A stretch of DNA of 62,023 bases from Sporosarcina psychrophila (GTDB lineage: Bacteria; Bacillota; Bacilli; Bacillales_A; Planococcaceae): the NCBI GenBank assembly GCA_020742515.1, contig DYWT01000318.1:1-62023 (forward strand). Direction: 5' to 3'. The notes beneath the pieces are model-generated. The model was given only the letters and a program-made list of their open reading frames with translations. It searched no databases and was not told the origin of the DNA. Made by a program: the position numbers and the translations under genes. How positions within the stretch are numbered: the first letter of the stretch is position 1; each line of letters opens with the position of its first letter. This document shows, one piece after another, positions 1 to 62,023 of the stretch.

Positions 1-139
1 ACATAGGGGCATCTCTCCAGTCTGTTATGTATGTGTCGTAACTTACATTATACAGGATTTGGGGAGGTGCTCTATTTTTTATGTCTTGAAAGCCTTGATA
101 CGTAAGGGCTTAGGATTATGAAATTAACTCACCTGACTG

Positions 140-185
140 AAAAACCTATCCTCGACTGATATTAATTAGTCGAGAGCAGGTTTTT
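140..185 (-). terminator. Rho-independent terminator of the DUF418 gene
   Basis: Inverted repeat with arms AAAAACCT..CTCGACT and AGTCGAG..AGGTTTTT. The DUF418 stop codon lies in the loop. On the minus strand the second arm ends in five T, as expected for an intrinsic terminator; the plus strand also ends in T, so it may work both ways. Confidence 0.75.
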
Positions 186-1215
186 CTTTACTTTTAACGA
201 TGGAAGGCACTTCAAAGTAAGTCCACATACGCCAAATCCATTCCATTGGCCCGTATAGGAAAAAATGCAACCAAATTCTACTGAAGATGAATTGGATTAG
301 GCAAATACCTACACAAAGGAAAAATGATTGAGTATAGGAAATACGCTCGAACAAATCAAACATATGGCCAACGATTAAAATGAATGCTGTCTGCATCAAA
401 TAATTTGTTAATGCCATTCGACCATAAAACTTTAATGGAGACAAGACTTTTTGCATTAACGGAAGTTGTAGCAATAAAATCAACGAACCAACGAAGAATG
501 CAGACAGAAGTGGTCCAATCATCAGGCCGATTTTCATAAATTGATTGGCCTGCTCAATCGTCGGTTCATTAACCCCTTCTAAAATAAATGGGTAAAAAGT
601 TTCCAATGGCACATGCTTATATTGAATAAGTAAGCCTATAGCGCTCAAAACAAACATGATTGCCGTGAAAATGGAGATCATACGGATTTTTTTGTGTAAT
701 TCCTCAAAAAATTGATATTGCCCGGCCGCGTATCCTATTAATATAAGCGGTAAAGGCATTAACGCCTTTAAGGATAGATAACTCGTCAAGATTAACAACA
801 CAAGACCAACTATCAGATTGATTTCTTTTTTCAACTTATAAAATGGAAGGATTAACAATCCAAAGACTGCATAAATCGCTAACGCTTCACCGGAATTATA
901 GACAGAATGAACGACTCCGAATAGAAAGAGAGCAATCAGTCGCCTTATGAATAAAATGATGCCATTTTTCCCTTTAGCATGAGCTCGGCTTATAAAAATA
1001 TAAAATCCGACACCAAATAAAAATGAAAAAATAGTGAAGAATCTTCCTTCAACAAATAGTAATAAGAATCGTTGATAAGATTGTCCAAGTGTATCAGAAT
1101 CTGGTATTTTCATATCCAACAATGCAAGAATATTCACAAGAATAATACCGACTAAAGAAAATCCCCTTAAATAATCCAGTATATCGATTCGTTTGTTCAG
1201 TTCAATTGGCCGCAA
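166..1215 (-). CDS. DUF418 family membrane protein (YeiB-like)
   Basis: Polytopic membrane protein of about 349 residues with many hydrophobic helices. The opening LNKRIDILDYLRGFSLVGI, with an R-G-F-S/A-L-x-G-I segment, is typical of DUF418/YeiB proteins, and the C-terminal third (PLKFYGRMALTNYLMQT) is the DUF418 signature region. Family function is unknown; a transport or acyl-transfer role is only suggested in the literature. I start it at TTG 1215 because GGAGAG lies 6 nt upstream there, whereas an upstream ATG would add 26 unrelated residues without a ribosome binding site. It is a single gene with its own terminator. Confidence 0.85.
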   Translation of the reverse strand: MRPIELNKRIDILDYLRGFSLVGIILVNILALLDMKIPDSDTLGQSYQRFLLLFVEGRFFTIFSFLFGVGFYIFISRAHAKGKNGIILFIRRLIALFLFGVVHSVYNSGEALAIYAVFGLLILPFYKLKKEINLIVGLVLLILTSYLSLKALMPLPLILIGYAAGQYQFFEELHKKIRMISIFTAIMFVLSAIGLLIQYKHVPLETFYPFILEGVNEPTIEQANQFMKIGLMIGPLLSAFFVGSLILLLQLPLMQKVLSPLKFYGRMALTNYLMQTAFILIVGHMFDLFERISYTQSFFLCVGICLIQFIFSRIWLHFFLYGPMEWIWRMWTYFEVPSIVKSKEKPALD

Positions 1216-1424
1216 GACTTTCTCTCCTCTCAAAGTACAATTGACCCAATCATACAAATCCACCTGCAAAAACGATATAGAATAACATGACAATGACCTT
1301 TCATTTATGTCACATAGCCTTTTTGCTCGGATATAGAAGTGCTGAATTTGAACCCTACTATACTTTTATAGGTGTAGAAAGTCACATGTGTTGATTAACC
1401 ACAGTTAAACAGCGGGAAGGTATT

Positions 1425-1559
1425 ATGATTATTTCATCCAAAGCGAGCTGGAAATGTACACGTTCAAATATAGACTTTTATGCTTTTCTTACAGGCGCTT
1501 TATATAAGAAAATGGTTAATTATCAAGCATCAAAGAAAGTCGATAAATTCCTACTTTAG
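1425..1559 (+). CDS. possible small ORF (44 aa), unrecognised
   Basis: A short reading frame starting MIISSKASWKCTRSNIDF, preceded by GGGAAGG four bases before the ATG. It is basic, has no clear membrane helix, and overlaps the stop of the convergent DUF5694 gene by a few bases. I recognise no family. It could equally be chance in the gap between two genes. Confidence 0.22.
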   Translation: MIISSKASWKCTRSNIDFYAFLTGALYKKMVNYQASKKVDKFLL

Positions 1560-2285
1560 GTAATCAATCGCTTCTACGACCTCGCACTGATTTGATTCAG
1601 ATAGAAATTGCTTGACGAGATGAACATGGCCTCCTCCGATTAAGAGAAGGATTCGTTCCTCTGATGTAGATATGAGTTTCCGTACATTCGAATAGATGAT
1701 TAGATTCCGTTTATACCACCAGCTTAGCCAATCCGCTGCAACAAACTCATCCATTTTTCCAATCATTGCATAGTCCATATAAAATTGATGGTTCCATTTT
1801 ACTGATTGAGGGTGGTTGATACGTTGAAAAGCTTCTAGTAACTTCAATTCAGAAAGAATACGTGCATCGTTCTGCATAGGTTTAATATAATTTTCCGTTA
1901 TACTTTCATACCATTCTGGTTGTTGTTCACTTGCATATTGTAATGCTTCATCGAATGATGGATAGTTTGTTTCACTCCCCATCCAATCGATACACGAAAT
2001 TTCTTCTATGCCTGATCTTTTTGCCAATGGGAAACCGATAATCTCCACTTCATCTCTTGGCGAAATAGCATTCCCATGTCGATAATTTCGGAATTTCTCA
2101 TTTACTTCCCCCTGTAATTCCGTTAAAACTTCGACAGCCAATTTTGTTGGATGAAATGCTGCTAGCGCTTCTACTAATTCATCTACTTGTTCAGCAAAAT
2201 CACCAACTACCTTTTTCTCTACAGATATCATATCATTCGTTTCCCCTAAGTGGTAAACACCAACCACCATGACTTTCGCACGCAT
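1551..2285 (-). CDS. DUF5694 domain-containing protein
   Basis: Protein of about 244 residues starting MRAKVMVVGVYHLGETND. The early V-G-x-x-H-L-G-x-x-x-D segment, the acidic motif PTKLAVEV and the late LLLIGGGHVHLVKQFL resemble the DUF5694/TraB-like group, in which conserved His and Glu residues suggest a metal-dependent or esterase-type fold. No signal peptide or membrane helix is seen, so it is probably cytoplasmic. The start at 2285 has GGAGATAGT in front; a longer frame upstream has no binding site. It stands alone. The family call is from motif memory; biochemical function is unknown. Confidence 0.7.
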   Translation of the reverse strand: MRAKVMVVGVYHLGETNDMISVEKKVVGDFAEQVDELVEALAAFHPTKLAVEVLTELQGEVNEKFRNYRHGNAISPRDEVEIIGFPLAKRSGIEEISCIDWMGSETNYPSFDEALQYASEQQPEWYESITENYIKPMQNDARILSELKLLEAFQRINHPQSVKWNHQFYMDYAMIGKMDEFVAADWLSWWYKRNLIIYSNVRKLISTSEERILLLIGGGHVHLVKQFLSESNQCEVVEAIDYLK

Positions 2286-2445
2286 ACTATCTCTCCTATC
2301 ACAATAATTATCTGAATTATTATAACAGATAATTACAAAGTGTAGACCATTCAATAGGTCGCTTTTCGAAATCTGTGATTAAAAAACATCCGTTTCACCG
2401 ACACTATAGGGGATTAGTCCACTTCAAACGAAAGGAGTCCTCGTC

Positions 2446-2787
2446 TTGAAACAACAAAGTGAACAACAGTCACAGCAAGATCAAGCGCAAACAGATCAGC
2501 AATTTCAGAAGCATAAGAAACAGGCACTTCAAGCGATGCAACAGGCCGTACAAACGATACAACAAATCAATTCGATGACTGATCAGCAATCGGTGCAGCA
2601 GGCGCAACAGCAGCTTCAACAGGCGTCCCAACTAATGAATCAAATGCAAGGGACTGCGGTTACACAATCGACGACCGCCGTCCAGCAACAATTGGAGCAA
2701 GTTAGGCAACAAATTGAACAGGCTGCGCAAACATTGCAACTGATCCAATCGCTGAACAGCGGAAATAATAGTTTCAAAAAAGGATAA
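2446..2787 (+). CDS. glutamine-rich low-complexity coiled-coil protein
   Basis: A 113-residue protein in which about 41 residues are Gln, mostly as QQ pairs spaced by Ala, Leu, Met, Ile and Val, so a helical coiled coil is likely from about residue 25 to 105. It has no Cys and no Trp, no signal peptide and no membrane segment. It starts at TTG with AAAGGAG nine bases upstream and ends just before a strong bidirectional hairpin. Such proteins occur in spore formers as coat-like or small acid-soluble-like proteins, but I cannot assign a function. The ribosome binding site and clean terminator argue that it is a real gene. Confidence 0.75.
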   Translation: MKQQSEQQSQQDQAQTDQQFQKHKKQALQAMQQAVQTIQQINSMTDQQSVQQAQQQLQQASQLMNQMQGTAVTQSTTAVQQQLEQVRQQIEQAAQTLQLIQSLNSGNNSFKKG

Positions 2788-2833
2788 AACCTGCCTTCGA
2801 CTTATTTCAACTAGTCGAAGGCAGGTTTTTCTT
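2786..2833. terminator. bidirectional terminator between convergent genes
   Basis: Perfect stem AAAACCTGCCTTCGACT / AGTCGAAGGCAGGTTTT with a short AT-rich loop, flanked by A-run and T-run. It lies between the Gln-rich gene (plus) and the 2Fe-2S subunit gene (minus), whose last codons enter the hairpin, so it can end transcription from both sides. Confidence 0.85.
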
Positions 2834-3301
2834 TTCTAGTAATGCCGCTTTTACCGCTTCTTTAATTTCCTGATACCCCGTGCACCTACATAGATTTGAC
2901 CGCAGCCATTCATCAATCATCTCATCATCGGCATCAGGATGATTTTCCACCAAAGCATGAGCATTGACAATGAATCCTGGCGTGCAGTAGCCGCATTGAA
3001 TAGCCCACTTTTCAACGAATGCTTTTTGAACAGGAGAATTCAACAATCCTTCGATCGTTGTAATCGATTCGTTCACCGTTTCAATCGATAAGGATAGACA
3101 GGAATGCATCGGATTCCCATTTACAAGCACTGTACAAGCCCCGCAATCGCCGTTTTCACATGCTTGTTTTGCACCCGTCAATCCAAGTTGCTCGCGTAAT
3201 GTATGCAAGAGTGTATCGGCGGATCGGATGACTGCGTCGTGGGTTTGCCCATTTACATGAAGTTGAATGATTGTTTTTGACTTGTCAGTTGAAATGATCA
3301 T
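2807..3301 (-). CDS. xanthine dehydrogenase-family 2Fe-2S subunit
   Basis: A 164-residue two-cluster ferredoxin subunit of molybdenum hydroxylases. The N-terminal plant-type cluster is C-x4-C-x2-C (CENGDCGAC, Cys48/53/56) plus Cys68. The C-terminal cluster is CGYC with CRC in CRCTGYQEI. It passes electrons from the molybdenum site to FAD. It corresponds to PucE of B. subtilis purine catabolism or CoxS. Its ATG overlaps the FAD-subunit stop as ATGA, so the two are translationally coupled, and it is the last gene of the operon before the terminator. Substrate (xanthine/hypoxanthine or another heterocycle) cannot be fixed from this subunit. Confidence 0.93.
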   Translation of the reverse strand: MIISTDKSKTIIQLHVNGQTHDAVIRSADTLLHTLREQLGLTGAKQACENGDCGACTVLVNGNPMHSCLSLSIETVNESITTIEGLLNSPVQKAFVEKWAIQCGYCTPGFIVNAHALVENHPDADDEMIDEWLRSNLCRCTGYQEIKEAVKAALLEKKNLPSTS

Positions 3302-4128
3302 TTTTTTGCCTCCAATACTTCCAATGTATCTGTTAATACATTTTTCAAGACATATTCTCGGTATTTCGCGGATGCATAAATATCTTGGACGATTGTTGCC
3401 GGAAGCTTGGCAACCGCCTTATCGACTCGATCCAATTCAGTCAATGACGTATCGTTTAACACGCCTTCAACTACAGTTGAACGAAAAGGATGTTCGCAAA
3501 CTCCGCTAAATGCGACGCGAATGTGATTATCTTTCACTAATGCCGCGACAGATACGACCGGATAACCTACCTTTGACATTCTCGTTCTTTTTAGATTGAT
3601 AAAAGGTAAATCGAGATAGGACGTGTCAACATGTATTTGCACTAGAAAGGTCATTTTATCCATCTTTTTATTAAAAAGATCTTCCAAAGGGTGCATTTCT
3701 ACCTCATTCTTTACAGCAAGCATCACTTTTGCATCTGTTACCAAAAAAGGAAGCATGCCTTCTCGGTATATGAATTGGCTGTTCATGTTGCCGCCGATTG
3801 TAATTTTGTTTCGAGATGTGTGATCCGCAATTTGTTTAACTGTCTGGCCTAATAAAGGGAACAAATTGGACTCGGTGATTTTATTCAACGACACTGCTGC
3901 CCCGATGATCAATTTATCCCCCTGCAATTCTAAAACATTGCATTCAGGTATCCCTTTAATGTCAATAACCGCATCGGCACTTATTGTATTCACCCGAGCG
4001 AATGTAATAATTTCTGTTCCCCCAGAGTAGTACATGACCTTTTTCCCGAGTTTATGAACCCGGTTAAACGTCTCAACCGCTTCGTCTAGAGACGAGGGTT
4101 TATAATAGTCAAAGTCGAAGGAAATCAT
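3298..4128 (-). CDS. xanthine dehydrogenase-family FAD-binding subunit
   Basis: About 276 residues. YYSGGTEI near residue 40 and ITIGGNMNSQF near residue 108 are the two FAD-contact motifs of the CoxM/PucC family. It accepts electrons from the 2Fe-2S subunit and hands them to NAD or another acceptor. The start at 4128 is chosen because AAGGAGA precedes it by 7 nt and its ATG overlaps the large-subunit stop as ATGA; an upstream ATG would add nine residues made of the ribosome-binding-site region. It is the middle gene of a three-subunit operon. Length fits the family. Confidence 0.92.
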   Translation of the reverse strand: MISFDFDYYKPSSLDEAVETFNRVHKLGKKVMYYSGGTEIITFARVNTISADAVIDIKGIPECNVLELQGDKLIIGAAVSLNKITESNLFPLLGQTVKQIADHTSRNKITIGGNMNSQFIYREGMLPFLVTDAKVMLAVKNEVEMHPLEDLFNKKMDKMTFLVQIHVDTSYLDLPFINLKRTRMSKVGYPVVSVAALVKDNHIRVAFSGVCEHPFRSTVVEGVLNDTSLTELDRVDKAVAKLPATIVQDIYASAKYREYVLKNVLTDTLEVLEAKK

Positions 4129-6470
4129 TGTCCACTCTCCTTCCTCATTTTCCATATGAATTCTGGAATGAGTGGCAACTCGTTTAACTCAACTTGCGCT
4201 GCCACGGAAAGACTGTTTGCAAGTGCCGCCGCCATTCCAATCACCCCATACTCCCCAATTCCTCGCGCACCATACGGTCCATCAGCAGATGGGGTCTCAA
4301 TGAAATCAACGAGGTATTGTGCGGGCTGTTCTCCGAAACGCAAGAGTTGATAATTGCGTAAATCTGGGTTTTGCATAACACCTTGTTCATCGAAAACAAA
4401 CGTTTCAGTGCTTGCAAAACTAAGTCCCATGTACATGCCGCCTCTCATTTGCTGCAGTGCTGTAGTTGAGTTAATAATCGTGCCGCCATCAAGGACTGTC
4501 ACCGCCTTTAGTACTTTGTACGTACAATCACGCTGATTCCATTCAACTTCAACCGCTTGGACCCCAACTGACCACCAAGGACCTGGTTTCCCGAATCCCG
4601 TTTCTTTATCCATCGGCGTCAAATGCCGTTGGATATGTTTTCCGACGCCGACAATTTGCCCACCAATGGAATGTCCGCTCGGGTATGTGTATCCTAAAGC
4701 CAGGTCTTTGAATCCGACACCGTACGTTGGATCGGGCTTTAAATAGACACGTCCGTCGCCCACATCCAAATCTTCTTCTGCACATTGCAAAACAGCGGCT
4801 GCAGTTTTCTTCAATTGGGTAACTGCATTTTCGGCGGCAGCCAATACCGCCCGTCCCGCCAAAAAAGTAGTGCTACTCGCCACCGTCCGCCACTGATGAG
4901 GGTCATACTGTGTATTTACTTCCATCGTCACATGGATTTTGTCCATTCCAAGCTTCAGTTTCTCGGCGACAATTTGTGCGAGAATCGTTTTAGTACCTTG
5001 TCCCAGTTCAATCGCTGCGCAATTTAAATTCACACTCCCATCCGCCTCAAAAGTCAAAACGGCTCCAGCTTGGGCGTTCGTTGCGGTGGTTGATGTTTTC
5101 CAAAACATGCTGATCCCCTTTGATCGGATGGCTTTTTTGCTTACCTCAATCCGCTCGCCTTCATCCCACTTGATCAATTCTTTTGCCCGAATCATGCATT
5201 TCTCCACATCACCGATATTATTCGCAGTAAGTACAGTTTGAGTCGGTGTCGTGTTACCAGGTTTGATCCCGTTTAGTATTCGCAATTGGATGGGATCCAT
5301 ATTTAACTTTCGAGCCAATTGATCCATCGTTCTTTCTACTGCAAATGTCAATTCCGGATGGGCGTAGCCTCTGAACGAGGTTGCAAAAGTATGATTCGTA
5401 TACATGCAGTAGGAGTCACACCAGACATTAGGGATATGATACGGACCTGTACAATCAATTGCTGCCGCCCTCGTTATGCCCGCCGCCTGGTCCGTGTAAG
5501 CTCCAGAATCAATCAGAAATGTATACTGTCCCGCAAGTAATTTACCGTCCTTGTCGACACCTAGTTTAATGGTGGCGTCAAATCCGATATGACAGGGAGC
5601 CGTTCTCATATCCTCCTCGCGCTCCAATTGTAGCTTCACCATTTTTCCACCAACGGCTTTCGATGCCAAATAAGCAAGGGGTTCCAACTGTACAGTCCCC
5701 TTCCCTCCGAAGGCACCGCCGACTAGAGGAATATGAACAATTACATTGCCGACTTCAATATTGAAAAACTGATTCAAGACCTTTTTAATCGTGTATGGCG
5801 ATTGGGAACATGAATGGACAATGACTTTACCTTCTGGATTAATTTCAACCCGTGTACTGCGCGTTTCCAGTGCGGCATGATCTGAAAGATTAAAATTGTA
5901 TGTAGCCGATACCGTTTCGGCGCAGTTTTTCCATGCTGAACCTAAATCCCCTTTACGGATTTTAATATGACTGCCGATATTTGTCCCTGGAACTGGATAG
6001 ACATCACTGATAATTTTCATATACTGCCCTAAATCAGGATGGATTAAGGGAGCATCTGTTTCAAATGCCTGTTTTGCGGAATTCACAATAGGTAAAGGCT
6101 CATACTTAATCTTCACCTTACTGGCAGCTAGTTTTGCTTGATGTTCATGATCTGCGACAATAATGGCTACCGGTTCACCATAATACCGAACTTTTTCAAA
6201 TGCTAATGGCGGTCGATCAGCAAGTATTGGACCGATATGGAAAGGAAACATGTCCCCTGTTACAATTGCTCGTACCCCCGGAACTTTCCATGCCTCCTTT
6301 GTATCCAGTGCTGTGATAGTGGCATGGGCATTTGTGCTTGTCACGAGTTTCGCATGCAGCATGCCTGGTACCGCATAATCCCCAATATATCGAACTTTTC
6401 CTGTCACCTTTTCAACTGCATCAATTCTATGTTCAGACTTACCAACAGTAGTCCGTATTGTGCTATCCAT
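4125..6470 (-). CDS. xanthine dehydrogenase-family molybdopterin-binding subunit
   Basis: Catalytic subunit of 781 residues. Visible are the aldehyde oxidase/xanthine dehydrogenase a/b hammerhead (KVTGKVRYIGDY), the glycine-rich GGAFGGKG, the substrate-pocket FRGYAHPE, the QGTKT molybdopterin region, and GIGEYG, where Glu is the catalytic base of the family. It should hydroxylate a purine or related N-heterocycle, as PucD does in B. subtilis. AGGAGG sits 7 nt before ATG 6470; a longer frame adds 11 residues without support. It is followed by coupled FAD and FeS subunits and preceded by the YIEGIA/capping pair, with XdhC- and MobA-like helpers divergent. It appears intact. Confidence 0.92.
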   Translation of the reverse strand: MDSTIRTTVGKSEHRIDAVEKVTGKVRYIGDYAVPGMLHAKLVTSTNAHATITALDTKEAWKVPGVRAIVTGDMFPFHIGPILADRPPLAFEKVRYYGEPVAIIVADHEHQAKLAASKVKIKYEPLPIVNSAKQAFETDAPLIHPDLGQYMKIISDVYPVPGTNIGSHIKIRKGDLGSAWKNCAETVSATYNFNLSDHAALETRSTRVEINPEGKVIVHSCSQSPYTIKKVLNQFFNIEVGNVIVHIPLVGGAFGGKGTVQLEPLAYLASKAVGGKMVKLQLEREEDMRTAPCHIGFDATIKLGVDKDGKLLAGQYTFLIDSGAYTDQAAGITRAAAIDCTGPYHIPNVWCDSYCMYTNHTFATSFRGYAHPELTFAVERTMDQLARKLNMDPIQLRILNGIKPGNTTPTQTVLTANNIGDVEKCMIRAKELIKWDEGERIEVSKKAIRSKGISMFWKTSTTATNAQAGAVLTFEADGSVNLNCAAIELGQGTKTILAQIVAEKLKLGMDKIHVTMEVNTQYDPHQWRTVASSTTFLAGRAVLAAAENAVTQLKKTAAAVLQCAEEDLDVGDGRVYLKPDPTYGVGFKDLALGYTYPSGHSIGGQIVGVGKHIQRHLTPMDKETGFGKPGPWWSVGVQAVEVEWNQRDCTYKVLKAVTVLDGGTIINSTTALQQMRGGMYMGLSFASTETFVFDEQGVMQNPDLRNYQLLRFGEQPAQYLVDFIETPSADGPYGARGIGEYGVIGMAAALANSLSVAAQVELNELPLIPEFIWKMRKESGQ

Positions 6471-6489
6471 GATTAATCCTCCTGACTTT

Positions 6490-6681
6490 TTAGCGTGCGA
6501 CAATAATCATTGTGTCTTCGTCTATTTCATGTGCAGAAGCATCCATGATTTTCTCCAAAGTCATGCTAATTTTTTGCAAATGCTTTTTATTATCCGCGAT
6601 GAAAACAGTTGCACCTCCAGCCTGGATGGTTTCCGGTTTCATTGTAATGACGGCAACAATCTCTGAATGCTGATTTTCCAA
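6490..6681 (-). CDS. capping complex subunit for YIEGIA
   Basis: A protein of about 63 residues with the pattern ...GGATVFIADNKKHL...LEKIMDASAHEIDEDTMIIV, which I recognise as the small partner annotated as capping complex subunit for YIEGIA proteins. It sits 91 nt downstream of the YIEGIA gene and 19 nt before the dehydrogenase large subunit, all on the same strand. I prefer TTG 6681 (GGGAG 9 nt upstream); a TTG ten codons earlier is possible. Function is unknown; in spore formers the pair is usually autonomous, so linkage to a molybdenum hydroxylase is notable. Confidence 0.7.
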   Translation of the reverse strand: MENQHSEIVAVITMKPETIQAGGATVFIADNKKHLQKISMTLEKIMDASAHEIDEDTMIIVAR

Positions 6682-6772
6682 TCCTTTCAACTCCCTATAT
6701 ATAGAATTCAAAAAAAGTTACGCTTACAATTTTGAAGTTTTTTAATTTCAGCAAAAAATCTATGTGGATGAC

Positions 6773-7648
6773 TCATTTACCTTTATCTGCTTCTTTTGGC
6801 AATCGAATCGCACTATCCAATACTGGTACTTTCTCTATTACTGCCTTAATTTGTTGAAAATCTTTTTCTCGCGGCAAAAAGAAAAGTGCAATCCGGCCAT
6901 CTGCCATATCCCTTTTGGTAAGTGGCAGTAGTGCAGGTTCACCTGAATCCAGATAAGCGCCTAATACAGTCGCTATATGATGTAACATCGCTTGCCGCTG
7001 GCCAAGGAAGGACAATGTGATAATACTGTTTTCATTCTTAGGGATGACGATTGCGCCAACTGCCCGTTCTGTGATGACACGTCTCGTATCCTCAAGCCCG
7101 ACATTTTTAATAAGAATATCGCCAACAAAGAGCGTTGGACCTTCAAAGCGAATCTCCGCTTCCGTAACATCAGCAATTGCCGATAGTGATTTTCCCGTCA
7201 TATTGTATTTCACAATAATAAGCATGACAACCCCACCAATAATTCCGAACCAAATAGAAAATACCGAGCATAGCGTCGTCACAAGACCAGTAAACATCAC
7301 TAAATAATTACGGCTTTCAAACGCCTGCGCCATTCCTTCAATGAATGGTGTACCACGTTTTACAAGTTCACTCGTATCGATTTTTTCAAGTGACTCCCTC
7401 TCCATTTTCCGAACTTCTCGAAACTGTGTTGCAGCAAGTCCAAGAAACGTCACAGCGGTCCAATCGGATTCAAGTACTGCAGGAATCGCAACCGCTCCGA
7501 TGAAGGCCGCTATAAATCCGAAAGATAGATGAATAATCCGTCCTTGCGGATATGTAGGATACTGCCGAAAATCGGTACGCAATAGAACTGTCCGTGCTAA
7601 AAAGCCAAAAATGATTCCTGTAATAACTGGAAGTAAATACTGATCCAT
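6773..7648 (-). CDS. YIEGIA family membrane protein
   Basis: A 291-residue protein with hydrophobic helices at about residues 3-20, 40-58, 63-75 and 118-148, and a soluble C-terminal half. The family name motif appears as FIEGMA at residues 102-107. The C-terminal half carries repeated hydrophobic strands around LFVGDILIKNVG. GGGGAGG lies 6-8 nt before ATG 7648. It is the first gene of the minus-strand run leading into the dehydrogenase subunits. The family is conserved in endospore formers but has no assigned biochemistry that I can state with confidence. Confidence 0.8.
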   Translation of the reverse strand: MDQYLLPVITGIIFGFLARTVLLRTDFRQYPTYPQGRIIHLSFGFIAAFIGAVAIPAVLESDWTAVTFLGLAATQFREVRKMERESLEKIDTSELVKRGTPFIEGMAQAFESRNYLVMFTGLVTTLCSVFSIWFGIIGGVVMLIIVKYNMTGKSLSAIADVTEAEIRFEGPTLFVGDILIKNVGLEDTRRVITERAVGAIVIPKNENSIITLSFLGQRQAMLHHIATVLGAYLDSGEPALLPLTKRDMADGRIALFFLPREKDFQQIKAVIEKVPVLDSAIRLPKEADKGK

Positions 7649-7676
7649 GACTTATCCTCCCCTTATGAAAAGTAGT

Positions 7677-7689
7677 TTAACCAAAGTGG
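7677..7689. promoter_or_regulatory. PucR-box-like site between divergent operons
   Basis: TTAACCAAAG matches the core of the PucR operator known from B. subtilis purine catabolism (reverse complement of WWWCNTTGGTTAA). It lies in the 120-bp spacer between the YIEGIA/dehydrogenase operon and the XdhC/MobA-like operon, where a shared regulator would bind. The flank deviates from consensus and no pucR gene is in the window, so this is tentative. Confidence 0.3.
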
Positions 7690-7768
7690 TGTTTAATTAG
7701 TATGAACAATCCATGAATCGCATAGAAGTTCGGCACAATGGCTACAGTCAGTAGTAAGGGGTGGAGAT

Positions 7769-8767
7769 ATGGAGACAATTCAGCAACTGATTGAAAAAAT
7801 ATTGAGTGATGGCCGGCCTGCTGTACTTGCAATGATTGTTAATGTAGAAGGATCAGCTTATAGAAAAGAAGGAGCCTGGATGTTGATACGGGAAAATGAT
7901 TCACAAATCGGTGTGATTAGCGGAGGCTGTCTTGAAAGTGATTTACAAAGTCGTGCGCGGAAACTCTTCAATACAGGAAAAGCTGAAATTCATCGCTATG
8001 ATTTGAGTGCGGAAGACGACCTTGGGTGGGGACGCGGTGCTGGATGCAATGGAGTTGTTACCGTCATGATTCGGGACATTAATTCTAAGTTCCGACGAGC
8101 CATCACATTTCTAAATGAACAGCTGTTAGCAAAAAATCCTGTTACATTCATCCAATCGATGGATAATTTTGATATGTATTCATTTAGAAGCAGAAATGGC
8201 GAACAATACGGTGACTTGGACTATGTAAGCCAAGATGAATTTTCCATCACCACCCCATTTCAACACATTGCAGGGCAGAAAGCCGTTGGTGACGATACGG
8301 TTTATCATCAATTGTTGTGGCCTATGCCGAATCTTTACATATTTGGGGCAGGAGTAGATGCCAGACCGCTTGCCCAGCTTGCCGCGCGCGTAGGATACGC
8401 TGTCCATATGCTCGACTGGCGCGAATCGCTTTGTAATGAGGTTCATTTCCCTAAAGCGAAGTCTTTTCAAACAGGCAACGTGGAGAAATTGATTGGCAAC
8501 ATAACGTTTAGTTCATTGGATTCAGTCGTCGTTATGACGCATGACTTTCAGAAAGACTTAATGATCATGCAACAATTGCGTCCTAGTCGATTATTGTATT
8601 TCGGTATTTTAGGGTCAAAAAAAAGAACCCTTCGCTTACTTGGCGGAGAAATTCCCGATTGGGTTCGTTCGCCCGTGGGACTTTCCATTGGTGCGGATGG
8701 ACCTGAAGAAATCGCTGTCAGCATTATAGCCGAACTGATTGCAGTGAAACGGAGGAAAAAAATATGA
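7769..8767 (+). CDS. XdhC/CoxI family molybdenum hydroxylase maturation protein (PucA-like)
   Basis: A 332-residue XdhC-family protein. The N-terminal XdhC domain shows GSAYRKEGAWMLI and GVISGGCLESDL. The C-terminal Rossmann part carries YIFGAGVDARPLAQLAARVGY, ending with the conserved SIGADGPEEIAVSI stretch. In this family the protein binds molybdenum cofactor and helps its sulfuration and insertion into xanthine dehydrogenase. It begins at ATG 7769 behind AAGGGGTGGAG and its stop overlaps the next start as ATGA. It is divergent from the structural subunit genes, as expected for a dedicated assembly factor. Confidence 0.9.
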   Translation: METIQQLIEKILSDGRPAVLAMIVNVEGSAYRKEGAWMLIRENDSQIGVISGGCLESDLQSRARKLFNTGKAEIHRYDLSAEDDLGWGRGAGCNGVVTVMIRDINSKFRRAITFLNEQLLAKNPVTFIQSMDNFDMYSFRSRNGEQYGDLDYVSQDEFSITTPFQHIAGQKAVGDDTVYHQLLWPMPNLYIFGAGVDARPLAQLAARVGYAVHMLDWRESLCNEVHFPKAKSFQTGNVEKLIGNITFSSLDSVVVMTHDFQKDLMIMQQLRPSRLLYFGILGSKKRTLRLLGGEIPDWVRSPVGLSIGADGPEEIAVSIIAELIAVKRRKKI

Positions 8768-9378
8768 AAATCGCAGGTATTTATCTTGCTGCGGGAAACA
8801 GCAGCCGAATGGGGACCAATAAGTTGGCACTGCCTATTGGGACAATGACTGTAGGGAGCCTAGCACTTGAGATAGTTTTGAAATCGTCACTTGATAAAGT
8901 CTATATCATTACAAAGGATGAGGACGATGCGGCTTGGCTTCCCGATGAAATGAAGTTAGATGCGCGATGTGCATTCATAAAATGTCCTACTGCCCATAAA
9001 GGCCAGTCCGAATCATTGCACCGTGGTATCGAAAAGGCACAAGCCGATCAAATGGATGCCATCCTCGTCATACTAGCGGATCAACCCTTCATTACCGTTC
9101 AAATGCTCGAAGAGATGATCGCATGCATGAAGAATAACCCGACATGCAGATTCGTAGCTACCATATACGAAGAGACTATCATGCCACCTGTTCTATTTTC
9201 TGCTTCCATGTATGTCGAACTTTTAAAGTTACATGGAGACAAAGGAGCGAGGGCTATTTTACAGGGGGATTTTCTTCAAAAGGGAAAATTATTGCCCTGT
9301 GCCGATAAGCGGCTCGTATTCGATGTCGATACGAATGAAGATTACCTAACACTACAATCAATAAAAAAAACGAAATGA
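8764..9378 (+). CDS. MobA-like nucleotidyltransferase (PucB-like)
   Basis: A 204-residue NTP-transferase. The N-terminal IAGIYLAAGNSSRMG is the nucleotide-binding L-A-A-G-x-S-x-R-M-G loop of MobA/MocA proteins, and LVILADQPFIT is the acidic metal-binding segment. Such proteins add CMP or GMP to molybdopterin, giving the dinucleotide cofactor needed by hydroxylases of this family; MocA-type CMP transfer would fit. Translation is coupled to the XdhC gene by an ATGA overlap. Its final codons and stop form one arm of a hairpin shared with the convergent DUF4097 gene. Confidence 0.87.
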   Translation: MKIAGIYLAAGNSSRMGTNKLALPIGTMTVGSLALEIVLKSSLDKVYIITKDEDDAAWLPDEMKLDARCAFIKCPTAHKGQSESLHRGIEKAQADQMDAILVILADQPFITVQMLEEMIACMKNNPTCRFVATIYEETIMPPVLFSASMYVELLKLHGDKGARAILQGDFLQKGKLLPCADKRLVFDVDTNEDYLTLQSIKKTK

Positions 9379-9400
9379 TAGAGTGTCTCCTATCATTTCG
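9371..9400 (-). terminator. terminator built from the ends of two convergent genes
   Basis: Perfect arms CGAAATGATA and TATCATTTCG around a short loop. Read on the minus strand it is followed by eight T, so it serves the DUF4097 gene. Both genes end with ACGAAATGA inside the stem. Confidence 0.75.
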
Positions 9401-10193
9401 TAATTGTTATTCTTCCATTATCCGTTCTTAATTTAATCAAATGCTTACCATTGCCGAACGTTGTCTGTTTGTTTTCAGAGCCAAAAACATTGATTTTTCC
9501 GTTGTCCGTTTTAACATCAATCGTAGCATTCGTCGGTTCTTTTTCCGTTTGAACTTCGATTTCCCCATTATCCGTCGTCAATTCAATCGGTCGATCTAAG
9601 TGGTTTGTCACCAAAGATATTCCACCATTATCTGTTTTCCCAGTTATCTGACCTGCGACAGATTCAAGATGTATTTTTCCGTTATCTGTTTGAAGATTGA
9701 CAGTAATAGCGTCTACATTTTTCATATCAATCGTGCCATTATCTGTTTCCAACGCTATATCCTTCACCTGGATACTTTCCACTTTGATTTGTCCGTTATC
9801 AGTTTCAGCTTGGAGTTTGTCATATTGTTTTTCCGGCACTTTCACAAGTAATTTTAAGTTGAAAGAAGAAAAACCGAAATTAATGAAACTTCTCCGCTTT
9901 TCTTTAAATTGAATGGCAAGTGTATCTCCTTTTACATCAGCCTTGAATGTGAATTTCGATTTTTTCTTTGTTTTACCCGAATACTCCACTGTCGTTACCG
10001 AATCATTGGTCGGCACAATTTCCACCGTTGCATTGTCCGCCAAAATCTCAATAGTAGTGAATGAAGAATCATCTACTACTATTTTCTTTGCATTCTTTAC
10101 AAGTAAATCTTTCGGTGTAAATATCAATGTAATTCCACCTATAACGATTAAAAACAGCACTCCAATGATGACTAATTTGTTTTTGAAAATCAA
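9393..10193 (-). CDS. DUF4097 family beta-strand repeat protein
   Basis: A 266-residue protein with an N-terminal membrane anchor (about residues 6-26, LVIIGVLFLIVIGGITLIF) followed by an extracellular right-handed beta-type repeat domain. The unit T-D-N-G-x-I is repeated at least seven times from about residue 130 to the end, matching DUF4097 proteins such as B. subtilis YvlB, linked in some species to envelope stress. It starts at TTG overlapping the EcsC stop as TTGA, with GAGGAAAG upstream, so the two genes form a coupled operon. Function beyond envelope location is inferred. Confidence 0.85.
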   Translation of the reverse strand: MIFKNKLVIIGVLFLIVIGGITLIFTPKDLLVKNAKKIVVDDSSFTTIEILADNATVEIVPTNDSVTTVEYSGKTKKKSKFTFKADVKGDTLAIQFKEKRRSFINFGFSSFNLKLLVKVPEKQYDKLQAETDNGQIKVESIQVKDIALETDNGTIDMKNVDAITVNLQTDNGKIHLESVAGQITGKTDNGGISLVTNHLDRPIELTTDNGEIEVQTEKEPTNATIDVKTDNGKINVFGSENKQTTFGNGKHLIKLRTDNGRITITK

Positions 10194-10924
10194 CTTTCCT
10201 CAGACCACCTTTCATAAGGGTGTAGTAAGCGTAGCCGATATGAATTCATCGCTGTTTCTCCAAGTTGGTCAAGCAAATTATAGTTGGCAAACGCACCGAC
10301 AATTGCTCCGAAGCCAGGGATTAATTGGAACATCTTTACTAAATCGATATGATCCCGATACCCTTGTTGAAAATCTCTCCAGTCCATATCCGCAATTAAA
10401 TGTTTCTGAACTTCCCAATCTTCAATGATAGCCAATGTTTCTTTCCTTGTTTCTTCGCTTGAAAAAGCGAGCTGGAATACGTGTAAAAGGAATAAACGCT
10501 CTTCATATTCATTCGGATCAAATCCATAAACGGTTGCAGCTTCGAACAGGAATTTCATTTTAATCGATAACAACAACGGGAAATCGGCTAGCCCCAGCAT
10601 AATCCCCCCTGCTCCAGTCCCCGCGCCTTCAACGACAGCCGTTTTGCGAAATAAAGAGAGCTTTTCTTTAAATAACTCATCACGCTCATATAGACTTAAC
10701 ACGGTTGATGGCCTTTTTTTCGACGTGATGTTTGAACCGACCAAAGTGACTTTCACCATATTTTTGATGCTCTCAGTCATGACATTATGAACTTTATCTG
10801 GAATGAGACCATTCACTTTCGTTTGCGCTTTTTTCGACGTACGGCTAATAAGACCAGTTCGTTTTGTCATTTTGCGCTTCCAAAAATGCAATTCCTCTTG
10901 CACTTTCATTGTATAATCGACCAT
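10190..10924 (-). CDS. EcsC family protein
   Basis: About 244 residues, beginning MVDYTMKVQEELHFWKRKM. The GAGGIMLGLADFPLLLSIK segment and the C-terminal PGFGAIVGAFANYNLLDQLG are the two conserved blocks of the EcsC family, named after the third gene of the B. subtilis ecs locus. Here it is not next to ABC transporter genes but upstream of the DUF4097 gene with a 4-nt stop/start overlap. The segments are moderately hydrophobic, compatible with membrane association. GAAGGGTG precedes the chosen ATG; a start nine codons earlier is possible. Confidence 0.85.
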   Translation of the reverse strand: MVDYTMKVQEELHFWKRKMTKRTGLISRTSKKAQTKVNGLIPDKVHNVMTESIKNMVKVTLVGSNITSKKRPSTVLSLYERDELFKEKLSLFRKTAVVEGAGTGAGGIMLGLADFPLLLSIKMKFLFEAATVYGFDPNEYEERLFLLHVFQLAFSSEETRKETLAIIEDWEVQKHLIADMDWRDFQQGYRDHIDLVKMFQLIPGFGAIVGAFANYNLLDQLGETAMNSYRLRLLHPYERWSEES

Positions 10925-11039
10925 AGCTTTGCACCCTTCTTTCCACGGCAATCATTTACTGATTACACACTAGTATAATGGATAGAAATTTCTTTCAAAT
11001 GGTCCTGAGAAGTGTTTGTATCTCAGTCTTAGGACTTAG

Positions 11040-11753
11040 CTAACGTGATCCAACATGTATATTCCGCTTCCTGAATAGCAGCCATAAGCAGACGAATAGG
11101 ATAAATGCGACTCCTTCTAGTGATAAAATATACCACGGATAGGGTCCTAGGTAATCAAGCAAACTTCCATTGGAAGGCTTTTCTCTTAAAAACATGTAAT
11201 TGCCTTGGAACGGGATATTCGCGAAAACTATAACCGGTAATAGTATGTTTAATGCAGCCATTGTTTTGAGAATTCCTTTAAATGTAGGCCGGTAACCTTT
11301 CATCCACGTGAAGTATAAAGCTGTTACTATAATTCCGATATGCGTGTAAAAAAAGTGGAAATACCTGAAATGTGGAAATCCGACATCTAGTACGGGCGTG
11401 ACCATTGCTTGAATCGCTCCCCCGATGCCTGCAAAAAAGACGAAATCGTACAAATGCCTATTTCCAGTCCATAAGAGAATAATTGCGACAATCAAACTGA
11501 CGCTGCATAATTCAAGTGGCAACGAATCGCTCAAATCCCATCTTCCAGTCCTAATCATCCAACTATGATAAAGAACTTCCATCACCAGTAGTGTCAGGGC
11601 AAAAAGACGTTCAATTCGTCGGTTTGACATCGGTTGAATAGTTACTCTCTTTTTTAAAATAAAAATTAGGGAAATCAAAAAAAGTAATACACCTACTGCC
11701 ATCATATGCGCTGTTGAAAACATCACAAAGGAAGGTTCCGTATAATCTGCCAT
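11040..11753 (-). CDS. TIGR02206 family membrane protein (YwaF-like)
   Basis: Integral membrane protein of about 237 residues with six to seven helices. The pattern FSTAHMMAVGVLLFL near the start, RWDLSDSLPLELCSVS in the middle, HFRYFHFFYTHIGII and the ending KPSNGSLLDYLGPYPWYILSLE are characteristic of the TIGR02206/YwaF group. Its function is unknown. ATG 11753 has AAAGGGTG six bases upstream; a GTG three codons earlier is part of that site. Single gene, with no recognisable operon partner. Confidence 0.85.
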   Translation of the reverse strand: MADYTEPSFVMFSTAHMMAVGVLLFLISLIFILKKRVTIQPMSNRRIERLFALTLLVMEVLYHSWMIRTGRWDLSDSLPLELCSVSLIVAIILLWTGNRHLYDFVFFAGIGGAIQAMVTPVLDVGFPHFRYFHFFYTHIGIIVTALYFTWMKGYRPTFKGILKTMAALNILLPVIVFANIPFQGNYMFLREKPSNGSLLDYLGPYPWYILSLEGVAFILFVCLWLLFRKRNIHVGSR

Positions 11754-11885
11754 CTTTTTCACCCTTTTCTTATGAACCTTGAATCTTGTATATCATTCGA
11801 TGAAGTTATTAAATTTCATGAATTAAAAGGTGAGTTCTCTAATCTTATTCCTCAATTTATTTGCACTGTATTTTACTGAAAGTTA

Positions 11886-12305
11886 TTAATTCCCTGCTAT
11901 TATATCAAACGAAGTAGGTTTTCCGTTGCAGAAAATGTTTATAGAATCATATACTTTCCCTGTTTTGATTTCATATAAAACTTGATAGTTTAAGTTAGCG
12001 TTTGAGTAGTCAGAATCGTACTCTTGATTAAAAAATATATTCAATGTATCTCGCTGACTATTTACATTAAAATCACTAAAATAAATAGCATCACTACCTT
12101 GTGCAACGTAAATTCCATTTAAAAATATATATGCTGCTTTTTTACCATCCAGGTAAAGATAGATACCATTTTCCACTTCTATATTACTAATAAATTCTTG
12201 TACATTATTATTTACACTTTCTGCGTTTATTTCTGAAAATGTAAATGAAGAACTGCAACCCGTTACTACTAAAATGATTCCAATTAACAATAATCGTTTT
12301 TTCAC
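11886..12305 (-). CDS. hypothetical lipoprotein
   Basis: A 139-residue protein with a lipoprotein signal: KKR, a hydrophobic stretch LLLIGIILVV and lipobox VTGC, so Cys17 should be lipidated. The mature part is hydrophilic and acidic, predicted mainly beta, with the segment NIFCNGKPTSFDIIAGN at the end. It starts with GTG behind AAGGATG. I recognise no domain. It stands alone, followed by small low-information sequence. Confidence 0.65.
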   Translation of the reverse strand: MKKRLLLIGIILVVTGCSSSFTFSEINAESVNNNVQEFISNIEVENGIYLYLDGKKAAYIFLNGIYVAQGSDAIYFSDFNVNSQRDTLNIFFNQEYDSDYSNANLNYQVLYEIKTGKVYDSINIFCNGKPTSFDIIAGN

Positions 12306-12707
12306 ATCATCATCCTTGTAAAATGTTTTATTTTACATCTTACTCCTAACACAACAAATACATATCTAAACTTTTAAAAGGATTCGGTATGAGTAATACA
12401 CTCTTAACCTTTGCATCGTTTATACTTTGCATACAATCTATAGAAATCTGTAGTGACAATACATAATTACTCGAAACATAATTATGTAAACCCTGCATTA
12501 ATTTATCCAGGAAAACAAAAACGACATCCCTTTGAGATTTCATGTACCTTAAGAGGTGTCGTCTATATGAATTGCTTTCTTCTTCCCAACATCTAGCTTA
12601 TGAAACGATCCATTAACCGCAAATTATTCATAAATGTCACTGTGAAGTCCCTTAAAATGATGTCCGACCAATTTGAGTAAAAGAGACTCTCAATTCTTAT
12701 TAGTAAA

Positions 12708-13145
12708 TTACTTTTTTTCTTTTGTAAACCCTGCTTTTTTAAGCCGTAAAGTGCTGATTATCGCAATTACCGCAAATAGAAGTGAAAATAAAACAAGAAT
12801 TACAGTCAACCATATATCTCTATTATGAAAATGAAAGGATTGAAATGCGAGAAAAGCTGAATAAATAGCTACAACAATAGAAATTAGAATGGTTAACACT
12901 TTATACTTTGTAAAACTATACAAAATGTCCACTATAATTACCAAGACAGCTATCAGAATTCCATGAAATGCAGCTTTTTGGAGATCAGCGTATACCAAAT
13001 CGATTTCTTGAACTCCAGTAAGATAATAATTTGTATTGTAAGCAATAATCAATGATAATAATGATAGCCCATACGTGCTGAACCTTATTATTGTTGAAAC
13101 CTTCGAATTCCATTTAATTTCCCGCACTATCAACTCTTCCTCCAT
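12708..13145 (-). CDS. hypothetical four-helix membrane protein
   Basis: About 145 residues with four predicted membrane helices (around residues 20-40, 60-80, 83-103 and 110-132), a basic C-terminal tail KKAGFTKEKK and no recognised domain. The N-terminal segment MEEELIVREIKWNSKVSTIIRF is amphipathic. The start is set at the ATG preceded by a weak AGGA; nine more codons upstream are open. No operon partner. Function unknown. Confidence 0.55.
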   Translation of the reverse strand: MEEELIVREIKWNSKVSTIIRFSTYGLSLLSLIIAYNTNYYLTGVQEIDLVYADLQKAAFHGILIAVLVIIVDILYSFTKYKVLTILISIVVAIYSAFLAFQSFHFHNRDIWLTVILVLFSLLFAVIAIISTLRLKKAGFTKEKK

Positions 13146-13172
13146 TCTAGCAGTCCTGCATACGGCCTGCAT

Positions 13173-14440
13173 CCTCTCTGTTACTTACCCTTACTTGTAA
13201 AATATGTATGAATAAATACTAGTATACGCTTATTAAATGTGTTTTTCACCAATTCACACAACTTATTGAAAAGCCAGCAAAACTTAAGATAGAGATTAGG
13301 AAGTAACCACTCTGATACAAGAAAAAGAGTAAATCTATCGGAAGATGAACAAATAAATACGGCGAGCGCTTTACAAAGGCCTTTGGTAGGTCACTGAAAA
13401 GGTCCTAATACTTGGAATGAATTAGAACTCCTGCCAATACCGCTTCGGCGCTTTGTGGATGCCTCCCGCGATAAGCCGGAAAGGAGACCACTTTCAGTCT
13501 TATCGCTCCGACTACCACGAAGTCTCGTCTTCGCTGGATGGTCTATTTGAGAAAGATTATTTCGTTAGCTGTGATGAAATCTGAAATCTGGAGTGCGTCT
13601 TTCTTAAATATAATTAGTATCAACTAGTAATCACCTTATAATCTCGTAATATACATCTCAAAATCACATTTTTCTCGATAATCAACACCCTAGCGCAGAC
13701 GCGGTAAAGGGGTCGCCGAAGCCGTAAGACTGGATGCGAAACGCTAATCCAAGCTTACGGCGAAAGGCATCACCAAAGCGCCAAGCGTTCTACAATCCAC
13801 ACCCCGAATTACAAATCCCCCATTATTGAGCGCCACAGCAGATTCAATGGGGTTCTTTAATTCAACATATATATTAAAATATAAAATAGAAATCGCTCTA
13901 AGCATAAGCCTATTAACTATAATGGATAAAGAAAAACTATATGCCATAATGCTTCGTTTCTATCCAATTCAACATCATTAATAATTTAACAAATGGTTTC
14001 TGTTTATTAACCACTTACTTACATAAAGCACCTGTAAGAATAGCTTAAAAGTTACATTTGCACGTGTACATTTCTGGCTCACTGTGGACGGAATGATTAC
14101 AATACCTTTATCGCGGGTTAAATGTGACTGGAAATGACGAAGTCATTTCCAGTCACATCCTTTTCGATCAACCTGTCCCGACTATCTTTCCACCGCGTGC
14201 CTAAAATTTTCAAGTAAAAAGTGCATCTTTGGCTGTTCCTTTATGGTTAGGAAAGCGAGTATTCACTCGCTCCCAGAAGCTTTAGCACTTCATGTACCTG
14301 TATCTTTGGAGAGCGACGGACGAACAACAACCATACGCTTAACGAAAAAACTGCATAGGATGTCTAGTGTTTCATCACAAAAATAAGAAGTATTTACTAG
14401 GAAAAATTGTTAATATGTACCTTTTTTAACAAAGCTTAAA
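13173..14440. other. 1.3-kb gene-poor region with structured GC-rich segments
   Basis: No convincing coding sequence. A GC-rich block at about 13430-13560 contains several short inverted repeats. A second block at about 13690-13790 contains GCCGTAAG and CTTACGGC arms about 25 nt apart. A perfect 16-bp hairpin lies at 14123-14157. A GCGAGTATTCACTCGC hairpin lies near 14255. These blocks resemble dispersed intergenic repeats of Bacillaceae and differ from the AT-rich flanks. A 67-codon minus-strand frame crossing the second block lacks a ribosome binding site and is not called. Confidence 0.5.
14123..14157. terminator. orphan perfect 16-bp hairpin
   Basis: TGTGACTGGAAATGAC and its exact reverse complement separated by GAA, followed on the plus strand by CCTTTTCG. 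It is terminator-like, but no gene ends near it on either strand; it may end an unannotated small RNA or be part of a repeat. Confidence 0.5.
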
Positions 14441-14444
14441 ACAT

Positions 14445-14494
14445 AAAAACGACACTGCCATGAGAACTCAATTGCTCATAGCGTTGTCGTTTTT
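14445..14494. terminator. bidirectional terminator downstream of yfkAB
   Basis: Long stem AAAAACGACACTGCCATGAG / CTCATAGCGTTGTCGTTTTT, nearly perfect, with A-run and T-run flanks. It ends just before the yfkAB stop at 14503 on the minus strand. Confidence 0.85.
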
Positions 14495-14502
14495 AATCTG
14501 TT

Positions 14503-15633
14503 TTATAGCGATATGTTCGCTTTCCTTTTCGTGAAATCCATTTCAGGATAATACGCGTCTTTTACCAAAAGATTTGGCCCTAAGCAGTTAACCGCGGGAC
14601 AATGGCAACCAATCGTTTTTGCAAGTGGGCGTTCAAGCCAGCGGTCGAGCATTACAGGAAGCGATTCCGTTTGAATATTGCCCATTGGCGGTGTATCACC
14701 AAAATCCGTGACAATCACATCGCCAGTGAAAATATTGACGTTCAGACGGGACCTGCCATCCGGGTCATTACGCACCGATACGTTTTTACTGTTGTAAATT
14801 CGTGTTAACAGCTCCAAATCCTCTTCGTTATCACTGCATGCATAAAATGGAAGTGTACCAAACAGCATCCAGACGTCTTCGTCACGATGATCTAGCAGCT
14901 CGTGAATCGCTTTACGCGTTTCATCCAAAGAAAGCACTTCAAGCTGTGAAGCGAAGTCACTTGGGTACATAGGGTGAACTTCGTGCCTAGCACATTTCAT
15001 TTCCTCTACTACTTGTCGATGTATATGTTCAAGATGAGGCAACGTCCGTTTATTCAACATTGTTTCCGCTGAAACCGTGACGCCAGCTTCAGCCAATGCT
15101 CGGCTGTTATCGATCATCCGCTGGAATTGCTCAGCACGGCGGTCCCGGGGTGGTTTGCGTTCCATATTGGCGAATCCACCATCCACGAAGTCGTCGACTG
15201 TGCCCCAGTTATGTGAAATATGTAAGACGTCCAAATAGGGTGCAATTGCCATATAGCGGTCGAGTGGCATCGTTAAGTTCGAATTCATTTGTGTACGGAC
15301 TCCACGTTCATGCGCATACTTCAATAATGGTAGACCATAGTTCTCTATCGACTTTTTGGAGAACATTGGCTCTCCGCCTGTAAGACTTATAGTTCGTAAA
15401 TGAGGAATTTCCTCCAGCCGAGACAGCAGTAAGTCTAACGGCAGAGCATTCGGATCTTTATGCTGTAACATATACCCAACAGCGCAATGTTCACAGCGCA
15501 TATTGCATAAATAGGTCGTCGTGAATTCAATGCTCGACAATGTCAGTTTGCCATGCTCCTGTACATCCAAGTACGCTTCCCATGGATCGTAAGCAGGTGT
15601 CATTTTTTCGAGTGTTGCTACATCATTTTTCAT
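14503..15633 (-). CDS. yfkAB: radical SAM/CxCxxxxC motif protein YfkAB
   Basis: A 376-residue radical SAM enzyme. The 4Fe-4S/SAM motif is C-x3-C-x2-C (CNMRCEHC, Cys43/47/50), followed by the SAM-contact segment ISLTGGEPMFS. The C-terminal motif that gives the family its name is CHCPAVNC (C-x-C-x4-C), probably binding a second cluster. It corresponds to the fused YfkA/YfkB of B. subtilis; substrate is unknown. ATG 15633 has AGGAG ten bases upstream. It is monocistronic, with its own terminator below and the exporter terminator above. Full length. Confidence 0.92.
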   Translation of the reverse strand: MKNDVATLEKMTPAYDPWEAYLDVQEHGKLTLSSIEFTTTYLCNMRCEHCAVGYMLQHKDPNALPLDLLLSRLEEIPHLRTISLTGGEPMFSKKSIENYGLPLLKYAHERGVRTQMNSNLTMPLDRYMAIAPYLDVLHISHNWGTVDDFVDGGFANMERKPPRDRRAEQFQRMIDNSRALAEAGVTVSAETMLNKRTLPHLEHIHRQVVEEMKCARHEVHPMYPSDFASQLEVLSLDETRKAIHELLDHRDEDVWMLFGTLPFYACSDNEEDLELLTRIYNSKNVSVRNDPDGRSRLNVNIFTGDVIVTDFGDTPPMGNIQTESLPVMLDRWLERPLAKTIGCHCPAVNCLGPNLLVKDAYYPEMDFTKRKANISL

Positions 15634-15713
15634 TTTTAATTAACTCCTATACGTATAATAAGCTACTAAAATAGTATGAACCTCAAACTAATTTTTCGCA
15701 AGGGCAGAAAAAT

Positions 15714-15746
15714 ACCCCATCCAAGAAATCAACTTGTGGATGGGGT
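15714..15746 (-). terminator. terminator of the ABC exporter operon
   Basis: Stem ACCCCATCCA / TGGATGGGGT, followed on the minus strand by a T-rich tract. It lies just downstream of the second ABC half-transporter gene. Confidence 0.8.
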
Positions 15747-15792
15747 GCTTATATGTCTCGCTTAGAGGCGACAGGCGCTTCCGCTTTTGCTT

Positions 15793-17652
15793 TTACATTG
15801 CAGGTTTATTAGAAAATTGGCTGTTGTACAATTCTGCGTAAAAGCCGTTCTCCTCCAGTAGCTCATTGTGTGTTCCTTGTTCAATTACCTTCCCTTGATC
15901 CATTACGATAATTAAATCAGCATCCCGAATCGTTGAAAGACGGTGAGCAATAACGAAGCTCGTTCGCCCTTCCATTAAACGGTTCATCGCCTGTTGAATT
16001 AACAGTTCCGTCCGTGTATCTACACTCGACGTCGCTTCATCCAAGATCATAACAGGAGGATTTGCCAGAACAGCACGAGCAATTGTGATAAGTTGCTTTT
16101 GTCCTTGTGAAATATTTGATGCTTCTTCATTTAAGAGTGTGTCATAACCATCCGGCAATGTACGAATAAAGTGGTCGGCATATGCGGTTTTCGATGCGGT
16201 GAAAATCTCATCATCCGTTGCGCCCTCTTTTCCGAAAGCGATATTGTCTTTAATCGTCCCGTTAAAGAGCCATGTATCTTGGAGAACCATCCCGAAAGTA
16301 GTTCGAAGATCTTCACGTGACATATCCCGTGTATCGAGTCCGTCAATTGTAATCTTCCCACCGTTCAGTTCGTAAAAACGCATCAATAAATTAATCAATG
16401 TCGTTTTCCCAGCACCCGTAGGTCCTACAATGGCGACTGTTTGACCTGGGCTCACGTCAATGTTCATATCTTCAATTAACAAATCGTCCCCGTAACCAAA
16501 GTCGACGTGTTCAAAGGTGACTGTACCTTCTGCACGCGCTAAACTCACTGTCGTCACTTCTTTTATTTCTTCTTCCTCATCAAGCAGTTCAAAGACACGC
16601 TCCGCTGCCGCGACAGTTGACTGAATGATATTAGCGATATTCGCCGTTTGCATAATTGGCTGCGTGAATTGACGTGTATATGTAATGAACGCTTGAATAT
16701 CCCCGATTGAAATGGCACGCTGTGTCACTAAGATACCACCAACAACACAGATAACGACATAACTGAGATTTCCAATCAAAGACATCACTGGCATAATAAT
16801 TCCTGAAATGAATTGGGCTTTACGGCCAGCATCATATAATTGTTCATTCACCTCATCAAATTCAGCAACGGACTTTCGCTCATGGCCGAATGCTTTGACG
16901 ACTTGGTGACCTGTGTACATCTCTTCAACATGGCTATTTAATTGACCGAGCGTACGTTGTTGGTCGGCGAAATGTTTTTGAGACCTTTTCAAAATCGGTC
17001 GAATACCAAACAGCGATAAAGGTAAGCTGATGAGCGCAATAAGTGTTAACACAGGGCTGATCGTTAACATCATGATAAGGATCCCGACAATTGTAACAAC
17101 GGATGTGATGAATTGCGTCAAACTCTGCTGCAGTGTGCTTCCAATTGTATCGATATCATTCGTCACCCGGCTTAATGTTTCTCCAACAGGGCGACCGTCG
17201 TAGTATTTAAGCGGTAGTTTTTCAAGTTTCCCGTTAACATCTTCCCGTAAATCATACACCGTTTTTTGTGCCACACTCGACATGATGTATTGTTGAAGAT
17301 AGCTGAATAAGCTGCTAACTACATACAAGCCCGCTAGTAAAAGGAGCAGTTTACCGATTGCGTTAAAATCAATTGCAGCACCAGATATGCCTGTGAGCTT
17401 GCCATAAGCCCCTTCAAATAATTCGGTTATCGCATTCCCCATTATTTTAGGACCTGCAATCATGAAGATCGTACTTAGAATTGCCGCAAAAAAAACAGCG
17501 ATTAATGCATTTCGACGGGGTTTCAGATACCCAATGAGACGACGTAATGTACCTTTAAAATCCTTGGCCTTTTTCCCTGCCATCATCATATTTCCGCCGC
17601 CAGGTCCCATTGAAGCACCGCCTTGAGGTCGTGACTGTTTTTGTTCACTCAT
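15793..17652 (-). CDS. ABC transporter ATP-binding/permease half (YfiC-like)
   Basis: A 619-residue type IV exporter half. The transmembrane domain spans about residues 40-330 with six helices, and the nucleotide-binding domain is at the C-terminus. Walker A is GPTGAGKT, the signature is NISQGQKQ, Walker B with Glu is VMILDEATSS, and the H-loop is IAHRLST. A Gly/Met-rich cytoplasmic N-terminus (SMGPGGGNMMMAG) precedes the first helix, as in YfiC. Its ATG overlaps the stop of the upstream half as ATGA, so the two halves are made together as a heterodimer, probably a multidrug exporter. Confidence 0.9.
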   Translation of the reverse strand: MSEQKQSRPQGGASMGPGGGNMMMAGKKAKDFKGTLRRLIGYLKPRRNALIAVFFAAILSTIFMIAGPKIMGNAITELFEGAYGKLTGISGAAIDFNAIGKLLLLLAGLYVVSSLFSYLQQYIMSSVAQKTVYDLREDVNGKLEKLPLKYYDGRPVGETLSRVTNDIDTIGSTLQQSLTQFITSVVTIVGILIMMLTISPVLTLIALISLPLSLFGIRPILKRSQKHFADQQRTLGQLNSHVEEMYTGHQVVKAFGHERKSVAEFDEVNEQLYDAGRKAQFISGIIMPVMSLIGNLSYVVICVVGGILVTQRAISIGDIQAFITYTRQFTQPIMQTANIANIIQSTVAAAERVFELLDEEEEIKEVTTVSLARAEGTVTFEHVDFGYGDDLLIEDMNIDVSPGQTVAIVGPTGAGKTTLINLLMRFYELNGGKITIDGLDTRDMSREDLRTTFGMVLQDTWLFNGTIKDNIAFGKEGATDDEIFTASKTAYADHFIRTLPDGYDTLLNEEASNISQGQKQLITIARAVLANPPVMILDEATSSVDTRTELLIQQAMNRLMEGRTSFVIAHRLSTIRDADLIIVMDQGKVIEQGTHNELLEENGFYAELYNSQFSNKPAM

Positions 17653-19373
17653 GCGATTTCCTCCTCTGTGATCTGTGATTCAACGATTTCACGATATACC
17701 TGATTCTGTTCAAGAAGTTCTTCGTGGGTACCAATTCCGGCAATACCACCATCGTCAATGACAATGATTTGATCGGCATCGATGACAGTGCTGACACGTT
17801 GTGCAACGATGACGACAGTCGCGTGCTCTGTTTCATCTTTCAACGCTGCACGTAAATTTGCATCCGTTTTGTAATCAAGTGCGGAGAAACTATCATCAAA
17901 AATGTAAATATCCGGTTTGCGAATTAACGCGCGTGCAATGGACAACCGTTGTTTTTGACCTCCCGAAACATTCGATCCACCTTGTGAAATAACCGAATCG
18001 TAGCCATCATTCATCTTCAAAATGAAATCTTCCGCTTGTGCAATACGCGCGGCATGCTCAATTTCGGTCTCTGTCGCATCTTCTTTGCCGAAACGAATAT
18101 TCTCAGCAATCGTACCGGAAAAGAGTAGCGCTTTTTGTGGTACGAAACCTATTTTGGACCGCACTTCCTCTTGTGATGATTCTCGAATATCGACACCATT
18201 CACACGAATTGTACCGGAAGTAACTTCATAAAACCGGGGAATCAAGTTAATAAGCGTAGTTTTTCCCGCGCCTGTTCCGCCGATAATGGCAGTCACTTCG
18301 CCCGATTTCGCGGTAAAGCTAATGTCCGACAATGCCGGCTCCTCGGCACCTGGATAACTGAATGATACCTGATCAAATTCAAGAGTTCCGGGTTCTTTGT
18401 CCGCTTTTTTAGTACCTTCATCCAAAAATGTCGGTTTCATCGCAAGCACTTCGTTAATACGTTTTGCTGAAACTGCAGCCCTCGGTATCATGACAAACAT
18501 CATGGAAGCCATAACAAGAGCGAACATGATTTGCATGACGTATTGAATAAACGCCATTAAATCACCGATCTGCATCGCACCGTTGTCAATTCGAATGCCG
18601 CCAAACCAAATGATGCCCACAACAGTTAAGTTCATAACGAGCATCATAACAGGCATTAAAAATGCCATCATCTTATTAACTTTGATTGACACATCAGTCA
18701 AATCTTTATTTGCCTTTTTAAGACGAACTTGCTCTTGTTTTTCTCGATTAAACGCACGGATTACACGGATCCCTGTTAAGTTCTCGCGTAATACAAGGTT
18801 TAAGCGGTCCAAGCGTTTTTGCACAGTTTGGAACAATGGTACCCCTTTATAAAGAATAAGTAACACTGAACCGATTAATATAGGCATCGCCGCAACGATA
18901 ATTAATGATAATTTCGCATCCTTTGAAACGGCCATAATTATACCGCCGACCAACATAATTGGAGCGCTTACGACCATACGAAGCATCATAATGACCACTT
19001 GTTGCACTTGTGTAATATCATTCGTCGTTCTTGTAATCAATGATGCCGTTCCAATTTCATCAAAATCTTCAAGTGAAAAACTCTCCACATGTTTAAATAC
19101 TTTCCGACGAATATCCCGGCCAAATCCCATTGCTGCTTTTGAAGAGTAGTAACTTGCAACGACAGATGCAACAGCTCCAAATGCAGCCACCAACAGCATG
19201 ATTCCCCCAATTTTCCAAATGTATGGAATATCACCGACGACTACCCCTTTGTCGATAATATCCGCCATTAGTGTCGGCAAAAATAGATCCGACATCGATT
19301 GAATGAAAACGAGTCCCAATATCGCTATAACGATCCACTTATAGACAGATAAATTTTTTAGCAATTTTAACAT
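17649..19373 (-). CDS. ABC transporter ATP-binding/permease half (YfiB-like)
   Basis: A 574-residue exporter half. Six helices lie in the first 310 residues. Walker A is GGTGAGKT, the signature is NVSGGQKQ, and Walker B is YIFDDSFSALD, where the usual catalytic Glu is replaced by Asp-Ser. The H-loop histidine is replaced in VIVAQRVSTV. This is the degenerate-site partner of a heterodimeric exporter, as in YfiB/YfiC or BmrC/BmrD. The first gene of the pair, just downstream of a two-component system that may control it. Full length. Confidence 0.9.
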   Translation of the reverse strand: MLKLLKNLSVYKWIVIAILGLVFIQSMSDLFLPTLMADIIDKGVVVGDIPYIWKIGGIMLLVAAFGAVASVVASYYSSKAAMGFGRDIRRKVFKHVESFSLEDFDEIGTASLITRTTNDITQVQQVVIMMLRMVVSAPIMLVGGIIMAVSKDAKLSLIIVAAMPILIGSVLLILYKGVPLFQTVQKRLDRLNLVLRENLTGIRVIRAFNREKQEQVRLKKANKDLTDVSIKVNKMMAFLMPVMMLVMNLTVVGIIWFGGIRIDNGAMQIGDLMAFIQYVMQIMFALVMASMMFVMIPRAAVSAKRINEVLAMKPTFLDEGTKKADKEPGTLEFDQVSFSYPGAEEPALSDISFTAKSGEVTAIIGGTGAGKTTLINLIPRFYEVTSGTIRVNGVDIRESSQEEVRSKIGFVPQKALLFSGTIAENIRFGKEDATETEIEHAARIAQAEDFILKMNDGYDSVISQGGSNVSGGQKQRLSIARALIRKPDIYIFDDSFSALDYKTDANLRAALKDETEHATVVIVAQRVSTVIDADQIIVIDDGGIAGIGTHEELLEQNQVYREIVESQITEEEIA

Positions 19374-19417
19374 TCCACAGATTCTCCTTGTTCTATAGTC
19401 TTCCTGACATCCACTTT

Positions 19418-20461
19418 TTAAACAGGCAAAGTGACCGTAAACATGGTACCTTCATTCAATTTACTTTGTACTTCAATGGAACCATCATGCATGTCGATAA
19501 TTTTTTTGGTGATGGACAAGCCTAAACCACTTCCGCCCAGTGTACGATTACGTGATTTATCCACTTTATAGAAGCGCTCAAATATATGCTCTTGATCTTC
19601 CTCAGCTATACCCATTCCTGTATCAGCAATGGTCACAACTGCTTCTGAACCGCGCCTATAAAGAGCGATGTTCAGACTGTCACCGCTGGGTGTAAATTTA
19701 ATACTATTGATAATAAGGTTAATCCATACCTGGCTCATCAGCTCCTCGTCAGCAGTGATCTCTACTTCATCCAATGAAATATCCAACTCCAACGATTTGT
19801 CGACCCATTGAGGTTCACAGGATAGAATGATTTCACGTATTTGTTTATCTAACCGATATGCAACTGGCTCAAAAGGGTGATGTTGAGATTCTATGGATGT
19901 GAGCTTCAATAAATTATCGCTTAGATTAGCTAAACGCCTGCTTTCAGTCTCAATAATCTCAAGATAATGTTCCCGCTCCTTGAGCGTTAAATCGCTTTGC
20001 TTTAATACAGTAGAAAAACCGTTAATGGAAGCGAGCGGGGATTGAATTTCATGCGATACATTGGAAATGAACTCTTGACGCATTTGCTCTATCTGATTAA
20101 GCTCCACAGCCATCTGATTAATGCTTTCTACAATTTTTCCAAAAGGATGATCTTTTTTATGTTTAAATTGATTCGTTAACTTGACATTAAAATCACCCTT
20201 CGAAATCCTCCTCAAGGCATCAATCATCATTGTGAAAAAATCCATTCGCCGCGGAGAAGCAAACCTCGAAAAAATCCAGCTAGTGAGAATGAACAGGGAA
20301 ATCATGGCGAACAACGTAATCAACCCTTTAGAGAAGTCACTCGTATGCAAATTCCATTTCATATGAATTAGCGAAGTTCCTAAGTAGGCAAGCGACCAGT
20401 AGGTGACAGTGACGACTACCCACGCAAATACCGCCATCCCGACACGCAGTACTTTTTTCAT
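19418..20461 (-). CDS. sensor histidine kinase
   Basis: A 347-residue membrane kinase. Two helices (about 8-30 and 45-67) flank a very short extracellular loop, so it probably senses within the membrane or via a partner. A HAMP linker follows (about 68-125). The H-box is VSHEIQSPLASINGF, the N-box region is WINLIINSIKFT, the G1 box is IADTGMGIAEED, and the G2 box is LGGSGLGLSI. Its start overlaps the response-regulator stop as ATGA. A short-loop kinase next to an ABC exporter is typical of drug or peptide-stress sensing, but the ligand is unknown. Confidence 0.9.
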   Translation of the reverse strand: MKKVLRVGMAVFAWVVVTVTYWSLAYLGTSLIHMKWNLHTSDFSKGLITLFAMISLFILTSWIFSRFASPRRMDFFTMMIDALRRISKGDFNVKLTNQFKHKKDHPFGKIVESINQMAVELNQIEQMRQEFISNVSHEIQSPLASINGFSTVLKQSDLTLKEREHYLEIIETESRRLANLSDNLLKLTSIESQHHPFEPVAYRLDKQIREIILSCEPQWVDKSLELDISLDEVEITADEELMSQVWINLIINSIKFTPSGDSLNIALYRRGSEAVVTIADTGMGIAEEDQEHIFERFYKVDKSRNRTLGGSGLGLSITKKIIDMHDGSIEVQSKLNEGTMFTVTLPV

Positions 20462-21132
20462 TCTTCTACCTCTAGCCGATAACCCAATCCACGAATGGTG
20501 CAGATTTTAAAAGAACTGCTGTTATCGGAAAAACGCTCGCGCAATCGATTAATATGTACATCAACTGTTCGATCTGTTCCTTCGTAACCATAACCCCATA
20601 TATCCTCAATCAACTGTTCCCGCGAAAAAGTTTTACCAGGGTAGCTTGCCAATTTAAATAGTAATTCAAATTCTTTCAACGGCAGCTCCACATTTCGATT
20701 TCCCAAGAACAATTCATAGGTTTTGCGGTTCATCAGCAGTTCGCCCATCTGGACTGTCTGTGAAATTGCAATTCGATAACGTTTAAGTAATGCTTTTACC
20801 CGTGCAACAAGCTCAGCCGGCTCAAATGGTTTAACAAGATAATCGTCGGTACCTAATTCAAACCCTTTGACCTTCTGGGTCGTATCGCCTTTGGCTGTCA
20901 GCATCAGCAAGGGAATATCATACTGTTTTCTAATTTCTCGGCACAATTCCCATCCGTCCATGTTTGGCATCATTATATCCAGCACTACCAGGTCTGCCTT
21001 AAACGACTCCAAGGCTGCCAATGCTTCAATACCATCATCTGCTTCCATAATTTCAAAGCCTTCTGGACGTAAGAAAAGTCCGACCAATTCTCGCATATGC
21101 GGATCATCATCTACAATTAATACCTTTGCCAT
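20458..21132 (-). CDS. OmpR/PhoB family response regulator
   Basis: About 224 residues. The receiver domain has the acidic pocket (DDD near residue 8), phospho-acceptor Asp in VVLDIMMPNMDGWE and Lys in YLVKPFEPAEL. The C-terminal winged helix has FELLFKLASYPGKTFSREQL and RTVDVHINRLRERF, the OmpR recognition helix. The start is MAKVLIVDDD at 21132; a longer frame is open upstream without a binding site. It is coupled to the kinase gene and probably controls the adjacent exporter operon, an inference from position. Confidence 0.92.
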   Translation of the reverse strand: MAKVLIVDDDPHMRELVGLFLRPEGFEIMEADDGIEALAALESFKADLVVLDIMMPNMDGWELCREIRKQYDIPLLMLTAKGDTTQKVKGFELGTDDYLVKPFEPAELVARVKALLKRYRIAISQTVQMGELLMNRKTYELFLGNRNVELPLKEFELLFKLASYPGKTFSREQLIEDIWGYGYEGTDRTVDVHINRLRERFSDNSSSFKICTIRGLGYRLEVEE

Positions 21133-21451
21133 GATTGAAGACCTTCTTTCTTCGCCTAACATTGCGTTCATTTTACTAGGCGCATATAAACTCAATATAA
21201 ACAAATTCCACTTTGTAATAGAAATTATTTAAGTTAACCATCATATTGCGTTTAACACCAACGGTTAATTATAATGCCAACCAGTAATAGTTGTACTTTG
21301 CAATTAATGAATACATTTGGCCTATCTACTAGAAAAGTCGTTATAATTATTAGTTGCAGTCTACAAGTTATAAACTTAATCTACTTGTAAACCGCAAATT
21401 ATTTTCAGAATAATTATTTGTAAATTGCAAATTTTACATATAGCTAAACTC

Positions 21452-21862
21452 TTAGGCTCCTCCTAGCTTTTCCCCTAATACATACATAGAACGAAGCACG
21501 GTTTCTCGTTCAAAATCATTCATAGAAGTCAATGCAATCTCCATTTTTGCAGCAATGATTTCATTGATGGAATTCATCATCTTACTCCCCTTATCGGTTA
21601 GCGATAAGAGATAGATTCTTCGATCCCCTTCATAGGGGGTTCTGACGACAAGCTCTTTCTTTTCTAACGTATTAATTTGTCTAGAAAATGTCGTGATGTC
21701 CATTCCGATAGCTTCAGCCACAGCTTGCATGGATGGTTTTGTTACTAATGAAATCTCATAAAGAATAGAGCTTTGTACTACAGAAACCGTAGCACAGCTT
21801 GATTTATGAATCGTCCGCATGCTTTTCGATAATGAGTGAAAAATAGGAATGATTTTATCCAT
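21452..21862 (-). CDS. MarR family transcriptional regulator
   Basis: A 136-residue winged-helix repressor. The recognition region is VAEAIGMDITTFSRQINTLEKKELVVR, followed by the wing YEGDRRIYLLSLTDKG, the MarR signature. GGGGGGAG lies 5 nt before ATG 21862. It is separated from the two-component genes by 320 bp of AT-rich DNA and has no obvious dedicated target, though the exporter operon is the closest candidate. Ligand unknown. Confidence 0.88.
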   Translation of the reverse strand: MDKIIPIFHSLSKSMRTIHKSSCATVSVVQSSILYEISLVTKPSMQAVAEAIGMDITTFSRQINTLEKKELVVRTPYEGDRRIYLLSLTDKGSKMMNSINEIIAAKMEIALTSMNDFERETVLRSMYVLGEKLGGA

Positions 21863-21930
21863 TATAACTCCCCCCGCCATCCATTTTCATAATTATATAA
21901 CAATATACAAATAAGTGCTTAAGTTAAAAG

Positions 21931-21960
21931 AAACGCGCCCAATATAAAAAGGGCGCGTTT
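21931..21960 (-). terminator. terminator of the Spo0M-like gene
   Basis: Perfect 10-bp arms AAACGCGCCC and GGGCGCGTTT with a 10-nt loop, four bases after the stop of the Spo0M-like gene. The minus-strand tail is CTTTTAAC, so T-run support is modest. Confidence 0.75.
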
Positions 21961-21964
21961 GACA

Positions 21965-22342
21965 TTAAGCATATGTAATTTCGTCTTCATCTTGAATGTC
22001 AATACCACTTTTGAGATGAACCGTCGTCTTTAAAATAAGGGTTTGCACTTCAGTTTCGTTCTCCCATCGCTCGTCAGGCACCATTTCAAATGAGATCATC
22101 CAAGTTTCTTTTGATTTGATATCGCTCATTATTTCAATTGATTGTTTTGCAATGATCACTTCATCAGTTTCCGACCGTTTTAACAATTCGATTTCAATAT
22201 AATCGACGAGCTCGTCACTTTCATCTCCATCAATATAAACCGTGCCGGAAAGCGTTTCTCCAAATGCAATATTCGGTCCATCGACGTTTGTATTGACGGT
22301 CATTGACCCGTATTCAATCGTTGACGTAAATTGCCTAACCAT
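21965..22342 (-). CDS. Spo0M-like sporulation protein, short form
   Basis: A 125-residue all-beta protein. FGETLSGTVYIDGDESDELVDYIEIELL matches the arrestin-like strand pattern of Spo0M (PGEEVxGTIxIxGG...IxYIDLxL). It is half the length of B. subtilis Spo0M (about 258 residues), so only the N-terminal arrestin-like lobe is present. GGGGGAA precedes the ATG. It lies 19 nt downstream of the permease gene. Role in sporulation control is inferred from the family only. No frameshift is visible that would explain the short length. Confidence 0.7.
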   Translation of the reverse strand: MVRQFTSTIEYGSMTVNTNVDGPNIAFGETLSGTVYIDGDESDELVDYIEIELLKRSETDEVIIAKQSIEIMSDIKSKETWMISFEMVPDERWENETEVQTLILKTTVHLKSGIDIQDEDEITYA

Positions 22343-22360
22343 TGTCTATTCCCCCGATTC

Positions 22361-23581
22361 TTAATTGTCCACATTTTCGTAATGTAGATTGTCATTCGCT
22401 TCATGTTTATTATACCTTAATTTAAACAATTTGAATAAATGGTTTACAAAAACTTTCAATAATGCATACCCCGGAATGCCAAGAACGACACCTGGAACTC
22501 CGAATAACGATCCTGCCGTCAAGAGGACGAAAATAATCGTTATTGGATGAATACGTAATGATTTACCCATAATTTGAGGTGATATAAACTTACCGTCAAC
22601 TAACTGAACGATTGTCCATACCGCAGCTAACTTAATGAGCATTAATGGAGATGTCACAATAGCAATGATAACTGCAGGTGTAATCGCGATAAGTGGACCC
22701 AAATAAGGGACTACACTTGTAAACATTGCCAAAACGCCAAGTAATAATGCATACTTCATGCCGATGATCAGAAACCCGATAGATACCATAATACCGATAC
22801 AAATTGCAACAAGTATCTGTCCCTGAATGTACGAACTAATTTGACGATCTGCATCGTGAAAAATGACTTCAGCATCATCGCGCATGCGGGGCGGCATCAT
22901 CTTAATAATGAGCTGTGGAAGCCGCTCCCCGTCTTTCAGCAAATAAAAAAGGATGAACGGAACTGTTACAATGGCTAAGATAAACCCTGTCAGTGCTGAG
23001 ATAAATGAAGTGATCCCAGTCGCAATGCCACCAACCGTATCCGTAAAGATTTTTCCGATATTACCTTGCACAGAATCTAAAAGCGTATTCACATTGATAT
23101 CCAATCCTTCATAATAGGACGCGAAAATGGATGTACGCAGAAATGCATCACTATTAATCAATAATTGTCCGAAATATGAAGGAAACTCTTCAACAAGATT
23201 TTGAAACTGTATTTTCAAAAAAGGTAATACGAGAAAGACTAGCAAAGTAATAAGACCGATAGCCCCAATAAATATGATTAATATTCCCCAAATACGTGGT
23301 ATTTTGATCTTTTCTAATAAACGTAAGATTGGTCTTAGTAAATAATAAGCAATCGTGGCGAGTATGACCGGCAATACAACGGTTGAAAAGAAGACGGTAA
23401 TTGGATAAAAGATAAAAGATATTCGATTGAAAATGAGAATGATTAAACCAATCAATAAGATTGAAACAAGGACGAATAACGTACTTCGTCCCCCGAGAAA
23501 CCGAATCACATTTGATGTTGTTCCATTTTTCTTTTCTACTCCTATAGCCGTTGTCGACAGCTTCTTTTCTTCCAATTCCAT
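22361..23581 (-). CDS. AI-2E family transporter
   Basis: About 406 residues with seven to eight helices in the AI-2E transporter pattern: an N-terminal pair, a soluble middle region, PFILFYLLKDGERLP, and the conserved C-terminal YALLLGVLAMFTSVVPYLGPLIAITPAV. Members of this family include TqsA and several Na/H antiporter-like permeases in Bacillus; substrate cannot be deduced here. The start at 23581 has AAGGGG 6 nt upstream. A Lys/Glu-rich tail follows the last helix. It lies between the LCP gene and the Spo0M-like gene on the same strand. Confidence 0.88.
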   Translation of the reverse strand: MELEEKKLSTTAIGVEKKNGTTSNVIRFLGGRSTLFVLVSILLIGLIILIFNRISFIFYPITVFFSTVVLPVILATIAYYLLRPILRLLEKIKIPRIWGILIIFIGAIGLITLLVFLVLPFLKIQFQNLVEEFPSYFGQLLINSDAFLRTSIFASYYEGLDINVNTLLDSVQGNIGKIFTDTVGGIATGITSFISALTGFILAIVTVPFILFYLLKDGERLPQLIIKMMPPRMRDDAEVIFHDADRQISSYIQGQILVAICIGIMVSIGFLIIGMKYALLLGVLAMFTSVVPYLGPLIAITPAVIIAIVTSPLMLIKLAAVWTIVQLVDGKFISPQIMGKSLRIHPITIIFVLLTAGSLFGVPGVVLGIPGYALLKVFVNHLFKLFKLRYNKHEANDNLHYENVDN

Positions 23582-23613
23582 CGGCATCCCCTTCTAACGT
23601 CAAGATTGTTTCA

Positions 23614-24573
23614 TTAATCTAACTGCATACTTAGAAATTTTGAAATCGCTTCTTTATTTTTTGCAATATCTACTTCGATGACTGAGCCAGCGTGTGAATA
23701 CGACTTAAATGAATACGAACCTTCCACGGGCACAGTCATTGTTTCAATATCTACCCCTTTTTTCAACAGAAGAGAAATCGCACGTGAAATTTCATCTTTT
23801 GCCGTCAGATCTGTGTCTACGAAGCCTGACAGCGCACCTGCAAGTTTTGGTACATTAGCAATCATTCCCGGTCGCATCGCTTCTTTTTTAAGTGCAGCAA
23901 TCACTTCCTGTTGACGGGCGACTCGTCCGAAATCGCCTTCTGCATCTGCACGGAAACGAGCATAGCCCAGCAACTCTTTGCCGTTCAATTGTTTTTTCCC
24001 AGGCGTAAGTGTAACGCCTATTTTTTCGGACATCTCTTTTTGGACATCAATTTCAACACCGCCTGGAAATGCAATATCGACAATCGATTCAAAGTTAGCG
24101 AAATCGACGATTGCATAATGATGTATAGGTACACCAAACATGCCTGTTATCGTATCTTTCGTAGCCTGCAATTTACCCAGATAATAGGCCGTGTTTAACT
24201 TATACGACTTGTATCCCGGAATATCTGCATAAATATCACGCATAAATGAGATGACCCGCATCTGGCCTGCACTCTTATCCCACGATAGCACCATCATCGT
24301 ATCCGTACGTGACCGCCCGCTGCCATCATCATCCACACCGAGAAGTAAGTAATTTTCAACTGACGTATATTTCGGATCTGCTGCATCCCCTTTAAATGGA
24401 CCCGGCTCAATTCCGTTGTCTGCTGCCAGTGATTTCCCGGCCTTGTATTCAAAATACGAATAAAGTCCGGCTCCGATAAAACAAAGTGTAGCTATTAAAA
24501 AGATGACCCTGCCGATACGAAGTTTTTTCTTTCTACGTCTTTTCGGTAAAGGCCCTTCATAATTATCTTCCAT
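23614..24573 (-). CDS. LytR-CpsA-Psr (LCP) family wall-polymer ligase
   Basis: About 319 residues: a basic cytoplasmic tail (PLPKRRRKKKLRIGR), one membrane helix (about 26-46) and an extracellular LCP domain. Key residues are visible in LLLGVDDDGSGRSRTDTMMVLSWD (Asp and Arg that bind the polyprenyl pyrophosphate), VISFMRDIYADIPGY, and ELLGYARFRADAEGDFGRVARQQEVI. LCP enzymes move teichoic acid or polysaccharide from the lipid carrier to peptidoglycan. GGAGG lies 8 nt before ATG 24573. The gene is near-complete and monocistronic or first of a loose run. Confidence 0.92.
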   Translation of the reverse strand: MEDNYEGPLPKRRRKKKLRIGRVIFLIATLCFIGAGLYSYFEYKAGKSLAADNGIEPGPFKGDAADPKYTSVENYLLLGVDDDGSGRSRTDTMMVLSWDKSAGQMRVISFMRDIYADIPGYKSYKLNTAYYLGKLQATKDTITGMFGVPIHHYAIVDFANFESIVDIAFPGGVEIDVQKEMSEKIGVTLTPGKKQLNGKELLGYARFRADAEGDFGRVARQQEVIAALKKEAMRPGMIANVPKLAGALSGFVDTDLTAKDEISRAISLLLKKGVDIETMTVPVEGSYSFKSYSHAGSVIEVDIAKNKEAISKFLSMQLD

Positions 24574-24829
24574 TATTGATTCCTCCAAAAAATGATATCC
24601 CCATTAGGACGAACAGGAAGTCTCTTGGTTGCGTGCGACTATCTCGATTATACCATGACGACCCGCTATGGATAACATTAACTGTTTCGGGATAGCTTTT
24701 CTTCCGTTCATATAGTTATATCCACTGAAAATTTATCTATAAGCAAGAATTTGCGGCATTTCCCCCACTTCCCTCTATATGGTGTTGCATATGTTACATA
24801 GATGTTCGTTCAGAAAGGTGGTGGAAAAT

Positions 24830-24928
24830 ATGGGACGTGAATACGGAGGAGGAGAAGGTAATTCTTTCGCTTTGCTAGTTGTGCTTTTTATCCTATTGAT
24901 AATCATTGGCGCAAGCTACATCTATTAA
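24830..24928 (+). CDS. YjcZ family small sporulation membrane peptide
   Basis: A 32-residue peptide: a Gly-rich head (MGREYGGGEGN), then one membrane helix SFALLVVLFILLIIIGASYIY ending at the C-terminus. This head-plus-helix design with final ASYIY matches the YjcZ family of Bacillus sporulation peptides. AAAGGTGGTGG precedes the ATG, and a good terminator follows 50 nt downstream. Membrane location is certain enough from the helix; function is unknown. Confidence 0.8.
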   Translation: MGREYGGGEGNSFALLVVLFILLIIIGASYIY

Positions 24929-24979
24929 TAGAGAAAAGCTAATCAAATTACAAACGCTCATGGATACCTCTCTATTAGA

Positions 24980-25005
24980 AAGGGCGCTTAACCGGCGCCC
25001 TTTTT
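24980..25005 (+). terminator. terminator after the YjcZ-like gene
   Basis: AAGGGCGC / GCGCCCTT stem followed by TTTTC on the plus strand. Confidence 0.8.
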
Positions 25006-25093
25006 CGCAATTCAATTAGATTGTAGGCAAACAACTATTTTCTCTGAAACTACTTATGATACAATTCACTTATGTAAATTTGGAAGGACGTTG

Positions 25094-25630
25094 ATGAAGT
25101 TGACTGAAAAAACAGTTGAAAAAGCAACTTTTGCTGGCGGTTGTTTTTGGTGTATGGTAAAACCTTTCAAAGAATGGGACGGTATCCAAGACGTTATATC
25201 AGGTTATATGGGTGGACATGTTGAAAACCCTACATATGAAGTTGTCAAAAAAGGCGACTCCGGTCATTTGGAAGTCGTCGAGATCACATATAATCCAGCC
25301 ATTTTTTCTTATGAAAAATTGTTAGATGTGTTTTGGCAACAGATTGACCCGACGGATGCAGACGGACAATTTCAAGACCGAGGCCATTCGTACTCAACAG
25401 CGATCTTCTATTATACAGATGCACAGCGCCAAATTGCGGAAAGGTCTAAAGAAAAACTTGATGCAAGTGGTACATTCTCTAAACCAATCGTTACGCCTAT
25501 TCGTCCTGCTCAAACATTTTACCGTGCTGAAGAGTATCACCAAGATTATTATGTAAAAGAGCAAGAGCATTACAATGAAGACCGCGCACTTTCCGGTCGG
25601 GATGAATTTATCACGGGTCACTGGTCGTAA
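25094..25630 (+). CDS. msrA: peptide-methionine (S)-S-oxide reductase MsrA
   Basis: A 178-residue MsrA. The active site is GGCFWC with the nucleophilic Cys17 after FA; here it is followed by MVKPF rather than the usual x-E-x-x-F. Other family marks are [48 protein letters not shown] and AEEYHQDY. It reduces the S-epimer of methionine sulfoxide in oxidised proteins using thioredoxin. The start is ATG 25094 with GGAAGG 6 nt away; a TTG one codon earlier is less likely. No fused MsrB domain is present. Confidence 0.93.
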
Positions 25631-25654
25631 TATGATGTATTGGACTGACCGACA

Positions 25655-25759
25655 TTGAATTTAGTTATCGTATTAGCAATTTCGATGATGTTATTTATCA
25701 TTTTACTATTCGTTGGCGTTAGAGTAGGATATCGTGCTAAATCTAAACAACGAAAATAA
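25655..25759 (+). CDS. possible 34-aa membrane peptide
   Basis: From TTG 25655: one hydrophobic helix (VIVLAISMMLFIILLFVGV) followed by a basic tail RAKSKQRK, the usual topology of small Bacillus membrane peptides. The ribosome binding site is weak, which keeps confidence low. It sits 24 nt after msrA on the same strand and upstream of a terminator. Confidence 0.35.
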   Translation: MNLVIVLAISMMLFIILLFVGVRVGYRAKSKQRK

Positions 25760-25844
25760 GAAAAATTAGATAAATACTTAATACAAGCCCCCTCTACAAC
25801 AGTAATGAATAAAGTGCGCGCGATTGGATTGAAGACATAAGAAA

Positions 25845-25892
25845 ACCTGAATAAACGGCACTTATTAAATTGCTTGTTATTCAGGTCTTTTT
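25845..25892 (+). terminator. terminator downstream of msrA region
   Basis: Stem ACCTGAATAA / TTATTCAGGT followed by CTTTTTG on the plus strand. Confidence 0.75.
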
Positions 25893-25923
25893 GTATAGAT
25901 AGCTAAAGATTTTGAAGCGACTA

Positions 25924-26388
25924 TTATTTCACCACAAAATGTTGTATATGCTGCGGTAGATCTTTTAAAGCGGTGCGCAAACATTCAGGATACAACTCCA
26001 CTTCATTCAAGTTTTTTATTGATGTCCATTTAAAGATTAATCGCTCTCCTTCAATACCATGGAAAGTGTCTTTGCGAAAGGAAGAGGGATTTTCCTCAGC
26101 TGTTATCAAATAATAAAAGCCGATTTCATGAAAATCTTTTCTCCCATGTTCAAAGAAATTCTCAATGACCAAAACCATTCGATCTACACGAACGTCATTT
26201 CCCAATTCTTCACGAAACTCCCTTTTAAGACTGCTTTTTGAATCCTCCGCAATTTCAACTCTCCCTCCAGGAAGCGACCAATTCGACTCATTAACAGCCC
26301 GATGCAATAAAACATGCCCATTTTCAATCCAAATTCCAGCTACACGATAATTAAAAACAGCTTTTTTAGTACTAAATACGACATCCAT
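25924..26388 (-). CDS. NUDIX hydrolase
   Basis: About 154 residues. The Nudix box is GGRVEIAEDSKSSLKREFREELG (G-x5-E-x7-R-E-x2-E-E-x-G) with all catalytic acids present. The upstream segment VAGIWIENGHVLLHRAVNESNWSLPGG is the usual strand pair. It hydrolyses a nucleoside diphosphate-X compound; the specific substrate is not evident. The start at 26388 is preceded by GAGGGG with about 9 nt spacing; an ATG three codons earlier would be too close to that site. Confidence 0.88.
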   Translation of the reverse strand: MDVVFSTKKAVFNYRVAGIWIENGHVLLHRAVNESNWSLPGGRVEIAEDSKSSLKREFREELGNDVRVDRMVLVIENFFEHGRKDFHEIGFYYLITAEENPSSFRKDTFHGIEGERLIFKWTSIKNLNEVELYPECLRTALKDLPQHIQHFVVK

Positions 26389-26487
26389 GAACTTCATTCC
26401 CCTCAAGTCGAGCTTTTTCATTTCACGTAGAATAACGGCAATACTATTAGATAGATAAGAAAGTGTTACGTCAACTAATGTCCACTA

Positions 26488-26540
26488 AAAAACATGCCTA
26501 CCCAGAACTAAGATCACTAGCTCGGGGTGGGCAGGTTTTA
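26488..26540 (-). terminator. terminator of the CTG-start nitroreductase
   Basis: Arms GCCTACCC and GGGTGGGC separated by about 21 nt that can extend the stem, followed on the minus strand by a TGTTTTTTAG tract. Confidence 0.7.
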
Positions 26541-27077
26541 TTATTCATTATCTGTATGAAATAATTCGTAATGCACAATGTTATTTCGATTTAGCATTTT
26601 TTTTGCTTTTGGTTTTTCTGCTGGAAACCCTAGACCCAGGATTGCGACAATTCGTCTGTCCGGCGGGATGTTTAAAGCTTCTCTTACATACGTTTCACGC
26701 TTCCTTGACTCTTCTTCATCCTCTGTATGGTAGACAGCACCAAACCCAACGCAGAGCTGTAAATCTGTCGCAGCTAACCATATAAATGCTGTCGCAATGG
26801 ATGCATCTTGCAGCCAATACTTACTGATATCCGGTCGCCCGGTCACAACAACCGCCGCTTGCGCCGTAGACATCCATTTCATGAAGGGTGTCGTTTTTTC
26901 TAAATGGTCAATTTTTTCACGTTTTTCAATGATTATAAATTCTCTGGAAGGTAAGTTATTCCCTGAAGGCGCATAATAAGCTGAATCTACGATTTGATCT
27001 AGTAAGTCTTTCGGAATTTCTTTCTCCTGAAAACCAGTGATTTCACGTCTTGAACGAATAACGTCTAATACAGACAG
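26541..27077 (-). CDS. nitroreductase family protein with probable CTG start
   Basis: A 178-residue FMN-dependent nitroreductase. The N-terminus reads LDVIRSRREITGFQEKEIP with phosphate-contact Arg residues, then YYAPSGNNLPSREFIII, the family's SGxNxQPxxF-like region; WLAATDLQLCVGFGA and AILGLGFPAE complete the fold. The frame is closed by a TAG immediately upstream of codon 1, and the only start with a proper ribosome binding site is CTG 27077 (GGGGG, then 6 nt). The next ATG, at 26882, would remove the first 65 residues including cofactor contacts. Not next to related genes. Confidence 0.8.
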   Translation of the reverse strand: MSVLDVIRSRREITGFQEKEIPKDLLDQIVDSAYYAPSGNNLPSREFIIIEKREKIDHLEKTTPFMKWMSTAQAAVVVTGRPDISKYWLQDASIATAFIWLAATDLQLCVGFGAVYHTEDEEESRKRETYVREALNIPPDRRIVAILGLGFPAEKPKAKKMLNRNNIVHYELFHTDNE

Positions 27078-27167
27078 CTAAATCCCCCTTATTCTGATTG
27101 GATAGCTAACACTCACCAATTATATAGTTAATTCAAACTACCCTCAATATTTAATTATTTAAAAACT

Positions 27168-29087
27168 TTAAAGGATACGCTTTTCTATTTGCTGGTAAAT
27201 GTACGCCGCAAAATCTTCGATAGATAAGCTATCTGTTTTTTGACTGCCAAATTCCCGAACATTCACAGTTCCTTCACCCGCCTCTTTGTCACCTAAAATA
27301 AGTGCGTAAGGGACCTTCTGTAGTTGGGCTTCCCTTACCTTGTAACCCAACTTTTCATCCCGCCTATCAATCTCAACCCGTATTCCTTCATTTCTTAAAA
27401 CGGACTGTACGTTTAACGCGTAATCTAAATGGACATGTGAAACAGGAACAATTTGTACTTGCACTGGAGCAAGCCATGTTGGAAAAGCCCCTGCAAAATG
27501 TTCAATCAGGATACCAAAGAAACGATCGATTGAGCCAAATATTGCGCGGTGAATGACCACTGGACGGACTTTTTCATTGTTTTCATCAATATACGTGAGA
27601 TCAAACTTTTCAGGCATTTGGAAATCGAGTTGAATTGTGCCGCATTGGTGGCTACGTCCAAGTGCATCTTTAATATGGAAGTCAATTTTGGGTCCGTAAA
27701 ATGCGCCATCCCCCTCATTTAATTGATAAGGAACCGCTAGTTCATCCAAAACATTTTTTAGAGCCTCTTCTGAATCATTCCAAATCTCGTCACTCCCTAG
27801 TGATTGTTCTGGCCTTGTTGAAAGTTCAACCGAATATTCAAAACCAAAAGCTTGATAAACTTCATCAATCAGACGAATAACTTGCTTTATTTCGCTTTGA
27901 ATTTGATTATGCCTCACAAAAATATGCGCATCATCTTGGCAGAATGTTCGAACCCTTAATAGTCCATTAAGGGCACCACTAAATTCATGTCGATGGACTT
28001 GGCCGAATTCAGCCATCCGTATCGGTAAATCACGGTACGAATGAAGATTATTTTTAAAAATCAACATATGACCCGGACAATTCATCGGCTTCATTGCGAA
28101 TTTCGCGTTCTCTACCTCTGAAAAATACATATTTTCATGGTAATGATCCCAGTGCCCCGATTGCTCCCATAGACGTTGATTCATCATGAAAGGTGTGCTG
28201 ACTTCGGCATACCCTGCCTTCGTTTGAAGTGCACGTGAAAAATTCTCTAGCTCCGTTCGTATTATCTGCCCATTCGGTAAATAGAATGGCATGCCAGGTG
28301 CTTCCTCAGAGAACATGAATAATTTAAGTTGCTTGCCTAGTTTTCGATGATCCCTTTTTTCTGCTTCCTTTAAGAAATACATATGCTGGTCTAAGTCTTT
28401 CTTTTTCAAAAAGGCAATTCCATAAACACGTTGCATAACTTGATTATCACTATCCCCTTGCCAATAGGCACCCGATAAATGTGTTAATTTGAATGCTTTT
28501 ACCCATCCAGTAGAGGGTAGATGTGGTCCACGACAAAGGTCAATAAATTCTCCTTGTTTATAAAGTGATATTTTCTCGTCAGTTGGTATCTCTTTTAAAA
28601 TCTCTAATTTAAACAATTCGTCACGCTGCTCAAATATTTTTTTAGCCTCTTCGTATGTGACTTCCAAGCGCTCGATCTCCAAATCTTCTCCTATAATCGC
28701 TTCCATTTCTTTTTCGATCATTGCTAAATCATTTGAAGTAATATTTGTAGCCGTTTGAAAATCGTAGAAAAAACCGTTTTCAATAACGGGTCCAATCCCT
28801 AACTTCGAATTGTCATACAGTCTTTTTACGGCTTGCCCCAACACATGTGCAACTGTGTGCCTTAGCACTTGGAGTCCTTCTTTCGATTCCTTCGTGAAAA
28901 GTGTAACCGAAGCATCCTCCATAATGCATTGTGATAAATCACACAGTTGGTCATTGACTTTGCCCGCTACAACCGTTTTTCTCAGGCTTGAACTTATCGA
29001 TTCTGCAATATCCGCCAATGTAACCCCTACTGTAAACTCCTTTTTGCTACCATCCGGAAATTGAATCTCAATCTGTTTGTCATTCAT
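27168..29087 (-). CDS. thrS: threonine--tRNA ligase (ThrZ-type)
   Basis: A 639-residue class II synthetase. It has a TGS domain (about 1-62, ending before EGLQVLRHTVAHVLGQAVKRLY), the editing domain (to about 240), then the catalytic core with motif 2 (RMAEFGQVHRHE), the zinc Cys in MKPMNCPGHMLIF, motif 3 (VHPVVIHRA-like, PVVIHRAIFGSIDRFFGILIE) and a C-terminal anticodon-binding domain. As I remember the B. subtilis paralogues, the sequence follows the inducible ThrZ more closely than ThrS. Two tandem T-box leaders upstream agree, because thrZ of B. subtilis also carries multiple leaders. Charges tRNA-Thr. Confidence 0.95.
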   Translation of the reverse strand: MNDKQIEIQFPDGSKKEFTVGVTLADIAESISSSLRKTVVAGKVNDQLCDLSQCIMEDASVTLFTKESKEGLQVLRHTVAHVLGQAVKRLYDNSKLGIGPVIENGFFYDFQTATNITSNDLAMIEKEMEAIIGEDLEIERLEVTYEEAKKIFEQRDELFKLEILKEIPTDEKISLYKQGEFIDLCRGPHLPSTGWVKAFKLTHLSGAYWQGDSDNQVMQRVYGIAFLKKKDLDQHMYFLKEAEKRDHRKLGKQLKLFMFSEEAPGMPFYLPNGQIIRTELENFSRALQTKAGYAEVSTPFMMNQRLWEQSGHWDHYHENMYFSEVENAKFAMKPMNCPGHMLIFKNNLHSYRDLPIRMAEFGQVHRHEFSGALNGLLRVRTFCQDDAHIFVRHNQIQSEIKQVIRLIDEVYQAFGFEYSVELSTRPEQSLGSDEIWNDSEEALKNVLDELAVPYQLNEGDGAFYGPKIDFHIKDALGRSHQCGTIQLDFQMPEKFDLTYIDENNEKVRPVVIHRAIFGSIDRFFGILIEHFAGAFPTWLAPVQVQIVPVSHVHLDYALNVQSVLRNEGIRVEIDRRDEKLGYKVREAQLQKVPYALILGDKEAGEGTVNVREFGSQKTDSLSIEDFAAYIYQQIEKRIL

Positions 29088-29111
29088 CTAAAACACCCCA
29101 TCCAATTTTTT

Positions 29112-29340
29112 TTATAAAAAAATACCCGTCCCAAATAAAGGGACGAGTATGATTACCCGTGATTCCACCCAAATTTCTAACACCATCCAACAATGGTGTT
29201 AACTCATGGCGCTGTAACGTAGCATTAACGGTATTAGTTACTTCATTTCACTAATACAGCTCAAAAGTGGTAAATTATTTTCTGCGTTAGGAAGTTCTCA
29301 GCTTTACTTCCCTCTCTGGAAACCATCAAAATAATTCATG
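29112..29340 (-). promoter_or_regulatory. T-box riboswitch, promoter-distal copy next to thrS
   Basis: The T-box core GGGTGGAATCACGGG is at 29170-29156 on the minus strand. A terminator follows (ATACCCGTCCC / GGGACGAGTAT at 29122-29150, then TTTTTTTATA). Stem I upstream includes an AGAGAGGGAAGT start and a specifier-loop candidate ACC (Thr) at 29271-29269 followed by A. Uncharged tRNA-Thr would stabilise the antiterminator and let thrS be transcribed. Confidence 0.88.
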
Positions 29341-29374
29341 TCTTTGTCATAGCTGTTATCGTTATTCAGTTAAT

Positions 29375-29605
29375 ATCTATACAAATAAACACACCCATCC
29401 CTAGTAAAGGGACGAGTGTGTTTTCTCGTGATTCCACCCAAATTTCTAACACCATCCAACAATGGAGTTAGCTCATGGTGCTGTAACGTAGCATTAACGG
29501 CCATTAGATACTTATTTTCTCTAATGCAGCTCAAAAGTGGTAAATTGCTTTTCTGCGTTGGGAAGATTTCAGCTATACTTCCCTCTCTGTAAACCATAAA
29601 AACAA
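29375..29605 (-). promoter_or_regulatory. T-box riboswitch, promoter-proximal copy
   Basis: Second, diverged copy of the same leader. T-box core GGGTGGAATCACGAG is at 29439-29425, the terminator stem with arms ACACACCCATCCC and GGGACGAGTGTGT is at 29390-29421 with a weaker T tract, and the candidate ACC specifier is at 29541-29539. The stretch around the core and specifier is almost identical to the downstream copy, so it arose by tandem duplication. Both must be read through to express thrS. Confidence 0.87.
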
Positions 29606-29751
29606 TTCATGTCTCTATCATCGCTATTATAAAATATAGTTAGAATTCACCAAAATCGAATTAGTTAATATCCTACAACAAACAAAATAAATTATCAAGC
29701 TTTTCTTTATCATAGTGCTGACAATCCAAGCTATCCTACTCCAACTGGCAC

Positions 29752-30351
29752 TTAATTAAATACTATAAATCGATTTTCATCAGATATAAATTCTTTTTCT
29801 TCAGGTTCAGCGGCTATACCACCAAACGGCATTTGCGCTCTTAAATTCCAAGTAGAAGGTATTTGCCATTCGTTTTTAACAGCTTTGTCAATGAGAGGAT
29901 TATAGTGTTGGAGTGAAGCACCTATGTCCTCAAGAGCTAATGCTGTCCAGACGGAATGTTGGGCAATCGCTGTTGATTGATCAGACCAACTCGGAAATTG
30001 CTCTGCATATAGAGGGAAATCTTTTTGTAAATTCTTTATTACCGCTGTATCCTCAAAGAATAAAATTGTACCAAAACCCGCACGAAATGTAGCAATTTTC
30101 TCTTCAGTTTTCGAGAATTTTTGCTTAGCAACAATCCCACTTAATGTATCTGCTACAATTCCCCATAATTTATTATGGGAATCATTGAAAAGAATAACAG
30201 CTCGCGATGATTGTGAGTTAAAAGCTGAAGGACTTAGTTTAATAGCCTCTATAATAAGCTTTTGAATACCTTCCTCAGTTTGTTCAATGTTTTTATTCAG
30301 CGAATAAATAGAACGACGTTTTTTCATTAAATCAATAAATAGATTTCCCAT
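29752..30351 (-). CDS. nitroreductase family protein (YdgI/HBN1-type)
   Basis: A 199-residue protein with the nitroreductase N-terminus (LMKKRRSIYSLNKNIEQTEEGIQKLIIEAIKLSPSAFNSQSSRAVIL, where the RRS and SAFNSQSS segments contact FMN) and the C-terminal MPFGGIAAEPEEKE typical of the oxidoreductase subgroup near YdgI. It should be an FMN-binding NAD(P)H-dependent reductase acting on nitro or quinone compounds. GAGGG precedes the ATG. It lies 26 nt downstream of the MFS gene on the same strand and may be co-transcribed with it under the divergent LysR regulator. Confidence 0.82.
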   Translation of the reverse strand: MGNLFIDLMKKRRSIYSLNKNIEQTEEGIQKLIIEAIKLSPSAFNSQSSRAVILFNDSHNKLWGIVADTLSGIVAKQKFSKTEEKIATFRAGFGTILFFEDTAVIKNLQKDFPLYAEQFPSWSDQSTAIAQHSVWTALALEDIGASLQHYNPLIDKAVKNEWQIPSTWNLRAQMPFGGIAAEPEEKEFISDENRFIVFN

Positions 30352-30377
30352 ATTTAATTTCCCTCTTTCAAAATACT

Positions 30378-31547
30378 TTAGTGGATTCCCTCATTAACAT
30401 GTTCACCGTTTGCTGTTTTGTTCCCTATTTTCAAGACAGTGACAAGCATTGCACATATAATTATCAATAGTCCTACCATTGCTGGTGCAAAATTGTCAAA
30501 AATATCTACTGTCAGTCCGATAAATGTTGGCCCCAGAGCCCCGAGTAGATATCCACCAAATTGCATCATCGCTGACCAGGAGATTGTTTGTTCAATACTT
30601 TTAGCTTCTTGAATAGGCAGAAGTAATGCCAAAGGAAACAAACCACCTGCCCCGATACCAAGGAAAATTGTCGCTGCCCATGGTGAGAAATGAAACAGCA
30701 AAATTACAATTCCGATTACTTCTAATAGAATACAAACTAGTAACCAAATTTTTCTATTCCCTGTTTTGGTAACGAGAATAGGTATTAAAAAGCTTACGGG
30801 AATTTGAATTACTGTAAATAGGGTCAAAATCAAACCCGATTGCGAGTGGCTGAATCCCATTGATTGTACGATGGGGGCTAACCAAGCTGTTAGCGAATAA
30901 AAGATGGCCGCCATGCACCCAAAAAACGACATGAATAATGTCACCCTTTTATTTTTTACAAACAAAGCTGAAATAGGCTGGTTATCTTTACTCTTTTCAG
31001 CTTTATTTAGGAGTGGAAGAAGTAGTAAAGATGCAGGAACCGCTAATATACTCCAGAGACTTAAGGAGTGTTGCCAAGATTCATTCATTCTTTCGTATAT
31101 CGGCACAGAAAAACTGGATGCAACAGCCGCTCCAATCACCATTGATACAGAGTAAACCCCCATTAGACCATGATTATTGGGAAAGTACTTTTTTATAAAC
31201 CCTGTAATCAGTGGTCCTGCTATACCAATTCCAATTCCGGAGAATAAAGCTGTCGCAAACAACAAAAAGCTATTATGAACAAACATGCGAAAGAAAGTAG
31301 CAACGAAAATCAAAGACATTGCTATAAGCAAGGACTTCTCCATTCCCAAACAATTATTTAGCTTAATGGCCAAGATGGCAAATAGTCCCATACAAAAAAC
31401 CGGCAGTGCAGTTATTAAACTAGCCGTTACCCCACTAATCCCTAAATCCGTTTGGATGATATCAAGTAAAGGACCAACAGAAGTAATGGATGGCCTTAGA
31501 TTCAGTGAAACAAAAAATATAATAACCGTGAGATAAACAAAACGCAT
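30378..31547 (-). CDS. CynX/NimT family MFS transporter
   Basis: A 389-residue twelve-helix major facilitator. The opening SLNLRPSITSVGPLLDIIQTDLG matches the CynX/NimT group (S-x-N-x-R-P-x-I-T-S-x-G-P). GIGAGGLFPLALLLPIQEAKS in the second half is another shared segment. Members export cyanate or 2-nitroimidazole. GGAGG lies 8 nt before ATG 31547; a GTG three codons earlier overlaps that site. It is divergent from a LysR gene and followed by a nitroreductase, a pairing consistent with export or detoxification of nitro compounds, which is inference. Confidence 0.88.
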   Translation of the reverse strand: MRFVYLTVIIFFVSLNLRPSITSVGPLLDIIQTDLGISGVTASLITALPVFCMGLFAILAIKLNNCLGMEKSLLIAMSLIFVATFFRMFVHNSFLLFATALFSGIGIGIAGPLITGFIKKYFPNNHGLMGVYSVSMVIGAAVASSFSVPIYERMNESWQHSLSLWSILAVPASLLLLPLLNKAEKSKDNQPISALFVKNKRVTLFMSFFGCMAAIFYSLTAWLAPIVQSMGFSHSQSGLILTLFTVIQIPVSFLIPILVTKTGNRKIWLLVCILLEVIGIVILLFHFSPWAATIFLGIGAGGLFPLALLLPIQEAKSIEQTISWSAMMQFGGYLLGALGPTFIGLTVDIFDNFAPAMVGLLIIICAMLVTVLKIGNKTANGEHVNEGIH

Positions 31548-31664
31548 GTGAAACACCTCCTTCCTTCACCATTGCATTCATTCTATAGTTGCGCTTATAA
31601 TAGTTCAATACTATTTATTCTATTTAAACCATAGCTTCAAACTATCACAAAGGGAGATTGTTAA

Positions 31665-32534
31665 ATGGAAATCAGGCAATTACACTATTTTCTTATGCTG
31701 TGCAATGAACTGCATTTTACTGAAGCTGCATACAAACTTGGGATTTCGCAACCAACACTGAGTCAACAAATACGGGTATTGGAAGATGAGCTAGGAGTGC
31801 CTCTGTTCGACCGTCTTGGTAAAAAGACAGTTAAGACCGAAGCAGGTAATCTTCTTGAGCAATACGCTTTACAAATTGTTCAGCAACTAGAAAACGCAAA
31901 AAGTGCTATAGAAGATCTCACAAATCTGCATACCGGTCACTTACGTGTAGCGGTACTACCGTCCGATCTTGATTATCGATTAACAGCATTACTAATCGAT
32001 TTTCATAAGGAATTTCCAAACACTAAAGTGCAAGTGATCCCATCGATTGATATTTTAAATAAAGTACTAGAAAACGAAGTTGATATTGGCGTTGGGCTAG
32101 CAATTCAACCAGACAACCGTTTAAATCGCATCCCTTTTTACACTGAAACATATAGTCTTTTTATTACTGACGAACATGAATTAGCAGACAAAGATATTAT
32201 CCTCCCCTCTGATTTAGTAAATATGCCTTTAGTTATGTATCCTAAAGGATTCTCTGGACGTGATCTGATCGAGAATTGGTGCGATAATCAAGAAATTTCT
32301 ATTGATACTTTGATGGAAACAGGATCAGCCACGTCCTTGTTTCAGCTTGTTAAATCTGGAATTGGAGCTACTATTCAACCTAGTCAACTGATTGAAAATT
32401 TCCAGTCACTCGGTATACGTGCAATTCCAATCAAGCATTCACCGACTAGGAACTTAGAAATGTTTTATCGGAATGACAAATATTTAACTCAATCTGCACA
32501 AGCATTTTTAAAAAGAATGGAAACCTTTTTTTGA
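31665..32534 (+). CDS. LysR family transcriptional regulator (CynR-like)
   Basis: A 289-residue LysR protein. The N-terminal winged helix MEIRQLHYFLMLCNELHFTEAAYKLGISQPTLSQQIRVLEDELG is canonical and is followed by the effector-binding domain (TGHLRVAVLPSDLDYRL...). Start at ATG behind GGGAG. It sits divergent from the CynX-like exporter/nitroreductase pair with 117 bp between starts, the usual arrangement for LysR control of a neighbouring operon. CynR-like naming is by resemblance of the first 60 residues and context only. Confidence 0.9.
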   Translation: MEIRQLHYFLMLCNELHFTEAAYKLGISQPTLSQQIRVLEDELGVPLFDRLGKKTVKTEAGNLLEQYALQIVQQLENAKSAIEDLTNLHTGHLRVAVLPSDLDYRLTALLIDFHKEFPNTKVQVIPSIDILNKVLENEVDIGVGLAIQPDNRLNRIPFYTETYSLFITDEHELADKDIILPSDLVNMPLVMYPKGFSGRDLIENWCDNQEISIDTLMETGSATSLFQLVKSGIGATIQPSQLIENFQSLGIRAIPIKHSPTRNLEMFYRNDKYLTQSAQAFLKRMETFF

Positions 32535-32574
32535 AGTCACTATCCGGCAGAACAAGTGATTGATAGCTAAATCG

Positions 32575-32612
32575 AAAACACACACAGAGAAAAAGTCTCT
32601 GTGTGTGTTTTA
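32575..32612. terminator. bidirectional terminator between LysR and MFS genes
   Basis: AAAACACACACAGAGA / TCTCTGTGTGTGTTTT, a perfect 16-bp stem with a 5-nt loop, between convergent genes. Confidence 0.88.
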
Positions 32613-32623
32613 TAGAATGTTTT

Positions 32624-33826
32624 TTAGTATTCTTCGTACATTTTTTTATTTCCGATCATAAACGTCAGGATAACCATCATCACATACAATGACAGTATGA
32701 TGGCGAATGTATAATTATGGTTCGCGGTACCATCATATACAACTGCAATTAGTAGCGGTAAGAATCCTCCAATGATGAAACCACCCGTCTGCATCATCGC
32801 TGTCCATGAACTTGCTTCTTCAGCATTTTTCGTCTCATCAAGCGGTAATAGGAGTGCTACCGGGAATAAGCCGCCAAGTGGAATGCCCATGATGAACGCA
32901 CCTGCCCACATAAGTGGATGAATCCCCGTCCAGAACAGGACGACTGCAAGCATCCCGGAAATAAGCATAAGTAAAAGCCAAAACTTCCTTGCTGGAAAGC
33001 GTTCCATCAGCAACGGTAGGAGAATATTTAAAAAGATTTGGACGGTCGTCATGATGCTGAGTAACGTTCCCGCTTGCAACAAGGTCATACCAGCAGAAAT
33101 TGCGATCGGTGCAAGCCATGTAATAATTGAAAAGAAAGCAGAAGACTGCAAGCCAAAAAATAGTAAGAATAGCCAAGCTTTCCGTGTTTTCCACGGGGAT
33201 TTTATCTTTTTCCGTTTACCTTTCACCGTCACGGAATCGAGTTGACGTATCTCCAGATGGCCTTTCATCGCTAAAAACCAAGAAACTAGACCGAGGAGTG
33301 CTAGAACAGACCAAATACTTAGTGCAAACAAGTATGACCCAGTCGTTTCGAAAAATACGGCGGTTAATCCTGCACTAGCTGCAGAACCGACCCCCATTCC
33401 GAATGAATAAATGCCAATGACGGAAGCGGCACGATCAGGGAAATACTGCTTGATCATCGCGGAAAGAAGCGGTCCGATAACCGCAATAGCGATACCGATA
33501 AGGAATGCTGTTCCGATTAAAACTAAAAAATTGGAAATGAAACCTCGTAAAACGGTCATTATTCCAATTAGTATAAGCATCGCATAGATAGTATGCTTCA
33601 ATCCGAATTTCCGGTTCAACACCGGCGCCATTGTGGCAAAAATCCCCATACAAATGACTGGAACGGCTGTCAATAAACTTACCTGTGCATTCGATAACGT
33701 TAACTGCTCACGAATCGTTTCAAGCATGGGTCCAATTGATGTGATTGCCGGCCTCATATTAATGGATATTGCAAAAATGGAAAAAATAATAAAAAATGAA
33801 TTTCGTTTACTTATTTTTCTGGGCAT
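32624..33826 (-). CDS. CynX/NimT family MFS transporter (second copy)
   Basis: A 400-residue paralogue of the transporter at 30.4-31.5 kb. It shares ISINMRPAITSIGPMLETIREQL at the start and the GIPLGGLFPVALLLPLDETKNAEEASSWTAMMQTGG region. Twelve helices are evident. No regulator is directly attached, but the LysR gene lies just downstream, convergent. Two paralogues within 3.5 kb suggest an old local duplication followed by divergence. Substrate unknown. Confidence 0.87.
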   Translation of the reverse strand: MPRKISKRNSFFIIFSIFAISINMRPAITSIGPMLETIREQLTLSNAQVSLLTAVPVICMGIFATMAPVLNRKFGLKHTIYAMLILIGIMTVLRGFISNFLVLIGTAFLIGIAIAVIGPLLSAMIKQYFPDRAASVIGIYSFGMGVGSAASAGLTAVFFETTGSYLFALSIWSVLALLGLVSWFLAMKGHLEIRQLDSVTVKGKRKKIKSPWKTRKAWLFLLFFGLQSSAFFSIITWLAPIAISAGMTLLQAGTLLSIMTTVQIFLNILLPLLMERFPARKFWLLLMLISGMLAVVLFWTGIHPLMWAGAFIMGIPLGGLFPVALLLPLDETKNAEEASSWTAMMQTGGFIIGGFLPLLIAVVYDGTANHNYTFAIILSLYVMMVILTFMIGNKKMYEEY

Positions 33827-33925
33827 TTACTCGTTCCTTTCTTTCTGTAAAACAATCCAACTCAAATTGGTTTTCGCTGTGTCTAGGATTTTTTTATTAA
33901 AAACAAACTTAAAGGAGTATTTATT

Positions 33926-34015
33926 ATGCGGTTGGTGGGGTCTCGAATAGTAAATGGATCTTGTATCAAGCATAACACTTCAAAATCATTTCAAGCTATA
34001 CTGATGTCAAATTGA
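33926..34015 (+). CDS. possible 29-aa peptide
   Basis: ATG preceded by AAAGGAG with 8 nt spacing; reads MRLVGSRIVNGSCIKHNTSK onwards. Basic, no membrane helix, no family recognised. The strong ribosome binding site is the only support. The rest of 33830-34190 shows nothing else. Confidence 0.25.
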   Translation: MRLVGSRIVNGSCIKHNTSKSFQAILMSN

Positions 34016-34193
34016 GAACAGGATTTCTTAAGTATATTATCATATCATAATCACGAGTTGTATGTTTTTGATTAGATTACCCTTTCCAAAACTATCATTC
34101 TCTTTTTTAGCGATATGTATCAAGGCTTGTAAGTGTTTTTCACATCAATTTTCTTACCTATTCTGTTGTTAGTAATATGGTCACAGTAGCCTT

Positions 34194-34613
34194 TTACTCC
34201 TGTACCTTACTGACTTTAAAACCACATCCACCTTTAGTCTGTTCCCCAATCACTTTTAACGAATGTATGCGAAGATTAGTGGTAAAAGTAAACGTCCCTA
34301 TCTCATTTTCGGTAAACTTCTTTTTAAATAGTAATTTTTTACGATCGCGCCACTCTAATGTAAATGAGCCTTCTTCCACAGTGACTTTATAACTTATCGA
34401 TAATAATTCATGTTTTTTAAAACGAAAATAATAATATTCAAATCCGTTAAATGTTTCGTATGATATGTTTAGTTTATTTCCAATTCTCTTATATATGTAT
34501 TTTATTTGCGTTACAATCCGAAGCTTTCCTTTTTTAATTATAATATAGGCAATTGCCCCAAGTAGGGAAAATTGAAAGATTAAAGCTAGAGCCTGAAAAG
34601 TTAACACCCACAT
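34194..34613 (-). CDS. hypothetical membrane-anchored protein
   Basis: A 139-residue protein with one N-terminal helix (about 5-26, LTFQALALIFQFSLLGAIAYIII) and a soluble, basic, beta-rich rest (KHELLSISYKVTVEEGSFTLEWRD). AAGGAAGGGGTG precedes the ATG. I recognise no domain. It is the first of several small unlinked genes that mark the start of the accessory half of the window. Confidence 0.55.
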   Translation of the reverse strand: MWVLTFQALALIFQFSLLGAIAYIIIKKGKLRIVTQIKYIYKRIGNKLNISYETFNGFEYYYFRFKKHELLSISYKVTVEEGSFTLEWRDRKKLLFKKKFTENEIGTFTFTTNLRIHSLKVIGEQTKGGCGFKVSKVQE

Positions 34614-34705
34614 TTATATGCACCCCTTCCTTGACATCATACGCCAAAAAAGGTGAAATTCCTCTTAATATCCCACTTAATCTTTATTTGCCGGAGGAAG
34701 ACAGT

Positions 34706-34846
34706 ATGGAGGGCATGAAATACACTTTGACTAGAAAAGTGGTGATTCCTGAGAATTTCGCGAATGATCGATTATACAAGCTTCTAAAAAATGACAAGAT
34801 ATCAAAGTCGATGCCAATATATATCCCTTGCCACTCAGGTGAATGA
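34706..34846 (+). CDS. possible 46-aa protein
   Basis: ATG 34706 behind CCGGAGG (8 nt spacing); reads MEGMKYTLTRKVVIPENF and ends IPCHSGE. Basic and soluble, no known family. The frame is open further upstream into the antisense of the neighbouring gene, so the start is chosen on the ribosome binding site. Confidence 0.35.
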   Translation: MEGMKYTLTRKVVIPENFANDRLYKLLKNDKISKSMPIYIPCHSGE

Positions 34847-34880
34847 CTGAGTTATTAAAGTCTACGGGAGAAACCCTATT

Positions 34881-35135
34881 TCATTGTTCAAAACTCCTCT
34901 TTTCCACCTTATATTCTGAAACTTTATAATCAATAAATACACCAATGAATCCAATAGGTATACCTCCTGCAGATGTTGAAAGTAAAATGATAAAAAGATT
35001 TAGTTTTTCAATTTTAGGATACAGCAAACAGAAGACTAAAATGGTTCCAATTGCCGTAAATACTATTGTGAAATAATAAGTTATATGGATACTTTCTTTT
35101 ATCTTTTCTTCCTCTCTTGTCAATTTCCCACTCAT
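34881..35135 (-). CDS. hypothetical two-helix membrane protein
   Basis: 84 residues: charged head MSGKLTREEEKIKES, helix about 18-40, short loop with Lys-Ile-Glu-Lys, helix about 46-68 containing GGIPIGFIGVFI, and a charged tail. GAGGG precedes the start. No family recognised; similar small two-helix proteins are common in Bacillaceae accessory regions. Confidence 0.5.
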   Translation of the reverse strand: MSGKLTREEEKIKESIHITYYFTIVFTAIGTILVFCLLYPKIEKLNLFIILLSTSAGGIPIGFIGVFIDYKVSEYKVEKRSFEQ

Positions 35136-35332
35136 TTCAAGCCCTCATTTCTTGCAACAATAATAATGTATCTTTATTATTTCCTCATTTTTATTGTTTC
35201 AATCAATTTAGGCATGACATTCGTATTTTCCTTTGTTCGAAATTGATGGGTGTATCTTCAAGCAGTATGTGTATTAGATGTTTTTCTCCTTTCATTAATA
35301 TTTTAGGGGTTCGATAAGGATAGGGTGGTTAT

Positions 35333-35467
35333 ATGAGGATTCTCATATATGTAATAATTTGATTTATTATTGGCCGCTTACTTGGTGGCAAAACAATAGG
35401 CTCATTAATAGGTAGTGTAGGCGGGTTACTTCTAGTAATAATTAGCAAATCGGACTTAATTATTTAA
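35333..35467 (+). pseudogene. small Gly-rich membrane peptide interrupted by TGA
   Basis: Starting at ATG 35333 (GGGTGG upstream) the frame reads MRILIYVII, then TGA at 35360, then continues in frame as FIIGRLLGGKTIGSLIGSVG and on to TAA at 35467, giving a 44-codon hydrophobic glycine-zipper peptide. The TGA probably replaced TGG or CGA. Only one substitution separates it from an intact gene. Confidence 0.45.
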
Positions 35468-35697
35468 AAACTTAATGTATTAATAAATTAGACCGCATAA
35501 TAAAAGTCCTTTTATATTTTAAAATACACAATTTATTTGTAGCTACTGAATTTTATGACAATTGAAAATAAGTGCGTAAATTAAAAGTTTTTCAATATGT
35601 TTCTTTTCTCCTTTTTCCTAATAATGAATGAATGGTAAATCTACATCCAATATGGCTCTTGTTGTCCATCGATTGACTTGGTTATAAAACTAGATTC

Positions 35698-36240
35698 TTA
35701 CTTAGGCGTAATCCATTCATGTTCTAAAATGCTGTATAAAAAAGAATCTCGCCAACCATCCTTTAGTAATAAGTCTTCTCTTATTCTACCTTCCTTAGTC
35801 ATTCCATTTTTCTCTAATACGTTTGACGACGCTACATTTCTTGGGTCACAAGTTGCGAAAATACGATGTAAATGTAATACTTCAAATCCAAATTCAATTA
35901 AAAGTTTCGTTGCTTCAGTTGCGTATCCCATTCCCCAGTATGCAGGATTAATGATATAGCCTATTTCTCCTTCTCTATGGGTAAAGTCTCGAATACTTAT
36001 TTCACCTGCCCCAATCAATCTTTCTTGTCGAATTATTGAAAAGACAAATCGACTTCTCGGATTCTGTCTTGCGTCTAAAATAACTTGTTTTACAAAATCC
36101 TGTGACTCTTTATCGGTATTTGGCCCCCACGGTTGATATTGGCAAACTGTAGGTTGAGAAGCATATGTATGTACATCTATCCAATCTTTTTCTTCCATTT
36201 CTCTAAGTAAGATTCTTTTGCTTTTTAACTTAATAATCAT
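35698..36240 (-). CDS. GNAT family N-acetyltransferase (RimJ/RimL-type)
   Basis: A 180-residue acetyltransferase. KLKSKRILLREMEEKDWIDVHTYASQP is the RimJ-type opening, GEIGYIINPAYWGMGYATEATKLLIEFGF carries the acetyl-CoA binding R/Q-x-x-G-x-G/A-like loop, and HRIFATCDPRNVASSNVLEKNGM is the conserved C-terminal region (N-x-x-S-x-x-V-x-E-K-x-G). AGGAGGG lies 6 nt before ATG 36240. Target may be a ribosomal protein N-terminus or an antibiotic; unknown. Confidence 0.9.
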   Translation of the reverse strand: MIIKLKSKRILLREMEEKDWIDVHTYASQPTVCQYQPWGPNTDKESQDFVKQVILDARQNPRSRFVFSIIRQERLIGAGEISIRDFTHREGEIGYIINPAYWGMGYATEATKLLIEFGFEVLHLHRIFATCDPRNVASSNVLEKNGMTKEGRIREDLLLKDGWRDSFLYSILEHEWITPK

Positions 36241-36434
36241 CAAAATCCCTCCTTTTATAATTTGCTGTTAGTCCTTTTTTGATAAACTAGTGTATCATCG
36301 CCATCTCTACAGTGCTATTGATTAGAACCTTGTTTCTTACTCTACATATTCGGTTTCATTAATTCGAATTCCTCTTTATTTTGAAGATATCCTTTCTAAT
36401 TATGCCACCCATTTATTTTGCAACCCCTTAACAC

Positions 36435-36462
36435 TTGAATTATTTTCAGAGGGATGTATAAT
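36435..36462 (+). promoter_or_regulatory. sigma-A-type promoter of the guanidine exporter operon
   Basis: TTGAAT and TATAAT separated by 16 bp, about 28 bp before the 5' end of the guanidine-I riboswitch. Confidence 0.65.
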
Positions 36463-36489
36463 TCAAGGTAATTGTATAAGTATAAAGTT

Positions 36490-36613
36490 TTCTAGGGTTC
36501 CGCAACGAACGTGTTGGTCCGTGACCGAGAGAAAGCTCACAGCTTTGCTGTGTCACGGAAGGATAAAAGCCTGGGAGAAACTGTTTAACAGTTTACTCTT
36601 AGGCTTTTTTTGT
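36490..36613 (+). promoter_or_regulatory. guanidine-I (ykkC) riboswitch
   Basis: Shows the conserved ykkC blocks in order: CTAGGGTTCCG, GGTCCGTGACCGAGAGA, CACGGAAGGATAAAAGCC and GGGAGA. The last block overlaps a terminator (AAAAGCCTGGGAG... / ...CTCTTAGGCTTTTTTT). Guanidinium binding would block the terminator and turn on the SMR genes 34 nt downstream, an arrangement known from ykkCD-type operons. Confidence 0.93.
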
Positions 36614-36646
36614 TTTTAGATAAAGAAAAAATAGGAGGTTATTCAA

Positions 36647-36988
36647 ATGAACAGAGATTGGATTAAAGTATTTATTGCCGCTTTTTTTGAAATTTTTTGG
36701 GTTATTGGTTTAAAACATGCAAACGATAGTTGGACTTGGGCAGGAACTGTTATTTCTATTATAATCAGCTTCTATTTATTGATAATGGCAGGTCGAAAAC
36801 TTCCTGTTGGGACTGTATACGCGGTCTTTGTTGGAATTGGTACGGCGGGAACTGTCTTTTCCGAAATCATCTTCTTTGGAGAATCATTCAAACTAAGCAA
36901 AATGATTTTACTAGTGCTTTTATTAACGGGCGTAATTGGTTTGAAATTAGTTACCAATGATAAAATTCAAGAAGGGAATGAATCTTAA
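36647..36988 (+). CDS. SMR family guanidinium exporter subunit (YkkC/GdnC-like)
   Basis: A 113-residue four-helix small multidrug resistance protein. The membrane-embedded glutamate is in [14 protein letters not shown] (Glu16); [32 protein letters not shown] is the typical helix 2-3 region. Members under a guanidine-I riboswitch export guanidinium in exchange for protons. Its stop overlaps the next start (TAATG), and the two proteins differ in their helix 1 flanks as expected for an antiparallel heterodimer. GGAGG precedes ATG 36647. Confidence 0.92.
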
Positions 36989-37302
36989 TGGTGTGGATTT
37001 CTTTAATCTTGGCAGGAATTTTTGAAATGTTTGGTGTTGCGATGATAAATAAATTGCATAAGGATTCTAATTGGAAATCCTTAGTTTTATTAATTTTTGC
37101 ATTTGGATCAAGCTTTCTGTTACTCGCGTATGCAATGACAACCTTACCAATGGGAACAGCCTATGCAGTTTGGACTGGCATCGGTGCAGCTGGTGGTGCT
37201 ATATTGGGAATGCTTTTTTATGGTGAATCAAGAGACTGTAGAAGAATTATTTTTATTACAATAATTTTAGGTGCAGCAATAGGTTTAAAACTAGTTTCGT
37301 AA
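36988..37302 (+). CDS. SMR family guanidinium exporter subunit (YkkD/GdnD-like)
   Basis: A 104-residue four-helix SMR protein with Glu13 in ILAGIFEMFGVAMINK, and PMGTAYAVWTGIGAAGGAILGMLFYGES in helix 2-3. It is translationally coupled to the preceding subunit by a one-base overlap and ended by the terminator at 37389-37428. Probably forms the heterodimer with it, with opposite membrane orientation. Confidence 0.92.
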   Translation: MVWISLILAGIFEMFGVAMINKLHKDSNWKSLVLLIFAFGSSFLLLAYAMTTLPMGTAYAVWTGIGAAGGAILGMLFYGESRDCRRIIFITIILGAAIGLKLVS

Positions 37303-37388
37303 ACATTTGGTCTGTCTCCTGTTAACTTTGGTAAAGATAAGTGAACTATGTATGTCCACCAGAGATGACTATTCGTTGATGAAACAAA

Positions 37389-37428
37389 AAATGCGACCTG
37401 CCTACAATTCTGTAGGCAAATCGCATTT
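37389..37428 (+). terminator. terminator after the guanidine exporter genes
   Basis: AAATGCGA..TGCCTACA / TGTAGGCA..TCGCATTT hairpin. First member of a family of look-alike hairpins in the 37-55 kb region. Confidence 0.75.
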
Positions 37429-37492
37429 AAATAGTAAAAGATTTGCCGACGTCGATACTCCCATTACTTTAATCTCTTACATTTAATTATAT

Positions 37493-37660
37493 TTATCGAC
37501 AACTATTAGATTGTCTGTAACAACATTTTTTACAGTGACATTTTGACTCTTTTTCGCGATTACAGTCATGATGATTATGTTGATGATCATCATATCTAAC
37601 TTCCCGACATTCACAAATAAACTTCACTTGCTTATTTTGACTTTGATTTTCTGAACACAT
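37493..37660 (-). CDS. Cys/His-rich small protein, candidate metal-binding peptide
   Basis: 55 residues with nine Cys and five His: FICEC at 14-18, DDHQHNHHDC at 24-33 and KCHCKKCC at 40-47, ending NSCR. AAGGAG lies upstream of the ATG in an otherwise gene-free stretch. The spacing (C-x-C, H-x-H-x-H-H, C-x-C-x2-C-C) suggests zinc or copper binding, like metallothioneins or metal-rich spore proteins, but I recognise no family. It falls below common length cut-offs and would be missed by default gene calling. Function is inferred from composition only. Confidence 0.65.
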   Translation of the reverse strand: MCSENQSQNKQVKFICECREVRYDDHQHNHHDCNREKESKCHCKKCCYRQSNSCR

Positions 37661-37803
37661 ATATCCCACACTCCTTCCTGTTTTCTAAGCTGGCCGGCTA
37701 TAAACATAGTATATGGACTAGTCCTCGTATTGATTGGACAAACCGTCTGGTATAAAAAAGTTTTTTATGGCACCGATAAAGATAACTGTATCTTGCTAAG
37801 GTT

Positions 37804-37841
37804 AAAAAGCGGCCTACCACAATTTGTGGATAGCCGCTTTT
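37804..37841. terminator. terminator-like hairpin
   Basis: AAAAGCGGC..CCACA / TGTGG..GCCGCTTTT. Same family as the hairpins at 38.7, 45.3, 53.3 and 55.15 kb. The stretch from 37842 to 38073 holds no gene I can support. Confidence 0.6.
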
Positions 37842-38073
37842 GCTATGATTTTATTACTGACGCTGATCAACCATAAATTTAAGTACAAGTGCATCATCAA
37901 GTGACGACTTATCTCACAGAGGGAAATACCCGACAGACTTACAGCATGTTGATTCATAGCTCACTGATTACCCCGAATAACTTCATCCAATGGCCCCTAT
38001 TACTTAATAGTCGATCGCCTATTGGTCAACTACTAAAGCATTCATTAAACAATAGCTTTAATTTCTTATGTCA

Positions 38074-38310
38074 TTAACTTGCGTTCTTCACTATTTTCTG
38101 GGCTCTCATAAATGCTATAAGTAAAAAAAGAACAACAGTATATAGAAGCACGCCACCCATAGAGTAGATAGCTTTTAAATCTGTACTTATTGGAGGATAA
38201 CCGCTGTGAGCATTAATATGATATTCTGCTCCTTCGTATCCTGTCCAAATACTGAATAACGTACAACTTAGTAAAATAAAAGCAAGTATTGCTTTCTTAT
38301 GAAAAAACAT
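38074..38310 (-). CDS. hypothetical two-helix membrane protein
   Basis: About 78 residues. Helix 1 (AILAFILLSCTLFSIWTGY) and helix 2 (SMGGVLLYTVVLFLLIAFM) flank an extracellular loop EGAEYHINAHSGYPPISTDLK. ATG 38310 is assumed; a TTG three codons earlier is open and neither has a strong ribosome binding site. Family unknown. The 500 bp upstream, to 38838, holds repeat-like and terminator-like sequence only. Confidence 0.45.
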   Translation of the reverse strand: MFFHKKAILAFILLSCTLFSIWTGYEGAEYHINAHSGYPPISTDLKAIYSMGGVLLYTVVLFLLIAFMRAQKIVKNAS

Positions 38311-38679
38311 TTTAATCAAACTATCTTTAAAAGCTGTTATGAAATTGATTTGACTTTGTTGATGGTTTATTAAGCACCAATCACTTTGAAAAGGAACTAA
38401 AAAAAATGCGATGAATCCACTATAAACTAAAAAAGTACTACAATCTCTGAATACCCCATTCAGTCCTCCTTTTTTTCATCTTTACTGTTAAGACTTCTAA
38501 AAATAGAAAAAGTTGCACATTACCGCCTCGTTAGTTAAGCAAGAATAGTCTGCTCTTAATTCTAAATAACTACTTTATCCTTTTTTAAGAAGATAATTAC
38601 AATATCATTAATTCCACGGTGCGATTAAAGAGAGTTCACTTCCTATTTCTATTGGTCTAGGTACCTCTTTAATTCAACA

Positions 38680-38718
38680 AAAAAATGACCTACCACAATT
38701 TGTGGATGGGTCGCTTTG
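38680..38718. terminator. terminator-like hairpin of the recurrent family
   Basis: TGACCTACCACA / TGTGGATGGGTCG arms; almost the same loop as the hairpin at 37.8 kb. No gene ends immediately before it. Confidence 0.5.
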
Positions 38719-38838
38719 TGTTTTAGTATTGTAAATTTCCTCATCAATGATTGCAGAGCATTGCATATGACAAGGTTCTCAGATTGGCCAAATAAAACAA
38801 ACGTCAATAGTCAATTTTCTCTCCTCCAACATATCCCC

Positions 38839-39066
38839 TTAATTATTTTTTGAGGTCTTAAATTTGAAAATGGATTTGCTGATAAGCTTCATTATTAAGA
38901 CAACTAGGAACAATAAAACCAAAGCACTCAAAGATATTCCTACTCCAGTCCAAATCCCTTTTTCAAAAACACTTGCAACACTTGTGAAATCAAAGATAAG
39001 TTTAATTCCTAATGCTATTGCGAAAAAAGTAATTGTATACATCATTGTATCTTTTAAAAGCTTCAA
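38839..39066 (-). CDS. hypothetical two-helix membrane protein
   Basis: 75 residues: helix about 9-30 (MYTITFFAIALGIKLIFDF), polar turn with VFEKGIW, helix about 40-64 (GISLSALVLLFLVVLIMKL) and a basic tail FKFKTSKNN. It starts at TTG with GGGG about 12 nt away. No family recognised. Confidence 0.45.
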   Translation of the reverse strand: MKLLKDTMMYTITFFAIALGIKLIFDFTSVASVFEKGIWTGVGISLSALVLLFLVVLIMKLISKSIFKFKTSKNN

Positions 39067-39414
39067 GAACTTTCATCCCCTTTTCAAAGATAGTCTCCCT
39101 ATCTCCAATTCCACAGCGCAATAATACTATATGTTTTTTCATTTCATCTTTTAGTCTTACTCCTAAATACTAAGTTTTGTGAAAAAAGAAATAATGCCTA
39201 CTAAAAAAACAAAAGAAAGTTAACTTAAAACGAATATAGAGAATAAACTAAAGTTTATATCACCCCCAAAAGGGCAGTTGCTCAAATGGAATGCATACTA
39301 GACGCCCTCTAACGATCACAGCCAAGTTATACGTGGAATTCTGTAGTGTGTCTTATGTACATTAAAATTAAATACAACAATTAGCTTCTAGAAACAGAAT
39401 CTTCTTAGTTAAAT

Positions 39415-40188
39415 TTACCTTTTAAATCCACCTTCTGAATGAATAATCTGGCCTGTAATCCAATCTGCTTCATCACTCACTAGAAATTTAATCGTTTTTG
39501 CTACATCTTTCGGTTCACCTATTCTGCCAAAAGGAAACATCGGTGTTAATTCATTTTTGATTTCTTCAGTCATCCATCCTGTATCAGTTGGACCTGGATT
39601 TATTGCATTGACCGTAATTCCTAAAGGGGCAAGTTCAGCGGACAATGTGATTGTTAAAGCATCGACTGCTCCCTTTGTTGTTGCATATGCTAACTCACCA
39701 GACATCGGTCCTTGAAATTGACCTGAAGTAATATTGACTATTATTCCACCAGATTTTTTATCAAAATTTCGAGCAAATTTACTACTTAATAGTGTCGTTG
39801 CACGAACATTTACCATGTAATGTTTATCCAATTCTTCGGCAGTTAAATTAGAAAAATTGTTGTTAGTTGAGTATGCTGCGTTATTTATCAAGATATCAGG
39901 GTAACCAAGTTGTTCAGAAACTCTACTTAAAAGTTGTTCAGGTGCATCATATTGAGTTAAATCCAACTCCATACATGCTACCTTAACACCTTGTCTAATT
40001 AATTCTTCTTTTAATTTTATTGGCTCATCTAAATCAATGCTCCAAGGCATTTTCAAATCATATTCTGTCCAATAGGTAAAAAATATATGATAACCCGCTT
40101 CAGCTAACTCCTTACAAATAGCCGCTCCAATCCCTGTCAGACGGCTTACACCTGTAATAATAGCGATTTCACCTTTTAAATGGTTCAT
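39415..40188 (-). CDS. SDR family oxidoreductase
   Basis: A 257-residue classical short-chain dehydrogenase. The nucleotide motif is TGVSRLTGIGAAIC (T-G-x6-G-I-G), ILINNAAYS is the N-N-A-A motif, catalytic Ser is in ITSGQ, and Tyr/Lys in AYATTKGA. NPGPTDTGWM is the cofactor-loop region and WITGQIIHSEGGF the usual C-terminus. The insert after the glycine motif (TYWTEYDLKMPWSIDLDEP) is a little longer than in FabG. NAD(P)-dependent; substrate unknown. Monocistronic. Confidence 0.9.
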   Translation of the reverse strand: MNHLKGEIAIITGVSRLTGIGAAICKELAEAGYHIFFTYWTEYDLKMPWSIDLDEPIKLKEELIRQGVKVACMELDLTQYDAPEQLLSRVSEQLGYPDILINNAAYSTNNNFSNLTAEELDKHYMVNVRATTLLSSKFARNFDKKSGGIIVNITSGQFQGPMSGELAYATTKGAVDALTITLSAELAPLGITVNAINPGPTDTGWMTEEIKNELTPMFPFGRIGEPKDVAKTIKFLVSDEADWITGQIIHSEGGFKR

Positions 40189-40230
40189 TAAAATATTCCT
40201 CCATTACTAAAGCGAATTTAAGTTTTGATA

Positions 40231-40335
40231 CTTCACTAACCTACTCGTTAGTTGAAGAAAAACAGAGCATTGCTCTTTATTCGTGCTTATTCATACGAAT
40301 CCCTCTTTATTTCGACAAATAAAAAAGTACCTCGT
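40231..40335. repeat. dispersed intergenic repeat, copy at 40.2 kb
   Basis: Contains CGTTAGTTGAAGAA, a small GAGC..GCTC hairpin, and TTTATTTCGACAAATAAAAA. The same ordered blocks recur at about 45.94 and 54.97 kb, and partly at 38.53 and 45.6 kb. Confidence 0.6.
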
Positions 40336-40376
40336 CATGGAGAATCGTCGTTTAAAAATGTTAATTAAATGTTATT

Positions 40377-40942
40377 TCACTTACTTTTTATGTTCATATA
40401 ATAGTTAGTCGGCGCTTTCGGTTGTTTTTTGACATCGCTCCACACCTCCAACGTTGTTGTGTCTGATGCTTCATTGAATTCTTCGTCTTCGTATTGCTCT
40501 GAATTTTCGTTGCCAAATACTTTCGCAAGTTTAAGTTTTCCGATTCGAGTTGAAACTTGAAGTGATCCGGAAGCATGTTCCATCTCAATACGCCCAAACT
40601 CTACGAAGTCCGCTTGACTGCTAGGAATTCTTATCAGCCTACTGCCTCCTACGTGAGCGCTGTTCATGCTGTACCCAGTCTTGATTGCTGCCGTCGCCCA
40701 ATTAATGCTCTTGATGTAATAAATACAAAAAAAGAGCCGGCTTATCGGTTAAATCATCTCACTTTACAAAGACTTCTTTCGGTTGCATCCTAGTTTCATC
40801 TTTCTTGGATGGCCCTCTTACTTGAGCTTCACGATTTTTTCTGCTCTTTAACGCACCAAGTTTAACGTTATATTTTCCCGCCAATGTAGCAAGCGCTATT
40901 TTTGGTGCACCCACTCTCACTGAATCTCTTCCCAGTTAGTCA
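40377..40942 (-). pseudogene. decayed phage terminase small subunit (second copy)
   Basis: Minus-strand reading recovers, in more than one frame, LATLAGKYNVKLGALKSRKN, REAQVRGPSKKDETRMQPK, then NSAHVGGSRLIRIP and DFVEFGRIEMEH. These align in order with the terminase small subunit at 57.3-58.2 kb (AALAEKHDVKLGTLKSRKS, RGPSDKD, RMQPKKD, NSAHVEGSRLIRIP, DFVEFGNVEMEQ). Between VGGSRLIRIP and DFVEF about 40 codons are missing, and the 3' part is replaced by unrelated sequence. Stops interrupt the N-terminal part. It is therefore a relic from a related but distinct phage insertion. Confidence 0.75.
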
Positions 40943-40984
40943 CCTCACACCACCGTACGCCTCCATTATTTTAAGGCATAGAAA

Positions 40985-41008
40985 AAGCACCCCTTTAACC
41001 AGGTGCTT
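40985..41008 (-). terminator. terminator of the secreted peptide gene
   Basis: AAGCACC / GGTGCTT stem, 25 nt after the stop of the secreted peptide gene; minus-strand tail TTTTCTATG. Confidence 0.6.
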
Positions 41009-41032
41009 GATTACTTGTATAAAGATGACGTA

Positions 41033-41194
41033 TCAAGGACGCGCAGTACAATTTCCTTTACTGTCACATTTCGGCTGAGGGGCATACCCTCCATCAAAAT
41101 CAACTCTTACAGCGCCTGCATTACCAGCAAACGATAAGCTTAGGAGTAGAAGTGTACCCGTGAAGAAAGTTAGCATCGTTTTTTTCATTTTCAT
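41033..41194 (-). CDS. secreted small peptide, 53 aa
   Basis: A Sec signal peptide (KMKKTMLTFFTGTLLLLSLSFA) leads to a likely signal-peptidase site after AGNAGA, leaving about 24 residues, VRVDFDGGYAPQPKCDSKGN plus CTARP, with two Cys six residues apart that could form a disulfide. A near-perfect AAGGAGGTG precedes the ATG and a terminator follows. This size and architecture fit an exported signalling or toxin-like peptide (Phr-type precursors are similar in size), but no Rap or receptor gene is nearby and I recognise no family. Confidence 0.65.
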   Translation of the reverse strand: MKMKKTMLTFFTGTLLLLSLSFAGNAGAVRVDFDGGYAPQPKCDSKGNCTARP

Positions 41195-41624
41195 ATATTC
41201 ACACCTCCTTCCCCCTTGTATTTGTTATATTCGTCATTTTTCGTTAAACACCTCTATTTTTTGGTTAAATTAACAGATTTGGTATTCCCATGTATCGCGA
41301 TTGATAGAGGGTGTCCATACTCACAATATACGGACGTTGATAAATAGCCCTCTTCTCATCTCATCTGAAGGGCTCTGATTGCCGTCCTGTTTCCAACCAC
41401 CCACCGAAAAAGTCATTCTCTAAATCAGGCTGTTCATTTGTCTCGAATCGTTCTTTTCACTCGATCGCTGTGCCCCCCTTATTCCTTGCATACATCTGTC
41501 GATTCATCATAATGCGTCTTCTGCCAAATACATCTACGTTTAATGATTTTCTTATATAAATAGCTATAATGAAATTGATTCAGTCATGTATCGATGATAA
41601 GCTTAGTATATGGAGTTGATACTA
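41195..41624. other. gene-free region upstream of nos
   Basis: About 430 bp between divergent genes. No open frame with a ribosome binding site. It must hold promoters for the secreted peptide (minus) and nos (plus), but I see no convincing -35/-10 pair. A small direct repeat CTCATCTCATCTGAAGG is near 41353. Confidence 0.4.
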
Positions 41625-42728
41625 ATGGTTCAATCTACTAAAACTACTAAATTGCTAATGGAAGCAACACAATTTATAAAAAATTGTTACGACGAACTGG
41701 GAATGTCTAAAGAAATACAATTGAAACGAATTGAAGAAATAAAAAATGAAATAAATACTACTGGAACATATTCTCATAAGACTTTTGAATTAACACATGG
41801 AGCAAAAATGGCTTGGCGTAATAGTAATCGTTGTATAGGGCGATTACTTTGGAATACGTTAAATATTTTTGATGCACGAGATGTACTTACAGCAGAAGAT
41901 GCATACGAAAAATTAGTTAAGCATATTGATTTTGCTACAAATGATGGGAAAATCCGATCTACAATTACAATCTTTGCACCTCGAAAAAATGGAAAAGATC
42001 CTATTAGAATTTGGAACCATCAATTACTACGTTATGCCGGATACAAAGAGGGCGATAAAGTAATTGGTGATTCAACATCTATCAAATTGACAAAAATGTG
42101 CGAAAGAATGGGATGGAGAGGGGAGAATACCTCCTTCGACATTCTCCCATTAGTCATTCAGGAAATAGGAAAAAAACCCAAATTATTTGAAGTTCCCAAT
42201 GAAATAATTAAAGAAGTACCGATAACTCACCCGCAAATTGATGGTTTCAGCAAGTTAGGAGTAAAATGGTATGCTGTTCCAATTATTTCAAACATGCGTT
42301 TAGCGATAGGCGGAATTGATTACCCTATGGCTCCGTTTAATGGTTGGTATATGGGCACTGAAATTGGAGCAAGAAACTTAGCCGACCAAGACCGCTATAA
42401 TTTATTACCAAAAGTTGCGGAAATAATGGAATTAGATACTAAATCTAACCGCTCACTGTGGATTGACAAGGCTTTAATTGAATTAAATATCGCGGTATTA
42501 CATTCTTTTCAACAAGCTCATATAACGCTTGTTGACCATCATACAGCAGCTAAACAATTCAAAAATTTCGAAGAAAATGAAATGAAAAATGGTCGACCTA
42601 TCACAGGAAATTGGGCATGGCTTATTCCTCCAATATCACCTGCTACAACTGACATTTACCATAAACCATATAACAATGACATTTTAACCCCTAACTACTT
42701 TTACCAATCGGATCCTCAAGAAAACTAA
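41625..42728 (+). CDS. nos: bacterial nitric oxide synthase oxygenase
   Basis: A 367-residue NOS oxygenase domain without reductase, as in B. subtilis and other Gram-positives. The heme thiolate Cys is at about residue 70 in KMAWRNSNRCIGRLLW. The substrate-binding glutamate lies in GWYMGTEIGARNL, and HSFQQAHITLVDHHTAAKQF and GNWAWLIPPISPA are further conserved blocks. It makes NO from arginine using electrons from general flavodoxin-type reductases, giving protection against oxidative stress and antibiotics. Start ATG 41625 has GGAG upstream; an ATG five codons earlier contains that site. Monocistronic. Confidence 0.94.
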   Translation: MVQSTKTTKLLMEATQFIKNCYDELGMSKEIQLKRIEEIKNEINTTGTYSHKTFELTHGAKMAWRNSNRCIGRLLWNTLNIFDARDVLTAEDAYEKLVKHIDFATNDGKIRSTITIFAPRKNGKDPIRIWNHQLLRYAGYKEGDKVIGDSTSIKLTKMCERMGWRGENTSFDILPLVIQEIGKKPKLFEVPNEIIKEVPITHPQIDGFSKLGVKWYAVPIISNMRLAIGGIDYPMAPFNGWYMGTEIGARNLADQDRYNLLPKVAEIMELDTKSNRSLWIDKALIELNIAVLHSFQQAHITLVDHHTAAKQFKNFEENEMKNGRPITGNWAWLIPPISPATTDIYHKPYNNDILTPNYFYQSDPQEN

Positions 42729-42800
42729 ACGGACAGTTCCAAATAGATACTCTCTCACAACCATCAACTTAAATTCCTTACTATTTTTATCCATAATAAA

Positions 42801-42839
42801 CACCCCAAAAGTTAGATTTTGATTCTAACTTTTGGGGTG
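42801..42839 (-). terminator. terminator between nos and the deacetylase gene
   Basis: Perfect 16-bp arms CACCCCAAAAGTTAGA / TCTAACTTTTGGGGTG between convergent genes; can serve both. Confidence 0.85.
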
Positions 42840-42849
42840 CACAACACAA

Positions 42850-43614
42850 TCAATGTGGACGGTTCGCTTTTACTTTTGGCATGGTGGTTTCTGCATTTTT
42901 TCTCTTAATGAGTTCTGAAACGGTTACAAATTGGTATCCCTGTTTTTGAAGTTCAGGTAGAATTTCTTCAAGAGCTTTTACGGTTTGAGCTCGATTTCCA
43001 CCTGCGTCATGAAATAAGATTACATCACCAGGTTTTGTACCGGTCAGTACTCTGTTCACAATTCTTTTGACCCCAGGTCTTTTCCAATCTTCAGTATCCT
43101 GGTGCCAAGACCATAATACCACTTTGTAATCATTTTCAACCGCGATATTTACCACGCTCTCATCATAACTTCCACCTACCGGACGAAAAAGAACCGGATA
43201 AGTACCGGTAATTCCGTAAATGACGTCATTAGTCTTTAGTAGTTCTCGTTCCAATTCTTTGGCTGTGTATTTGTACGAATGAGTAAATGTATGATTCGCA
43301 ATTTCATGACCTTCGTCATTTTCTCTTAGCACAATAGTTGGATATTTTTCCGCATGTTCTCCTAAAACAAAAAAGGTAGCTTTAGCATCAAATCTGGCCA
43401 ATATATCTAAAATCTGCGCTGTATAAATTGGGTGTGGCCCGTCGTCAAATGTCAGAGCAATAACTTTTTCTTCAGTTTGAACATCCCAAATAATAAGATT
43501 TCTCTCTTCGTAATATTGTCTTCCTTTATCAGTAGCTGAAGCCTGGAAATTAACATATAAAATTGAAATACTCAAGACAATGACTATAAGAGCAATTAAC
43601 CCTGTTCGCTTCAA
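42850..43614 (-). CDS. polysaccharide deacetylase family protein
   Basis: About 254 residues: a signal anchor (LIALIVIVLSISILYVNF) and a NodB domain. Motif 1 is TFDDGPH with catalytic and metal Asp, motif 2 is HEIANHTFTHSY (H-x3-H), motif 3 is RPVGGSYDE in place of RPPYG, motif 4 is VVLWSWHQDTEDW, and motif 5 is ILFHDAGGNR. It should remove acetyl groups from wall peptidoglycan or another extracellular glycan. TTG 43614 has AGGAGG exactly 6 nt upstream and is preferred over the TTG five codons earlier. Confidence 0.9.
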   Translation of the reverse strand: MKRTGLIALIVIVLSISILYVNFQASATDKGRQYYEERNLIIWDVQTEEKVIALTFDDGPHPIYTAQILDILARFDAKATFFVLGEHAEKYPTIVLRENDEGHEIANHTFTHSYKYTAKELERELLKTNDVIYGITGTYPVLFRPVGGSYDESVVNIAVENDYKVVLWSWHQDTEDWKRPGVKRIVNRVLTGTKPGDVILFHDAGGNRAQTVKALEEILPELQKQGYQFVTVSELIKRKNAETTMPKVKANRPH

Positions 43615-43887
43615 TTCTTTCCTCCTCAAGTCTTATTTTTTGTAAACATACCTAACTTAATATTTGTCTAATGCAAATATTTATACTCATTTTTAATATC
43701 CAATTTATTTTAAAACAAAAAACGCTCGCTCCTTATCTGATTTACTGTATTTCACATTGTGTACGGCATTCTTCCTGTCACTAATTTATTTTACTGAAGA
43801 CCCCCGGAACTAAAGATGAGCAACACAACCTAGCACATTTGTTTCTAGGAATTGATTACCATAATCTCAAACGAATCAAGGCAAAAC

Positions 43888-43930
43888 TAAAAGGCCTGCG
43901 CTCAGTGTAATACCGAGTGCAGACCTTACA
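43888..43930. terminator. orphan terminator-like hairpin
   Basis: AAGGCCTGCGCTC / GAGTGCAGACCTT. It lies in the 450-bp gap 43615-44079, where I find no gene, only this hairpin and an intergenic repeat near 44.02 kb. Confidence 0.5.
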
Positions 43931-44013
43931 AGTTACCTAACGAAATAACCTATCTAACTTTTCGGGGTCACTTCACGATTTAATCTGTGTACAAGTCACT
44001 TTTACTTATTCGC

Positions 44014-44070
44014 AAAGACCATCAATAGACGATCTTCCCTTGCTCCACTAACACTTCCGTTAGTGGATTA
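44014..44070. repeat. dispersed short hairpin repeat (GTCAATAGAC family)
   Basis: GACCATCAATAGACGATCTT followed by ...CCGTTAGTGGATT. Related copies lie at 45.43, 46.09, 51.76 and 53.37 kb; the core CGTC-AATA-GACG is a small inverted repeat. Confidence 0.55.
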
Positions 44071-44079
44071 TCATATTAA

Positions 44080-44514
44080 TTATAAAGTTGTTTTAAACAC
44101 ATAACTAGCTTTGGCATACTTCATTTTATCTTCATAGAAACGGTGTGCATCTGTACGCTGTAATGCTGAAGATAAGGAAACACTTTCATAATTATTTTCT
44201 TTTGCCCATTCATGAACATATGTAAGCAGTTTTTCACCGTATCCTTTTGAACGTATATTAGTATCTGTAACCAAGTCACAAATCCAAACAAATCTGCCAC
44301 TAGAAAGTGTTATCATCGGATTAAAACAAGTAACTGCAACAATTTTATTACCGTCTAGTAAAGCTAACATTTTATATCTATCATTCTCTTGCGCAGCAAT
44401 TACTAATTCAAGATATGTACTTTCATCCAGATGAGTTCGTAACTGCTTCATAACGGGAAATGCTTCGATAATTTCATCGCGTGTTTGAAGTTCTTTAATT
44501 GTTAATGTGTCCAT
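44080..44514 (-). CDS. GNAT family N-acetyltransferase
   Basis: 144 residues. The acetyl-CoA loop is LVTDTNIRSKGYGEKLLTYVHEWAKE (R-x-K-G-x-G) and the C-terminal LSSALQRTDAHRFYEDKMKYAKASYVF carries the H-x-F-Y-E substrate region. ATG 44514 has GAGG 9 nt upstream; an ATG five codons earlier has no site. Substrate unknown. It stands alone in the accessory region. Confidence 0.88.
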   Translation of the reverse strand: MDTLTIKELQTRDEIIEAFPVMKQLRTHLDESTYLELVIAAQENDRYKMLALLDGNKIVAVTCFNPMITLSSGRFVWICDLVTDTNIRSKGYGEKLLTYVHEWAKENNYESVSLSSALQRTDAHRFYEDKMKYAKASYVFKTTL

Positions 44515-44699
44515 AAATAGGAACCTCATTTCATTTTTTTATAAATCGAGTCTATCATATTTTTCATATGCCCTATTTATCGTAGAAGAACCGGCTATTC
44601 TTAATGATTTTTATACTTTTTGATAATGTAGTTTTCCTTTCACCAATTCCTCTACGCAATCACACTAATAACTGTGCTACTTATAGTAAGAACTAGTTG

Positions 44700-44975
44700 A
44701 TAGTAGTGGAGAGTGGCTACTCCAGTGGGTACAGAAGGCAAAGATAGGAAGAGAAAGTTCACTCTTCCTTAGCTGAAGACCCCACTGGAAAAGCGTTAGC
44801 GTTGGGAGCATGAAGGAATGATGCCTTAATTTCTGCCAAGAACGCAGAAATACGGCCAATCGAACCCTTCGCTGTTCGATTGGCTGAAGCCGTGCCCGCG
44901 GAAAGCGTCCGTTCGGAACGGAAATCAACGGGATTGAAGGAAATCGTACTTTTTCAGCGCCCTCCGTTTAAGGGT
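44700..44975. repeat. highly structured GC-rich intergenic element
   Basis: Contains nested inverted repeats: CCAGTGGG (44722) with CCCACTGG (44781); inside it AGGAAGAG/CTCTTCCT (44746/44762); then TTCTGC/GCAGAA (44831/44844); then GCCAATCGAAC/GTTCGATTGGC (44855/44874); ending GCCCGCGGAAAGCGTCCG. It resembles dispersed intergenic repeats known from Bacillaceae genomes. An 83-codon minus-strand frame through it is low-complexity antisense of hairpins and is not called as a gene. Confidence 0.6.
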
Positions 44976-44992
44976 ATATCACCTTAGAATTA

Positions 44993-45238
44993 TTAGTCTT
45001 TATTACTAAAAACATTATCTGAGTGCCGAATGGTTAAAATCATATCTTTTTCATTGATTGAAATAACACAATCCCAAGTGGGTTTAATTTGCATTTCGTT
45101 GCAGTCATCAATCCAAATCATCGCATTTAGTTCTAGGGCACCTTCCATAATAACCATTTGTTTCGTTAAAGTGTCAGTGACCGCTATTAAATTATCTTGT
45201 AAACGTACTTTCCAATCAAAAAATGATAATTCCTTCAT
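44993..45238 (-). CDS. hypothetical protein (81 aa)
   Basis: Starts MKELSFFDWKVRLQDNLIAV behind a textbook AAAGGAGG. Soluble, acidic, with two Trp and the segment IWIDDCNEMQIKPTWDCVISI. No family recognised. The strong ribosome binding site and balanced composition suggest a real gene. The 440 bp upstream holds only repeats and a hairpin. Confidence 0.6.
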   Translation of the reverse strand: MKELSFFDWKVRLQDNLIAVTDTLTKQMVIMEGALELNAMIWIDDCNEMQIKPTWDCVISINEKDMILTIRHSDNVFSNKD

Positions 45239-45306
45239 GTTCTCCTCCTTTCTTCTACTTATCTATTATCCTACAATAATTATCATTTAATATTCCTATT
45301 CCATAA

Positions 45307-45353
45307 TAAAAAAAGCGACCTATCGACAATCAATCTGTGGACGAGGCGCTTTT
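45307..45353. terminator. terminator-like hairpin of the recurrent family
   Basis: AAAAAAGCGACCT ... GAGGCGCTTTT arms around a CGACAATCAATCTGTGG loop. Confidence 0.5.
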
Positions 45354-45678
45354 GCTTTAGACTTATTTATCCTTCTAAGGGATAAATGGACAACGTTGAT
45401 GCAACAGCGTTCTCGGATTACCCAAATATAAGACCATCATTAGACAATCTTGTGAATAACACCCAAAATTATAACCACTCTTTCACATAAGCAACTAATC
45501 CTAAAATCGAGCCTATTACCGATCCCCCGAAAATATAATAACATGTCTGATTTCTATAATACTCCATTTTCATTAATGCCTTTGTTCAACTAACCTGCTG
45601 AGGTAACCCAATTAGAAATGTATTACTACTGTTCCAGTAAAGCATCGTTAGTTGAAGTGCAAAAGAGGTTTCCTTAAT

Positions 45679-45867
45679 TTAAAAAGGTCCATTTTGTTGA
45701 TCATGCCGCCCTATTTCTCGTAGAGAATCGGCACTCGCTGAGTTCTGATTCAATGACTTTTTCTTTTCTTTAAAATCATATTTCCGCCCAGTCAAAAAAT
45801 CTACAACATAGCTTCCTACAAGCAATGTTACGATGGAACCCCAAAAAATCCACATCATCCAATGCAA
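45679..45867 (-). CDS. small membrane protein (62 aa)
   Basis: Starts at TTG with GGAGGGG 6 nt upstream. One N-terminal helix MMWIFWGSIVTLLVGSYVVDFL, then a basic segment TGRKYDFKEKKK and a polar tail. The pattern (helix, D-x-x-T-G-R-K) is common to small unassigned Bacillus membrane proteins. Function unknown. Confidence 0.6.
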   Translation of the reverse strand: MHWMMWIFWGSIVTLLVGSYVVDFLTGRKYDFKEKKKSLNQNSASADSLREIGRHDQQNGPF

Positions 45868-45937
45868 TACATTCCCCTCCCCTTTTAGTTATATACGTAG
45901 CGTACTGCTAAAAGTTCCGTTTAATTTACTATTGAAG

Positions 45938-46130
45938 TCACCTACCGGTTAGTTGAAGAACAGGGCTTTGTTCTTTATGCGTCCTTATTAATACAAATAC
46001 CCCTTTGATTCGACAAACAAAAAAACGACCTACCAACACTCTAAATTAAGAGTCGTCACTTTATATGTGTTCGTATTGCCACTAATGATAAGACCGTCAA
46101 TAGACGATCTTCTGTTGTTAAACTAATGCG
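45938..46130. repeat. dispersed intergenic repeat, longest copy
   Basis: Blocks in order: CGGTTAGTTGAAGAACAG, TGATTCGACAAACAAAAAAA, CGACCTACC hairpin, then GACCGTCAATAGACGATCTT and TGTTGTTA. It joins the two repeat types seen separately elsewhere, so they may be parts of one composite element. Confidence 0.6.
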
Positions 46131-46151
46131 CATGTTAGTTCAACACGCGGC

Positions 46152-46250
46152 TTAATCCCCTAATTTCTCTTCGGTTTTGGTTAAGAATTTTTCCAATGCT
46201 TCACTGATATCAATATCAGTGCGGTCAGCCAAATTAATTAACCTTAACGT
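46152..46250 (-). pseudogene. C-terminal fragment of a MazG-like pyrophosphohydrolase
   Basis: Reads TLRLINLADRTDIDISEALE then KFLTKTEEKLGD and stop, the last helix pair of MazG-type nucleotide pyrophosphohydrolases. Only about 32 codons remain and no start is present; its 5' side runs into the NUDIX gene in another frame. Confidence 0.4.
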
Positions 46251-46693
46251 ATAAACGCCAAATCGCTCTCCGCCATAGCATCTTTCAGCCAGCAAGGATG
46301 CATTTTCAACAAATCAGGTGGCAAAGCTTGTTGGTCAAAATATTGAATATCGAGTGATTCTGAAGAATTGCATCGAAGTTCTCCGCTTATAATTTCAGCT
46401 AAAAAACAAGTTGTTATAAAATGAACTACTTTTCCTTTAGGATATGAAAACACCTGTGAATCTGGATCAGAGTAAACACCGATTAGCTTAGTAATACGTA
46501 TATCTAAATTCGTTTCTTCTTTCATTTCTCTAATAGCTGCTTCGGATACTGTCTCCCCAATCTCTACATGTCCTGATGGAATCCCCCATAGCCCTACATC
46601 AGCTCTCTTCTGCAATAAAACACGATTGTCTTCATCTAAAATAATAATAGCGACTCCTGCTTTAAGATCGTTAATTTCGTTAATTTCCTTCAT
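46244..46693 (-). CDS. NUDIX hydrolase
   Basis: 149 residues. GHVEIGETVSEAAIREMKEETNL is a complete Nudix box (G-x5-E-x7-R-E-x2-E-E). VAIIILDEDNRVLLQKRADVGLWGIPSG is the preceding strand pair. ATG 46693 has AAGGGG upstream; a longer frame to the left lacks support. Substrate unknown, ADP-ribose or a nucleotide sugar being common for this type. Its end abuts a MazG remnant. Confidence 0.88.
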   Translation of the reverse strand: MKEINEINDLKAGVAIIILDEDNRVLLQKRADVGLWGIPSGHVEIGETVSEAAIREMKEETNLDIRITKLIGVYSDPDSQVFSYPKGKVVHFITTCFLAEIISGELRCNSSESLDIQYFDQQALPPDLLKMHPCWLKDAMAESDLAFIR

Positions 46694-47260
46694 TTCTATT
46701 ATCCCCTTAATTAATAAAATAAGGCTGATCGAGAAATTTTTCAACGCATCATATACGCTGAACTTTCCCCTCTCGAACCTATTATGTAAATATGCGCCTT
46801 TTGTAAATTATATAAGATATGATTCGTGGCTTCAGACTTTTATAACCGAAACCCTTGTTACAGTTCTCCAATTCATTAATTTAATGGACTATAAATCATG
46901 ATACCTATTGTACAATTTAAACTCAAGAGATACTACAAGGTGCTATTCAACATCAACCAACATCTCACGATACACTTCTGAAATATAAATTCCCAAGAAT
47001 CACCTTGTCATTTACCTTCAACCTGCCTTGCCAAATACTCCACAATCGGAATCTGGTACTGTTCTGGAAAACTACCGATCTCCCGCGCACCTGCTTAAAT
47101 AAGTAACCCGTATACAGGAAGCATGGATGGAAACGCCATCATTCGTCGGTTCGCAACTCTTTTATTTTGTTTATGGGTAAAGAAAAAGAACGCCCGGATG
47201 GACGTTCTCACATTAATAATTATTTAATTTCGCTACTATACAGTTTTTTTCAGCTGCACA
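46694..47260. other. gene-poor stretch with one coding relic
   Basis: At 47008-47094 (minus) a fragment reads AGAREIGSFPEQYQIPIVEY then LARQVEGK and a stop, clearly once coding but with a stop directly upstream and no family I can name. A hairpin-like GAACGCCCGGATGGACGTTC lies near 47188. Nothing else is supported. Confidence 0.4.
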
Positions 47261-47764
47261 TTACGCATTTACACTTTCGGCTTTGCGACCCTGCCTTGCA
47301 TGTAATCTTTTCATTGCAAATCTTGCTATTGGCTGTGCAACCAACAGTTCGATCCAAAATGCAATTCCGAAGTTCCTAGGCCAGATATGCAAAAAGTTTT
47401 TAAAGGGTTCTAGGCTGATTTGTTTCGTCCCCATCCAAGTTCCGATAATCGATAACAAAAGAGATAACACCGTAACATTCAATAAAGTATTCAATAGAAT
47501 CCTGGCATTAAACCCATCTGTTTGTCCCACGAATTTTGGTAACAGCTTACCAACAATTGGTCCTGCAATCAATCGTACTGATAAAATTACGATTATCCAC
47601 ATAAACGGAATAATCTTCAGTGTATCTAGATAAACTTCTTTACTGAAACCACGTTCCAATCCCGTAATAATGGGGGCAATTGTGTTTACTGAAATGATTG
47701 AAATGATTAATAAAAATAATATACCTTCTCTTCTGTTTCTAGGCAGTCTTTTTTCTCCGTGCAT
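47261..47764 (-). CDS. DUF2798 domain-containing membrane protein
   Basis: About 167 residues with two similar halves, each with two helices: LPRNRREGILFLLIISIISVN ... and the later FNARILLNTLLNVTVLSLLL, with W-P-R-N-F-x-I-A-F-x-x-E-L-L-V-A-Q-P-I-A in the last helix. The L-P/K-x-x-x-x-x-x-F-x-x-I-M-S and F-x-x-A-W-P-x-N-F patterns are those of DUF2798 repeats. ATG 47764 has GGAG 9 nt upstream. Function unknown; integral membrane. Confidence 0.75.
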   Translation of the reverse strand: MHGEKRLPRNRREGILFLLIISIISVNTIAPIITGLERGFSKEVYLDTLKIIPFMWIIVILSVRLIAGPIVGKLLPKFVGQTDGFNARILLNTLLNVTVLSLLLSIIGTWMGTKQISLEPFKNFLHIWPRNFGIAFWIELLVAQPIARFAMKRLHARQGRKAESVNA

Positions 47765-48017
47765 GTTTGTCATCTCCGCGAATAATATTTCAGATGGCAG
47801 ACGTATCATGAGACATATATTTTTGGTTAATGAGAAAGCCAATATCTCTACACACTGATTTAATAATCATAGCATTTTCTTCAAATGAATGTCATGTCTC
47901 CGTCAGTTATTCAATCACTACTTATATTATAGTAAAGAAAAAGAACGCCCGCACTGAACGTTCCTTTCACAATGTAATTGTTGATTGAATTTATAATACC
48001 AAGTCTTGTGTCATACT

Positions 48018-48269
48018 TTAAAACTTCCAGAATGCGCAAGCAACATTAAGTATAATCGAGACAACAGTAAGCAAAACAGATATCTTGCTTTGCTTTTCAA
48101 ACTTAATTTCCCTTTCGTTTGCGCTTATCAAAAAGTTTGCTAATTCATTTATTTCTCTATCAACAGACTCCATATCTTTATTTTCAAAATGTACTTTGGC
48201 GTCACCTATTACGAACCTTTCGTGCGTTGGGAGTTTCAAGAATGGGGTAATTTTATTATTTTTCACCAA
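48018..48269 (-). CDS. hypothetical tail-anchored membrane protein
   Basis: 83 residues: soluble head with coiled-coil-like ENKDMESVDREINELANFLISANEREIKFEKQ (about residues 29-60), and one C-terminal helix ISVLLTVVSIILNVACAFW ending at the C-terminus. It starts TTG or the adjoining GTG; the ribosome binding site is weak. No family recognised. Confidence 0.5.
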   Translation of the reverse strand: MVKNNKITPFLKLPTHERFVIGDAKVHFENKDMESVDREINELANFLISANEREIKFEKQSKISVLLTVVSIILNVACAFWKF

Positions 48270-48507
48270 TGAGCTTTTTATTTTTTAAAAAGATGACTAA
48301 ATCCCTAAAATCCCAACACGCTCTTTCTTCACGAAAAACACTTCTTTTTCCAAAGGACTATAGTGTTGCAACATCATTTACCCTAGCATTGTAGTATGCT
48401 TTATAGGGTGGTTTCCAACCTGTCACCGCTCCGTAACTGACTACCCTCTAATTAAGCAGATTTTGTAGTAAACTTACAGTAGATAATGTCAGAAAGGAGA
48501 CTATTCA

Positions 48508-48675
48508 ATGACAACTACAACATGGATATGGATATGGATTTGTATTGTTATCTTGATTTTAGAACTCATTTTCATTTATATCGTCGTACATAAAAGTTAT
48601 CGATATAAACATACGATTGATCCGATTGATGATCATATAGAAAAAATGAATAGAGAGAAAATCGATATAGAATAA
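48508..48675 (+). CDS. small membrane protein (55 aa)
   Basis: ATG 48508 behind AAAGGAG (8 nt). A Trp-Ile alternation WIWIWI leads into a long helix CIVILILELIFIYIVV, then HKSYRYKHTIDPIDDHIEKM and NREKIDIE, a charged amphipathic tail. One membrane span with cytoplasmic tail is likely. Too short for many gene callers. No family known to me. Confidence 0.6.
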   Translation: MTTTTWIWIWICIVILILELIFIYIVVHKSYRYKHTIDPIDDHIEKMNREKIDIE

Positions 48676-48890
48676 TGAATTGTTTCTATGAAAATGAATA
48701 TATACATATGGAAAGGACGAACACATAACAGTGAACATCCTTTCTATCATTTAGGCATCGCATCAAATATAGTAAGTTGCTACACCAAGGTTATAACTCC
48801 CTCGCAAAATTCTTTTGTTGAAAAAGGTATGAATCTTCACGTCGAATCAAATCAATGCATATCCTGTAAACATGTGCTGCCAATGCGCAT

Positions 48891-49553
48891 TTGACATCAT
48901 TAAGAAAGGATGGGCTTCTGATTCCGAATATCGATTACACTTTACCAACAACGCAGTTCACTTTTAATGTAAATGACAGTAAGGCGTTCAAAAAAGATAA
49001 TCACAACTTTATAAATGTGCTAGGTATCGACCAATTAAACACATTAGAAAATGTCTCTTTACTTGATATTTTTCTTAGCAACGGCAATGTCGTCGAACCG
49101 CATTACCATCAACATGCTGCAGAGCTAATTTATTGTATTTCCGGAGCTTGTACTGTTTCATTACTGAACCCTTTCACAAAAGAAATTCAAAATTATCCAA
49201 TAACACCTGGATGGGTTGCGAATGTGCCGCAAGGGTGGTGGCATTATATTGTGGCTACAGTTGATAACACTCACTTTTTAGGGATTTTTGATGCACCAAC
49301 TCCAGAAGTAATTTTAGGATCAGACCTCTTAAAATTAACTCCTTCAAATATCATCGCACACACCTATTGTATGGATGAGACGCAGTGGAAAAAAGCAATT
49401 GCTCCCGTTAAACCTTCAATATTTATTGGGCCTCCTGAGGACTGCAACAGCGGAAATTCAGACACTTCATATCAAGAACCAAATTATATAGATCAATACA
49501 CTGACCAACTATATCCCTATACTCACCACAACTTACCTTCCTCTCACTATTAA
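48891..49553 (+). CDS. cupin domain-containing protein
   Basis: 220 residues. Cupin motif 1 is EPHYHQHAAELIYCISG (H-x-H-x3-E pattern), motif 2 is GWVANVPQGWWHYIVA (G-x5-P-x-G-x2-H). Both metal-binding sets are present, so it probably binds Mn or Fe; the fold resembles one half of spore oxalate decarboxylases. An unusual polar C-terminal tail rich in Asn, Tyr and His (YIDQYTDQLYPYTHHNLPSS) recalls spore-coat proteins. The start is uncertain: TTG 48891 overlaps a dubious upstream frame; a CTG nine codons later follows AAAGGATG. Confidence 0.8.
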   Translation: MTSLRKDGLLIPNIDYTLPTTQFTFNVNDSKAFKKDNHNFINVLGIDQLNTLENVSLLDIFLSNGNVVEPHYHQHAAELIYCISGACTVSLLNPFTKEIQNYPITPGWVANVPQGWWHYIVATVDNTHFLGIFDAPTPEVILGSDLLKLTPSNIIAHTYCMDETQWKKAIAPVKPSIFIGPPEDCNSGNSDTSYQEPNYIDQYTDQLYPYTHHNLPSSHY

Positions 49554-49565
49554 ATCGTCTCTGAT

Positions 49566-49720
49566 AAAGACTGATGATTTATTGTAATCAGTGGTCTTTT
49601 TGATCAAACTGCGTAGTTAAATTTCCCTTAGTTGCATCTTCAAGCCTAAAATTTCCTTATTAACAATTTTAAAACTTTGTTCTTTGTTTCCGTAGTAAAG
49701 GTTGCTAATTCTTCGATTTT
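49566..49720. repeat. direct repeat, left copy
   Basis: Begins with a terminator hairpin (AAGACTGATGA / TCAGTGGTCTTTTT) after the cupin gene, continues AACTGCGTAGTTAAATT, AGTTGCATCTTCAAG, and ends ACTTTGTTCTTTGTTTCCG. A diverged copy occurs at 50190-50345 in the same orientation. Confidence 0.65.
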
Positions 49721-49865
49721 ATCTACTGGTAAATAAAAGGATATTATATTACAACCCGTTTACAAGTCGGTAACATTTTCCTAATAATATATACTTAATT
49801 CTTTTTTGATGAGACAATTCCATTACAACAATTTAATTGTTGACGTCATAAATTGGAGTTGACCC

Positions 49866-50045
49866 ATGTTCATAATCATACGTAACAATAATGGAACGAT
49901 AGAGACCTTAAAAGACTCCAATTGTGAGACAGAAAAAACCTTTGCTGATTTCTACACAGCAGATGTGTTTTTGCAACAACTGAATCAAAACATAATTCCT
50001 TCAATGCATTGGACTATTTCTGAAAAGTTACAATTAGTCGATTAA
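49866..50045 (+). CDS. hypothetical small protein (59 aa)
   Basis: ATG behind GGAG (8 nt). Soluble, reads MFIIIRNNNGTIETLKDSNC, then a predicted helical ADFYTADVFLQQLNQNIIPS and ends SEKLQLVD. A clean hairpin follows two bases later. It lies between the two 150-bp direct repeats, which suggests it moved with them. No family recognised. Confidence 0.55.
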   Translation: MFIIIRNNNGTIETLKDSNCETEKTFADFYTADVFLQQLNQNIIPSMHWTISEKLQLVD

Positions 50046-50046
50046 C

Positions 50047-50072
50047 AAGTAGTTAGCTACATCTAACTACTT
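50047..50072 (+). terminator. terminator after the 59-aa gene
   Basis: AAGTAGTTAG / CTAACTACTT perfect arms, 6-nt loop, T-rich tail. Confidence 0.7.
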
Positions 50073-50189
50073 TCTAAGTATTAACAGTTGCGACTTTTTG
50101 TCACCTCTCCTAACGAAATTGCGATATCCTCGGATGTTTATTGATCGAATCATTCGCCAGTACTGTTGCTATATCAAAAGATGACTGTG

Positions 50190-50345
50190 ATAATGACTGC
50201 TGATTATTTTAATCAGTGGTCGTTTTTGTTTGAACTGCGTGATTAAATTACCTCAGTTGTATTTTCAAATCTGAAAATTCCCCTCTGAGCGCACCTAAAA
50301 CTTTGTTCTTTGTTTCTGTATTCAAGGAGTATTCAGCTTCGTCAA
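50190..50345. repeat. direct repeat, right copy
   Basis: Same block order as 49566-49720: TAATCAGTGGTCGTTTTT, AACTGCGTGATTAAATT, CAGTTGTATTTTCAA, ACTTTGTTCTTTGTTTCTG. About 75-80% similar by eye. Confidence 0.65.
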
Positions 50346-50432
50346 AAGCACCAAATGGATTTGATTTAATGATGAATTAAAGGTTCTTTTAACTATGAAT
50401 AAATACAGTCCGGTACAGTCACAGAATATCGG

Positions 50433-50477
50433 ATTAAAAAGGCGACTACTCCGTAATAATGGAATGGTCGCCTTTCC
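50433..50477 (-). terminator. terminator of the YolD operon
   Basis: AAAGGCGACTA / TGGTCGCCTTT arms directly after the last YolD-like gene. Confidence 0.75.
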
Positions 50478-50483
50478 CTGTTT

Positions 50484-50828
50484 TCATTCACAAAATTGCG
50501 CCTTGATGATTTCCGAAACCATAATCCTTTCAGGGCCGAATGGGTTATTAAGCACAATAGATTTGGATTGGGGATCGATTAATTCTATTGCACCGCCACG
50601 CGTCACGAATTTGCCGTCCTTCCATGTCTGGATAAGAATTTGGTATTTACGTTTATATGTCGTTTCAATTTCTTCCTGGATAGATTGTAGGGTAAAGTCA
50701 TCAAGCTCGGGACGTTCTTCGTAATTATCTTCATCCATCCATAGCCGTAGCTCTCTGATATGCTCCGAGAGCATCAATGCAGTCCACTTTTTATTCCCTC
50801 GATCATGATTGTTTTCTAACATTTTCAT
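50484..50828 (-). CDS. YolD-like family protein
   Basis: 114 residues. NHDRGNKKWTALMLSEHIRELRLW followed by E-x-x-x-R-P-E-L-D-D-F is the YolD signature (R-G-x-x-K-W-x-A-M-M-L-P-E-H). YolD proteins lie beside Y-family polymerase UvrX in Bacillus prophages and SOS operons; no polymerase gene is present here. Its ATG overlaps the stop of the preceding gene as ATGA. Last gene of a four-gene minus-strand operon. Confidence 0.85.
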   Translation of the reverse strand: MKMLENNHDRGNKKWTALMLSEHIRELRLWMDEDNYEERPELDDFTLQSIQEEIETTYKRKYQILIQTWKDGKFVTRGGAIELIDPQSKSIVLNNPFGPERIMVSEIIKAQFCE

Positions 50829-51088
50829 TTCACATTTACAATATTATTCATATTGACTTTTACGTTGTCGTAACCTATTTGCATCGTCAATTTACCTTGT
50901 TGACCTTCAACTTCTTTAACGACGCCTGTAACTGACTCGTAGCGCTTATGAGCATATATCGTGATTTCTACTTCGACGCCAAATTCTTTTGATTCGCCGA
51001 TTCTCTCTCCTATTTCTAGAAAATCAGTTTCCGTCAGTTTCGGTCCTGCTACCACCTTTGATTTTGGTGGTTTTGGAATTGCTGTCAT
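50825..51088 (-). CDS. YolD-like family protein (second)
   Basis: About 87 residues. It lacks the R-G-x-x-K-W head, but the rest (DFLEIGERIGESKEFGVEVEITIYAHKRYESVTGVVKEVEGQQGKLTM) matches the C-terminal beta domain of YolD. AAAGG precedes the ATG. Two YolD-type proteins in tandem, coupled by ATGA, suggest they form a complex, which is inference. Confidence 0.7.
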   Translation of the reverse strand: MTAIPKPPKSKVVAGPKLTETDFLEIGERIGESKEFGVEVEITIYAHKRYESVTGVVKEVEGQQGKLTMQIGYDNVKVNMNNIVNVK

Positions 51089-51101
51089 TTTCATCATCCT
51101 T

Positions 51102-51467
51102 TCACTCTTTGATTTCTACCATTGCAAAGTAAACGCTAATTAACTCTTCCGTCCGATTACGCAGTCGAACGTTCAGATAGCGTCTGTGATCCTCATAACC
51201 ACCATGGATAAATGCGAACTCTGTGAAAGTGTCATCTTTTGTCCTTTTATTTAGCTTCAAATTATTGCTTCGTGCATAAATATTTGTTTCTTTTAATTCA
51301 GTTCGAGCAGTCTTTAACGCACTCTCAACAATATTGACATAAGGCCTTTTCAGCTTGAACGAACTTGTTTCAATGACTTCCCGGTCTCTCTCTAGAATCT
51401 GAATTATCATCGGTAAGTAAATCATGTTCTCGAAATACGGCAATGCCTCGGATGGTATTAACGCCAT
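51102..51467 (-). CDS. conserved YolD-operon protein, unknown function
   Basis: 121 residues: helical head EALPYFENMIYLPMIIQILERDREVIE and basic middle FKLKRPYVNIVESALKTARTEL, with the C-terminal FIHGGYEDHRRYLNVRLRNRTEELISVYF. Soluble. I associate such proteins with UvrX/YolD/WYL gene groups but cannot name a function. Its start touches the stop of the upstream WYL-like gene (one-base overlap). Confidence 0.6.
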   Translation of the reverse strand: MALIPSEALPYFENMIYLPMIIQILERDREVIETSSFKLKRPYVNIVESALKTARTELKETNIYARSNNLKLNKRTKDDTFTEFAFIHGGYEDHRRYLNVRLRNRTEELISVYFAMVEIKE

Positions 51468-51688
51468 TAGATCACCATGCTTTCTTTATGTACAACGGGA
51501 ACAAGTGCGAGCACGTTATTGATTTTAAAAGTACGTTTGGATTTACGTAGAAAACAATAGGCACGGAATGATACCTCACCGACTTGTAGTATATTGATTC
51601 TTCGCTTGCTGATTTTACCATCTTCAGCTAGGTACATCATATCCAGTAACTCATTGTATTCAACTGCCTTTAATAATTGATTGCGCAC
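51467..51688 (-). CDS. WYL-domain-like small protein
   Basis: 73 residues starting at GTG behind GAGGAGG. AVEYNELLDMMYLAEDGKIS then KRRINILQVGEVSFRAYCFLRKSKRTFKINNV follows the WYL fold (strand, G-x-x-S-x-R, then Y-C-x-x-R-x-R-x-F-x-x-x-x-I). No HTH is attached, so it may be a stand-alone ligand-sensing module. First gene of the YolD operon; a regulatory role there is inference. Confidence 0.65.
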   Translation of the reverse strand: MRNQLLKAVEYNELLDMMYLAEDGKISKRRINILQVGEVSFRAYCFLRKSKRTFKINNVLALVPVVHKESMVI

Positions 51689-51759
51689 ACTCGTTCCCTC
51701 CTCCTCTCAAGTATAGAGAATGAATGTTCGCATTGCAACTAGAAATATGCTGTTAATTT

Positions 51760-51815
51760 TGACCAAATAAAAAGGCCGTCAATAGACGACCTTCTGTTGT
51801 TAGAATAAACATCCG
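51760..51815. repeat. dispersed short hairpin repeat copy
   Basis: GACCAAATAAAAAGGCCGTC, AATAGACGACCTTCTGTTGT; the same core as at 44.02, 46.09 and 53.37 kb. Confidence 0.55.
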
Positions 51816-51875
51816 TTAGTTTTATAAGGGAATTAAAACGACTTTCTCACTAAATATTTGTTTTTAACATCATCC

Positions 51876-52200
51876 CTAATTCAATTGGACTGCCAGTTCT
51901 CTGTTTTCCCACTTGATGCGACATGACGCATTAATTGCACCTGCTTCGATACCTGAATTGATCACAATTTCTCTGGTGGTGCGTCATGCGCAATATTACC
52001 TGCAGGCGCTTTCCAAGTTGCCTTAACCTCGAAATGCGGATGGCAATATTATTCGGCCAATCTCCACCCCATGTAATTCCGAGCTTTCAAGCGATTGCTC
52101 CGGCTTTATTTAGTATCGCAGTATCATCGAGATTAGAAGGTGGGCTTACTGCACTTTCCCACGCTAAACGCCCCATATGGCGGCAAAGAACATACAAGCA
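51876..52200 (-). pseudogene. decayed phage endolysin of the M15 peptidase family
   Basis: Minus-strand frames give PPSNLDDTAILNKAGAIA, stop, KLGITWGGDW, then after a shift HPHFEVKATWKAPAGNIA and, in a third frame, EAGAINASCRIKWENRELAV. L-G-I-T-W-G-G-D-W followed by P-H-F-E is the diagnostic pair of M15C D-Ala-D-Ala/L-Ala-D-Glu peptidases used as endolysins. At least one stop and two frameshifts are present. Confidence 0.7.
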
Positions 52201-52203
52201 AGA

Positions 52204-52310
52204 GTGATCCCTTGGATTAAATCTTGTGAGACTTCATCCTTACTAGGGAAATTAATATAATATAAGGTAACGATTCGTAAACAATTTTATTCATAACCTT
52301 CATTTATTTA
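52204..52310 (-). pseudogene. possible holin-like remnant
   Basis: ATG behind GAGGTAAATAA reads MKVMNKIVYESLPYIILISL; a shifted frame continues with QDLIQGITLACMFFAAIWGV and stop. A short hydrophobic protein directly before an endolysin relic fits a holin, but it is frameshifted and the family is not certain. Confidence 0.35.
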
Positions 52311-52350
52311 CCTCACTGACATCACTCGCCAAATAAGGTGAATATCCTTT
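52311..52350 (-). repeat. conserved phage-gene leader, copy 1
   Basis: On the minus strand AAAGGATATTCACCTTATTT GGCGAGTGATGTCAGTGAGG runs into a ribosome binding site. Matching leaders precede the genes at 58698 and 59250. Confidence 0.6.
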
Positions 52351-52397
52351 AATAATTGAAAAAGCACCCCGCAGGATGCTAAATAAACTCATAACTT

Positions 52398-52601
52398 TTA
52401 TCTGTTCGAAACATGAAAACGTTGTACCATACCAAGATTATACCCTTTTATATAGGAATCTTTCTTTATGTCTTGATGAATGTGCTTATCTTGTATCATT
52501 TGAGTAACTTTAACCGACGCATCTTCTAGACTACTTGCAGGTAAGTTCATAATGAAACTTTCATTATCATTAAAATGAAGCGTTATTTGAAATTCAGACA
52601 T
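52398..52601 (-). CDS. hypothetical small phage-type protein (67 aa)
   Basis: ATG 52601 behind GGGAGGTG. Soluble, reads MSEFQITLHFNDNESFIMNL and PASSLEDASVKVTQMIQDKH, then ends MVQRFHVSNR. It lies between a relic of a phage regulator (52.7 kb) and holin/endolysin relics, so it is probably cargo of the same decayed prophage fragment. No family recognised. Confidence 0.55.
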   Translation of the reverse strand: MSEFQITLHFNDNESFIMNLPASSLEDASVKVTQMIQDKHIHQDIKKDSYIKGYNLGMVQRFHVSNR

Positions 52602-52703
52602 TTTCTCACCTCCCGCAACCAATGTTATCAGAATTGGAGGTAAACTCAAAGTGACCACTTACATGCAACGGGTACATCGGCAAAGTTAAAACCGCAAACC
52701 ACT

Positions 52704-52812
52704 CAACTCCCCGACCTGCCTTTAAGTATATCAATGTGATTGAATGCTCGTCATTTCTCCGACCTATCCGACATATGCGATATTTACGACATCCTGCGTA
52801 TGACAATATCTT
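52704..52812 (-). pseudogene. 3' remnant of a RinA-like phage regulator
   Basis: Minus-strand reading gives KDIVIRRMS..MSDRSEK and stop, matching the end of the intact regulator at 59531-59947 (KDTIIRKMSQMSDTSEK). The 50 bp from 52704 to 52753 are identical to 59484-59533. Confidence 0.7.
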
Positions 52813-53029
52813 TTATTATTCCAAGGTCCGTTAATTGTTTTTATAGTTAAGACGTTTGCTGTTGCACTTATTTATAGAGTGTTTTTTAAATGGTTGCCTA
52901 AAGGTTTATATAACTTCCTAGTTTGAATCTAGTTGTCTCATTTGATGTTCATTGAAAAGTACTCTACTCATTAAAAAATCTCCCGTTCCAAGTCATTTTT
53001 GTCTAGTATAACGGGTTTTCAAACAGAAA

Positions 53030-53076
53030 AAACCCCAATGGGTCACTTTTTTTAAAGTGTCCACTATTCGGGGCTC
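53030..53076. terminator. imperfect terminator-like hairpin
   Basis: CCCCAAT..GTCACTTT / AAAGTG..ACTATTCGGGG arms. Otherwise 52813-53144 holds nothing I can support. Confidence 0.4.
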
Positions 53077-53144
53077 AGTTCAGTAATGGAATGTGGCCGC
53101 CTTTTTGATTTCAAAATAAAATTAGAATCTGAATATTATTCACT

Positions 53145-53228
53145 TTATTTTTTATTACCCTTGTAAATAAGATAACAAATTGCGACTAGAAGGAGTGCTC
53201 CGAATACGGGAGTTAAAATATTTACCAT
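53145..53228 (-). CDS. 27-aa membrane peptide
   Basis: MVNILTPVFGALLLVAICYL followed by IYKGNKK: one helix with a basic tail. GAGGGTTGAAA precedes the ATG. The short helix-plus-KKK form is typical of small regulatory or toxin-like membrane peptides; no antitoxin RNA can be pointed out with confidence. Confidence 0.45.
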   Translation of the reverse strand: MVNILTPVFGALLLVAICYLIYKGNKK

Positions 53229-53300
53229 TTTCAACCCTCATCCCCTCTTTTTTTGTATTATATTGTATACTTCGACATGTAATCTAAAAATCCTGCAAAG

Positions 53301-53420
53301 TGAAAAGCGACCTCCATACAACTGTGGATGATTCGCTTTCTGGATTAATTTACCCTTAACACAGACGATTGGACAAATAAAGGATCGTCAACAGACGATC
53401 TCCTGTTGTTATAATGATTG
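53301..53420. repeat. terminator-like hairpin plus short hairpin repeat
   Basis: AAAAGCGACCTCCATACA..TGTGGATGATTCGCTTT hairpin (53301-53340), followed by GGATCGTCAACAGACGATCT (53379-53402). Same order of elements as near 46.0 and 51.8 kb. Confidence 0.55.
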
Positions 53421-53424
53421 GTAA

Positions 53425-53850
53425 GCCTTTGATGTTATCGTCAGCTTTTCCCCTACTTCACACTGTACGTGCGACTTTCACCGCATACGGCGTTCCAACT
53501 AATCCAACCCGATTCAATCATCAACACTTCTGGAATTGTAATATCCTCAGTGTCCCAATTCTTTCGTTTCAATAAGTCGGTGCCTTCCGTGGAAGGTGAA
53601 CCTCTATCAGTCTTACAAGAACCTTATTAATCGTTGAAGAACCGTCTTGCATGGTTGAATTAATCTTTCATTGGTCTAGTGGCTATCCCTCCACGTTATC
53701 AGCTTACAACGTTGAATTACATCTATTATGGCACAAACTTAGGTGCTTCCTATAAGCCTGTTAGCCTTGCATGTGCCTGTAACACAAGATGGATTTTTAT
53801 ATAGTTCATTCTTACTCATCCACAGCTAACCCTACATTCTAAACTCCCTA
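53425..53850 (-). mobile_element. ORF-less group II intron remnant
   Basis: On the minus strand, AACGCCGTATGCGG-TGAA-AGTCGCACGTACAGTGT (53493-53459) is a group II intron domain V, with the CGC triad and GNRA-like loop. Domain VI-like sequence GTAGGGGAAAAGC..GGCTTACC follows, and upstream AACGTTGTAAGCTGATAACG and TGGAGGGATAGCCACTAGAC are domain I-type blocks. No reverse transcriptase/maturase frame is present, and one domain V pair is C-A instead of C-G. It is therefore a deleted, probably inactive copy, or one needing a maturase in trans. Ends are approximate. Confidence 0.65.
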
Positions 53851-53855
53851 ACATA

Positions 53856-54425
53856 TTATTTTTCTTTTAACATTGAATACTTTCGATAAGCTTTATAGAG
53901 ACTGATACCAAAGAAAACAACCAGTAAGGCGGGAAGCAACTTCAAAAGGACAAATGGAGTTTCAAATAAGAATGCTTTCCAAAATAATGCACCTTTCATA
54001 CTCCAAAGACCTTCAAAATATAATCCCGAATGATCCTTGTAGAGCATATAAGAATAAGCCAAACACAGCATACCCAATGCAAATGAATAACCCATTAATC
54101 TTTTATAATAACTACCCTTTGATTGGCGATCCGAAAAGATTTCATTTTGATCATCCTCTTCTTTTTGCCAATACTGTATTCCACCCAGCCAGTACCCTTT
54201 TATATAAATCCAACCAAAATCTTCGTAAATTCCTTTATATTCCTTGAACTTTTTCTTTGGTAAATAATCTTGATAATCAAGTCGCATAACATATCTTTTG
54301 TCAGTTTTTTTGAAAGTGTATATTCCTAATCCACTAATATTTGTACAGCGATAGCCTTTTTGTAATTGCTCGTTCAGCCATTTCTCTTCTTTTTCAATAT
54401 TAAAAAATACGTTAAACTTCTTCAT
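53856..54425 (-). CDS. DUF2812 domain-containing protein
   Basis: 189 residues. The N-terminal domain KKFNVFFNIEKEEKWLNEQLQKGYRCTNIS..YTFKKTDKRYVMRLDYQ is the DUF2812 pattern (W-L-x2-x-A-x-x-G-x-x-L). Two C-terminal helices follow (about 115-132 and 148-172). AAGGGAG precedes ATG 54425. It overlaps the end of the PadR gene by 14 nt; PadR-DUF2812 pairs recur in Firmicutes and form a self-regulated membrane-stress-type module. Its exact job is unknown. Confidence 0.85.
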   Translation of the reverse strand: MKKFNVFFNIEKEEKWLNEQLQKGYRCTNISGLGIYTFKKTDKRYVMRLDYQDYLPKKKFKEYKGIYEDFGWIYIKGYWLGGIQYWQKEEDDQNEIFSDRQSKGSYYKRLMGYSFALGMLCLAYSYMLYKDHSGLYFEGLWSMKGALFWKAFLFETPFVLLKLLPALLVVFFGISLYKAYRKYSMLKEK

Positions 54426-54729
54426 TTGAATCACTCCCTTCATACAATGATAAAATATGCGATAGCCTTTCTTGTTCCATTTTCAAAATGTCGCTTCCTT
54501 CTGTAGTTATCAAATAAATTTTTCTCCGACCCGAATTCCCAACAGGTTCAATCCAACCATGTTTATTCAAGTTTTCAATTGCACCATATAATGTACCAGC
54601 AGCTAAAATAACAGTACCATTACTTATTTTTTCTATCTTCTGCATTACGGCATAGCCATGGAGCGGTTCACGTAGGGCTAATAAAATATAATGCATGGTT
54701 TCAGACAACGGCAATAATTTATGTTTCAT
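54412..54729 (-). CDS. PadR family transcriptional regulator
   Basis: 105 residues. SETMHYILLALREPLHGYAVMQKIEKISNG..LAAGTLYGAIENLNKHGWIEP is the PadR winged helix with the G-Y-x-I-x-x-x-I and G-T-L-Y-x-x-L marks. GAGGGTG lies upstream of ATG 54729. It overlaps the DUF2812 gene and probably represses its own operon through the palindrome at 54748-54767. Confidence 0.9.
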   Translation of the reverse strand: MKHKLLPLSETMHYILLALREPLHGYAVMQKIEKISNGTVILAAGTLYGAIENLNKHGWIEPVGNSGRRKIYLITTEGSDILKMEQERLSHILSLYEGSDSNEEV

Positions 54730-54747
54730 ACTCTCACCCTCTATTCT

Positions 54748-54805
54748 GTTCAACTATATAGTTGAACTTTATAACAATGTAATACAGTTCAACTGAATAG
54801 TCAAC
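54748..54805. promoter_or_regulatory. PadR operator candidates
   Basis: A perfect 20-bp palindrome, GTTCAACTAT/ATAGTTGAAC, at 54748-54767, plus a second, imperfect copy GTTCAACTGAATAGTCAAC at 54787-54805, just upstream of padR. Two palindromes in the promoter region suggest autoregulation. Confidence 0.7.
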
Positions 54806-54871
54806 AGCATTTTTTAAATTCATAAGGAACTTAAAGTAAGACTTTTATAATTAGGCAAAAATTTAATCTAA

Positions 54872-54912
54872 AAAAGTCGATCTCCTTTACGTTGGGAAAT
54901 CGACTTTCTGTG
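54872..54912. terminator. terminator-like hairpin
   Basis: AAAGTCGATCTCC / GGGAAATCGACTTT. From 54800 to 55220 no gene is supported; this hairpin, a dispersed repeat (54966-55055) and another hairpin (55150-55190) fill the space. Confidence 0.5.
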
Positions 54913-54965
54913 TAATCGTATTCAATTCAATGGCCCGATTGTTGAACTAAAGTTAAACAACACTC

Positions 54966-55055
54966 TTCAACTAACCTGCCCCGTTAGTTAAATAAGAACA
55001 ATGTTCTGTACTTTATTCGTCTATATTCACACGAATACCTCTTTAATTCGACAAA
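54966..55055. repeat. dispersed intergenic repeat, copy at 55.0 kb
   Basis: CTTCAACTAACCTGCCCCGT TAGTTAAATAAGAACA.. then TTTAATTCGACAAAAAACG; same block order as the copies at 40.2 and 45.9 kb. Confidence 0.6.
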
Positions 55056-55149
55056 AAACGATACATCCAAACACGGAACGGCCATTGCACGTTCGTATTG
55101 CAAGCGAGTGATACATGTACAACAAAAGATGACTGGTTGTTGGTAAATA

Positions 55150-55190
55150 AAAAAAGCGACCTGTCTCCAATTACTGGATAGGTCGCTTTT
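55150..55190. terminator. terminator-like hairpin of the recurrent family
   Basis: AAAAAGCGACCT..CCA / TGG..AGGTCGCTTTT, strong stem, marks the left edge of the prophage remnant. Confidence 0.6.
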
Positions 55191-55219
55191 GCTAGGTGTA
55201 TTAGATGCCCTTTATGTCT

Positions 55220-55778
55220 TTACTATATCATACTCTTACTTATTTACCGCAACTGTATGTTTCGCCGCGAGATCTAATATATCCCCTGGGATGATGGTTC
55301 GATCGCTAATAGCACTCTCCAAAATGGCTGTGCTCCGGCCGCGAGAGCTGTATCGACAATTATCTCGCGTCGAGCTTAGCTATTGAGCATTAACTCGACC
55401 TCTGCTTTTAAAAATCGACTTGAAAACTTCAATTCTTCACTCTCCACTGACAAAGGTACTGGAGTGTTCGTAGCGACTGCTCTACGTTTCAAACCAAATA
55501 CCTCGGCAATCTTGTTAACATGGCCACTTGCAACTTTATCAAGAAATGTAGCATCTTTTAACAGCTTGGCGTCAATCGGATTATCGATGAATCCTGACTC
55601 CGTAAGCAATGCCGGCATTTTAGACTCACGTAAACCCGCTAAATCACCACGCCTTTTTCCGCGATTGCGCCAATTAGTCGCTTTTACAACTGCAGCATTG
55701 ATGGCATTTTGCACTTTAGTGGTCATAGCGCTCACGCAACCGTTATAAATTCAATCCTCGTAGCCGTATCCGGACGAT
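55220..55778 (-). pseudogene. truncated phage N-acetylmuramoyl-L-alanine amidase
   Basis: The longest open part (55376-55735) carries the C-terminal half of an amidase_3 domain: VQNAINAAVVKATNWRNRGK, then KMPALLTESGFIDNPIDAKLL with catalytic Glu, then KIAEVFGL. Upstream a stop interrupts SGYGYED before IYNG; downstream, frames beyond the stop still read AILESAISDRTIIPGDILDL AAKH. The 5' half of the gene is missing and the remaining part abuts a portal gene fragment, so a deletion joined two phage genes. Endolysin-type wall hydrolase, not functional now. Confidence 0.75.
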
Positions 55779-56020
55779 TTAGCCTTGATATGGATAGAAT
55801 TCGCCTTTTACACCTTTTTTCTTTGGGCCGTTTACCGTCGTGTAGTTAACATCATGCCACTCGCTGAAATAACCAGAATAAAGGGCCTTCCACTGTTCAA
55901 TGAGACCGAAAAATTATCATTGTCTGGCACCGCCCGCAAATCGCTTACACTATTGATTGTTTTCGTCAATTTCATACGCTGAAACCACCTCCCGATTTTC
56001 GACATTAGCGATTTGAACAT
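55779..56020 (-). pseudogene. 5' fragment of a phage portal protein
   Basis: Frame 1 reads MFKSLMSKIGRWFQRMKLTK TINSVSDLRAVPDNDNFSV. A shifted frame then reads IEQWKALYSGYFSEWHDVNY TTVNGPKKKGVKGEF. W-K-x-L-Y-x-G-Y-x-x-x-W-H is typical of SPP1/A118-type portal proteins (expected length about 450-500 residues). Only the first 80 or so codons remain and they are frameshifted, ending at the junction with the amidase fragment. Confidence 0.65.
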
Positions 56021-56033
56021 TTATTTCCCCGCC

Positions 56034-57332
56034 TTAGAATTTGAGCCCAAGCTTCTGTCTGTTGTCCATAACGTAATACTGGAACATGTCGCAAGTATGA
56101 TCATCAATCTCAACTACCTTTGGATTAGCCGTTCTAAGCGAATCAGCATCCATCTGATACTTACGATGTTCTTGAATACCTGGTTATTAGATGTCTCCAA
56201 ATAATAAAAACGACCTTGCGCTAACAGGTCGTAAACGAAATCAATCATATCTAGTTTCTTTCCTTTAGCGACCGGGTGTAGTCTTATACTGCGGTCTATT
56301 AAATAGCTGATTCCGTAAAGCGCCTTCCGCAGAGTCGATTGTCGTCACGTCAATTGGCTTTTTATACTTCTTTCTGACTCCGTCCAACCATTCCTTGTAT
56401 TCGTCCGACAACTCACTAGGTGCCTTTTTATTGACCTTTCCAGCAGGTGAATAATAGTACGTAGCCAGCAGGATTACTTTTTTCTTAGCTGTTAATGCAA
56501 ATGCACCATGAGTAGTTGCCAACTGCTGATGCCCTGTGTCTGTTGCAGTATCTATCAAGATAATCGGGTCATTGCTAGGCAGCTCCAGTAATGGATGGAA
56601 GTGATTCATATTGTAGATGTTATCCCCCATACCAATTACATCGCCGCCATACATCCAATCATGATAATCTGGATCATTCTTTTGATACTGCTTAATTTTC
56701 TCAACCATTTGCTTTGAAAGGAATCCTTTTTCATCATCCAAGTAAGTGGAATGGTGCATGAAATAGTTTTCATCACCTATTTTGCTATCTTTCCATTCAT
56801 TTACCCACGCATACGGATTTCTGGGAGGATTGTAAGAGTAGTAGACCATAACCCGTCTATCTCCTAGGTCTTGACGAATGAATGTATCTTCAACAATGTC
56901 AATGTCTTCTATGCCGCTGAACTCAGCCAACTCTTCAAACCAAAGAGCCATGTAATGCCCTTTAGCAATGTTCATGGATTTCAGCTTTAAAGGATCGTCG
57001 ACACCGTGGAAATAGAACCCTGTTTCCGTCCGCTTATGCTTAATAACAAGCGGTGACTTCCCAAAAATGAATTCACCCTGGACACCCAACATGTAGATAG
57101 CCCACTTGATTTGTTCATATACGGAACCGGATAAGTACTTGCCAACCTTCCGTAAACAAACAACATTTCCCTCTTCATCCTCTAGGAAGTCGATAACAAG
57201 CTTCAAGCTAATAACAGATGATTTCATACTGGAACGTCCACCACTCAATATACTGTGCGGCTTTTCGTTCAACCAGAAGGAATAGAAGTTGCGATTCATA
57301 AGGTCCATGAGGTTAATCGTTTCAGTCGTCAT
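56034..57332 (-). pseudogene. phage terminase large subunit, frameshifted
   Basis: The open part (57332 to 56265, 355 codons) contains the ATPase: SGGRSSMKSSVISLKLV is the Walker A region (G-G-R-x-S-x-K-S), GHYMALWFEELAEFSG Walker B, and PIILIDTATDTGHQQLATTH the nuclease-domain start. It then shifts frame at TTPGR; VAKGKKLDMIDFVYDLLAQG and, after a second shift, YQMDADSLRTANPKVVEIDD continue to the natural stop at 56034. The full protein would have been about 430 residues, like PBSX-type XtmB. Its start overlaps the original end of the small subunit gene. Confidence 0.85.
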
Positions 57333-58191
57333 GCTGCATCGCCCGCTTCATTGCTTCTTTGTCGTTTACGATAACAACACGACTGCCGCCGACATCTTCA
57401 TTCTTAGTTTTTGCTTTCGCTTTGGCTATATCAGCCTTCAACTTCTCTTCCTGCAAGCGTTACTTATCATTTTCAGATAGAACATCGAAGTATCTGGATA
57501 GCATGTCGAGAGCCTTCATCTTGTCGAGTAGTTTGACAGACACACCATCTTTGCCTTGTTTGACTTCTGAAATAAGAGAACCATCCACTATGTCATCATT
57601 CTTAAAATCAACTTGGCTCATCTTGTATGTGATCGGCTTGAAGTTCGCATCCAGCATTACCTTGCCTGTTTCCGGATGCCGCTGTTCCATCTCAACATTC
57701 CCGAACTCCACGAAATCAGTTATATCTGCAAAGGCAATCTGAATGTATTTGTTCAGCACATCCATAGCATCTATGAAGATACCCTGTTGCATTTCTCCTT
57801 TAAGTCTTCTGACTTCCTCAGCAACCTTAGGAATTCTTATCAGCCTACTGCCTTCTACATGAGCACTGTTCCTGCTGTAACTAGCCTTGATTGCTGCCAT
57901 CGTCTGATTAAAGCTCTTAATGTAGTAAATACAAAAAAGCCTCTGCTTATCGGTCAAATCATCCGACAAAACAACAGGCTCTATATCATCCTTTTTCGGT
58001 TGCATCCTTTTAGTAATGGTTGCATCCTTTTTCGTTTTAGTTGCATCTTTATCGGATGGACCTCTTACCCAAGCTTCACGACTTTTCCTACTCTTCAGCG
58101 TACCAAGCTTCACATCATGTTTTTCAGCTAATGCAGCAATCGTTATTGTCGTTGTTTCCCATTCATGTTTGATTACGTCCCAGTTAACCAA
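57322..58191 (-). pseudogene. phage terminase small subunit with premature stop
   Basis: The open part (58191 to 57460) codes 243 residues: HTH start WDVIKHEWETTTITIAALAE, then LTDKQRLFCIYYIKSFNQTMAAIKASYSRNSAHVEGSRLI, the TerS/XtmA signature. After a TAA at 57460 the same frame continues RLQEEKLKADIAKAKAKTKN and on to TGA at 57322, overlapping the large-subunit ATG, the normal phage arrangement. One nonsense change thus removed about 45 C-terminal residues. The N-terminal DNA-binding part may still be made. Confidence 0.85.
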
Positions 58192-58240
58192 GTCACATCA
58201 CCATCCGCCTCCTAATCTTCTAACTTTTATGTGATTATAC

Positions 58241-58269
58241 TTTACAAATTATCAGTCAATTGTTATAAT
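58241..58269 (+). promoter_or_regulatory. promoter upstream of the tRNA-like sequence
   Basis: TTTACA and TATAAT with 17 bp spacing on the plus strand, followed directly by the hairpin at 58270-58300. Confidence 0.6.
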
Positions 58270-58300
58270 TTAGGTAGCCTATTAAATAGGCTACCTAAAT
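58270..58300. other. perfect hairpin immediately before the tRNA relic
   Basis: Arms TTTAGGTAGCCTAT and ATAGGCTACCTAAA with a 3-4-nt loop. It starts at the expected transcription start and ends one base before the tRNA-like gene; its role is not evident. Confidence 0.6.
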
Positions 58301-58301
58301 G

Positions 58302-58374
58302 GCGTTATAGCTCAGTTGGATAGAGCGCCCTTCTCATAAAGGGGTTGTCGGGGGTTCGAGTCCCTCTAGCGAAT
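58302..58374 (+). tRNA. tRNA-Met (CAT)-like, probably a pseudogene
   Basis: 73-nt cloverleaf: TA at 8-9, D stem GCTC/GAGC, anticodon stem CCCTT/AGGGG with loop CTCATAA (anticodon CAT), T arm GGGGG-TTCGAGT-CCCTC. The acceptor stem is faulty: GGCGTTA against TAGCGAA leaves the first two pairs G-A, and no CCA follows. It lies on the strand opposite the phage genes, with its own promoter and terminator. Probably a decayed phage-carried or attachment-site tRNA. Confidence 0.6.
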
Positions 58375-58382
58375 ATTATCCG

Positions 58383-58412
58383 GGATCTCCTTGAGGTTCC
58401 GGTTTTTATATG
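58383..58412 (+). terminator. terminator after the tRNA relic
   Basis: CCGGGATCT / AGGTTCCGG stem (with G-T pairs) and a TTTTTA tail on the plus strand. Confidence 0.65.
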
Positions 58413-58449
58413 CAATTAAAAAGCACCCCCGAAGAGATGCCTAGTAATA

Positions 58450-58698
58450 TTAATGATTCTCCATATACCTTTTGCAAGCGTCAATCATTTCTGTTAACGG
58501 GGTCGCGCTTTGCAACTCCATCCACGGAAGGTGTATTTTCTTGTTTTGAACCGCCGCTTTGCCTTTATAAATGTTTCCTTTATCCGCCATGGTGATTTCC
58601 CATAGCCAAACCTCGGTCATAGTCCCTATGTTCCCCATCGGTTTCACCTTTTCAATTTCTACTAAATGCAAGGTTGTGTTGTATACAGTATGTTCCAA
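58450..58698 (-). CDS. hypothetical phage cargo protein (82 aa)
   Basis: TTG 58698 with GGAGGTG upstream. Reads MEHTVYNTTLHLVEIEKVKP, then MTEVWLWEITMADKGNIYKG and ends IDACKRYMENH. Soluble, beta then helical. It is preceded by the same leader sequence as two neighbouring phage-region genes. No family recognised. Confidence 0.55.
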   Translation of the reverse strand: MEHTVYNTTLHLVEIEKVKPMGNIGTMTEVWLWEITMADKGNIYKGKAAVQNKKIHLPWMELQSATPLTEMIDACKRYMENH

Positions 58699-58706
58699 AT
58701 TATCAC

Positions 58707-58748
58707 CTCCCACTGACATCATTCGCCAAATAAGGTGTAAATCCTTTT
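58707..58748 (-). repeat. conserved phage-gene leader, copy 2
   Basis: Minus strand AAAGGATTTACACCTTATTT GGCGAATGATGTCAGTGGGAGG, directly upstream of the gene starting at 58698. Confidence 0.6.
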
Positions 58749-58797
58749 AATCACCTTTATTGGCAGGAAAAGAAAAAGCACTACAATGGGCGTAATA

Positions 58798-59250
58798 CTA
58801 AAAATAAAATCTAGCTTTTGTTCTATACTTTTTCCCACTTGCATCCATGTAAAAAGCATATGTTTTTAATTTCCTCTTATTTTGATTCTTATAATAGTTT
58901 CGGATGTCTTGGTAATTCAGCTTATGTTCATAAAACTCACCCGGCTTTAACAATTTATCCACTCTGTGACTACCATCTAAAAATATCATTCTTTCATTGC
59001 TTCGGCTATTCAATTGGATAGTTGCTTCGGATAAATGAATAGGAATTAATCCTTGATTCACTATCTCAATTGTCATATGAACTGGATGCTTTGAAACTCC
59101 GTGATTATCCACTATATGACCGAGACTAGCAGAAACTTTAGCGCTTGGTTTTCTATCTCTTCTTGATAAATATAAAGCAACAACTACTGCACTAATTGTT
59201 CCTATAGCTGTTAACCAATCAGAAATATTGCCTATATCATAAATAATCAC
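58798..59250 (-). CDS. hypothetical membrane-anchored phage-region protein
   Basis: 150 residues from GTG 59250 (AGAGAGGTGGGG upstream). An N-terminal helix NISDWLTAIGTISAVVVALYL is followed by a basic stop-transfer SRRDRKP and a beta-rich domain with N-x-G-x-x-P-I-H-L (EIVNQGLIPIHLSEATIQL). The Ig-like/NEW3-type strand pattern is seen in many small prophage and host accessory proteins. No specific family or function known. Confidence 0.55.
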   Translation of the reverse strand: MIIYDIGNISDWLTAIGTISAVVVALYLSRRDRKPSAKVSASLGHIVDNHGVSKHPVHMTIEIVNQGLIPIHLSEATIQLNSRSNERMIFLDGSHRVDKLLKPGEFYEHKLNYQDIRNYYKNQNKRKLKTYAFYMDASGKKYRTKARFYF

Positions 59251-59256
59251 GATCCC

Positions 59257-59298
59257 CACCTCTCTGACAATATTCGTCAAAGAAAGTGAAAATCCTTT
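59257..59298 (-). repeat. conserved phage-gene leader, copy 3
   Basis: Minus strand AAAGGATTTTCACTTTCTTT GACGAATATTGTCAGAGAGG, directly upstream of GTG 59250; more diverged than the other two copies. Confidence 0.55.
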
Positions 59299-59530
59299 AT
59301 ATATTCTTTACACCCTCAAAACTACACGCCATATCAAGTCCTTCTGTCAGCTAACGGTAGTCGTTTACCTACTAGCCCTCGATTATTTTATGACATCTGG
59401 CATATAGTTTTCAAAGCATAAAGAAATCACCCGTATTCGGGGGAATTTGTAGCCAAGGCGTACTCTCGCATCCCAAGACCACCCAACTCCCCGACCTGCC
59501 TTTAAGTATATCAATGTGATTGAATGCTCG

Positions 59531-59947
59531 TCACTTCTCCGACGTATCCGACATTTGCGACATCTTCCGTATGATCGTATCTTTAATTCTCCCGATATGC
59601 CGATCCGATAGAGCCATATGATTCCCAATCCATCGCAAACTTTTTCCTTCAAGCAACCAATGCAATACCTCAATCTCCCGGTCAACCGTAATCAAATGAA
59701 TATTATCCTGCACCATCTTTATTTTTTGCTCGTAATCACTAATCTTTTTCCACCGCTTTTCCCGTCTTGAAAACTCTTGATAAATAGGATCACTATGACC
59801 CCCAGCCGCTTTTGGCATAGCTGCCTCTAATCCGTACTGAGCTGTAAAGTTACCACCAACCTCATTCAATCCCTCGCGCATGATCCTCACACTATTTATC
59901 ATCCAGTGATAATCCTTTAACAACTGCTCAATCTGTTTCTCCGTCAT
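59531..59947 (-). CDS. phage transcriptional regulator, RinA/sigma-70 region 4-like
   Basis: 138 residues: helical N-terminus (EQLLKDYHWMINSVRIMREG), a central coiled-coil-like region (RREKRWKKISDYEQKIKMVQDNIHLI), and a C-terminal HTH (EIEVLHWLLEGKSLRWIGNH, then MALSDRHIGRIKDTIIRKM) like sigma-70 region 4. It fits RinA/ArpU-type regulators that switch on phage late or packaging genes, and it lies upstream of the terminase genes as expected. GGGGGG precedes the ATG. Appears intact even though its targets are decayed. Confidence 0.7.
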   Translation of the reverse strand: MTEKQIEQLLKDYHWMINSVRIMREGLNEVGGNFTAQYGLEAAMPKAAGGHSDPIYQEFSRREKRWKKISDYEQKIKMVQDNIHLITVDREIEVLHWLLEGKSLRWIGNHMALSDRHIGRIKDTIIRKMSQMSDTSEK

Positions 59948-60038
59948 TAGCCCGCCCCCTATTTATCGTTTACGAATTGGCCCGTTCACCCGTTTGTACG
60001 TCTGTCGATAAGTACCCATCAATTCAGCTCATTCACTA

Positions 60039-60143
60039 TCAGACAACTATTCTTTCCGCTTCCGCAGTCCCCTTCTTGTCTACTTCGTCTGCACAAGCAT
60101 CAGAAAGTCCATTTTCAACTAGGTACTCTTGCGACGATTTCAT
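60039..60143 (-). CDS. 34-aa phage-type peptide
   Basis: MKSSQEYLVENGLSDACADE and VDKKGTAEAERIVV; AAAAGGAGTGAGGG precedes the ATG. Acidic, helical, soluble. Short proteins of this type are frequent near phage late regulators. No family named. Confidence 0.5.
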   Translation of the reverse strand: MKSSQEYLVENGLSDACADEVDKKGTAEAERIVV

Positions 60144-60164
60144 TTCCCTCACTCCTTTTTTGAA

Positions 60165-60225
60165 ATAAAAGAAGAGGACAACAAATGATACAGCGCAATG
60201 CTGTAATCAATCGTTGTCCTCTGGT
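60165..60225 (-). terminator. complete terminator downstream of the defence-like genes
   Basis: AGAGGACAAC / GTTGTCCTCT with an inner ACAGC..GCTGT hairpin, minus-strand tail TCTTTTATTTC. It overlaps the left 61-bp direct repeat. Confidence 0.75.
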
Positions 60226-60240
60226 TGGCCAGGGGGGACT
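60180..60240. repeat. 61-bp direct repeat, left copy
   Basis: Identical to 60783-60843 except for one base. Ends ..GGTTGGCCAGGGGGGACT. Lies directly after the two-helix membrane protein gene. Confidence 0.9.
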
Positions 60241-60252
60241 ATTTTTTTATAA

Positions 60253-60765
60253 TCATTCCAATTGCTCAATTTTACTTTTTACAATCTTAATCATATATTC
60301 ATAAATATATATTTGTTCTCTAATATCCTTATCGTCACCAAAGAAAGGAGTAAGGGTTTTCCAAATTACAAAACCAAATGTTCCTACTAAAAGTAGAAAA
60401 AATAACATGCAAATAATTAAATAAATTATTTTTTCTAGCGTAAAACTAAAATTATCGATTTCTTCTAAAGCTTTGTACATAATTGGTATTCCTTGAGTTG
60501 TAAAAAAATTAGTAAGAACAACAACAACAATACCAATACCGATCCCCCTATATCCAAAGTAATTTAACTCTTTTTGAAGAGACTCTAAATGAAAAATCAC
60601 TTCTTTTAAAAGCTTCTTTTCACATTTTATTTCTTTAGATAATGAATTTATTATTATATCCAATTCTTCGTTTGCCTTCGCTCTTAGAAGTAATTTTCGT
60701 TCATGTTTTTTTGTGATTTTATTAAATTCTCTTTTTCTAATTTTATTTACTTTTTTTATGTTCAT
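60253..60765 (-). CDS. two-helix coiled-coil membrane protein in the defence-like locus
   Basis: 170 residues: very basic head (MNIKKVNKIRKREFNKITKKHERKLL), a coiled coil (about 25-70, NEELDIIINSLSKEIKCEKK), helix 1 (YRGIGIGIVVVVLTNFFTT), a polar extracytoplasmic loop, helix 2 (IIYLIICMLFFLLLVGTFGFVIW) and a helical tail. AGGAG precedes ATG 60765. No family recognised. It lies between two 61-bp direct repeats downstream of the ATPase/DUF4435 pair, suggesting later insertion. A membrane effector is possible but is only inference. Confidence 0.6.
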   Translation of the reverse strand: MNIKKVNKIRKREFNKITKKHERKLLLRAKANEELDIIINSLSKEIKCEKKLLKEVIFHLESLQKELNYFGYRGIGIGIVVVVLTNFFTTQGIPIMYKALEEIDNFSFTLEKIIYLIICMLFFLLLVGTFGFVIWKTLTPFFGDDKDIREQIYIYEYMIKIVKSKIEQLE

Positions 60766-60782
60766 CTTTACTGCTCCTATAT

Positions 60783-60843
60783 AACAAATGATACAGCGCA
60801 ATGATGTAATCAATCGTTGTCCTCTGGTTGGCCAGGGGGGACT
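60783..60843. repeat. 61-bp direct repeat, right copy
   Basis: Begins at the DUF4435 gene stop codon. Here the outer terminator arm is replaced by the ribosome binding site of the next gene. Confidence 0.9.
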
Positions 60844-61673
60844 TATAAAACTCTTTCCTTTAAGAATTCAAAGTTTTTTAAATCGATACTTTGAACAAAA
60901 CTTGTAAAAAGCGCTTTATCTGTCATGCCCTTGCCGCCGCCAGTCGCTTTAGCTAAGTTTTTACAATAGTTAGTTAGACTTGCCCATAAAAATTTCCCTG
61001 AAACTAATTGGTTCTTGATATCTACTCCAGTTAATACCTCTTCTACTAATTGGAATTCTTCATCAAAATTATATCCTTTTCTAGTTACTTCACTCTTTTT
61101 TTCATCGTATAATTTTCCGACTTTTTCGCCACTTAATTTATGTGTATTATTTATTAAATAAACATACTCTTTGTCAGTTATACAACTTGTTAGGTTATAT
61201 TTTCTAGATACTAATGCAATTTTAAAAACCTTTTCAAAGTCTACAATTACCTCTGATAGCCATTTATCATATTCACTACCTGTTTCTTGACTTATATAAA
61301 AACCAATCGTTTCTTCAAATGACTTTTTCTCTATTAAATAATTTTCAAAACAATATCTTTCTAATTCAATAACGTTGTCTAGAGTCCTTGGATTAATATA
61401 ATTCTCCAAATATGGATCCATATCTCTATCTATTAGGAAATAACTGTTACTATCAGTATTTATTCGAGATTTCTCTAAAACTTTGGTTTTATTCCCCAAC
61501 GGAAAAACTCTTCTAATTTGAAACCTTTCTTCAAATAATTTATTTAATATTATTTTAAAAGCGTGCTGGGTTTCAACTTTCTCATCTTCTATATAAAATT
61601 GTCTTTCTTGGTATGATGTATAAAATAGACTAATATTACTCTTCCCTTTTTTACTATATTGAATTTCATTCAT
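60843..61673 (-). CDS. DUF4435 domain protein, AriB-like (PARIS defence)
   Basis: 276 residues, starting MNEIQYSKKGKSNISLFYTS. The TOPRIM-like core of DUF4435 is visible: QFYIEDE at 25-31 (acidic first motif), YFLIDRDMD at 78-86 (D-x-D metal motif) and ELERYCFENYLI at 103-114 (the E-x-Y-x-x-E-N-Y-L family mark). In PARIS systems the DUF4435 protein AriB is the nuclease released by AriA when a phage anti-restriction protein is sensed; it cleaves tRNA. The ATG overlaps the upstream ATPase stop (ATGA), supporting a two-gene module. Subtype unresolved. Confidence 0.75.
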   Translation of the reverse strand: MNEIQYSKKGKSNISLFYTSYQERQFYIEDEKVETQHAFKIILNKLFEERFQIRRVFPLGNKTKVLEKSRINTDSNSYFLIDRDMDPYLENYINPRTLDNVIELERYCFENYLIEKKSFEETIGFYISQETGSEYDKWLSEVIVDFEKVFKIALVSRKYNLTSCITDKEYVYLINNTHKLSGEKVGKLYDEKKSEVTRKGYNFDEEFQLVEEVLTGVDIKNQLVSGKFLWASLTNYCKNLAKATGGGKGMTDKALFTSFVQSIDLKNFEFLKERVL

Positions 61674-62023
61674 AAACTTGATACTCCTCTGACATCTATG
61701 CAATGATTTGCATAGTCTCCTACTATTTCTGGAGAGTGAGTAGCCAATATTAACTGTTGTCCTCCTAAGTTTTTTAACATAATATCTAATAACTGACTTT
61801 GCCATTCAATATGCAAAGATAATTCCGGTTCATCTATAATTAGTATCCTAGATTTACCACTTTGGGAAAATGATTTATTAATGTTGAGAGTTGCTACCAA
61901 CATAATAAAAAGTTGTTTTTCACCAGAAGATAGTTTTAGAACATTATTCTTGTTATTTTTACCTAGACTTTCAAATTCGATTTCTTCAAAATAAGATGAT
62001 AAATCCGTTAAAAGTATTTTTTT
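61670..62023 (-). CDS. AAA/ABC-type ATPase, AriA-like, partial
   Basis: Only the C-terminal 117 codons lie in the window; the gene continues past its right edge. Visible are the ABC signature LSSGEKQLFI, Walker B RILIIDEPELSLHIEWQ with catalytic Glu, and the switch LILATHSPEIVGDYANHCID. These belong to the AAA15/OLD-like group that pairs with DUF4435 proteins; in PARIS this is AriA. The stop overlaps the DUF4435 start. Walker A and the sensor region are outside, so the family call rests on this segment plus the partner. Confidence 0.75.
   Translation of the reverse strand, partial: KKILLTDLSSYFEEIEFESLGKNNKNNVLKLSSGEKQLFIMLVATLNINKSFSQSGKSRILIIDEPELSLHIEWQSQLLDIMLKNLGGQQLILATHSPEIVGDYANHCIDVRGVSSL

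What the first reader, a model, noticed from the sequence alone, without database searches (positions are those of the whole stretch)
60843..62023. PARIS-like ATPase/DUF4435 defence pair beside a dead prophage
Seen: coupled genes, ATPase with LSSGEKQ, DEPELSLH and ATHSPEI, then a DUF4435 protein with IEDE, DRDMD and FENYLI motifs. Known: AriA (ATPase) plus AriB (DUF4435) form the PARIS anti-phage system. Inference: a functional Gram-positive member sitting in a phage-derived hotspot. DUF4435 proteins also pair with other ATPases, so subtype and trigger are open.
Basis: partly seen in the sequence, partly recalled or inferred. Interest (0 to 1): 0.75.

Follow-up and report, generated by a model that had tools for sequence, protein, structure and literature searches.

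The report
PARIS defence cassette in prophage array
At the end of this contig two coupled genes (one cut off by the contig end), predicted to form a PARIS anti-phage defence system, sit in the cargo site of a decayed prophage, a site where related bacteria carry different genes between the same two short flanking sequences, which is likely how such defences are swapped and stacked.

Summary

The larger finding is the site. A 61-78-nt hairpin repeat starts at the DUF4435 stop codon and recurs after the next gene. Copies occur in 59 of 261 genomes of the order. Homology between loci breaks at the repeat (43 loci compared) and at the stop codon of xtrA, the upstream border gene (32 loci). The end of xtrA offers a ribosome site and start codon, the repeat a stop and terminator; diverse coding sequences, some defence-like, lie between, singly or in tandem. 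A complete PARIS pair in Planomicrobium soli (DUF4435 27% identical) is the third of six such units. I found no description in print and no consistently linked recombinase.

The parts
61670..62023 (-). 3' part (117 codons) of an AriA-type ATPase gene, cut by the contig end
   Evidence: ABC signature, Walker B and H-loop present; PDB best hit AriA 8ux9_B 2.6e-15; AAA_21 55.2 and AAA_15 46.8 bits
60843..61673 (-). AriB-type DUF4435 gene, 276 aa, complete, start codon overlapping the ATPase stop (ATGA)
60783..60843 (-). internal copy of the cassette-boundary repeat, starting within the DUF4435 stop codon and ending at ...CATTTGTT, without the closing half of the terminator
   Evidence: 98% identical to the terminal copy over 61 nt
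60253..60765 (-). second cargo gene, 170-aa membrane protein; relatives are cargo in two other fetched loci
   Evidence: same cluster as L118_1 and L132_2L; two hydrophobic segments
60163..60240 (-). terminal copy of the repeat: strong hairpin followed by a T-rich tail
   Evidence: MFE -30.4 kcal/mol, z -8.6; compensatory changes across loci
59531..59947 (-). putative phage regulator (HTH) on the right border of the cargo site
   Evidence: GerE-like 7.5e-5, just under the Pfam cut-off; PHROG 1058, unknown function, 4.8e-36
57460..58191 (-). terminase small subunit of the decayed prophage
   Evidence: PF03592 5.5e-42
56265..57332 (-). terminase large subunit, 355-aa frame, probably truncated
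   Evidence: PF04466 3.3e-46; cluster median 426 aa in related loci
55376..55735 (-). amidase fragment at the decayed end of the prophage
   Evidence: PF01520 4.7e-13, profile positions 102-173 of 174 only

Best explanation
The contig end holds the 3' end of an AriA-type ATPase gene and a complete, overlapping AriB-type DUF4435 gene that together are predicted to act as a PARIS abortive-infection system, lying as repeat-bounded cargo in a decayed prophage at a site that in relatives is bordered by xtrA on one side and a regulator and terminase genes on the other. Predicted action, by homology with E. coli PARIS: an AriA hexamer holds AriB inactive; a phage protein (the known triggers are anti-restriction proteins such as Ocr) makes AriA release AriB; AriB dimerises and its TOPRIM site cuts host tRNA, stopping growth before the phage spreads. 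Shown here: gene order, profile and fold membership, conserved acidic residues, repeat and cassette anatomy. Inferred: complex formation, trigger, tRNA target, activity. Likely way the cargo is carried: the 3' end of xtrA gives a Shine-Dalgarno sequence and often a TTG start codon, the repeat gives the stop codon and an intrinsic terminator, and the coding sequence between them is replaced or stacked, most simply by recombination between related prophages through these two flanks.
Against: The Walker A part of the window's ATPase is unseen, so the gene could be truncated. DUF4435 does not reach AriB in the PDB by sequence. xtrA is not in the window, so the left border is inferred from relatives. 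The loci were chosen because they carry the repeat, so their numbers do not say how many cargo sites lack it, and pairs of loci are not independent. Three of the five DUF4435 genes in the order show no repeat or xtrA in the fetched stretches (about 1.5 kb each side). Two of the six repeats in Planomicrobium are weak alone (E 0.044 and 0.12). Homology to the right of the repeat start is also short in many pairs (median end +89). 10 of 32 xtrA genes have no start codon at their stop.
Confidence: 0.8

Rival explanations
1. The pair belongs to another ATPase plus TOPRIM defence group (Septu or retron PtuA-like, OLD/Gabija-like) and only resembles PARIS.
For: The ATPase fragment also hits PtuA profiles almost as well as AriA in PADLOC (4.8e-20 against 2.2e-20), and these ATPases share one fold.
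Against: Against solved chains AriA leads by about nine orders; the partner is DUF4435 with the AriB fold, and on the visible side no HNH (PtuB) or UvrD-like (GajB) gene was recognised; the upstream side is unseen.
Confidence: 0.07
2. The pair is a relic: the ATPase gene is truncated in the chromosome as the terminase seems to be, so the system no longer works.
For: The prophage next to it is decayed, and the ATPase is incomplete on the contig.
Against: The break is a contig end, not a stop; both frames are open and their motifs intact; the identical DUF4435 protein is recorded on 3 contigs, the longest 92.5 kb.
Confidence: 0.13
3. The repeat is only a phage terminator, and tandem copies are ordinary accretion of morons by chance recombination, with no special cassette property.
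For: It folds as an intrinsic terminator with a T tract; no integrase is consistently linked; junctions after internal copies vary in position.
Against: Stops lie at near-fixed spacing from the repeat and starts at the xtrA stop across many unrelated cargo families; 21 of 76 alignment columns are invariant in 42 copies and a 5' hairpin outside the terminator shows compensatory changes.
Confidence: 0.35
4. The array is an integron-like system in which a site-specific recombinase recognises the folded repeat.
For: One gene, one hairpin, head to tail; stop codon at the hairpin; several internal copies diverge after ...CATTTGTT(GTCC).
Against: Among representatives of 27 neighbour families found in 5 or more of 44 loci, PHROG scans named no integrase; the nearest are a 76-aa family in 16 loci that matches part of a PHROG named transposase, and a Holliday junction resolvase family in 6 loci. 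Internal units carry variable lengths of xtrA.
Confidence: 0.12

Closest known systems
PARIS (AriA-AriB), E. coli P4-satellite system (PMC9122126; structures 8ux9, 8v46)
   Same: AAA_15/AAA_21 ATPase gene followed by a DUF4435 gene; AriA-like sequence; AriB fold; carried in a phage-derived hotspot.
   Different: Gram-positive host; DUF4435 only 12-13% identical to AriB in the structural alignment; another phage type and site; a co-oriented membrane-protein gene follows, with no complete terminator between.
Bacillus prophage defence hotspot of Rousset et al. 2022
   Same: Prophage-borne variable site holding defence genes; the paper names PARIS among the systems of its two added hotspots.
   Different: [quoted passage not shown] this one lies between xtrA and the regulator/terminase genes and is bounded by a conserved repeat.
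Phage morons (recalled)
   Same: Extra genes with their own terminator inserted between phage genes.
   Different: All share one terminator sequence and one upstream leader that often offers the start codon, and they stack in tandem.
Integron gene cassettes (attC; recalled)
   Same: Head-to-tail single-gene units, each ended by a hairpin repeat close to the stop codon.
   Different: No integrase found; the hairpin ends do not fit the recalled attC core; several units carry pieces of xtrA at their 5' ends.

Membership tests
PARIS | ATPase with AAA_15 (32 bits) or AAA_21 (27 bits), thresholds of PMC9122126 | tested here: met
   46.8 and 55.2 bits on the 117-aa fragment
PARIS | adjacent DUF4435 gene, at least 27 bits | tested here: met
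   37.9 bits; ATGA overlap
PARIS | second protein has the AriB TOPRIM fold | tested here: met
   [not shown]
PARIS | catalytic acidic residues of AriB (E26 tested in PMC12409363) | tested here: inconclusive
   E29, D82, D84 invariant in 8 aligned sequences; their equivalence to AriB E26 is by position, not by a residue alignment
PARIS | full-length AriA with Walker A | not testable with these tools
   gene cut by the contig end; Walker A is present in the partner ATPases of L093-L096 and L098
PARIS | activation by phage anti-restriction proteins; tRNA cleavage by AriB | not testable with these tools
   needs experiments
Septu / retron PtuA systems | HNH nuclease PtuB or reverse transcriptase partner | tested here: not met
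   the gene directly downstream is DUF4435; no HNH or RT profile among the adjoining genes scanned; upstream side unseen
Integron | linked site-specific integrase | tested here: inconclusive
   no integrase named among representatives of 27 neighbour families, but one 76-aa family (16 of 44 loci) matches part of PHROG 3356 'transposase', and rarer genes were not scanned
Integron | gene followed by a recombination hairpin, repeated head to tail | tested here: inconclusive
   geometry present: 22 of 42 genomic loci have 2-4 copies (set partly chosen for arrays), ORF ends at the repeat. That the hairpin recombines is not shown.

The most novel reading that the evidence does not exclude
Prophages of this family carry a landing pad that works like a natural expression cassette: xtrA's 3' end gives the ribosome site and start codon, a 66-nt folded repeat gives stop codon and terminator, and defence coding sequences (PARIS, RmrA-, AbiLii- and PDC-S28-like proteins and many unnamed membrane proteins) are exchanged and stacked as start-to-stop units, an integron-like defence array without a dedicated integrase.
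Probability: 0.5. Interest if true: 0.85.

Novelty: new variant of a known kind. Interest (0 to 1): 0.68.

Why it matters
The PARIS pair itself is a new, divergent Gram-positive member with few close relatives (a word-based search of 5.8 billion proteins gave itself and two more). The site matters more. It gives a sequence handle, the repeat, that marks precisely where temperate phages of this family keep exchangeable cargo, so untested candidate defence genes can be read off by position: 60 cargo ORFs fall in 38 clusters, and 40 of 60 have a hydrophobic, membrane-like segment against 60 of 393 downstream phage ORFs. It also makes a standing question testable: how phages take up defence genes precisely, without breaking their own operons.

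Tried and rejected
Missing ATPase start: searched in the own genome with an AriA profile (27 matches) and with the contig end. The best N-terminal hit, C240:173-322, is a short OLD-like frame on a small contig and was rejected. Relatives of the DUF4435 protein in viral contigs and phage records: none; in genome contigs one sequence found none, the six-row alignment eight loci. Repeat in INPHARED and PLSDB: none. Rfam: no family for the repeat. DUF4435 against PDB sequences with one sequence and two profiles: no AriB, nor with the L094 relative; the fold search settled it. Phage tRNA as a PARIS counter-measure: the one tRNA in the window is tRNA-Met, not Lys. Promoter scans found no more than shuffles in L093 (39 against 43.1); in the window 26 against 15.0 (sd 3.6), both strands, so I make no promoter claim. 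tblastn found an xtrA piece after 11 of 25 internal repeats and after 1 of 44 terminal ones; more look likely by eye but are not counted. In the covariation test one measure did not beat its shuffles (pairs with a change on both sides: 3 against 2.8), while cells with such a change did (24 against 6.4). That internal xtrA pieces became promoters was seen by eye only and left out.

Rows dropped: L139's terminal copy and L110's copy, identical to another (from 80 and 88); two copies under 44 bits (from the count).

Papers: PMC11455837 read whole; PMC12409363 passages; PMC9122126 passages and section 12; all others search listings only. Claim of no prior description: searches, in open-licence PMC papers only.

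Full report
The pair. On the minus strand 61670-62023 encodes the last 117 residues of an ATPase with ABC signature, Walker B and H-loop, cut by the contig end. The DUF4435 gene follows with its ATG inside the ATPase stop (ATGA) and ends at 60843. The window is the complete contig C318. Both visible parts pass the thresholds used to define PARIS in PMC9122126.

The ATPase. Against all solved chains the fragment hits AriA at 2.6e-15, the next family (retron Ec83) at 2.1e-6. The complete partner ATPases of two relatives also hit AriA first: Lactococcus plasmid, 1.3e-24 over residues 11-446, and Planomicrobium soli, 7e-17, best stretch 373-443. In PADLOC the fragment scores AriA 2.2e-20 but PtuA 4.8e-20, so profiles of the fragment alone would not have decided.

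Predicted mechanism. From PMC11455837 (whole text): AriA hexamers hold AriB, Ocr or Arn triggers release, AriB dimers cut tRNA-Lys. Nothing here tests this for the window pair.

The repeat. A 61-nt repeat, 98% identical, begins within the DUF4435 stop codon and recurs after the next gene, a 170-aa membrane protein. The terminal copy runs on into the second half of a hairpin and a T-rich tail (-30.4 kcal/mol, z -8.6). The internal copy lacks these, so read-through from the PARIS genes into the membrane-protein gene is likely. Copies occur in 59 of 261 genomes of the order; the search scored only about three candidate places a genome, so copy numbers are lower bounds. In 398 genomes drawn from the class, 4 have it, all of the same family, the window's genome included. 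It was not found in the phage and plasmid records but is in seven IMG/VR contigs. Across 42 terminal copies 21 of 76 columns are invariant, and a small 5' hairpin shows compensatory changes, in 10 and 7 sequences at two pairs.

The site. I examined 44 loci: the window, contig C54, 40 regions chosen and two IMG/VR contigs. They were selected for the repeat, and partly for tandem copies. XtrA (named from PF17356 hits; assigned to loci by clustering) is found in 34 of 44; a small ORF, a regulator or sigma factor and terminase follow downstream in many. Homology between loci stops near the repeat start in 841 of 882 pairs of 43 loci and just after the xtrA stop in 232 of 322 pairs of 32 loci. 53 of 67 repeat copies have an ORF ending 3-18 nt before them, 2.1 expected. 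xtrA typically ends in a purine-rich stretch and TTTTGA; in 21 of 32 genes the TTG within it opens the cargo frame, in one more an ATG just after the stop does, in 10 neither. So in most loci the coding sequence lies start-to-stop between two constant flanks. In 22 of 42 genomic loci there are 2-4 copies in a row. After 11 of 25 internal copies a piece of xtrA is detectable, in L140 an intact one: the stacked unit is xtrA end, cargo, repeat. After 14 of 25, the window's included, none was detected.

Cargo. 60 ORFs ending at or near repeats fall in 38 clusters. Of 59 scanned, PADLOC profiles hit at least six, with RmrA, PDC-S28, AbiLii, PD-T7-3, AriB and AbiP or AbiC among the names; most have no name. 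One has the RloB domain. The window's membrane protein recurs as cargo in two other loci, with other neighbours.

A second PARIS in the same kind of site. In Planomicrobium soli (L093) the order is xtrA 2416-2613, then six gene units each followed by a divergent repeat (starts 3364, 4012, 6823, 7433, 8778, 9783), then an HTH frame, a terminase small subunit (PHROG 51, 6.1e-41) and a frame that by eye is TerL. The third unit is a complete AriA (458 aa) and AriB (289 aa), AriB profile 1.4e-21, its DUF4435 27% identical to the window's. The repeat E-values are 1.2e-6, 2.2e-7, 5.3e-5, 0.044, 4.1e-4 and 0.12 in that order; the weak ones rest on position. Of five DUF4435 genes in the 261 genomes, two (window, Planomicrobium) lie by the repeat and three do not within the fetched stretch.

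Same species comparison. G186, called the same species by the tool, matches the window from the regulator up to the repeat (86%), but carries a different gene before the repeat and no DUF4435.

Recombinase. Representatives of all 27 neighbour families present in 5 or more loci were scanned against PHROGs: replication, packaging and regulator names, no integrase; a 76-aa family (16 loci) matches part of PHROG 3356 'transposase', and a family in 6 loci is a Holliday junction resolvase.

How cargo moves. Shown: constant flanks, variable centre, tandem units, some with decaying xtrA pieces. Inferred: exchange by recombination between related prophages through xtrA and the repeat. G186 carries at least four sites with the repeat in one chromosome, which would offer partners. 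A dedicated recombinase is not excluded.

Noticed in passing
window 58301-58374 (+): A tRNA-Met (CAT) gene just upstream of the terminase small subunit, antisense to the prophage genes.
   Followed up: partly
window 29136-29630 (-): Two T-box leaders in tandem (Rfam RF00230, 109 and 105 bits).
   Followed up: no
window 36481-36579 (+): Guanidine-I riboswitch (RF00442, 72.5 bits).
   Followed up: no
window 53411-53495 (-): Group II intron domain match (RF00029, 44.7 bits).
   Followed up: no
L028 (G000:C240) 113-349 (-): Short frame (78 aa) that by eye looks like an OLD-type ATPase N-terminus, on a small contig; not the missing AriA part.
   Followed up: partly
L041 and L042 (Lactococcus plasmids): Two-gene PARIS-type pairs on Lactococcus plasmids, DUF4435 about 30% identical to the window's; the L041 ATPase matches AriA over nearly its full length.
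   Followed up: partly
L140 6747-7903 (oriented coordinates): One xtrA frame runs on into a 276-aa protein ending at an internal repeat, and a second, intact xtrA follows that repeat.
   Followed up: partly
L189 (Aeribacillus phage AP45) 5001-6524: An isolated phage with xtrA, one hypothetical gene, then a sigma factor: similar borders outside this family.
   Followed up: no
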